A DNA stretch of 36,922 bases from an uncultured Bacilli bacterium (lineage in GTDB: Bacteria; Bacillota_I; Bacilli_A; RF39; UBA660), in assembly GCA_947628895.1 (NCBI GenBank), contig CANRBS010000007.1:1-36922 (forward strand), given 5' to 3'. Position 1 is the first letter of the stretch, and the number at the start of each line of letters is the position of its first letter. Shown piece by piece: positions 1-36,922 of this stretch. The position numbers and the translations under genes are program-made. The notes under the pieces were generated by a model. The model worked only from the letters and a program-made list of their open reading frames with translations, searched no databases and was not told the origin of the DNA.

Positions 1-70
1 TATCTCTATCTTTTGTGTTTTATTTTTTACTTTGCTTATTTTTATTTTGCTGAGAACTTTCCTATTATAT

Positions 71-103
71 AAAAAAATCCATTTCTTAATACAAGAAATA
101 GAT
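71..103 (-). terminator. Intrinsic terminator downstream of alaS
   Basis: Minus-strand ATCTATTTCTT-GTATT-AAGAAATGGAT followed by TTTTTTT. Confidence 0.75.
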
Positions 104-121
104 TATTTATTATAGTATGTT

Positions 122-1897
122 TTACTCCATTACTACTTTTATTCTTCTTACTCCTGCAGAAGATGATTCTTCTTTAATAATTTTCATATGTGTAAGTTCA
201 CCTGTATTTTTAACATGAGGTCCTCCACATATTTCTTTTGATACGGTGCCTATAGTATATACAAATACAGTGTCTCCATATTTATCACTGAATGTGCCTT
301 CTGCTCCACTATTAATAGCGGCTTCTTTACTCATTTCTTCTTTGATTACAGCTATTTTTTCATCTATATGTTTATTTACAATATCTTCTACTCTTTTCTT
401 TTCTTCATCTGTCATTTTATGATCAAGTGGAAAATCAAATCTTAATCTTTCTGGTGTAATATTACATCCTTTTTGATAAACACTATTTCCAAATACTTCT
501 TTTAATGCAGCAAGAGTTAAGTGTGCTAGTGTATGATATTTAGTACTCATTTCACTAGTATCAGCAAGTCCTCCTTTAAATTCCCCAGCAGATGCTGTTC
601 TTGATAAATCTTGATGTTCCTTAAATTTTTGTTTAAATCCTTCAGTGTCTACTTTTAAATTCTTTTCTTCTGCCATTTCAATAGTAAATTCAAGTGGAAA
701 ACCAAATGTATCAAATAATTTAAATGCAGTAGCCCCATCAATCATATCACCATTTAAATTTGAAACAGCTTTATTAAACATTTTTACTCCACTATTTAAT
801 GTTTTATTAAATTTACTTTCTTCATCAGTTAAACCTTTAATAATTATATCTTTATTTTTTAATAATTCTTTATAATCATCTTTATAATAATCAATTACTA
901 TATTAGCAAGACTTTCTAAAATAGATTCTTCTACTCCAAGATTTTTAATATATCTTATCATTCTTCTAATAATTCTTCTTAATATATATCCAGCACCAAC
1001 ATTAGATGGTAGCATACCATGTTCGTCTCCTAATATAAATACAGAAGTTCTAATATGATCTAGAATTACTCTAAATTCTTTTAAATTATCTTCATATTTT
1101 TTATTTGTTAATTCTTCTAATTTATTTCTTAAAAGTACAAATATTTCTATATCATATACTGATTTTAAATTGTTATAAACAACTAGTGTTCTTTCAACTC
1201 CCATACCAGTATCTACATTCTTATGTTCAAGTGGTGTGTATTTTCCATTTTCTGCTTTGTATTGCATAAATACATCATTCCATATTTCTAAATATTTACC
1301 ACAATCACATGATGGATCACATTTATCACTACATTTTTCTTTACCTGTATCAAAAAACATTTCAGAGTCTGGTCCACAAGGTCCACTACCACTTCCAAGT
1401 TCCCACCAATTATTTTCTTTTGGTAAATAGAATATTTGATTTTTTGTTAGTCCACACTCTTCCCAAATTTTAGCAGACTCACTATCTCTTTGTACATCTT
1501 CATTTCCTTCAAATACTGATACAGAAATTTTAGAGGCAGGTATATTTAAATATTTTTCACTAGTTAGAAATTCATAAGACCAAGGTATCATTTCTTCTTT
1601 AAAATAGTCTCCTAGTGACCAGTTACCAAGCATTTCAAAAAATGTTAAGTGTGAATTATCTCCAACACTTTCAATATCACTAGTTCTAATACATTTTTGT
1701 ACATCAGTAAGTCTTCTTCCACTTGGATGAGTTTCCCCTAATAAATATGGAACTAATGGATGCATACCAGCTGTTGTAAATAAAACAGTTCCATCATTTT
1801 CAGGAATTAGGCTTGCACTTGGTATTACTTTATGACCTTTACTTTCAAAAAAATCAAAATACATATTAATTAATTCTCTTCTTGTTAATGTTTTCAT
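122..1897 (-). CDS. alaS: Alanyl-tRNA synthetase, short form lacking the C-terminal C-Ala domain
   Basis: Catalytic core (GSGSGPCGPDSEMF, NVDTGMGVERT) and editing domain (HTLAH, CGGPH); ends right after the editing domain. Start set at MKTLTRREL with AAAGG upstream; the track ORF extends into the T-box terminator. Confidence 0.93.
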   Translation of the reverse strand: MKTLTRRELINMYFDFFESKGHKVIPSASLIPENDGTVLFTTAGMHPLVPYLLGETHPSGRRLTDVQKCIRTSDIESVGDNSHLTFFEMLGNWSLGDYFKEEMIPWSYEFLTSEKYLNIPASKISVSVFEGNEDVQRDSESAKIWEECGLTKNQIFYLPKENNWWELGSGSGPCGPDSEMFFDTGKEKCSDKCDPSCDCGKYLEIWNDVFMQYKAENGKYTPLEHKNVDTGMGVERTLVVYNNLKSVYDIEIFVLLRNKLEELTNKKYEDNLKEFRVILDHIRTSVFILGDEHGMLPSNVGAGYILRRIIRRMIRYIKNLGVEESILESLANIVIDYYKDDYKELLKNKDIIIKGLTDEESKFNKTLNSGVKMFNKAVSNLNGDMIDGATAFKLFDTFGFPLEFTIEMAEEKNLKVDTEGFKQKFKEHQDLSRTASAGEFKGGLADTSEMSTKYHTLAHLTLAALKEVFGNSVYQKGCNITPERLRFDFPLDHKMTDEEKKRVEDIVNKHIDEKIAVIKEEMSKEAAINSGAEGTFSDKYGDTVFVYTIGTVSKEICGGPHVKNTGELTHMKIIKEESSSAGVRRIKVVME

Positions 1898-1904
1898 AAA
1901 TATT

Positions 1905-2099
1905 TTCCTTTCAAAATAAAAAGAATGATACAAGGAGTCATATAGACGGTACCATCCTATTTTTAACTTTATTTGATATAACGTATCATACGTGAGTGAT
2001 TAGCTCATTAATTAAAAGTAGCTTCAAATAATATATTTATTAGTTTACACCTTCCACTAACTCTCTTTAAAATATTAATTATTTTACTCGTCTTTCAAT
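1905..2099 (-). promoter_or_regulatory. T-box leader (Ala, specifier GCU) of alaS
   Basis: Minus strand: AGAGAGTTAGTGG stem I motif, TGAAGCTAC (specifier GCT at 2022..2020), T-box AGGATGGTACCGTC (1958..1945), terminator GGATGGTAC...GTATCATTC-TTTTT. Confidence 0.9.
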
Positions 2100-2105
2100 A
2101 AAAAG

Positions 2106-2134
2106 ATTTTATCAAAATTATTTTATTTAATCAA
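2106..2134 (-). promoter_or_regulatory. Putative sigma-A promoter of alaS T-box transcript
   Basis: TTGATT-N17-TAAAAT, with TG upstream of the -10. Confidence 0.6.
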
Positions 2135-2148
2135 GTATTTTATTACTA

Positions 2149-3078
2149 TTATCTAAAAAACAAAGTAATAATAGATAATATAAACATTACTCCTAATTCA
2201 TAAGGAATAAATTTTTTATATTTTTCATAATTTTCAAGTATTTCTTTTCTACAATTTAAATTATTTACATTTTTACCAATTAATATTTCACTTGTTTCAA
2301 CATATTTATCAATATCATCTTTATATATACTTTCACCTTTATTCATATCATATCCAACATATTTTTTTTCAGGATTAATACTTTCATAATAATTATTTAG
2401 TTTGATAGACCCAATTATTTCTCCAATCATAAAAGCTAAAAATAATGATAGTATAGGATATAAAACAAAACTCACAGCAAAAATTCGCCTAATATCTGGC
2501 ACAAGTAATAATAAAGTTGAAATTATTAATGCTAAAATAAATCCAAAAGCCATACCAACAACCATTATTATTTTTGATTTATTTTTAATAACCATATCAT
2601 ATTTTTCTGGTGCTGATAATATTTTTGATTTTATAAATTCATACACATCATTTATTTGATCATCATCACTTAATAAAGATACATCAATACTTGCTTTATC
2701 TTCATAAATCCACATATTAATAGATTGATGTTTAAGTTCTGAACTCATATTTTCTTTTTGAATTTCATAACTAAGATAAAATTCAACATTTATACTTTTT
2801 ATTTCTTGTAATCTATTATTAAATATAGAAATAAAACTATTATAATTATCAAATTTAATACTCGTATCATCATGAAAATCTACATAAAATTTTAAACTAC
2901 TATTAAAATCTTTAAAAGTCCAAACTTGATACTCATACTTTAACATTTCATTTTTTATTTTTTCTGAATCAGAAATTTTCTTTAAATTCATTAATTTTTC
3001 TTGCATTTTAGAAAATATATCAAATAAATCATCTGCTGTTATTATTTTATTTGCTACTTTAATTGTATCATTATACAT
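2149..3078 (-). CDS. Hypothetical protein with two TM segments
   Basis: ORF; hydrophobic segments IIMVVGMAFGFILALIISTLLLLV and FAVSFVLYPILSLFLAFMIGEIIG; C-terminal TM. Confidence 0.75.
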   Translation of the reverse strand: MYNDTIKVANKIITADDLFDIFSKMQEKLMNLKKISDSEKIKNEMLKYEYQVWTFKDFNSSLKFYVDFHDDTSIKFDNYNSFISIFNNRLQEIKSINVEFYLSYEIQKENMSSELKHQSINMWIYEDKASIDVSLLSDDDQINDVYEFIKSKILSAPEKYDMVIKNKSKIIMVVGMAFGFILALIISTLLLLVPDIRRIFAVSFVLYPILSLFLAFMIGEIIGSIKLNNYYESINPEKKYVGYDMNKGESIYKDDIDKYVETSEILIGKNVNNLNCRKEILENYEKYKKFIPYELGVMFILSIITLFFR

Positions 3079-3103
3079 TTTAATACCTCCAATTAAATAT
3101 TAA

Positions 3104-3640
3104 TTATTTAGTGCAAAAAATACTATTTTCTTTTGGAAGCTGATATAAAACACTATTAATAACATTTTCTATTTGATTTATTTTTTCATCATTATTATTT
3201 GATTTCCTAAAAAATTTTATTTTATAAGGTCTAAAACTAATTTCAAATAAATTTTCATAAATTTTTGAATCGTTAAAAGGTCCTCTTAAGAAGTCTAAAT
3301 CTAAATATATACTTAAACTATTTACATTTTTTAAATAGCCTTCATTAACTTTTTGTAAATAAGAATCATAATCTTTACAACTAATTCTAGTATAATTTTC
3401 TGTAAATATAGAAATCTCAAATCTATTTCCATAACATTTCCCATATTGATAATTTTTATATTCATATTTTAACTGTTCATTTCTTTTCTCATCTTCATCA
3501 ATTAATTTTAAAAATTGATTATAAATACTTTCACAATATTTAATTAAATTACCAATATTATCAATAGTAGGAATAATGTTAGAATAATCAAATTCATGTT
3601 CTATGTTTATTTCTTTTTCATTATTATTCATATTAATCAC
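3104..3640 (-). CDS. Hypothetical protein, related to N-terminal region of the adjacent 2149..3078 product
   Basis: ORF; shared pattern LKYEY...SFISI/ SYLQK...SINVEFYLSY / SLSIYLDLDF by eye. Confidence 0.65.
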   Translation of the reverse strand: MINMNNNEKEINIEHEFDYSNIIPTIDNIGNLIKYCESIYNQFLKLIDEDEKRNEQLKYEYKNYQYGKCYGNRFEISIFTENYTRISCKDYDSYLQKVNEGYLKNVNSLSIYLDLDFLRGPFNDSKIYENLFEISFRPYKIKFFRKSNNNDEKINQIENVINSVLYQLPKENSIFCTK

Positions 3641-3672
3641 CCATACTTTTATTATTTCTTTATATTATAATA

Positions 3673-3697
3673 ATTGTACCAAATTTCTGAGGAAAAG
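3673..3697 (+). repeat. Left inverted repeat ATTGTACCAAATTTCTGAGGAAAAG
   Basis: 23/25 match to the reverse complement of 5995..6019. Confidence 0.8.
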
Positions 3698-3868
3698 TCT
3701 TTAGTTTGGTAAAAATTATTAAATAAAAAGCTTGCAAAATAAAAAGTGCTAGATTATTATAAATCTCGCTAAAGAAAAAAAATAATCTCAGCACACTTAA
3801 TATTATACACTAAATTATAAATTTGAAAAGATATTTTCTTTCTTTAGTTAATGAAGGGAGATTTTTTT

Positions 3869-4723
3869 ATGACTGAAGACTTACAAAAAGTCAAAGATTT
3901 ATTAATGTTAAGAAATTGTTCTAAGAAAACTATTTCTAATTATCTAAGTTGCATTAATAGATTTAAACAATTTTACAAAAGAAAAAACTTAGAAAATTTA
4001 ACAGAAAGTGATATTTTAGAATATCTAAAGAAAAACTTTATTAATATTGGATGTTCAGCTGCTACTATCAATATTAATCGTGCTGCAATTAAATATTTTT
4101 ATTTAGTTAATTTTAATAGAAGACTGAGTAATGTTTTATTACCTCAAAGTAAAATTCCATCTAGATTTCCTAAACTTATTTCTAAACAAGAATTTATAAA
4201 AATGTTTAATTCTGAATTTAATTTAAAACATAAAGTTTGGATAATTCTTGCTTATGGTTCTGGTTTAAGAATAAATGAAGTTGCTTCTTTAAAAGTGAGT
4301 GACATACTATCTAAAGAACATAAAATTCATATAATTGGCAAAGGAAATAGAGAAAGATATGCTCCTTTACCTGATTTTACTTTAAAACTTTTAAGATTAT
4401 ATTGGATTCAAAATAAAGATAAAATTACTAATGATTACTTATTCCCTGGAATTTATAAAAAAACTAAAAATTTGTGTGTTACTTCTTATACTATTCAACA
4501 AGCATTTCAAAAAATAAAAGAAAATAACCAATTAGATACATCTATTACATTTCATGCTTTAAGACATTCTTTTGCTACTGAATTTATTAAATCTGGTGGC
4601 GATATTTGGGAACTTAAAAATATTTTAGGTCATTCATCTATTAATACTACTTCTATTTACTTACATATGGCAGAAAATTTTAAAAATGTTTATTCTCCTT
4701 TAAATGAGGTTAAAAATGTCTAA
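3869..4723 (+). CDS. Tyrosine recombinase / phage integrase family protein
   Basis: Catalytic motifs: GSGLRINEV (R), IIGKGNRER (K), HALRHSFAT (HxxR), LGHSS (H), TSIYLHM (Y). Start set at ATG 3869 preceded by AGGGAG. Confidence 0.92.
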   Translation: MTEDLQKVKDLLMLRNCSKKTISNYLSCINRFKQFYKRKNLENLTESDILEYLKKNFINIGCSAATININRAAIKYFYLVNFNRRLSNVLLPQSKIPSRFPKLISKQEFIKMFNSEFNLKHKVWIILAYGSGLRINEVASLKVSDILSKEHKIHIIGKGNRERYAPLPDFTLKLLRLYWIQNKDKITNDYLFPGIYKKTKNLCVTSYTIQQAFQKIKENNQLDTSITFHALRHSFATEFIKSGGDIWELKNILGHSSINTTSIYLHMAENFKNVYSPLNEVKNV

Positions 4724-5837
4724 ATTTACTATTCAAGATATTTTCTTAAAATATGGTGATGATTATATTAAAAATCATAAATTATCTAAAGAACAATGGA
4801 AAGTTTTTAATGCTATTAGAAATTGTGGTACTAAAAATTTAGGTTTTCATATTTGTACTTGTTCTGAATGTGGTGAAGAATATTTTGGTTTTAATTCCTG
4901 TCGTAATAGACATTGTCCTATGTGTCAATCTTATGCTAGAGAAAAATGGATTAAAAAAGAATCTAGTTATTTATTAGATTCTAAATACTTTCATATTGTT
5001 ACCACTGTACCTTATGAATTAAATGAAATTTTTCTTCATAACCCTAAAATTTGTTATAACATTTTATTTAAAGCTACTTCTGAATCTGTTTTACAGTTAG
5101 CTCAAGATCCTAAATGGCTTGGTGCTAAAGTTGGTATTACTTCCATTCTTCATACTTGGGGTCAAACTATTGAATTTCATCCCCACATACATTCTATTGT
5201 TACTGGTGGTGGTTTAAATAATAATAAATGGATTTCTTGTGATAAAGATTATCTTTTTAAAGTTCAAGTTTTAGGTTCTTTATTTAAAGGTAAATTTTTA
5301 TATTATTTAAAACATAATCATTCTAATTTAATTTTAAATAATAACTTGAAAGATATTAAATCTTTTAATAATTTTTTAGAACCTCTTTACAATAAAACTT
5401 GGATTACTTATATTGAACCACCTAAAGGCAAAGCTGAAAATGTGATTGAATATGTTGGTAGATATTCTTTTAGAGTCGCTATTTCTAATGATAGAATTAA
5501 AAATGTTCAAAATAATAAAGTTACTTTTGAATATAAAGATTACAAAGATAATTCTAAAATTAAAAATATGACTATTACTGCTGAAGAATTTATCAGAAGA
5601 TTTTTACTTCATGTCTTACCTAATAATTTTACTAAAATTAAACATTATGGTTTACTTTCTAATAGAAATAAAAAGAATAATATTAGATTTTGTAGATTCC
5701 TTATTTCTAAAATTTTAACTAATGAATTTATTTCAACTATTACCAGAAAATTTCATGTATTTAAATGTAAGAAATGTGGTTCTACTAACTTCACTTATTC
5801 ATTTTTATATAATATTAATCGACCGTATTTTTATTAA
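4716..5837 (+). CDS. IS91-family HUH transposase
   Basis: N-terminal zinc-binding CxxC...CRNRHCPMCQ, HUH motif HPHIHSIVTGGG, paired tyrosines in YVGRYSFRVAISNDR, C-terminal CKKCG. Start ATG 4716 overlaps the recombinase stop, with GAGG upstream. Confidence 0.92.
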   Translation: MSKFTIQDIFLKYGDDYIKNHKLSKEQWKVFNAIRNCGTKNLGFHICTCSECGEEYFGFNSCRNRHCPMCQSYAREKWIKKESSYLLDSKYFHIVTTVPYELNEIFLHNPKICYNILFKATSESVLQLAQDPKWLGAKVGITSILHTWGQTIEFHPHIHSIVTGGGLNNNKWISCDKDYLFKVQVLGSLFKGKFLYYLKHNHSNLILNNNLKDIKSFNNFLEPLYNKTWITYIEPPKGKAENVIEYVGRYSFRVAISNDRIKNVQNNKVTFEYKDYKDNSKIKNMTITAEEFIRRFLLHVLPNNFTKIKHYGLLSNRNKKNNIRFCRFLISKILTNEFISTITRKFHVFKCKKCGSTNFTYSFLYNINRPYFY

Positions 5838-5994
5838 TTTTATATTCTTTTCAGGATTCCATACTTTAGGGGTAAGGGGTTAATATACTCAAAAAACTTT
5901 TATATTTCTTATAAAGTATTCTATCTTATTCTTAATTACTTATATTTTTTAAAATTTGAAAATTAAAGACAAATACTTTCCCCTTACATCCATC

Positions 5995-6019
5995 CTTTTC
6001 ATCAGAAATTAGGTACAAT
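5995..6019 (-). repeat. Right inverted repeat (reverse complement ATTGTACCTAATTTCTGATGAAAAG)
   Basis: 23/25 match to left repeat at 3673..3697. Confidence 0.8.
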
Positions 6020-6091
6020 AGCGTTATAAAACTTTTTGATTGCTCAAAAACTTTTATAACTTGCTAAACATTATATCATATAATTTTATTT

Positions 6092-6123
6092 TTAAAAAAA
6101 AATTCCATTAAAATGGAATTTTA
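6092..6123 (-). terminator. Intrinsic terminator of the 6144..6740 gene
   Basis: Minus-strand ATTCCATTTTAATGGAAT followed by a long T run. Confidence 0.8.
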
Positions 6124-6143
6124 TAAAACTCTTTACAAAATTA

Positions 6144-6740
6144 TTATTGATTTTCAAAAATACTTGATGTTGGTGTTTCTTCTGGAGTTGCAGGTGCTGC
6201 TATTGTATCTGCTGGAACTTCAGGTGTAACTGGAGTTTCTTGAGGTACTACAGTATCACTAGGTGCACTACTTTGTTCAGGAGCTAATGCTTCAGTTTGA
6301 GTAGGATTAGGTGGTGTAAATAAATTTGAAGCATCACTTGGTGTTTCAGTTTTATCTTCAATTACAAGGGTTGGCTCATCGCTATTAGCAGGCTCTACTG
6401 GTTCCATTGAAACTGATTGTGGTTCTACATTAGTAGTAGATGCTGGTGTTTCTTGTAAAGGTGTTACTTCTGTATTTGCAACAGTTTCACTAGGCATTGA
6501 AGAAGCTGGTGCTATTGGTTCAGTGCTAGTAGCTGCTGCAGGTACTGATGCATCCATTGGAGCACTAGGCATTGGAGTATCATTAGGAGTTGGTTGAGCC
6601 ATTGGATCTGCTACTTGTACATCACCTTTTTTCTTCTTCTTTCCTGTTACTATAAATCCTATTAATGCTAATAACAAAATTGCACTTATTCCAATAAAAA
6701 TTACATAATTGTCTGCTAAAAAGTCTAATATTTTATCCAT
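6144..6740 (-). CDS. Membrane-anchored Pro/Thr/Ser/Ala-rich low-complexity protein
   Basis: MDKILDF start with AAGGAGG upstream; one N-terminal TM (VIFIGISAILLLALIGFIV) plus KKKKK, then PT/E-rich tail. Confidence 0.75.
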   Translation of the reverse strand: MDKILDFLADNYVIFIGISAILLLALIGFIVTGKKKKKGDVQVADPMAQPTPNDTPMPSAPMDASVPAAATSTEPIAPASSMPSETVANTEVTPLQETPASTTNVEPQSVSMEPVEPANSDEPTLVIEDKTETPSDASNLFTPPNPTQTEALAPEQSSAPSDTVVPQETPVTPEVPADTIAAPATPEETPTSSIFENQ

Positions 6741-6867
6741 TTTTAAGTAATCCTCCTTATTCTTATATAAATATTCTAACATTAATAAAATAATATTTCA
6801 ATATTTTTTAAAATATTTCATTAAATTATATTTTATATAATTCTTTATATGCAAAAAAAGATTGAAA

Positions 6868-8298
6868 TTATTTAATTTTTTCAATCATTTTTTCTTTGGC
6901 TTGTACTGGATTTGCTTTTCCTTTTGATTTTTTCATTACTTGACCAACTAAATAATCTAACATATTTGTTCTTCCATTATGGTAGTCTTCAATAGCCTTT
7001 GCATTTTCATTTATTACTTCCATAACTAAATTATCTATTAAGTTTTCATCTTCAATTACTTCCATATTATATTTTTTAACTATTTCACTAGGTGTTAATT
7101 TTTCTTCTAACATTTTAGCAAATACTTCTTTACCTTGATTATTAGTTATTTTTTTATCATCAATTAATTTAATTAATTCAACTAACATATTTGGCCTTAT
7201 AAATACATCATCTATAGTAATTTCTTCACTTTTATTTACTTCTGCTAGTATTTTAGTTGTAATCCAATTACAAGCACTCTTAGCATCAGCTCCTAGTTTT
7301 ATACATTCTTCAAAATAATCAGATACTTTTTTATTTTTAACAAGTACAGTAGAATCATAATCATTTAAATTATATTCTTTCATGTATTTTTCTTTTCTTT
7401 CATCTGCAAGCGGTGGAATATCTTTTTTAATATCTTCAATTAATTCTTTTGTAATTTTATATCTTGGTAAGTTTGGTTCTACAAAGTATTTGTAATCTAC
7501 TGCATCAGCCTTACTTCTCATATGAATAGTAGTTTTACTTTCATCATCCCATCTTCTTGTTTCTTGTACTACTTCGTTATATCTTCCACTATCTTTTAAC
7601 TCACTTTGTCTTTTAATTTCATATTCAATTGTTTCACGAATATTAGAAAAACTATTTACATTTTTAACTTCTACTTTTGTTCCAAGTTCTCTATCTTTTT
7701 CATCCATAATAGATACATTAACATCTGCTCTTATTTGTCCTTTTTTAGAGTCACATTCACTTATATCAGTATATTCATATATACTTTTAATGTGTTCTAA
7801 AAATGCAAGTGCTTCATCAGATGAGTTAAAACAAGGTTCTGTTACTAATTCTAATAATGGAACTCCTGCTCTATTATAGTCAATTGTAGTCGTATCATAA
7901 TAGTGATCAAGTGAAGCAGCATCTTCTTCTAAATGTATATCATGAATTAATACAGTTTTAACTTTACCATTTACATTAATATCAATTTTTCCATTTACTC
8001 CTACTGGATTATGAAATTGAGTTATTTGATATCCTTTTGGTAAATCTGGATAAAAATAATTTTTTCTATCAAATTCCATATATTCAGGTATTTTACAATT
8101 TAGAATATATGCCATTTCAATAGCTTTTCTTATGCATGTTTTATTTACTATAGGAAGTGTTCCAGGAAATGCCATATCTATAGGAGATACATACTCATTT
8201 GATACTTTAGAGTATCCATTAATAGCATTTGAAAAAACTTTTGTATGTGACTTCATTTCACAGTGAAATTCTAGTCCAATAACTGCTTTATATGCCAT
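6868..8298 (-). CDS. gatB: Asp-tRNA(Asn)/Glu-tRNA(Gln) amidotransferase subunit B
   Basis: IGLEFHCEMKSHTKVF, NRAGVPLLELVTEP, C-terminal YqeY-like region. Confidence 0.97.
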   Translation of the reverse strand: MAYKAVIGLEFHCEMKSHTKVFSNAINGYSKVSNEYVSPIDMAFPGTLPIVNKTCIRKAIEMAYILNCKIPEYMEFDRKNYFYPDLPKGYQITQFHNPVGVNGKIDINVNGKVKTVLIHDIHLEEDAASLDHYYDTTTIDYNRAGVPLLELVTEPCFNSSDEALAFLEHIKSIYEYTDISECDSKKGQIRADVNVSIMDEKDRELGTKVEVKNVNSFSNIRETIEYEIKRQSELKDSGRYNEVVQETRRWDDESKTTIHMRSKADAVDYKYFVEPNLPRYKITKELIEDIKKDIPPLADERKEKYMKEYNLNDYDSTVLVKNKKVSDYFEECIKLGADAKSACNWITTKILAEVNKSEEITIDDVFIRPNMLVELIKLIDDKKITNNQGKEVFAKMLEEKLTPSEIVKKYNMEVIEDENLIDNLVMEVINENAKAIEDYHNGRTNMLDYLVGQVMKKSKGKANPVQAKEKMIEKIK

Positions 8299-9749
8299 TA
8301 TTTTACCTCCTTTGCTATTTGATTTTTATATTCCATTTCGCTTTCTAATGCATAAGCTATATTTAAAACATTTATATCATCTTTAACTTTACCTGTTATA
8401 TTCATACCTACTGGTAATTTATTTATAAATCCATTTGGTATTGTAATTGATGGATATCCTCCATAGTTTCCTATTTGTAATAATTCTTCTAATACTGTTG
8501 TATCTTTACTAAGTGTATTTTTATCATCTTTTAATAATTTAGCAGGACCAGTACCAACAGGTGCAATCATTGCATCATACTTTTCAAATAGTTCATTCAT
8601 TTTATTGACAATTAATCTTCTTACTCTTTTAGCATTTAAGAAATATCTTTCTTGATTTTCACTTTGTAATACATAAGATCCTATTACAAATCTTCTTTTA
8701 ATAAGTGGACTAAATCCTTTTGTTCTATGATCTTTAATCATTTCCATAGGATTATCCCCATCCCCTCTTGGACCAAAAACAATTCCTGTTAAGTTAGACA
8801 TATTACTTGTAGCTTCTGCACATGATATTACAACATATACAGAGGGAAGTGCGGTTAATAATGTTTTATCAATACTTACACCTTCTACACTCATACCTAA
8901 TTTTTCACATAATTTAACTTTTTCTTTGAAATTTTCTAAATGACTTTTTAATTCTTCATTTGGATTATCATAGTTTTCAATATCACAAACTTCTTTTATA
9001 TAAAATAATTTTTTACCTTTAACATTTTTATCTAAAGAATCATACAAATGAATATCACTAGAATCCCAAGTCGTCATATCTTTTTCATCTTGCCCTTTCA
9101 TTGCATCTACGACTATTGCAGCATCTTCTACGGATCTAGTTAGTACTCCTACTGTATCAAGTGAACTTGCAAATTGAAACATACCATATCTTGATACCAT
9201 ACCATATGTAGGTTTATATCCAACAATTCCACAATATGCAGCAGGCTTACGAATAGAATCCCCTGTATCACTACCAAGAGCAAATGGATATACTCCACTT
9301 GCTACACTTGCAGCACTACCAGCAGAAGAACCAGCAGTCATTCTATCTAAATTCCAAGGATTGTGAACAACTCCAGTATGTCCTGTAGTACCAGTCCCTC
9401 CCATACCAAGTTCATCTAATACAGTTTTAGCAACGGCTACTGCACCTTTCTTTTTTAAATTTGCAACACAAGTTGCATCAAAAAATGGTACATAATCTTT
9501 TAATGTATTACTACTTCCTGTTGATAAAATATCTTTAGTTGAAAATATATCTTTAATTCCATAAGGTATTCCAGATACTAATTCATCTGTTACAGTTTCA
9601 CCTTTTACTTCATCAATAATTGTTACAAATGAATTAGTTTTTTCTTGTATATCATGACAAGCTTTAATACTTTTCTTCACTAATTTATCACTAGTTATTT
9701 TATTATTAACTAAATCTTCATGTAATTCTTTTATATTTTTTTCTAACAT
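8298..9749 (-). CDS. gatA: Amidotransferase subunit A
   Basis: Amidase signature TAGSSAGSAAS and GSDTGDSIRKPAAYCGIVG; GIPYGIKDIF. Confidence 0.97.
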   Translation of the reverse strand: MLEKNIKELHEDLVNNKITSDKLVKKSIKACHDIQEKTNSFVTIIDEVKGETVTDELVSGIPYGIKDIFSTKDILSTGSSNTLKDYVPFFDATCVANLKKKGAVAVAKTVLDELGMGGTGTTGHTGVVHNPWNLDRMTAGSSAGSAASVASGVYPFALGSDTGDSIRKPAAYCGIVGYKPTYGMVSRYGMFQFASSLDTVGVLTRSVEDAAIVVDAMKGQDEKDMTTWDSSDIHLYDSLDKNVKGKKLFYIKEVCDIENYDNPNEELKSHLENFKEKVKLCEKLGMSVEGVSIDKTLLTALPSVYVVISCAEATSNMSNLTGIVFGPRGDGDNPMEMIKDHRTKGFSPLIKRRFVIGSYVLQSENQERYFLNAKRVRRLIVNKMNELFEKYDAMIAPVGTGPAKLLKDDKNTLSKDTTVLEELLQIGNYGGYPSITIPNGFINKLPVGMNITGKVKDDINVLNIAYALESEMEYKNQIAKEVK

Positions 9750-10048
9750 TATCCCACCACCTTTGGAACTTCTACTTCTCTTCCTTCAACTCTATCACAG
9801 TTTCTAAGTAATATATCTATTGGAATTTCTTCACATTCATTTTCATCATTTCTTGCATCACTCATGCACATATCAAAAGGATAGCTTTGTGGTTCTACAG
9901 ATTTAATATTAGGAATTTTATTTATTAAATCCATATTTTCATCTATTAAATCAAACTCATCTTGTATCATTTTTTCTTCTTCTTTTGTAAGTCCAATTAA
10001 TAAATCATTTGCATATTTATCAATCATTTCACTTGTAAATTTACTCAT
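9749..10048 (-). CDS. gatC: Amidotransferase subunit C
   Basis: 99 aa; PMCM-like DARND motif region; position directly upstream of gatA. Confidence 0.9.
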   Translation of the reverse strand: MSKFTSEMIDKYANDLLIGLTKEEEKMIQDEFDLIDENMDLINKIPNIKSVEPQSYPFDMCMSDARNDENECEEIPIDILLRNCDRVEGREVEVPKVVG

Positions 10049-10057
10049 AATCTCCTC

Positions 10058-11437
10058 CTAGTAATCACAATTATTTGGAGTTCTTGGATAAGGTATTACA
10101 TCTCTTATATTTTCAACACCTGTTAAATACATAATTAATCTTTCAAATCCAAGACCAAATCCAGAATGATAACATCCACCAAATCTTCTTAAGTTTGTAT
10201 ACCAAGTAAGTCCTGCAAGTGGAATATTCATTTCTTTCATTCTCTTAATTAATTTATCATAATCATCTTCTCTTTGACTTCCACCCATAAGTTCACCAGA
10301 ACCTGGAACTTCTAAGTCAACTGCTGCAACTGTTTCATTATCAGGATTTAATTTCATATAAAATGCTTTAATATCTTTTGGCCAATCTGTTATAAATACT
10401 GGTCCATTAAAATGTTCTGTTATATATTTTTCATGTTCTTTTGCTATATCTTCACCATATTCAGGTTTAAATTCAAAATCAACTTTAGCTTCTTTTAATA
10501 AAGTTATAGCATCATGATGTGTAATTCTTACAAATTTACTATTTACTACTTTATTTAATTTATCAATAATTCCTTTTTCAACAAAATTATCAAAGAATTC
10601 CATTTCAAGTGGACATTTATCTAATACATATTTAATTACAAATTTAAGCATTTCTTCTTCAATATTCATAATACCTTCTAAATCACAAAATGCAACTTCT
10701 GGCTCAATCATCCAAAATTCATTAGCATGTGTTTTAGTATTAGAGTTTTCAGTTCTCATAGTAGGTCCAAATGTATATATCTTTTTATATGCCATAGCAA
10801 ATGTTTCACCATGAAGTTGACCAGAGCCTGTAATATATGCTTGTTTACCAAATAAATCTTCTTTAAAATCAACTTTTCCATCTTTATCTTTTGGTAAATT
10901 ATTCATATCAAGTGTAGTTACTTTAAACATTTGTCCTGAACCTTCACAATCAGCTCCAGTTATTATTGGACTATGAAAATATACATAATTATGACTTTGG
11001 AAATATTCATGTATAGCTTGAGCTGCCACACTTCTTACTCTAAATACTGCATTAAATAAATTTGTTCTTGGTCTTAAATATGCAACTTCCCTTAAAAATT
11101 CTCTAGTATGTCTTTTTGGTTGAATTGGATAATCTTCACTAGAATCTCCTAAAACTTCAACACTACTTACTTTCATTTCATGACTTTGATTACTTCCAAC
11201 AGATTTGATAATAGTACCCCTAACTCTTAGTGCAGAACCAACTCTTATTTTACTAATCTTATCAAAATCTTTTAAATCTTTGTCATAAACTAATTGTAAA
11301 TTTTTAAAATAAGTTCCATCATTAAAATCAATAAAACCAAAGTTAGATTGATTTCTATTGTTTCTAACCCATCCTTCTAATTCAACTTCTTTGTTTTCAT
11401 ATTTAGAAATATCATCAAATAAATCTTTTACATCCAT
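10058..11437 (-). CDS. asnS: Asparaginyl-tRNA synthetase
   Basis: Class II motifs TGSGQLHGE, TFGPTMRTENSNTKTHANEFWMIEPE, GFGLGFERLIMYLTG. Start set at MDVKDLF with AAGGAG upstream. Confidence 0.96.
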   Translation of the reverse strand: MDVKDLFDDISKYENKEVELEGWVRNNRNQSNFGFIDFNDGTYFKNLQLVYDKDLKDFDKISKIRVGSALRVRGTIIKSVGSNQSHEMKVSSVEVLGDSSEDYPIQPKRHTREFLREVAYLRPRTNLFNAVFRVRSVAAQAIHEYFQSHNYVYFHSPIITGADCEGSGQMFKVTTLDMNNLPKDKDGKVDFKEDLFGKQAYITGSGQLHGETFAMAYKKIYTFGPTMRTENSNTKTHANEFWMIEPEVAFCDLEGIMNIEEEMLKFVIKYVLDKCPLEMEFFDNFVEKGIIDKLNKVVNSKFVRITHHDAITLLKEAKVDFEFKPEYGEDIAKEHEKYITEHFNGPVFITDWPKDIKAFYMKLNPDNETVAAVDLEVPGSGELMGGSQREDDYDKLIKRMKEMNIPLAGLTWYTNLRRFGGCYHSGFGLGFERLIMYLTGVENIRDVIPYPRTPNNCDY

Positions 11438-11459
11438 ATTTTTCATCTCCTTTAAATAA

Positions 11460-11660
11460 AAAAAGAATGGCACTAAGGAGTCATAATGACGGTACCATCC
11501 TTTTATTTTTCTTTATTAAATAACGGGTAACCCCGAGAATATTTACTTAATTTCAATATTCTACTCTGTGGTGTTATTCATATACATATCTTATTAGTTT
11601 TCACCATCCACTAACTCTCTATAAAGAAAAATGTATATTACTTCTCCACTTCATCGCTTT
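11460..11660 (-). promoter_or_regulatory. T-box leader (Asn, specifier AAC) of asnS-gatCAB
   Basis: Minus strand: AGAGAGTTAGTGG, specifier AAC in TGAATAACACC (11575..11573), T-box AAGGATGGTACCGTC, terminator GGATGGTAC...GTGCCATTC-TTTTTTT. Confidence 0.92.
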
Positions 11661-11665
11661 ATTAA

Positions 11666-11694
11666 ATTATACTTTTTGTATTTTAGTTTGTCAA
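11666..11694 (-). promoter_or_regulatory. Consensus sigma-A promoter of asnS-gatCAB
   Basis: TTGACA-N17-TATAAT; the -35 overlaps the stop codon of the upstream ORF (11691..12068). Confidence 0.8.
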
Positions 11695-12068
11695 TTTATT
11701 TTTAATGTTTTTTGTTTATCTAATACATTAGTTAAAGTAGTTATTTTAGTTAAATAATCTTCTTCTGTAAGTGAGTCTAATATTTTATGAATTTGTTCAT
11801 GATCATTAACTACAAATAAAACTTGTGGTAATCTATAATCTAAACTTTTTAATCCTTGATATCTAATTGTATCAGCATTTAATATATCATAATATTCTTC
11901 TTTTGAAGATAAACATAACATATTATCATTTCTATTTTGCCATACTATTACTTCAGGATTATCTTTTCCTAATTCTTCACTTACACTTTTAGATAAACTA
12001 ATACTTGCTTTAATATTATATTGTAAATAATTTCCAATTATATTATTTAAATATTCTACACCACTCAT
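11691..12068 (-). CDS. Hypothetical protein
   Basis: 125-aa ORF between hisS and asnS, with ribosome-binding sequence AGGAGG upstream. Confidence 0.7.
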   Translation of the reverse strand: MSGVEYLNNIIGNYLQYNIKASISLSKSVSEELGKDNPEVIVWQNRNDNMLCLSSKEEYYDILNADTIRYQGLKSLDYRLPQVLFVVNDHEQIHKILDSLTEEDYLTKITTLTNVLDKQKTLKIN

Positions 12069-12109
12069 AAATAAAACCTCCTAAATAAATATTATCATTT
12101 AACTTATTT

Positions 12110-13423
12110 TTATTCAATTATCTTTTTAATATTTAATAAGTTATTTTTTTCTATTTCTATTTGATCTCCACTAATCATATTTTTAAGTATTATAGTATTT
12201 TTAGCTACTTCATCTTCACCTATTAATATTATATACTTATTTTTCATTTTATTAGCATATTTCATTCTTTGTTTAATGCCTTTATTTATATAACATATAT
12301 TAACACTAATGTTTTGATTCTTTAAAATACTATTTATTTCATAAATATATTTATAACTATCACATAATGGAACAATCATTATATCAGATGATGACATATC
12401 ATCTATTTTAATTAAATTAGTTTCTAATAGTTTAGAAAACAATCTTGTAAGTCCAATTGAAGCACCTACACCAGGTAATTTTTTATCTGTATAATATTCT
12501 GCTAAGTTTTCATATCTTCCACCAGAGCATACACTTCCAATACTTTCATAATCATTTAAATATGTTTCATAAACAGTTCCAGTATAATAATCAAGTCCTC
12601 TTGCTATTGTCAAATCAAACTTGTAATTTTTAGTTGGTATACTTCTATTTTCTAAATCATTTAATACGGCTTCTATTTCATTAATTCCTTCATTTATTAA
12701 TTCATTATAATTATATTTTTCTTTTAATACTCTTAATATTTCATCATTAGTTCCATTTAAAGTAATAAAATTAAGTATTTCAGTTATTTTATCATTAGAA
12801 ATATCTAATTTAGATAATTCTTCTTTTACTATTTCTACCCCTATTTTATCAAGTTTATCTATTACTCTTAATATTTCAGTAATTTTATTATCAAGATTTA
12901 AATATTTAAAAAATCCATTTAATATTTTTCTATTATTAATTCTAATAGTAAAATCTGCAATATTTAATTTACTAAATATATCATATATTATATTAATAAT
13001 TTCACTATCATATTTAAGTGGTAATTCATCTTCTGCTATAACATCTATATCACATTGATAGAATTCTCTAAATCTACCTTTTTGAGGTCTTTCACCTCTA
13101 AATACTTTTCCTACTTGATATCTTTTAAATGGAAACACAAGTTCATTACTTCTCATAGAAACATATTTAGCAAGTGGAACTGTTAAATCAAATCTTAATG
13201 ATAAATCATTATCACCTTTATTAAATCTATATATTTGTTTTTCTGTTTCTCCTCCAGCTTTAGCAAGTAATACTTCTGAGTACTCTATAACTGGTGTATC
13301 AAGTGGATAAAACCCATAACTTTTATATGTATCTATTATTATATTTTTAAGTTTTTCAAATACTAATTGTTCTTGTGGATATAATTCCATAAATCCAGAT
13401 AATGTTTTAGGTATTGTTTTCAT
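12110..13423 (-). CDS. hisS: Histidyl-tRNA synthetase
   Basis: FRGERPQKGRFREFYQCDID, TIARGLDYYTGTVYE, GSVCSGGRYENL. Confidence 0.97.
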   Translation of the reverse strand: MKTIPKTLSGFMELYPQEQLVFEKLKNIIIDTYKSYGFYPLDTPVIEYSEVLLAKAGGETEKQIYRFNKGDNDLSLRFDLTVPLAKYVSMRSNELVFPFKRYQVGKVFRGERPQKGRFREFYQCDIDVIAEDELPLKYDSEIINIIYDIFSKLNIADFTIRINNRKILNGFFKYLNLDNKITEILRVIDKLDKIGVEIVKEELSKLDISNDKITEILNFITLNGTNDEILRVLKEKYNYNELINEGINEIEAVLNDLENRSIPTKNYKFDLTIARGLDYYTGTVYETYLNDYESIGSVCSGGRYENLAEYYTDKKLPGVGASIGLTRLFSKLLETNLIKIDDMSSSDIMIVPLCDSYKYIYEINSILKNQNISVNICYINKGIKQRMKYANKMKNKYIILIGEDEVAKNTIILKNMISGDQIEIEKNNLLNIKKIIE

Positions 13424-13479
13424 ATTAATCTTCCTTTCATTATTTATATTTTATCATTTTTAGATTATTTTTTAAATAA

Positions 13480-13510
13480 AAAATTATATGTGAAGTACAC
13501 ATATAATTTT
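13480..13510 (-). terminator. Intrinsic terminator (candidate attenuator) in the hisS leader
   Basis: Minus-strand AAATTATATGTG-TACTT-CACATATAATTT perfect stem followed by TTTT-rich run. Confidence 0.75.
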
Positions 13511-13542
13511 AAAAAGTTTTTAAGTTATAAATGTCTTCTAAT

Positions 13543-13617
13543 TTAAACAATATAAAAGAGGTTCATATTATTATGAACTTGATGATTATTATGATTGTTA
13601 TTAAATAATTTTTTCAT
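13543..13617 (-). CDS. Putative His/Asn-rich leader peptide MKKLFNNNHNNHQVHNNMNLFYIV
   Basis: ATG with GAGG six nt upstream; 24 codons with three CAT; precedes a terminator and hisS. Not in the provided ORF track. Confidence 0.5.
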   Translation of the reverse strand: MKKLFNNNHNNHQVHNNMNLFYIV

Positions 13618-13642
13618 AATTTTCCTCTTTTCTTAATTTAAA

Positions 13643-14110
13643 TTATAATATTAAACATAAATTCTTATCTACTTTATTTTCTTCTTCTCTTAAAGTATTA
13701 ACTCTTTCATTTAATTCATTTATTTCTTTTTCATATTGAAGTATTTTAAATCTTCTATATCTTTCTATACAACTATTTCCAAATGTTGATTTAATATCAT
13801 ATATTGCTTTTTCTCTTTCATGACTACGAGCAATATTGTTATTTTTATTTAATTGTATAGTATAAGCATGAGAATATTCATCCATCATTTCTTCACTACT
13901 AAAAGCACAAAATCCATTAAGTCTTAAAAATAATTCTAAATCAGCTAAATTATAATTTGTTACAAAATGTAATACATCATATATAACACCAGTACCATAT
14001 AATTGTAACTTATTATCTCTAAAAATTTGTTTTCCAGATTGTAATAAAGTATTACTAATAGGATCTTCCCAATATAAATCAAATCTTACATAATTATCAT
14101 TCATACTCAC
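13643..14110 (-). CDS. Hypothetical protein with C-terminal coiled-coil-like segment
   Basis: 155-aa ORF; ILQYEKEINELNERVNTLREEENKV. Confidence 0.7.
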   Translation of the reverse strand: MSMNDNYVRFDLYWEDPISNTLLQSGKQIFRDNKLQLYGTGVIYDVLHFVTNYNLADLELFLRLNGFCAFSSEEMMDEYSHAYTIQLNKNNNIARSHEREKAIYDIKSTFGNSCIERYRRFKILQYEKEINELNERVNTLREEENKVDKNLCLIL

Positions 14111-14159
14111 ATTCTCCTTTAAATGAGTTCTATTATAGCATATTTAATTTAAATGTCAA

Positions 14160-16106
14160 TTATTTAGTCATATCTAATAATTCATTTTCACTAATTATTT
14201 TAATTCCAAGCTCTTTTGCTTTTTTATTTTTAGTTGACATTGATGTAACATCATTATTAATTAAGAAATTTACTTTATTTGATATAGCACTAATTACTTT
14301 ACCTCCAAAGCTTTCTATATATTCAATTAATGCATCTCTATTTTCAAAATTATTAAGTGAACCTGTTATTACAAAAACAAGATTATCTAATTTATTACTA
14401 CTGTTTTTAGTATCAGTAAATTCTACTTCTTTTAATAAACTTTCAAATGATTTAATAAAGTCTTTATTATTAACCGTTTCTATCCATTTACTAGCAATAA
14501 TTTCTCCAACTCCGTCAATAGCACTTAATTCTTCAAATGTAATATTTCTTACTTTATTAATATCATAATCACATTTTTTAGCAATTAATTTTGCTCTTGA
14601 AAAACCTATATCAGGAATACCTAATGCATATATGAAATTAGCAAGTTTTACTTTTCTTGATTTTTCTATACTATCAATCATATTATCATAAGATTTTTCA
14701 CCAAAACCATCAAATGCAATTATCTCATCTTTATATTTATCTAAATGATATAAATCAATATAGTCATTTAAGAATCCTTCATGAAATAATTTAGTTAATA
14801 TTTGATCACTTATTCCATCTATATTCATAGCATTTCTACTTGTAAATAAACTAAGTTTTTTAATAAATTTAGCATGACAAAATTCATTTGTACAATATAA
14901 ATATGAAACACCATTATTTTCTTCAATACTAGTTTCATGATTACACACAGGACAATACGAAGGTATTTCTATATTATCTGTTTTTTCAATATCATTTGCT
15001 ATTTGTGGAATAATCATATTAGCTTTAAATACTTCTATAGTATCCCCTATTCCTAATTTTAATCTTTTCATTATTGACAAGTTATGAACAGATGCCCGCG
15101 ATACTATTGTACCTTCTATTTCTACTGGTTCAAATACAGCAACTGGATTAATTGTACCAGTTCTAGATACACTCCAGTCTACTTTAATAAGAGTACTTTC
15201 TACAGTTTCATCTTTCCATTTAAATGCAATAGAATGTCTTGGTGCTTTAGCAGTAGTACCAAGAGAAATACCATATGCACTATCATCATAAGTTAAAACA
15301 AGACCATCACTAGGTATATCATAAGATACTATTTTTTCTTTAAATTTAAGTACTTCACTTCTTACTGTATCTTTTGTTACTTTAAAACATTCAACTGTTT
15401 CAAATCCTAAACTTTGAAGCCATTTAAATTGTTCAAATTTAGAATTAGGAATTTTATCACTTGCGGATATTAAAGCAAAAATAATACAATTTACATTTCT
15501 ACTAGCAGTAATACTACTATCTAATTGTCTTACTGATCCAGAACATAAGTTTCTTGGATTTTTATATATAACATCATCTTCATCTCTATCATCATTTACT
15601 TTATTAAAATCACTATATTTAATTATAGCTTCTCCTCTTATAACTAAAGACCCTTTATATGGTATAGTAAATGGAATATTTTTAAATTGTTTTACATTTT
15701 CTGTTACTACTTCACCAATAATACCATTACCTCTAGTAACACCACTTACAAGCTTACCTTCATTATAAGTTAAAACAATTGTAAGACCATCAAGTTTCCA
15801 ACTTAACAATCCTTCTTTATCAGCTAAAAATTCTTCTAAATCATCAATACTTTTAGTTTTTGATAAAGAAAGCATTGGAGATGGATGTTCTACTTTTTCT
15901 AAAGTAGCAGATACTTCAGTTTCTACGGTAATAGTTGGACTATTTGCAAATGTAGTATTAGTTTCTTTCTCTAATGAAACAAGTTCATCATATAATTTAT
16001 CATATTCATAATCACTCATTATCGGATCACTATTTTGATAATACATTTTAGCCGCGAAGTTTAATGTTTCTATAAGTTCTTTCATTCTAGCAATTTTTTT
16101 ATCCAT
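14160..16106 (-). CDS. ligA: NAD+-dependent DNA ligase
   Basis: SWKLDGLTIVL adenylation motif, CPVC...CTNEFC zinc finger, HhH region, C-terminal BRCT. Confidence 0.97.
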   Translation of the reverse strand: MDKKIARMKELIETLNFAAKMYYQNSDPIMSDYEYDKLYDELVSLEKETNTTFANSPTITVETEVSATLEKVEHPSPMLSLSKTKSIDDLEEFLADKEGLLSWKLDGLTIVLTYNEGKLVSGVTRGNGIIGEVVTENVKQFKNIPFTIPYKGSLVIRGEAIIKYSDFNKVNDDRDEDDVIYKNPRNLCSGSVRQLDSSITASRNVNCIIFALISASDKIPNSKFEQFKWLQSLGFETVECFKVTKDTVRSEVLKFKEKIVSYDIPSDGLVLTYDDSAYGISLGTTAKAPRHSIAFKWKDETVESTLIKVDWSVSRTGTINPVAVFEPVEIEGTIVSRASVHNLSIMKRLKLGIGDTIEVFKANMIIPQIANDIEKTDNIEIPSYCPVCNHETSIEENNGVSYLYCTNEFCHAKFIKKLSLFTSRNAMNIDGISDQILTKLFHEGFLNDYIDLYHLDKYKDEIIAFDGFGEKSYDNMIDSIEKSRKVKLANFIYALGIPDIGFSRAKLIAKKCDYDINKVRNITFEELSAIDGVGEIIASKWIETVNNKDFIKSFESLLKEVEFTDTKNSSNKLDNLVFVITGSLNNFENRDALIEYIESFGGKVISAISNKVNFLINNDVTSMSTKNKKAKELGIKIISENELLDMTK

Positions 16107-16194
16107 GTTTTTCACCCTCAATTGTTTTTTATTTCTATAAATATTATAACATATTTAACTTATTTTATAAAAAAAAGAATTATTAATTTAATTC

Positions 16195-16698
16195 TCATTC
16201 ATAATTATCTTCTTTTCCTGGTTGAACTAATTTTAAATATATTTTTGAATACTCGTTTACCATATTTTTTTCATCAGGAGAAGTTTTATCATAAATGTCC
16301 CCTTTTCCTAAAGCACGAATTCTATCTAAATATCCATAATTATATAAAGTATTATAAATATCTATCCATGTTTTTCCTTCTAACATTACTTCACTTCTAA
16401 TTTCATTTTCAGTAAATATATTGTATTTCATAGATAAATCTTGTGCTTTTTCATAATATGCAAAGAATAATAGAATTTTAAAACATAAATTAAATTCTTT
16501 ATAAAGAGTAGTTAAAAAATTCTTTTTATCTTTATCATTTATTTTTGTTATATCAAAAGTTGAATCTATAATTTCATCATCTATTTTATTTATAAAATTA
16601 TATATTACTTGTATTTGATATAAAGTTGTATGAACTGGTTTCAATATTGATAATTTTATTAAATTTTCTCTTACATCGTCAGTATTATTTGTTTGCAC
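16195..16698 (-). CDS. Hypothetical protein
   Basis: 167-aa ORF closely following the pfk gene. Confidence 0.7.
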   Translation of the reverse strand: MQTNNTDDVRENLIKLSILKPVHTTLYQIQVIYNFINKIDDEIIDSTFDITKINDKDKKNFLTTLYKEFNLCFKILLFFAYYEKAQDLSMKYNIFTENEIRSEVMLEGKTWIDIYNTLYNYGYLDRIRALGKGDIYDKTSPDEKNMVNEYSKIYLKLVQPGKEDNYE

Positions 16699-16708
16699 TA
16701 TCTCACCA

Positions 16709-17935
16709 TTATTTCCTTACTAAATGTGTTACTACTCCATCTTTAAATATTGGTAATAATTCACCTTGTATTAAAGGTTTTGCATATTTAATATACTCAT
16801 CTTTCATATAATTATTTTTTTCATCTATCCATTCAAGTGGTATTTTCTTTTCAACATTAGCAATATTATGAATATCATAAATATCTGTAGTACAAGAGTA
16901 CTCTTCACTATCATTTCTTACTAATATTACCATCATACCTGTTTTACCATTATTTGCTTCTTCTACTGCTTTTTCTCCTACCATTTGTGCTTCATTAATA
17001 TCAGTTAAGGAAGCTAAATGAGTAGCTGCTCTTTGAAGTGTAGAAAATTCAATAGCTCTTGTTTTAAGTCCTGTTTCTTTTGCAACAATATTTGCAAGAG
17101 TACTAGCAGAACCAGATAATTGTTTATGACCAAATGCATCTACTTTTTTATCATCATCATTAAGTTCACATACAAATTTTCCATCTTTAGTTTGTATTCC
17201 TTCTGATATTGCAATTACAACACTAGATTTCTTTTTAGCTAAAGTTTTTACTTTATTTAAAAATTTATCTAAATCAAATGGAACTTCAGGTAAGTATATA
17301 GCATCAACACCTTCACAATCATTATCTTTACATAAAGAAGCAGCAGCTGTTAACCATCCTGCATGTCTTCCCATTATTTCTACAATACAAATTGTTGGTT
17401 TTTCAACTCCAAATGATGAATTATCTCTAATTATTTCTTTTAAACTTGTTGCTATATATTTACAAGCAGAACCATATCCAGGACAATGATCAGTTATACC
17501 TAAATCATTATCAATAGTTTTTGGAACTCCCATAAATAATTGATGTTTATTATGATCTTTTGCATAATCACTTAACATTTTAATTGTATCCATTGAATCA
17601 TTTCCACCAATATAAAAAAGTGTATCAATTTCATATTTGTCTAATAATTCAAATATTTTTTCATAAATTTCTTCATTTCCTTCTACAACTGGTAACTTAT
17701 ATCTACAACTACCTAAAAATGCTGAAGGAGTTCTTTTTAATAATTCAAAGTTTTCTTCATTATCAAGGTATTCATCTAAATCTATTATATTTTCTTTTAA
17801 AAATCCTTCTATACCATGAACCATTCCATATACTTTTTTAACTCCAAGTTCTTTTGCTTTTTTATATACTCCTGCTACACTTGAATTAATAACAGCAGTA
17901 GGTCCACCTGATTGACCAACTATAATGTTTTTCAT
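16709..17935 (-). CDS. Phosphofructokinase, probably PPi-dependent
   Basis: GQSGGPTAVIN, YIGGNDSMDT, GVPKTIDNDL, EIMGRHAGWL; D and K at positions distinguishing PPi- from ATP-dependent enzymes. Confidence 0.92.
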   Translation of the reverse strand: MKNIIVGQSGGPTAVINSSVAGVYKKAKELGVKKVYGMVHGIEGFLKENIIDLDEYLDNEENFELLKRTPSAFLGSCRYKLPVVEGNEEIYEKIFELLDKYEIDTLFYIGGNDSMDTIKMLSDYAKDHNKHQLFMGVPKTIDNDLGITDHCPGYGSACKYIATSLKEIIRDNSSFGVEKPTICIVEIMGRHAGWLTAAASLCKDNDCEGVDAIYLPEVPFDLDKFLNKVKTLAKKKSSVVIAISEGIQTKDGKFVCELNDDDKKVDAFGHKQLSGSASTLANIVAKETGLKTRAIEFSTLQRAATHLASLTDINEAQMVGEKAVEEANNGKTGMMVILVRNDSEEYSCTTDIYDIHNIANVEKKIPLEWIDEKNNYMKDEYIKYAKPLIQGELLPIFKDGVVTHLVRK

Positions 17936-17980
17936 ATAAATCCTCGCTTTCTAAAATATTATAACATTATTTATTGCATT

Positions 17981-18007
17981 AAAAAACAGAATATTTTCTA
18001 TTCTGTT
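17981..18007 (-). terminator. Intrinsic terminator of 18021..18593 gene
   Basis: AACAGAATA-GAAAA-TATTCTGTT then TTTT on the minus strand. Confidence 0.8.
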
Positions 18008-18020
18008 AAATTATATTCTA

Positions 18021-18593
18021 TTATTTTGCTTTTTTAGCATAAATAGCAGCTAAAATTTTTCTCTTATCTAATTCAGATTTAACAATATATACTATTAGTG
18101 ATACTCCAATTACAATTAATACAAGTGCACTCATATCATTTGAACTACTATCTGCTGATTTAATACAATTAGTTTTTCCATCAGCTATACATTGAACAAC
18201 ATCTTTGTCTCCTTCTTCATAAGCTTGATCAATAATGCTTTCTAAGTCTTCACTATAAGTTGCTTGTGCATATAAATCACTAATTACAACAAAAGGTGTA
18301 CCACTCATTTCAGTAGGCATACCAGCAGCAGTAAATGCAGCTGCAACACTATTACCTAAATCATAATCAGTTCCAGGTTCCCAATCAACATGATCTACAA
18401 AAGCTTGTTTTCTTACAATTTCAAATTTTTTATTGTAAGAATCTAATTTTTGTAAATATTCAACTTGCATTTCACAATAAGGACATCCTCCTGCTTCAAA
18501 AATATACACTTTTACTTTTTCGTTTTCTTTACCAAATACTGTTAATGGTACAAAACATAAAACTGTAAAAATAGCTACTAATAATTTCTTCAT
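18021..18593 (-). CDS. Secreted, membrane-anchored thioredoxin/glutaredoxin-fold protein
   Basis: Signal peptide MKKLLVAIFTVLCFVPLTVFG, GGCPYCEMQ redox motif, GTPFVV cis-Pro, C-terminal TM; SD GGAGG upstream. Confidence 0.8.
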   Translation of the reverse strand: MKKLLVAIFTVLCFVPLTVFGKENEKVKVYIFEAGGCPYCEMQVEYLQKLDSYNKKFEIVRKQAFVDHVDWEPGTDYDLGNSVAAAFTAAGMPTEMSGTPFVVISDLYAQATYSEDLESIIDQAYEEGDKDVVQCIADGKTNCIKSADSSSNDMSALVLIVIGVSLIVYIVKSELDKRKILAAIYAKKAK

Positions 18594-18695
18594 AATATTA
18601 CCTCCTTCAAACAAAACATTTTTACTGGCAAATAAATTATATCATATATTTTTAATTGATACAAATAATAATTTAAAATTCACGATTTTATCACA

Positions 18696-20138
18696 TTAAT
18701 TATTAACTTTATGATGTATTTGTGTTGTATCCATAGTAATTTTATCAAATGTATAATTTTTAGATATCGCGAATTTAATCATATCTTCAAGTTTATTAGC
18801 TGTATAAGATTTAATATCATGCATAAGTACTACATTCATTTTATTTTTAGATAATCCTTTTACAAAATTATTATATATACATTTTTCTTTATCAGAAGTA
18901 CTCTTTTTATTAGCACAGCTTCCAGCATCTTCTACACTAATATTCCAATCAAAATAATGATATCCTCTATTTAATACTTCATTTGTAAGAATTGTCATAA
19001 TACCTTTATTAAATTTACTTACTGTGTTTGATGAACCTCCTGGAAATCTAATAATAGTTGCATCTTCTTGAGTTATATTTTTAACTCTAGTTTTTACTTT
19101 ATCTAAATCTTTAAAATAATCATCTACAGAGGCATAAACTTTTTTATAACTATGAGTTGCCGTATGAAGTGCTACTGTATGACCTTCATCATATTCTCTT
19201 TTAATTAATTTATCACTTCCATTACTAGTTACAAAAAATGTTGCTTTAATATTATATTTTTTAAGTATATCTAATATTTTACTAGTATATGTAGATGGTC
19301 CATCATCAAATGTTAAAAATATAACACCTTTTTCACTACCATTCATATTAACTGCAGTATTTGGATTATAAACATAAACATATCTTTTAATAGTACTAGT
19401 ATTATTACTTGAATCAGTAGCTGTATAATTTATAGTATATACTCCAACTTCTTTAGTATTAACATTATTCTCTATTTTAATATTAGTAATATTGCTATCA
19501 CAATTATCTACTATTTCATAACCACTTTCTTTATATGTACCATTTTGTATGACATACACATTTTCACTACCTTTAAGTTTAATAGTAGGACCTAAAGTGT
19601 CAGTAATATTTATTTTTCTTGTGACACTCACTTCATTATTAGAAGAATCTTTAACTTTATAAATTCTTTCATTAACATTATTTTCAATTACTACTTTATC
19701 AGTTATATCACCATCATAATTGTCAAGTGCAGTGTATCCTTCTTCAACATAACTATTTACACTACATGCATTACTTTCAGTATTTCCAATTAAAGAGATA
19801 GTTGGTGGTATTTTATCAATAACATTTACTATAATTTTCTTTTCTAATTTATAAATAAATATTTTAGCAGTATAAATAAGTTCATAACTACCCACTTTAT
19901 TTACATCAACATTTCCATTTATTTTAATTTTATTTTTCATATCTTTATTCAAATATTCAAGATGAGCTTTTATATCAAAAGTATTATTTAATTCAACAGT
20001 TATTTCACTATCTATATTTAAATTATTATAAGTTAAAATTAGTTTTGGTCTTACAAATAAAAGAAAGAAAAATACACATATTATAAATATTAATATCATT
20101 AAAAGTATAATATTTTTAATAGTTAATTTTTCTTTCAT
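18696..20138 (-). CDS. Polysaccharide deacetylase with tandem Ig-like (DUF5011-type) domains
   Basis: NodB motifs LTFDDGPSTYT, HTATH, IRFPGGSS, VVLMHD; two repeats of type YVEEGYTALDNYDGDIT / YKESGYEIVDNCDSNIT. Confidence 0.93.
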   Translation of the reverse strand: MKEKLTIKNIILLMILIFIICVFFFLLFVRPKLILTYNNLNIDSEITVELNNTFDIKAHLEYLNKDMKNKIKINGNVDVNKVGSYELIYTAKIFIYKLEKKIIVNVIDKIPPTISLIGNTESNACSVNSYVEEGYTALDNYDGDITDKVVIENNVNERIYKVKDSSNNEVSVTRKINITDTLGPTIKLKGSENVYVIQNGTYKESGYEIVDNCDSNITNIKIENNVNTKEVGVYTINYTATDSSNNTSTIKRYVYVYNPNTAVNMNGSEKGVIFLTFDDGPSTYTSKILDILKKYNIKATFFVTSNGSDKLIKREYDEGHTVALHTATHSYKKVYASVDDYFKDLDKVKTRVKNITQEDATIIRFPGGSSNTVSKFNKGIMTILTNEVLNRGYHYFDWNISVEDAGSCANKKSTSDKEKCIYNNFVKGLSKNKMNVVLMHDIKSYTANKLEDMIKFAISKNYTFDKITMDTTQIHHKVNN

Positions 20139-20191
20139 ACTACATTTACTCCTACTATATTAGTATAACACTTTTTTATAATAATATTTAA

Positions 20192-20569
20192 TTATTTTTC
20201 TTCATAATTCCAAAGTCCTAATTTTCCATTTACTTTAATAGGTTTATCTAATAATTCAACGGTTTCTATTTTAAAAGCATAACAGTTAGTATAATCATCA
20301 CAGTATACTACACTATCTATTTTTTTTAATTCTTCATTCATTTTTTTATCTACTAGTATACAATCAGTAATATTTGCTTTAGCAATAATATAACCATTTT
20401 TATAATCTAAATTATATTTTTTAAAATTATCAATATTTTTAGCTGATACTTTACTAGCATGAATATATATAGGTCCTCTATAATTAGTTTTCCATGTTCT
20501 AAACTCATACTTTTTATAATTATTTGCTATGAGTGATGCATAAGGTTCTTTTATTGTTAATACTTTCAT
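20192..20569 (-). CDS. ASCH-domain protein
   Basis: MKVLTIKEPYASLIANNYKKYEFRTWKTNYRGPIYIHASK. Confidence 0.85.
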   Translation of the reverse strand: MKVLTIKEPYASLIANNYKKYEFRTWKTNYRGPIYIHASKVSAKNIDNFKKYNLDYKNGYIIAKANITDCILVDKKMNEELKKIDSVVYCDDYTNCYAFKIETVELLDKPIKVNGKLGLWNYEEK

Positions 20570-20592
20570 ATAATCACCAAATTAATTATATC

Positions 20593-20614
20593 AAAAAAGA
20601 ACTCATTTGAGTTC
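20593..20614 (-). terminator. Intrinsic terminator of the M13 peptidase gene
   Basis: GAACTC-AAAT-GAGTTC-TTTTTT on the minus strand. Confidence 0.85.
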
Positions 20615-20626
20615 AATTTTAATTTA

Positions 20627-22591
20627 TTACCAAACTTTTACTCTTTCATCTTCACTAATAAACATATCATCACTTTTCTTTATATCATATATTTCATAAA
20701 ATTTATCATTTGATGATAATACTGCATTTACTCTAATCTTATCTGGTGAATGAGTATCTTGTAATAATAGAATTTTAGTATAACTATCTATATATTCACT
20801 TGCCCAAAACTTAGCATATGATGAAAATAATTTTTTATACTCTTCATTAGTGGCACCTTTTTTCTTACTAATATTAACTATACAATTTATAGCTCCTAAA
20901 TCTGCTATATTTTCACCAACTGTCTTTTTACCATCAACATACATTCCATTTAAAACTTCAAAATTATTATAATATTCTATTACATCATTTTGATAATTTT
21001 TAAATTTATCATAATCTTCTTTTGTCCACCAATCTACTCTATTTCCATTTTCATCAAATAAAGACCCATTATTATCAAAAGCATGTGTTATTTCATGAGC
21101 TATTACAAAACCTATACTACCTAAATTTTCATAATATGAATTATTTAAATCATACATTTCAACTAAAGCAGCAGGAAAATTAATTGAATTATCTTGTGGA
21201 TTATAATATGCATTAACAGTAGTTAATGAAAAATCCCATGATGAGGTATTATTATTTAATCTATTCAAATAATAATCATTTAATACTGAAGTTATATTAA
21301 TAATATTTTCTATTAAATTACTGCCTTCTTCATAAGTCTTTAAATTATATAAGCTACTATAATTATCAAACTCATCAGGATATCCTACATTAACTTTCAT
21401 ATTTTTTAATTTTAATATTGCTTTTTCTTTTGTTTCTTTACTTAACCAATTTATATTATTAAAATTATCTTCATAATATGAAAGAATATCATTTATCATA
21501 TTTTCAATAAATTCTTTATTCTCTTTTGTAAAATATTTATTTGCATATATTTTATCGATATCATTTGCAAAATAACTACTTACATAAGTCACTGCATCAT
21601 CTTCAATATCATATTCATCTTCTATACCAAGTAATTTATTTTGAAGATCACTCATTAATTTTGAATATTCAACAGATGTAAATTGTGATAAATTTTCTAA
21701 TAATTTAGTTTTTACATAATATTTTAATAAATCTAAATTTTCATTTGTTAAATATTTGTTTAATGTTTCATAATTTTCTTTATCGACAATACTATAATAT
21801 TCTTGATTATCTATTTTCATAGATTTAAAATATTTATTTATATTTAGATTAGTATATATTTTTTGTAATTCATCTTTAGTAATTATATTATATAAATTAT
21901 CTACATCATTTAACTCTTCACTTGTTTTTGAATTTACCGCAATATCATTATAAAAATCATTTAATTTATTTGATATTTCTTTTGCCTCATATTTATCATA
22001 ACCATATAATTTTAATAATTTAATTCTATATTGTTTAATTAAAGCTAAATATCTACTATAATCTTCATTTACATAATAATCAGCATTTACTTCAAAATCA
22101 AAAGTTATTGGATAAAGATATACTATTTTTTTAGAAGTATCTTTAAAATCACTTCCAACAGTTGTCATCATAAATATATCTATACCTAATGTATTTTCTA
22201 TTTCAATTGAATTATTTATAAATTCATCAATATTTTTTGAATTATCTATTTTATCAATATATTTTTGTAATGGTTTAAGTCCTAATTTATTTCTTTCATT
22301 TTCATTTATAATATTATTATAAAGTACATTTAAATTAGGATTAGTATTACTAGCTCTTAATTCATCAATAATATCATTAGTTTTATCATCAACTCTATCT
22401 TGTGCTAAAGTAAAATTACTATATCCATATTCATCTTCTTTTATTTCAGTTTTATCAAATAAATCTTTATTTATATAAGTATAATAATCATTAATTTGGC
22501 CTTTATCAGAAAATATGTAATAGCTTACACCAATAGCTACGATGAACACTAATATATCTCTTATTATTTTTATTATTTTTTTCTTGTCCAT
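20627..22591 (-). CDS. pepO: M13-family (neprilysin/PepO-like) metallopeptidase, N-terminally membrane anchored
   Basis: VIAHEITHAFDNNG zinc motif, VNAYYNPQDNSINFPAA, GENIADLGA; N-terminal TM. Confidence 0.92.
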   Translation of the reverse strand: MDKKKIIKIIRDILVFIVAIGVSYYIFSDKGQINDYYTYINKDLFDKTEIKEDEYGYSNFTLAQDRVDDKTNDIIDELRASNTNPNLNVLYNNIINENERNKLGLKPLQKYIDKIDNSKNIDEFINNSIEIENTLGIDIFMMTTVGSDFKDTSKKIVYLYPITFDFEVNADYYVNEDYSRYLALIKQYRIKLLKLYGYDKYEAKEISNKLNDFYNDIAVNSKTSEELNDVDNLYNIITKDELQKIYTNLNINKYFKSMKIDNQEYYSIVDKENYETLNKYLTNENLDLLKYYVKTKLLENLSQFTSVEYSKLMSDLQNKLLGIEDEYDIEDDAVTYVSSYFANDIDKIYANKYFTKENKEFIENMINDILSYYEDNFNNINWLSKETKEKAILKLKNMKVNVGYPDEFDNYSSLYNLKTYEEGSNLIENIINITSVLNDYYLNRLNNNTSSWDFSLTTVNAYYNPQDNSINFPAALVEMYDLNNSYYENLGSIGFVIAHEITHAFDNNGSLFDENGNRVDWWTKEDYDKFKNYQNDVIEYYNNFEVLNGMYVDGKKTVGENIADLGAINCIVNISKKKGATNEEYKKLFSSYAKFWASEYIDSYTKILLLQDTHSPDKIRVNAVLSSNDKFYEIYDIKKSDDMFISEDERVKVW

Positions 22592-22599
22592 AATATCAC

Positions 22600-23763
22600 C
22601 TATAATGAAAATAATACTTTTTCTGATTTATATTGTTTTGAAATTAACATTATTAATACAACAATATATATAATTGATGATACAAACATAATAATTAAAT
22701 AAGTAATATTTATATTTGATGAATAAATATCATTAAGTATCATACCTTGTGATATAACTGGTATAAATGTTAATATTAAATTTGTCTTAACACCAAACAT
22801 TGGTAAAAACATAGGAATCATAGAAATAAAATTTAATGATGCTAGTGAGCTATCAGCTTCTTTATAACTTTTAGCATTACTAGCAAGTGCAATTCCTATA
22901 CCTGATAAAATTAAAGCACTACATAATAAAATTACTAATGTTAATAATATTTTTCCAAATGTAATTGAGAATACTACATTTTCAAATAGTTCAGTAAAAT
23001 TCATTGTTACTATTTTTAAAGAAGCAATACATATTGCAAAACAAACAAAGCTACCAACTAATGATGTTAAAAATATAGCTAAATATTTACCAAATATAAT
23101 TTCTTCACTTTTAAGTGGAAAAGTAAGTAATGTTTCTAGTGTACCCCTTTCTTTTTCACCAGCAGTTAAATCACCTGTACAAATCATTACTATTGAGGCA
23201 AGAATTAAAATTATATAAGGTATTGAAATTTGAATTATAGAATTTGCATAATAATTACTATTAGTATTTTCTTCATTAATTTCATGTATTTCATAATTAA
23301 TAATATTATAAACATCTTCAGGTTCAATATCTTCACTTATTAAATAATTTTCTGATAAAAATCTATTGTAATTTTCTAAATAAGCTATTGCACTTTGACC
23401 AACAGTAGTACTAGACATATTAAGAGTATCTGCATATAAATCATACTTATTATCTGTTTTTAAAATATATAAATCTATTTCACCATTTTTATATGCTTCA
23501 TCTAACTCTTCTTTACTATTATACTTTTTAGTTTCAAAATTTAACTCTGATAAAATACTTTGCTCGTTCATATTTATGTCATAATTAACTCCCATAACAT
23601 TTGTATTATCATCACTCATCATACTATTAAATAAAAAAGTCATAATGAATACAAAGATTGGTGCTATAAATATAAGTCCAATCATTTTAGTTAAAGATTT
23701 TTTATCTCTTAATATCCCCCTAATTTCTTTTTTTAATATTAAAAATATATTTCTAAATTTCAT
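22600..23763 (-). CDS. ABC transporter permease (NatB-like, ABC-2 type)
   Basis: Multiple TM segments, TGDLTAGEKERGTLETLLTFP motif. Confidence 0.9.
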   Translation of the reverse strand: MKFRNIFLILKKEIRGILRDKKSLTKMIGLIFIAPIFVFIMTFLFNSMMSDDNTNVMGVNYDINMNEQSILSELNFETKKYNSKEELDEAYKNGEIDLYILKTDNKYDLYADTLNMSSTTVGQSAIAYLENYNRFLSENYLISEDIEPEDVYNIINYEIHEINEENTNSNYYANSIIQISIPYIILILASIVMICTGDLTAGEKERGTLETLLTFPLKSEEIIFGKYLAIFLTSLVGSFVCFAICIASLKIVTMNFTELFENVVFSITFGKILLTLVILLCSALILSGIGIALASNAKSYKEADSSLASLNFISMIPMFLPMFGVKTNLILTFIPVISQGMILNDIYSSNINITYLIIMFVSSIIYIVVLIMLISKQYKSEKVLFSL

Positions 23764-24511
23764 TTTCTACACCACCAATCAAACTCATAAATGCATCTCG
23801 CAAATTTGTTGTATTAGTATTCTTTTCTATTTCTTTTGCAGAACCTGTTGCTATGATTTCTCCATGATGTATTAAGATAACTCTATCACAAATATTTTCT
23901 GCTTCTTCCATATAATGTGTAGAATATAAAATACATTTTCCATTATTTTTTTCTTCTTTTACAAAATCTAATATTACTTGACTAGACATAATATCAAGTC
24001 CACTTGTTGGTTCATCAAAAATATAATATTTTGGACTATGTACAAGACATCTAGAAATGCTAACTCTTTGTGTTTGCCCTGTTGATAAATTTGATATTTT
24101 TTGTTCTCTAAAAGTTTCCATATTAAATTTTTTAACTATTTCTTCTATTCTTTTATTTAATACATCATCTGGAACATCATAAAATTCTCCACACATTCTT
24201 AATAACTCTACTGGTGAAATATCTTTATATAATTTAGTATTACCAGTTAAAAATGCTATTTTGTTTTTAATTTCTGTTTCATTTTTAGCATATGTAAGAC
24301 CATCTATTACAACTTCTCCACTAGTAGGTTGCATAATTCCTGCGATTATTCTTAATAGTGTAGTTTTACCAGCACCATTTGGCCCTAAAATTCCAACAAC
24401 TTCACCTTCTTTTGCGGTAAAAGTTATGCCATTATCAGCATAAAATTCAATTTTCTTTTTTTTAGAAATATTTTTAATAAATTTCTTTTTAACATCTTTT
24501 ACTTCTATCAT
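23753..24511 (-). CDS. ABC transporter ATP-binding protein (NatA-like)
   Basis: Walker A GPNGAGKTT, LSTGQTQR signature, YYIFDEPTSGLD Walker B; overlaps the permease gene. Confidence 0.95.
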   Translation of the reverse strand: MIEVKDVKKKFIKNISKKKKIEFYADNGITFTAKEGEVVGILGPNGAGKTTLLRIIAGIMQPTSGEVVIDGLTYAKNETEIKNKIAFLTGNTKLYKDISPVELLRMCGEFYDVPDDVLNKRIEEIVKKFNMETFREQKISNLSTGQTQRVSISRCLVHSPKYYIFDEPTSGLDIMSSQVILDFVKEEKNNGKCILYSTHYMEEAENICDRVILIHHGEIIATGSAKEIEKNTNTTNLRDAFMSLIGGVENEI

Positions 24512-24587
24512 AAACTTCCCTTCCTACCTATTTTCTTATAAAATTATACTAAATTTTAAATTTTTAATAAGTTTATTCTTCTATAAT

Positions 24588-24601
24588 TATATATATATAT
24601 A
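24588..24601. repeat. (TA)7 dinucleotide tract
   Basis: tatatatatatata directly read; lies between -35-like TTGACT (24610..24605) and -10-like TATAAT on the minus strand. Confidence 0.85.
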
Positions 24602-24624
24602 GAAAGTCAACAAAAAAAGATTAA

Positions 24625-26031
24625 TTAATCAAAAAAATCTTCCCATGGATCTTTTCTTTTTAATCTTTTTATTGCTTCTTTAATATCTATTTCATTTGGT
24701 TCTATTTTATCAAGTTCTCTATAACTAATTGGCATAGATACACTACATTTATCTCTTAATCTAATTGAATATGGACATACACTAGTAGAGCCCTTTGTAT
24801 TTCTTACCCAATCTATAAATATTTTATTTTTTCTTTTAGATTTTCTCATATTACTTGTATATTTATCTGGCCATTTTTCTTCCATTAAGTCGGCTATTTG
24901 CTTAGATGTTTCTCTAAATTTTTTCCAAGTCATTTTCTTTTTAATTGGTACAACTACATGAAAACCTTTACCACCACTTGTTTTTAAATATGATTTTAAT
25001 CCAAGTTTATCTAAAATACTTTTTAAATCTTTAACACCTTCTCTTAATTTATCAATATCTAATTTTTCATAAGGATCAAGATCAAATACCATTATATCTG
25101 GAGTATTTAATCTATTAACACTACTTCCCCAAGTATGAAACTCAAAACTATTCATTTGAACTTCACTAATTAATCCACTACTATTTTCAATATAGTAATA
25201 ATCTTCTTTTTTATTAGAATCATTTTTAATATTAATTTTTCCAATACCTTCATTTTGAGGATTTAAATGTTTCATAAAAAATTTTTCTTTTCCATTTGGA
25301 CATCTAATAGTACTAACTATTCTATTTTTAATAAGTGGTATCATTCTTTTAGATACTTTATGATAATACAAAGCTATATCTAATTTAGATATTTTTTCTT
25401 TTTTAAATATTAATTTATCAGGATGTGTTAATACTATATCTTCTACTACCGCGGATTTTACTGAAGTAATTTTATTTTTATTATTTTCATCTTTTATTAT
25501 TTCTTTCATAGTTCTATTAGTTCTAATACTAGTTTTAATTTTACTAATATCACTAAATTCATTATATTCATCTTTTTCTTTTATTAATAAATAATTATCA
25601 TCTTTAAAGTGAATTAGTGCCCATTTTCCTTTTAATCTTTTACCATATAATTTAAATTTAATAACTTTAAAATTAAAGTTTTTTGGAAATTTAGTTATTC
25701 CTTCATAATATCCTTCATCAAATAACATAACACACCCTGCTCCATATTCACCTTTTGGTATACATCCTTCAAAATTTCTATATGAAAGTGGATGATCTTC
25801 CACTTTAACAGCAAGCCTTTTATCTTTTGTATTATATGATGGACCTTTTGGTACAGCAAAACTTTTAAGTACACCATCAAATTCTAATCTAAAATCATAA
25901 TGATCTTTTCTAGCAATATGATGTTGTACTACAAATCTTAATTTTTTACTCCTTTTTTTATTTACTTTTCCACTTGGTTCATTTGTTTTATTAAAATCTC
26001 TTTTTGAATTATACTTTTTTAAATTACTCAT
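24625..26031 (-). CDS. LigD-like DNA repair protein: 3'-phosphoesterase (PE) + polymerase/primase (POL) domains, no ligase domain
   Basis: PE motifs VQHHIARKDHYDFRLE, EDHPLSYRNFEG, IPKGEYGAG; POL motifs MVFDLDP, SGGKGFHVVVP, FIDWVRNTKGSTSVCPYSIR. Confidence 0.9.
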   Translation of the reverse strand: MSNLKKYNSKRDFNKTNEPSGKVNKKRSKKLRFVVQHHIARKDHYDFRLEFDGVLKSFAVPKGPSYNTKDKRLAVKVEDHPLSYRNFEGCIPKGEYGAGCVMLFDEGYYEGITKFPKNFNFKVIKFKLYGKRLKGKWALIHFKDDNYLLIKEKDEYNEFSDISKIKTSIRTNRTMKEIIKDENNKNKITSVKSAVVEDIVLTHPDKLIFKKEKISKLDIALYYHKVSKRMIPLIKNRIVSTIRCPNGKEKFFMKHLNPQNEGIGKINIKNDSNKKEDYYYIENSSGLISEVQMNSFEFHTWGSSVNRLNTPDIMVFDLDPYEKLDIDKLREGVKDLKSILDKLGLKSYLKTSGGKGFHVVVPIKKKMTWKKFRETSKQIADLMEEKWPDKYTSNMRKSKRKNKIFIDWVRNTKGSTSVCPYSIRLRDKCSVSMPISYRELDKIEPNEIDIKEAIKRLKRKDPWEDFFD

Positions 26032-26074
26032 AAAAAATCACTCTTTATTAGTATGAGTGATTTACAATTTTTTA

Positions 26075-27145
26075 TTACAATTCTACTTTACTTATATATT
26101 TAGATAAATAATTATTTTCAAGTATTAATTTATTATCTTTAATATCAAAAATAGAAATATTTGGTATATTTATATCATTACTTTTCTTTATAATATTATC
26201 TCTATAATAAATTAGTTTACCATTTTTAATTTCATAAGTTCCATTACTTTCTTCTATATAATCAAATTTTAAATTTTTATTAACTTTTGCTACTCTTAAA
26301 ATAATTCTAAACTCATTACTTTCATTATTTGGAATTTTATCAAATAAATTAATAACTATTTTATTTATATCATTTTTAGTAGGATTTAATATATCTCCAT
26401 TAAGTGACATTAAATTTTCATTTATTCCTCTTATTCTTAAAAGTCCACCTAAATATTCTTGATACATTATCATTTTTTGTGTATTACAATAGTCTCCAAT
26501 AGATATTTGATAAGAAATACTACTATATAAAATATTATTTTTTACTTTATATTCTATTATTGAATAATCATTATCTTTATTATAATAATAAATTGTATCA
26601 TTACATACAGAATATTTTAATGTTTTTAAATATTTTTTTATTTCACTTTCTAAAGTATTTACATTCCTAAAATTTTTAAATGATATATTTCTTTCATTTA
26701 TTTTCATCATAAATGATAATTTAGGAACTCCAATATTTAACTTTTGATTTTCATAATCATAATTATATTTTATTGTTTTAATAGTATATCCAAAATAAAT
26801 ATTTTTAATAAGTAAAATTATTAGTATAAAAATCAATATACTAATAGGTATAATAATTTTAAATAACTTTCTTTTATGTTGTTTTTCTAATTTATTTTTT
26901 TCCTGTTCCAAAAGCACTTCAATATCTTTATCACTATTAATATTTTTATCTTGTAATATACTAGTTAATTTAACTTCAAAAATATTAGATAATTTATTTA
27001 ACATATCAATATCAGGTATACATACAGCATGCTCCCATTTACTAATTAATGTTCTATCTACATTTAATAGTTTTGCTAAATCTTCTTGACTCATATTTTT
27101 ATTTTTTCTTTGTTCACTTATAAATTTAGATATTTTACTAACCAT
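26075..27145 (-). CDS. XRE-family HTH protein with TM segment and extracytoplasmic C-terminal region
   Basis: FISEQRKNKNMSQEDLAKLLNVDRTLISKWEHAVCIPDIDML; TM IIIPISILIFILIILLI. Confidence 0.88.
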   Translation of the reverse strand: MVSKISKFISEQRKNKNMSQEDLAKLLNVDRTLISKWEHAVCIPDIDMLNKLSNIFEVKLTSILQDKNINSDKDIEVLLEQEKNKLEKQHKRKLFKIIIPISILIFILIILLIKNIYFGYTIKTIKYNYDYENQKLNIGVPKLSFMMKINERNISFKNFRNVNTLESEIKKYLKTLKYSVCNDTIYYYNKDNDYSIIEYKVKNNILYSSISYQISIGDYCNTQKMIMYQEYLGGLLRIRGINENLMSLNGDILNPTKNDINKIVINLFDKIPNNESNEFRIILRVAKVNKNLKFDYIEESNGTYEIKNGKLIYYRDNIIKKSNDINIPNISIFDIKDNKLILENNYLSKYISKVEL

Positions 27146-27243
27146 AATATCACTTCCTAAAAATAATTATATTTTAATTATGATTAAATTGATAGTGAAT
27201 ATTTTTCACATTAGGAAAACAAAACAAATTTTAAGGAAATAAT

Positions 27244-27271
27244 TGACTAAATCAATAATTTATGCTAATAT
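27244..27271 (+). promoter_or_regulatory. Putative promoter of tRNA-His
   Basis: TTGACT-N16-TAATAT with TGC extended -10. Confidence 0.6.
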
Positions 27272-27290
27272 TAATGACGGACTTTGAGAT

Positions 27291-27367
27291 GGCGAAATTG
27301 GTGAAGTGGTTAACACGGTGGATTGTGGTCCCATTATGCAAGGGTTCGATTCCCTTATTTCGCCCCA
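27291..27367 (+). tRNA. tRNA-His (anticodon GTG), CCA encoded
   Basis: G-1 plus GCGAAAT/ATTTCGC acceptor, C73, encoded CCA, anticodon loop TTGTGGT, T-arm AAGGG-TTCGATT-CCCTT. Confidence 0.95.
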
Positions 27368-27384
27368 TATGTATAAACAAAAAG

Positions 27385-27412
27385 CTCATAATTCTATATT
27401 ATGGGCTTTTTT
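27385..27412 (+). terminator. Intrinsic terminator of tRNA-His
   Basis: GCTCATAAT-TCTAT-ATTATGGGC-TTTTTT. Confidence 0.85.
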
Positions 27413-27608
27413 GGTATATAAAATAGTATTGGATTAGAATTTGCAGGATATTTAATATTTAAACTATTTATCATTTGTAAACATTTTTGTATAATCACCT
27501 CAATATTTCTATTGTCATTATATATCTAAACAAGGTATCAAATATTCTTTAAACTTTTATATATATATATATTAAAAAAATAACAACTAATTTATAGTTG
27601 TCATTATT

Positions 27609-28331
27609 TTACATATTAGAATCTGTTAAATTTTTTTGTTTTTTATTTTTCTTCTTACTAATTACAACACCTATTAAAGCAACAAGTCCACCAGCAATTC
27701 CACCTATTAAAGCATGTACCAAAATACTATTACTTGAACTTTTTTCATATTCAGAATTATACTTAAAACTTATTGTATTAATAATATCTTTTACTTCTTC
27801 TTCATCAGCATTAGAAAGTGGTGTTGATTTTTGAGCTAATATTGAATAACCATATCCATTCATAACAGTATAATATTCATCAACATTAATTGAAGTAGCA
27901 GAATCATAATATTTAACATGAATATATTTATATTTACCAGATGAATAAATATCATAATTATCTGCTTTAAATTTATTTTTTATTTCTTCTCCAAACTCTT
28001 TCATTTCTCTAGTGCTATAAGTATGTAAATTATTAACATTATCTACTTTTTTAATTGCTACAAATAATTCTATCATATTTGTTTTATCATTTTCATTATA
28101 TTTAAGAGAATCCAAATAAATATCATTTGTAGTCATAAAATTATTTAAATAATCATAACTAACTCCAAGTTCATTAAGTTTTGGATTATTAATTATATTA
28201 TATCTTGTAAATACATACCAAGATGAATCATCCATAGAAATAGAAAGATCTTTTAGTGTATAAGACTTAGCAAATACTGAAAATGGTAAAAATAAAACCC
28301 CAATTAATAATAAATAAAAACATTTTTTCAT
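27609..28331 (-). CDS. Secreted/membrane hypothetical protein with signal peptide and C-terminal TM
   Basis: MKKCFYLLLIGVLFLPFSVFA; ILVHALIGGIAGGLVALIGVVISKKKNKK. Confidence 0.75.
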   Translation of the reverse strand: MKKCFYLLLIGVLFLPFSVFAKSYTLKDLSISMDDSSWYVFTRYNIINNPKLNELGVSYDYLNNFMTTNDIYLDSLKYNENDKTNMIELFVAIKKVDNVNNLHTYSTREMKEFGEEIKNKFKADNYDIYSSGKYKYIHVKYYDSATSINVDEYYTVMNGYGYSILAQKSTPLSNADEEEVKDIINTISFKYNSEYEKSSSNSILVHALIGGIAGGLVALIGVVISKKKNKKQKNLTDSNM

Positions 28332-28429
28332 AAAAATAAACTTCCTTCCTTACTTATAACTACATTATATTATAATTTAAAACATCACACAAGTATTTTT
28401 ATAATAAAAAGATATGTATTTCTACATAC

Positions 28430-29122
28430 CTATTTTTTATGCCTACTTAAAACCATTTGTGTTTTAAGTTTAGCAATTTCATAATCTTGAAGTTTATATT
28501 CAACTGGATTTACAATAGAATCTTGAAGAGGCAATATTATATGATCTAACATTATTAATCCTTTATAATCATGTCTAATTACATAATTATCTGATTTATA
28601 AATATTTGTATGTTTAAAATTAAATTCATGTTTTGGACTTTTAAATATTAATATTTTTGATAAATCTTCTTTATCAGTATTTTTACATAATGTGATAATA
28701 TCATCTCTTTTATCATACATTTTTTTATTTTTAACATCAAATCCATAAGTTTTTAACATATAAAGTAAGAATGGTTTTCTTTGTTTTTTATTTAATCCTA
28801 AAATATCAAAACCATTATTTAAGCATAAATCAATCCAAGAGGCTATTAAAAGAGAACCTATATTTAAATTTCTAAAGTCTTCTAAAACTTTAACTCCAAT
28901 AAAATCACTTGTTTTATTTTCATAATCTAAATAGAAATATATATAACCTTGTGGTACTAATTCTCCATTTATTCTAGAATATGCTCTTATATAGAATTTA
29001 GGTTTATTAGATCCATCATCTATAGCTTTTTTTATATAAAATTCATGATTATACTCTCCTGAGTAATAATCAGTACTATATAATACTTTTTTATCTTCTT
29101 CTAAAGTTCTAAAATCAAACAT
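28430..29122 (-). CDS. GNAT-like N-acetyltransferase family protein
   Basis: IGVKVLEDFRNLNIGSLLIASWIDLCLNNGFDILGL resembles the GNAT acetyl-CoA region. Confidence 0.6.
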   Translation of the reverse strand: MFDFRTLEEDKKVLYSTDYYSGEYNHEFYIKKAIDDGSNKPKFYIRAYSRINGELVPQGYIYFYLDYENKTSDFIGVKVLEDFRNLNIGSLLIASWIDLCLNNGFDILGLNKKQRKPFLLYMLKTYGFDVKNKKMYDKRDDIITLCKNTDKEDLSKILIFKSPKHEFNFKHTNIYKSDNYVIRHDYKGLIMLDHIILPLQDSIVNPVEYKLQDYEIAKLKTQMVLSRHKK

Positions 29123-29248
29123 ATTTTAACCCCCTTTAAAAACAAATATGTATCTACTCTAAAAAGCTTTTAAATTATACCATAAAATCACTAAAAAGTC
29201 AAACAAATGGCTAAAATAAAATAGTTAAATTAATTAACTACTTTATAT

Positions 29249-31138
29249 TTAATCATTAAATTTTTTTAATTCTTTTGCAAAATTATCAAACTCTTTTGTT
29301 AAATTTTTAATATCATATTTTGGCTTTTTAACACTCATTACTTTATTTATTGATTTTTCTAAATCATCTATGTTTTCAACAATACAAATATAATCTAAAT
29401 GTTTAATCCATTCATAACAACCTTTTATTTTATGACTTTTACTTAATAATATAACACATGGTGTTTGAGTTAAAGAGGCAAAAATCATTCCATGTAATCT
29501 ATCAGTTATAACTAATTTTGAAGATACCATTTTATCTAATAATTCATAAACAGCTGGCTTTGATTCTACATTTTTTAAATTATACCCTATATGAGTATCG
29601 CCTTCTTCTATAGTATCAAAATGTTTCTTTAAAATAGAAATTAATTTTGCACGATTTTCAAATGTCATAGTACGTTCTAAATCTCTTCTTAAACACAATA
29701 ATGCTTTATCTCTTTTAACATTTTTACTATAAGTATCAATATTAAATGCCATATCAGGTACTAATAAACATTTATTATCTTTAAAATTTTTATTTACAAA
29801 ATCAAATGATTCTTTTTCTCTTAAACATATTAATAAGTTATTTTTACATTTAGAATATAATTGTTTAGTATTATTAAGTACAACTTTACCTTCCTTATCA
29901 TTACTATAATAGAATGTTTGTGGGAAAATAACTATTTTATGTCTTCTTAATATTCTAATTATTTTTTCTTGTTCATTATGTATTCCTGAATACAATGTTC
30001 CAATATTTCCACCAGCTTGAATAGATACATAATCTTTTCTTCTTATTATTAAGTTTAATGCATGTAATACAAATGAGTCAATTTTTAATAAAGGTATATG
30101 GATTATATTATATTCTTTAAAATATTTTTGAATAAATATATCTTCCCCTATAAGTAATGCTTGATCTCCTAAATTACCATAACTAGGTGTTGCAAAAATA
30201 TAAAACTTTTTACCCTTAGTGAGTAAACATTTTTTAACAAGTCCTAAACGTGATCTCATTTTTTTAATATTTCTTTTAAAATTTTTCTTTTTCTTTTTAT
30301 AATTATATTTTAATTTAAAAAACAATTCACTTTTAATAAATTTATTTAATTTCATTTCTGTAAGTATATTATTAATTACTATTTCATTATATTTATTAGC
30401 AATATCTTTTAATTCAGGATATTCTTCTAGAATACAATTATATCTATAGTTATATGCATCTAATCTATCTTTACAATTTTTATAAGTTATTGTTTTAGTT
30501 ATACTTAAATCATTTCTATAGTAATAATATAGTGGTTCTCTTATATGAACAATTTTCTTACATGGTTTATAAAGATCTATTGAAACATAAGTATCTTCAT
30601 AATTCTTACCTACAGGAAATACATCTTTAGGAATTAATTTTCTTTTATATAATTTTCTCCATACATGGTTAGTAATTTGCTTGTCTTCTAAAGTTTCAAT
30701 TATAGCTTCTTTTACTGTAAAAACTTTATTTTCATATAATGGTTTTTTTCTTTCTATTTGTCCATCAGGTAAAAAACTAAAATAATCACAAATTACCATA
30801 TCAGCATTGTCATTAATCATTGTAGTTACCATTTTTTCAACCATGTTAATTGAAATCCAATCATCACTATCAACAAATAATACATATTCACCTTTAGATT
30901 TTCTAAGACCAAAGTTTCTAGCTTCAGAAAGTCCTCCATTCTTTTTGTGGATAACTTCTATTCTTGAATCTTTCTTTTTCCATTTATCACAAATTTTACC
31001 ACAATTATCTGGACTTCCATCATCTACTAAAATTATTTGTAAATTATCATATGTTTGGTTTACTACACTAAGTACACATCTATCTAAATACTCTTCTACT
31101 TTATAAACAGGAATTATTATTGTTACTAATGGTTTCAT
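29249..31138 (-). CDS. Fusion of GT2 glycosyltransferase (N-term) and polysaccharide pyruvyl transferase domain (C-term)
   Basis: PLVTIIIPVYKVEEYLDRCVLSVVNQTYDNLQIILVDDGSPDNCG, FVDSDDW; then ATPSYGNLGDQALLIGE and TDRLHGMIFASLTQTPCV. Confidence 0.9.
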   Translation of the reverse strand: MKPLVTIIIPVYKVEEYLDRCVLSVVNQTYDNLQIILVDDGSPDNCGKICDKWKKKDSRIEVIHKKNGGLSEARNFGLRKSKGEYVLFVDSDDWISINMVEKMVTTMINDNADMVICDYFSFLPDGQIERKKPLYENKVFTVKEAIIETLEDKQITNHVWRKLYKRKLIPKDVFPVGKNYEDTYVSIDLYKPCKKIVHIREPLYYYYRNDLSITKTITYKNCKDRLDAYNYRYNCILEEYPELKDIANKYNEIVINNILTEMKLNKFIKSELFFKLKYNYKKKKKNFKRNIKKMRSRLGLVKKCLLTKGKKFYIFATPSYGNLGDQALLIGEDIFIQKYFKEYNIIHIPLLKIDSFVLHALNLIIRRKDYVSIQAGGNIGTLYSGIHNEQEKIIRILRRHKIVIFPQTFYYSNDKEGKVVLNNTKQLYSKCKNNLLICLREKESFDFVNKNFKDNKCLLVPDMAFNIDTYSKNVKRDKALLCLRRDLERTMTFENRAKLISILKKHFDTIEEGDTHIGYNLKNVESKPAVYELLDKMVSSKLVITDRLHGMIFASLTQTPCVILLSKSHKIKGCYEWIKHLDYICIVENIDDLEKSINKVMSVKKPKYDIKNLTKEFDNFAKELKKFND

Positions 31139-31192
31139 AAAGACACTTCCTTTACTTCTAATATTATGCTAAATTTATTATTTTTTATTTCA

Positions 31193-31222
31193 AAAATGGA
31201 GGAAAATAATTTTCTCCATTTT
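31193..31222 (-). terminator. Intrinsic terminator of parC
   Basis: AAAATGGAG ... CTCCATTTT then T-rich on minus strand; overlaps the stop codon. Confidence 0.65.
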
Positions 31223-33773
31223 ATATTTTGAATTCTTCAAAGAAATCACTCATAGTAAGTTGTTTTTCTTGCTTTTTAGATTTTTCTTTTTTTGCTTTTT
31301 CTTCACTACTAGTATCTTTCTTTATTTCTTTTGTACTTGGTTCTTCTTTTTTACTTTCATCTAATGTTATATCAGTAAGTCTTGGTACTACAAATACGGT
31401 ATCAACATTCTTTTTAGTATATGTATTACCTGTAGATGATTTATCCATTATACTAATATCACTAGATTTAATATATCCAATAGATTTATCAACTATACCA
31501 AATATACTCTTACTACTTGTATTAAATGCTTTAATAACAGTATAAGTTTTTGATTTAGGACTTTTAATAATTAAAGATCCTTTTTTAGCTCTTGATGTTG
31601 CTTCTATATCATTAATATGTATTCTTTTAGCAGTATTTCTATCTGTAAATATACTTAAATATTCTTTTAATTCACTTACTACAAATCCACTTACTACTCT
31701 ACTTTTAGCATTTAATTTCATTGATTTAACACCACTTGTTTTAAGACCTAAAACTGGTATTTCATCTGCCTTATATTTAAGAGCATATCCATCATTACTA
31801 ATAAGTACAACATCATCTGCCATAGTTCTACTTACACTAACTAGTTCATCATCATCTTTTAATTTAATACAAGCAATTGGCTTTGTATAGCGGGAAACTT
31901 GGAATAAATTAAGTGGAACTCTTTTTACCATACCATTTTTAGTAAATAAAGTGATTAGGGATTCATCAAAATTATTAACTGCGATAGACTTAATAATCTT
32001 TTCTCCATCACTTACTTTAATTAAATTTGAAATATGAGTACCAACATCTTTAAATTTAGCTTCACTTATTTCTCTTACTGGTACATATAAATAATTACCT
32101 AAGTTAGTAAATAGTAATATAGTATCTAAATTATTTACTTTATATAATCCTTCTATATAGTCTCCTTCTTTAACCGCAGGATATTCATTTTCATTAGCAG
32201 TAAACATTTTAATTGAATGTTTTTTAACATATCCAATTGAAGATACACAAACTATATAATCTTCTTTACTAACCATATCAAGTTCATCTATTTTAATATC
32301 AGTTATTTCATCTTTAATAACTGTTTTTCTATCTTCTGCATATTTTTTCTTAATTTCTCTAAGTTCTGACTTCATAACGGTTTTAAGTTCATTTTCATCA
32401 TTTAAAATCCGTTCACATTCTTTAATTAATTCTTTTAATTCTTCACTTCTTTTTTCAAGTACTACAACATCAGTATTAGTAAGTTTATATAATTGTAACA
32501 TTACTATTGCTTCTGCTTGATCTTCTGTAAATTTATATTTATCAACTAAATTATATTTAGCATCTACTTTATTTTTACTAGCCCTAATTGTTTTAATAAC
32601 ATCATCTAAAATAGATATTGCTTTAATAAGACCAGATACAATATTGTATTCTTTTTGATAAGAGGCAAGATCAAATTCAGTTCTTTTAGTAATTACTTCT
32701 CTAAAATGATCAATATAAGCATCTATTATTGGAATAATACCAAGTGTTTTAGGTGTTCTATTAACAATTGCAACCATATTATAGTTATATGATACTTGTA
32801 AATCAGTATTTTTAAGTAAATAATTTAATATTAATTCTTTATTAGCACCACTTTTTAAATCAATTGCTATTCTTAAACCTTCTCTATCTGTTTCATCTCT
32901 TACTTCAGAAATTCCTTCTATTTTTTTATCAATTCTTAGTGAATCTATTTTTTGTACAAGTAATGCTTTATTTACTTCAAAAGGAATTTCTGTAATTATA
33001 ATTTGTTCTTTTCCTTTTTCTTTTTTAAATTCAGTTTTACTTTTAACAATTATTTTTCCTCTACCTGTAGTAAATGCATCAATTATACCTTCTCTTCCCT
33101 CAACTATACCACCTGTTGGAAAATCTGGTCCTTTTACTATTTCTAATATAGTATCAAGTCTACAGTTAGGTGAATCTATTCTTTTAATAGTGGCATCTAT
33201 TATTTCACCTAAATTATGAGGTGGAATATTAGTTGCATATCCTGCACTTATACCATTTGATCCATTTACAAGTAAGTTTGGAAATTTAGCTGGTAAAACA
33301 GTTGGTTCTAAAAATCTATCATCAAAGTTTGGTGCCCATTTAACAGTATTTTTTTCAAGGTCTCCAAGTAATTCTTCACTAATATGAGCAAGTCTTGCTT
33401 CAGTATAACGATAAGCTGCTGCTTGATCTCCATCCATAGAACCATTATTACCATGAATATCAATTAGTATTGTGTTTTGTTTCCACCACTGACTCATTCT
33501 AACCATTGCATCATACACACTAGAGTCTCCATGTGGGTGAAACTTACCTAAAACATCTCCTACTGTTGCTGCACATTTAATATATCCTTTATCCCAAGTA
33601 TTACCTGCTTTATACATAGCATATAAAATTCTTCTTTGAACTGGTTTTAAACCATCTCTTACATCAGGTATTGCTCTATCTAAAATAATTTCTTTAGCAT
33701 ATTTTCCAAATCTATCACCCATTATTTCTTCCAAAGCAAAATCTTGAATTCTTTTTAATATATCGTTTTTCAT
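31221..33773 (-). CDS. parC: DNA topoisomerase IV subunit A
   Basis: RAIPDVRDGLKPVQRRILYAMY, KFHPHGDSSVYDAMVRMSQ, paired with parE upstream. Confidence 0.92.
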   Translation of the reverse strand: MKNDILKRIQDFALEEIMGDRFGKYAKEIILDRAIPDVRDGLKPVQRRILYAMYKAGNTWDKGYIKCAATVGDVLGKFHPHGDSSVYDAMVRMSQWWKQNTILIDIHGNNGSMDGDQAAAYRYTEARLAHISEELLGDLEKNTVKWAPNFDDRFLEPTVLPAKFPNLLVNGSNGISAGYATNIPPHNLGEIIDATIKRIDSPNCRLDTILEIVKGPDFPTGGIVEGREGIIDAFTTGRGKIIVKSKTEFKKEKGKEQIIITEIPFEVNKALLVQKIDSLRIDKKIEGISEVRDETDREGLRIAIDLKSGANKELILNYLLKNTDLQVSYNYNMVAIVNRTPKTLGIIPIIDAYIDHFREVITKRTEFDLASYQKEYNIVSGLIKAISILDDVIKTIRASKNKVDAKYNLVDKYKFTEDQAEAIVMLQLYKLTNTDVVVLEKRSEELKELIKECERILNDENELKTVMKSELREIKKKYAEDRKTVIKDEITDIKIDELDMVSKEDYIVCVSSIGYVKKHSIKMFTANENEYPAVKEGDYIEGLYKVNNLDTILLFTNLGNYLYVPVREISEAKFKDVGTHISNLIKVSDGEKIIKSIAVNNFDESLITLFTKNGMVKRVPLNLFQVSRYTKPIACIKLKDDDELVSVSRTMADDVVLISNDGYALKYKADEIPVLGLKTSGVKSMKLNAKSRVVSGFVVSELKEYLSIFTDRNTAKRIHINDIEATSRAKKGSLIIKSPKSKTYTVIKAFNTSSKSIFGIVDKSIGYIKSSDISIMDKSSTGNTYTKKNVDTVFVVPRLTDITLDESKKEEPSTKEIKKDTSSEEKAKKEKSKKQEKQLTMSDFFEEFKI

Positions 33774-33783
33774 ATTTCACCTA

Positions 33784-35685
33784 CTAATTTCTATAATCGT
33801 CTTCCATTGTAAATTCAACATTTTCATTAATCCATTCTTTTCTTGGATCAACTTTATCACCCATTAATACACTTACTCTTTTTTCTGCTAGTGCTGCATC
33901 TGTAATATTTACTCTAATTAAGCTTCTAGTTTCAGGATTCATTGTAGTTTCCCATAGTTGTTCTGGATTCATTTCACCTAAACCTTTATATCTTTGAATT
34001 GATGCTTTACCTGTATTTTGTGATTTTATTTCATTTAATTCATCATCTGTATATGCATAAAATCTTTTCTTACCATAATCAATTTTATATAATGGAGGAA
34101 GTGCTATAAACAGTTTACCTGCTTCAATTAATGGTCTCATATATCTATAGAAGAATGTTAAAAGTAATATTTGAATATGGGCTCCGTCAACATCAGCATC
34201 TGTCATAATTATTACTTTATCATAATTAGATTCACTCACGGCAAAATCTTGACCTACACCTGCTCCAATTGTATAAATCATTGTATTTATCTCTTCATTT
34301 TTAAATAGTTCATCCATACTTGCTTTATCAGCATTTATAACTTTTCCACGAAGAGGTAAAATTGCTTGGAATTTTCTATCTCTTCCACCTTTAGCAGATC
34401 CACCTGCAGAATTTCCCTCAACTAAGAATAATTCATTAATTTTAGGGTTTTTACTTTGAGCTGGTGCTAGTTTCCCTGATAAATTCTTTTCTATTTTACT
34501 TTTATTTTTGCCATTTCTAGCATCCATTCTTGCTTTTCTTGCAGCTTCTCTTGCTATTTTACTTTTAAGTGCTTTATCCATTATAGAGGATGCTGTTTCT
34601 TTATTTTCTTCTAAATAATAACTAAGTTTTTCATAAACTAAACTTTCAACTACGGGTCTTGCTTGAGGAGTTCCAAGTTTTCCTTTTGTTTGTCCTTCAA
34701 ATTGAAGTAAACTTTCTGGTACTTTTAAACTTATAATTGCACTAAGTCCTTCTCTTGTATCACTTCCATCAAGAGCATCACTTCCTTTTAAAAGATTATT
34801 CTTTTTAACATAATCATTAAATACTTTAGTAAGTCCAGTTTTAAATCCTACTTCATGAGTACCACCATCAATAGTTTTAACATTATTTACAAATGACAAT
34901 ATGTTTTCATTATAACTATCAGTATATTGAAGTGCTATATCTACAACAATACCATTTTTTTCACCATTAAAACTTATTACTTTATGTAATGGTTCTTTTC
35001 CTTCATTTATATATTCTACAAAAGATACAAGACCGTTTTCATAACAAAATACACTTTGTTTTTCATCTTCTTCATCAATAACTTCCATTGTAAGTCCATT
35101 GATTAAAAAAGCACTTTCTTGCATTCTTTCACATATAGTTGTATAACTAAATCTTGCAGTTCCAAATATTTCTTCATCAGGATAGAATTCTACAGTAGTA
35201 CCAGTTTGTTTAGTATTACCAATTTCAGTTAATGGCTTGTCTACTTTTCCACCATCTTTAAATGAAATTTCATTTATTTTACCATCTCTATAAATTGTTA
35301 CTTTCATCCATTTTGATAAGGCATTAACAACAGATGAACCAACACCATGAAGTCCACCAGATACTTTATATCCTGAATTTTCAAATTTACCACCAGCATG
35401 TAATACAGTAAAAATAACTTCTGGTGTAGATTTACCAGAAGGATGTTTTCCTGTTGGAACACCTCTTCCTTCATCTTTTACTATAACACTACCCTTTTTA
35501 GTTAGAGTTATTGTTATTTTATTTCCATAACCATTTATAGCTTCGTCAATTGCATTATCAACAATTTCCCATACTAAATGATGAAGACCTCTTTTATCAG
35601 TAGAACCAATATACATACCAGGTCTTTTTCTTACTGCTTCAAGTCCTTCTAATATTTTAATTGATTTTTCATTATATTCTGCCAT
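33784..35685 (-). CDS. parE: DNA topoisomerase IV subunit B
   Basis: GLHHLVWEIVDNAIDEAINGYG, GGLHGVGSSVVNALS, LVEGNSAGGSAKGGRDRKFQAILPLRGKVIN. Confidence 0.92.
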   Translation of the reverse strand: MAEYNEKSIKILEGLEAVRKRPGMYIGSTDKRGLHHLVWEIVDNAIDEAINGYGNKITITLTKKGSVIVKDEGRGVPTGKHPSGKSTPEVIFTVLHAGGKFENSGYKVSGGLHGVGSSVVNALSKWMKVTIYRDGKINEISFKDGGKVDKPLTEIGNTKQTGTTVEFYPDEEIFGTARFSYTTICERMQESAFLINGLTMEVIDEEDEKQSVFCYENGLVSFVEYINEGKEPLHKVISFNGEKNGIVVDIALQYTDSYNENILSFVNNVKTIDGGTHEVGFKTGLTKVFNDYVKKNNLLKGSDALDGSDTREGLSAIISLKVPESLLQFEGQTKGKLGTPQARPVVESLVYEKLSYYLEENKETASSIMDKALKSKIAREAARKARMDARNGKNKSKIEKNLSGKLAPAQSKNPKINELFLVEGNSAGGSAKGGRDRKFQAILPLRGKVINADKASMDELFKNEEINTMIYTIGAGVGQDFAVSESNYDKVIIMTDADVDGAHIQILLLTFFYRYMRPLIEAGKLFIALPPLYKIDYGKKRFYAYTDDELNEIKSQNTGKASIQRYKGLGEMNPEQLWETTMNPETRSLIRVNITDAALAEKRVSVLMGDKVDPRKEWINENVEFTMEDDYRN

Positions 35686-35726
35686 CTTTTCACCTTATCT
35701 TCTTTAAACATTATACAAAAAAAAAT

Positions 35727-35754
35727 AAAAAGTGTAAACATTACTTTACACTTT
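35727..35754 (-). terminator. Intrinsic terminator of 35754..36494 gene
   Basis: AAAAGTGTAAA-GTAATG-TTTACACTTTT with flanking T run on minus strand. Confidence 0.85.
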
Positions 35755-36494
35755 TATAAGTCAAGAATCTCTATATTTTCATTTGGTTTTACTTCTTGTT
35801 TTGCCTCTTTCATTTCATTTTCACTCTTAAGTAAATCTTCTATACTCATAGATGGCTTATTTTCATCTGGATCAGGTTTATATGCTTCTTCTACATAAGC
35901 AGGTTTATTAATATCTTCTTCCTTAGTATTATCTGCTAATATATCTATTTTTGTTGCTTTATACTTTTCAGGTTCTTCTATCATATCAAATTCACTTTTA
36001 AAAATTGAATCTATAGTTGTTATTGCCTCTTCTTCATTTGCAAGAGCCGCTTGTGGTTCTACATTAACATCAGTCATTAAACTAATTTTTTCACCTCTTG
36101 CATTATCAAGAGCTTTAAAATATTCTTCATCACTTACTTTATATTGCTTATTACTAAATGATAACATAGGATAAAAAACTATTGGTAATAAAATAAGTCC
36201 AATTTTATATCCAGTATTACAATTAAATACTACACCTAATTTATATGACATAAGAATTAAAGCTATTAAATTTATAACTGGAATAAAGAATAATATTCCA
36301 AAAAATGTTGATACTTCAACAATTTCTAACATTGTAAATAAATTTAGAATAGGATAAAAAGCTGTTTTTTCGCCTTTTGATGCTTTTTTAAATAATTTAT
36401 TTCCACCTAACATAATAAGTATAGATCTTCCAAGTGATAGTGACCATATCATTATTACAATTCTAAGAATTAACTTTGATGTAGCAACTGACAT
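35754..36494 (-). CDS. Membrane protein, DUF5684-like, with acidic cytoplasmic tail
   Basis: Several TM segments; GEKTAFYPILNLFTMLEI resembles the DUF5684 pattern from memory; E/K-rich C-terminus. Confidence 0.65.
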   Translation of the reverse strand: MSVATSKLILRIVIMIWSLSLGRSILIMLGGNKLFKKASKGEKTAFYPILNLFTMLEIVEVSTFFGILFFIPVINLIALILMSYKLGVVFNCNTGYKIGLILLPIVFYPMLSFSNKQYKVSDEEYFKALDNARGEKISLMTDVNVEPQAALANEEEAITTIDSIFKSEFDMIEEPEKYKATKIDILADNTKEEDINKPAYVEEAYKPDPDENKPSMSIEDLLKSENEMKEAKQEVKPNENIEILDL

Positions 36495-36586
36495 ATGTTT
36501 TCCCTCCTATTCTCATAATAATGATACTATATTTAAGTATTTTTTGCAATTATTTTAACAAAATATCAAATTTTTTTAAAAAATGG

Positions 36587-36615
36587 TTGCAAAAAGCATA
36601 AAAATATTATAAAAT
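36587..36615 (+). promoter_or_regulatory. Putative promoter of tRNA-Ile/tRNA-Glu
   Basis: TTGCAA-N17-TAAAAT. Confidence 0.6.
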
Positions 36616-36646
36616 GATAAAGAAACCAAGAAAAAAGGCTTTATTT

Positions 36647-36723
36647 GGGCTTGTAGCTCAGTTGGTTAGAGCGTTCGTCTGATAAGCGAAAGGTCGATGG
36701 TTCAAGTCCATTCAGGCCCACCA
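36647..36723 (+). tRNA. tRNA-Ile (anticodon GAT), CCA encoded
   Basis: GGGCTTG/CAGGCCC acceptor, loop CTGATAA, T-arm GATGG-TTCAAGT-CCATT. Confidence 0.96.
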
Positions 36724-36730
36724 TTTATTT

Positions 36731-36806
36731 GGCCCGTTGGTGAAACGGTTAACACACACGCCTTTCACGCGTGCATTTATGGGTTCAAATCCCGTACGGG
36801 TCACCA
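36731..36806 (+). tRNA. tRNA-Glu (anticodon TTC), CCA encoded
   Basis: GGCCCGT/ACGGGTC acceptor, CACGC-CTTTCAC-GCGTG anticodon arm. Confidence 0.95.
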
Positions 36807-36818
36807 TTTGTGTTAGTT

Positions 36819-36841
36819 ACTCCTAATAAGGAGTTTTTTTT
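36819..36841 (+). terminator. Intrinsic terminator after tRNA-Glu
   Basis: ACTCCT-AATA-AGGAGT-TTTTTTT. Confidence 0.85.
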
Positions 36842-36922
36842 ATAGAAGGTTGTGTTAAACATAATGACTGATAAATAAAAAGGTGGTATAATTAAAATAG
36901 CCAAACAAAAGATAAAGGAAGG

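Follow-up and report, generated by a model that had tools for sequence, protein, structure and literature searches.

Comparative sequence evidence suggests that the leader of hisS in an uncultured Bacilli bacterium is probably a histidine-responsive, ribosome-mediated transcription attenuator. Within the whole stretch of DNA that was analysed (36,922 nucleotides, hereafter the window), the region upstream of hisS contains (i) a short ORF with His codons, (ii) an intrinsic terminator and (iii) an antiterminator that shares sequence with the terminator (Table 1). The genus sample comprised 18 genomes, and wider searches covered 388 family genomes and 288 order genomes.

Table 1. Features of the hisS leader and its surroundings in the window
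Feature	Position	Strand	Basis or remark
Leader ORF MKKLFNNNHNNHQVHNNMNLFYIV (24 codons)	13617..13543	minus	Sequence reading, comparison across nine species
His codons of the leader ORF	13591-13593, 13582-13584, 13573-13575	minus	Last two invariant in nine species
GAGG Shine–Dalgarno site, spacer and ATG of the leader ORF	13615..13627	minus	Sequence reading
P1 5' strand AAAAGAG	13625..13631	minus	Comparison; overlaps the leader Shine–Dalgarno site
P1 3' strand CTCTTTT	13554..13560	minus	Comparison; anti-Shine–Dalgarno within the ORF end
P2 hairpin GTTCAT-AATAAT-ATGAAC	13561..13578	minus	Comparison; encloses the third His codon
Antiterminator 5' strand GAAGACAT-T-TATAA	13525..13538	minus	Starts 7 nt past the first base of the leader's stop
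Antiterminator 3' strand TTATATGTGTACTTC	13492..13506	minus	Comparison; equals terminator 5' arm and loop
Intrinsic terminator (hairpin 13510-13480 and T-rich tract)	13474..13510	minus	Sequence, comparison, energy
Extended -10-like box TGATAAAAT, between terminator and hisS	13448..13456	minus	Conserved in leader-bearing and leaderless relatives
hisS, histidyl-tRNA synthetase (437 aa), gene under proposed control	12110..13423	minus	Gene identification
155-aa ORF, between consensus promoter and leader	13643..14110	minus	ORF list
Consensus promoter TTGACA-16-TATAAT, upstream of 155-aa ORF and leader	14132..14159	minus	Promoter scan

Leader ORF and its histidine codons

An earlier note on this DNA had described an ORF with a GAGG-N6-ATG start in the hisS leader, and its reading holds: three of the 24 codons specify His and eight Asn. 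The note had also proposed a conservation check, in which the ORF proves to be kept in eight relatives, each time with a terminator downstream. A translatable ORF that specifies the cognate amino acid and is kept in relatives, as expected of a leader-peptide attenuator, is found in nine species. From the Shine–Dalgarno-preceded ATG to the stop codon the reading frame is open in all nine, and each of the other two frames is interrupted by stops in every one of them. Indels 5' of the last conserved His codon are multiples of three; after that codon, loci L001 and L003 carry a 2-nt indel that shifts the tail of the peptide, and the stop codon still adjoins the antiterminator.

The second and third leader codons for His encode this residue unchanged in all nine species (H-(Q)-V-H) and lie in the most strictly conserved block of the peptide, which includes versions such as MKNLFNNNYSNHQVHNNEPLLYCLN, MKKLFNNNNHNNHQVHNNEPSLFCIK, MKYVVFNNHNNHQVHENEHSLHCNK and MKLLSNNNFNNNNHVHNNEPLLFVHN in relatives. 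The first His position is variable (His, Tyr or Phe). One synonymous change, CAT to CAC, occurs at a conserved His codon (L008) and is accompanied by a compensatory change in the P2 hairpin.

Terminator, antiterminator and leader structure

The stem terminator with a T run that had been reported at 13480..13510 is confirmed; it has 12–13 pairs, a loop of 5–7 nt and a T-rich tail to 13474, and it ends 57 nt (previously given as about 55) upstream of the hisS ATG at 13423. Its energy of -11.3 kcal/mol places it among the strongest combinations of hairpin and T run in the AT-rich window. A simple terminator scan overlooked this hairpin because the scan demands three G–C pairs. In all nine species the terminator lies between the leader ORF and hisS.

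Four elements had gone unseen in the earlier note, namely the antiterminator, a stem between the Shine–Dalgarno and an anti-Shine–Dalgarno sequence (P1), an inner hairpin (P2) and a probable second promoter. Because the 3' strand of the antiterminator is the 5' arm and loop of the terminator, the two structures are mutually exclusive. The antiterminator pairs with the terminator 5' arm or loop in 9/9 species and does so in six sequence versions, i.e. GAAGACAT/GTGT-A-CTTC in the window, CGACATAAT/ATT-AT-ATGTCG in L004, TGACAT/ATGTCA in L006, GAGCGTCA/TGATGTTC in L008, GAAATATCA/TGATATTTC in L009 and TTTGTACAT/ATGTACAAA in L010. Against shuffled linkers the duplexes have p values of 0.005–0.06 each; combined by hand with Fisher's method, which ignores the relatedness of the species, they give p of about 1e-6. 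This covarying antiterminator would supply the half of the mechanism that had been missing.

Both P1 and P2 are supported by compensatory changes. The P1 pairing is AAAAGAG/CTCTTTT in the window and AAAGAAG/CTTCTTT in L004, two of its seven pairs alternate between A–U and G–C among species, and in the window it can be extended outwards with 13635-13644. In P2, the double change from CAT/ATG to CAC/GTG in L008 preserves pairing. The whole leader structure is 95% paired, compared with 41–65% when slid. MAFFT placed P1 1–2 nt out of register because the length of the Shine–Dalgarno–ATG spacer varies; the sequences were therefore realigned by covariance model, which leaves L001 and L003 one base off at the innermost P1 pair. 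Since P1 ties the Shine–Dalgarno site to the tail of its own ORF, it probably restricts leader translation to one or a few rounds per transcript. In the window there is no overlap between P1 and the antiterminator, and read-through might therefore be the default for a leader that is not translated, a point against the attenuator reading.

Geometry and proposed mechanism

In eight of the nine species the antiterminator starts 0–8 nt past the first stop-codon base and 33–37 nt past the third His codon (e.g. 3 and 36 nt, respectively, in L004 and L005). The exception is L010, where it overlaps the ORF end and the distance from the third His codon is 21 nt. In the eight other species, 33–46 nt separate the antiterminator from the second and third His codons upstream of it, a geometry that fits a switch set by ribosome position. 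A ribosome footprint reaches roughly 12–15 nt ahead of the decoded codon; with this spacing, a ribosome at the stop codon should cover the antiterminator and one at the His codons should leave it uncovered. Abundant His-tRNA would then be expected to give termination, and a shortage of it read-through.

Read from this anatomy, the leader may operate as follows. A ribosome would start on the leader ORF before RNA polymerase has finished transcribing the leader. With plentiful charged tRNA-His it would proceed to the stop codon and place its footprint over the antiterminator strand 13538..13525, so that the terminator 13510..13480 could form and transcription would end before hisS. With scarce charged tRNA-His it would stall at the second or third His codon, about 35–45 nt further upstream; the antiterminator strand would then be free to capture the terminator 5' arm and loop, and hisS would be transcribed. 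The output of the HisS enzyme would probably rise when histidine runs short, and a second promoter past the terminator probably provides a basal, unattenuated level.

Occurrence in the genus and family

Ten of the 18 genus genomes share the hisS subtype of the window (63–100% identity), and nine of these ten carry the leader; it is absent from G015 (locus L007). A covariance model of the leader finds exactly one strong copy in each of nine genus genomes, all directly upstream of hisS, no strong copy in the remaining nine of the 18, and no convincing copy outside the genus among the 388 family and 288 order genomes. Weak matches at L168–L171 and L178 are unlike the element when their sequences are inspected, and L177 turned out to be a different leader (type II, see below). 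Half of the genus, including L007 with the same hisS subtype, has no leader, which counts against the attenuator reading. In six leader-bearing species the upstream neighbour is another gene and the leader has its own promoter. This distribution argues that the occurrence of the element is not due to chance.

Two of the weak matches drew attention to a separate arrangement. At L168 (G002:C23) and L169 (G017:C35), around positions 1500–1650, a Cys-rich short ORF, MKNLCNDNFCNIISCIYDCKYFGCDELK, with a terminator-like hairpin behind it immediately precedes a RelA/SpoT gene in two genus genomes; the stringent-response gene may thus be under a Cys leader attenuator.

Aminoacyl-tRNA synthetase genes of Firmicutes are usually under T-box control, and T-boxes are frequent in this genus (9–15 matches per genome in the 18 genomes). 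In the window, asnS has a T-box at 11473..11663, as had been claimed, and a weaker match at 1930..2103 belongs to the gene at 122..1933. Some other genera of the family have T-box motifs upstream of hisS (L011 and others). In the window, the leader of hisS has no match to a T-box (RF00230), to RF00514 His_leader or to any other Rfam covariance model; the lack of a T-box agrees with the earlier note, and a known Rfam family, T-box included, is rejected as the identity of this leader. No T-box was found in the hisS leaders of the nine leader-bearing loci. In addition, histidinol dehydrogenase (HisD) was not found in any of the 18 genus genomes. A hisS leader without a T-box, together with HisD not being found, fits a need to sense histidine supply.

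Alternative explanations

The main caveat concerns the region downstream of the terminator. The spacing between the motif AATGWTAAAAT and the hisS ATG is similar across the nine leader loci, and near-identical TGWTAAAAT boxes precede hisS in the leaderless L007 and L046; the box at 13456..13448 is therefore a probable second hisS promoter. Its transcripts would begin downstream of 13480, the counter-case named in the earlier note, and some or even all hisS expression may in this way escape the attenuator. If hisS were driven mainly from this box, the leader and terminator would merely end upstream transcripts and have little effect on hisS. We consider this unlikely, because the 11-mer is not rare in the AT-rich window (two occurrences against 1.4 expected) and lacks a clear -35, and because a plain terminator leaves the covarying antiterminator, the conserved His codons and the consensus promoter before the leader unexplained. 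In six of the nine species TTGACA-17-TAWTAT (TAATAT or TATTAT) stands directly before the leader. The window-type species (window, L002 and L003) have only a weak match there and no TTGACA promoter directly before the leader, with the 155-aa gene intervening, which counts against the attenuator reading; this gene, which has no Pfam match, precedes the leader only in these species (its ORF end is seen in L002 and L003). That the element is no more than a random ORF followed by the terminator of this 155-aa gene has a negligible probability: AT-rich DNA does favour AAT and CAT codons and weak hairpins, but the same element stands before hisS in the six species with a different upstream gene and their own promoter, and a chance ORF with an ordinary terminator is ruled out by conservation and covariation.

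Strong nucleotide conservation around CATCAAGTTCAT and the stable, covarying P1 and P2 could instead point to an attenuator made of RNA only, in which P1/P2 recognize a ligand, tRNA-His or HisRS, with the ORF as a bystander or regulated only via its sequestered Shine–Dalgarno site. This explanation is improbable in view of the whole-codon indels, the frame kept open in nine species, the synonymous His-codon change and the stop codon beside the antiterminator; moreover, there is no Rfam family match, and no anticodon-loop mimic was seen by eye. The amino acid that is sensed also needs consideration, since the earlier note had proposed stalling at CAU and possibly AAU codons. The conserved ORF and the antiterminator support the His part of that proposal, with two of the three His codons invariant. 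Sensing of asparagine, or of a general slowing of translation, through the many AAT codons would draw on the eight Asn codons, several of which are at conserved positions. However, the Asn richness is partly compositional (AT-rich DNA favours AAT), the gene that follows is hisS, the nearby asnS is equipped with a separate T-box and the two His codons occupy the most strictly kept block, all of which makes asparagine sensing very improbable. Histidine-responsive attenuation is thus the reading we retain.

Comparison with known leaders

The leader resembles the enterobacterial his leader (RF00514) in its His-codon peptide and its mutually exclusive terminator and antiterminator, but has no sequence or structure match to it. 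In the classic enterobacterial leader, a leader stem competes with the antiterminator, whereas P1 and the antiterminator do not overlap here. T-boxes, the usual control of synthetase genes in Firmicutes, occur before the same class of gene (asnS in the window, hisS in L011 and others), but are missing from hisS in the window.

Closer parallels come from Gram-positive bacteria. For Bacillus, predictions by Naville and Gautheret 2010 (PMC2965389) place His leader peptides upstream of hisS* and hisZ, and the authors emphasized that sensing systems switch at hisS. Those leaders likewise combine a short His-codon ORF with a premature terminator before a hisS-family gene and replace a T-box; by description they contain a His stretch, whereas the window leader has a dispersed HNNHQVH, is Asn-rich and pairs its Shine–Dalgarno site with the ORF tail. 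In the survey by Ashniev et al. 2022 (PMC9413887), RF00514 was not found among Firmicutes, but three groups (B. cereus group, Peptostreptococcaceae and Erysipelotrichales) were predicted to control his operons by His attenuators, which also have a His leader peptide, a terminator and an alternative antiterminator. These precede biosynthesis operons and contain three to five His codons in a row; by contrast, the element here precedes hisS in a genus where no HisD was found, and its His codons are dispersed. That only two His codons are invariant, and these non-adjacent, is unlike known His leaders and counts against the attenuator reading.

The literature searched, with partial coverage, yielded no description of this element. 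The principle is known (in Firmicutes, His leaders have been predicted ahead of hisS paralogues and of his operons), and sequence and layout here differ from those described. Distinctive, as judged from the sequence, are the dispersed His codons, a Shine–Dalgarno site masked by the end of the ORF that it serves, and an antiterminator that would lie under the terminating ribosome.

A second type of His leader in the family

Other genera of the family contain another His leader (type II, e.g. MLNQIIKFNHHHNSLHLLIRH; pattern ML..NHHHNSLHLLIRH), followed by a conserved hairpin CAAGTGC-TATTTGT-RGTGCTTG and a terminator (L018, L047, L048, L049, L139, L143, L036 and L179–L207). Its model has matches in 49 of the 388 family genomes, with up to three copies each, upstream of hisS, of an M20 peptidase gene and of genes without a Pfam match. 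No Rfam match was found in the loci tested, and the type II leader has no obvious homology that we could recognize to the element in the window. At L045 (G041), the type II hairpin occurs before hisS together with a shorter peptide, MNRLWKQHIHHLIMGA, and the peptide of this type seems to change faster than its RNA.

Among the genes under type II leaders, a recurrent protein family starting ...KGIVFSNDIKRIL.G.NA.. is found at L187, L189, L192, L199, L202, L203 and L205; its longest tested member (305 aa) has no Pfam match. At L206, the leader is followed by a gene for a 259-aa protein that by eye recalls diaminopimelate-epimerase-like racemases and has no Pfam match.

Implications for histidine sensing

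The genus retains its numerous T-boxes, yet its hisS appears to use a leader peptide. Elsewhere in the family, hisS genes carry a T-box, another His leader type or nothing recognizable, which makes the family a compact test case of sensing-system replacement. Dispersed His codons, easily overlooked by searches for runs, can mark an attenuator.

A broader and more tentative idea is that leader peptides might run a family-wide histidine-supply regulon, in which at least some members appear unable to make histidine, the genus studied here uses a leader with dispersed His codons that hides its Shine–Dalgarno site after first use, and other genera use the unrelated type II leader. If this is true, the type II part of the regulon would span hisS, M20 peptidase and several uncharacterized genes in those 49 genomes.
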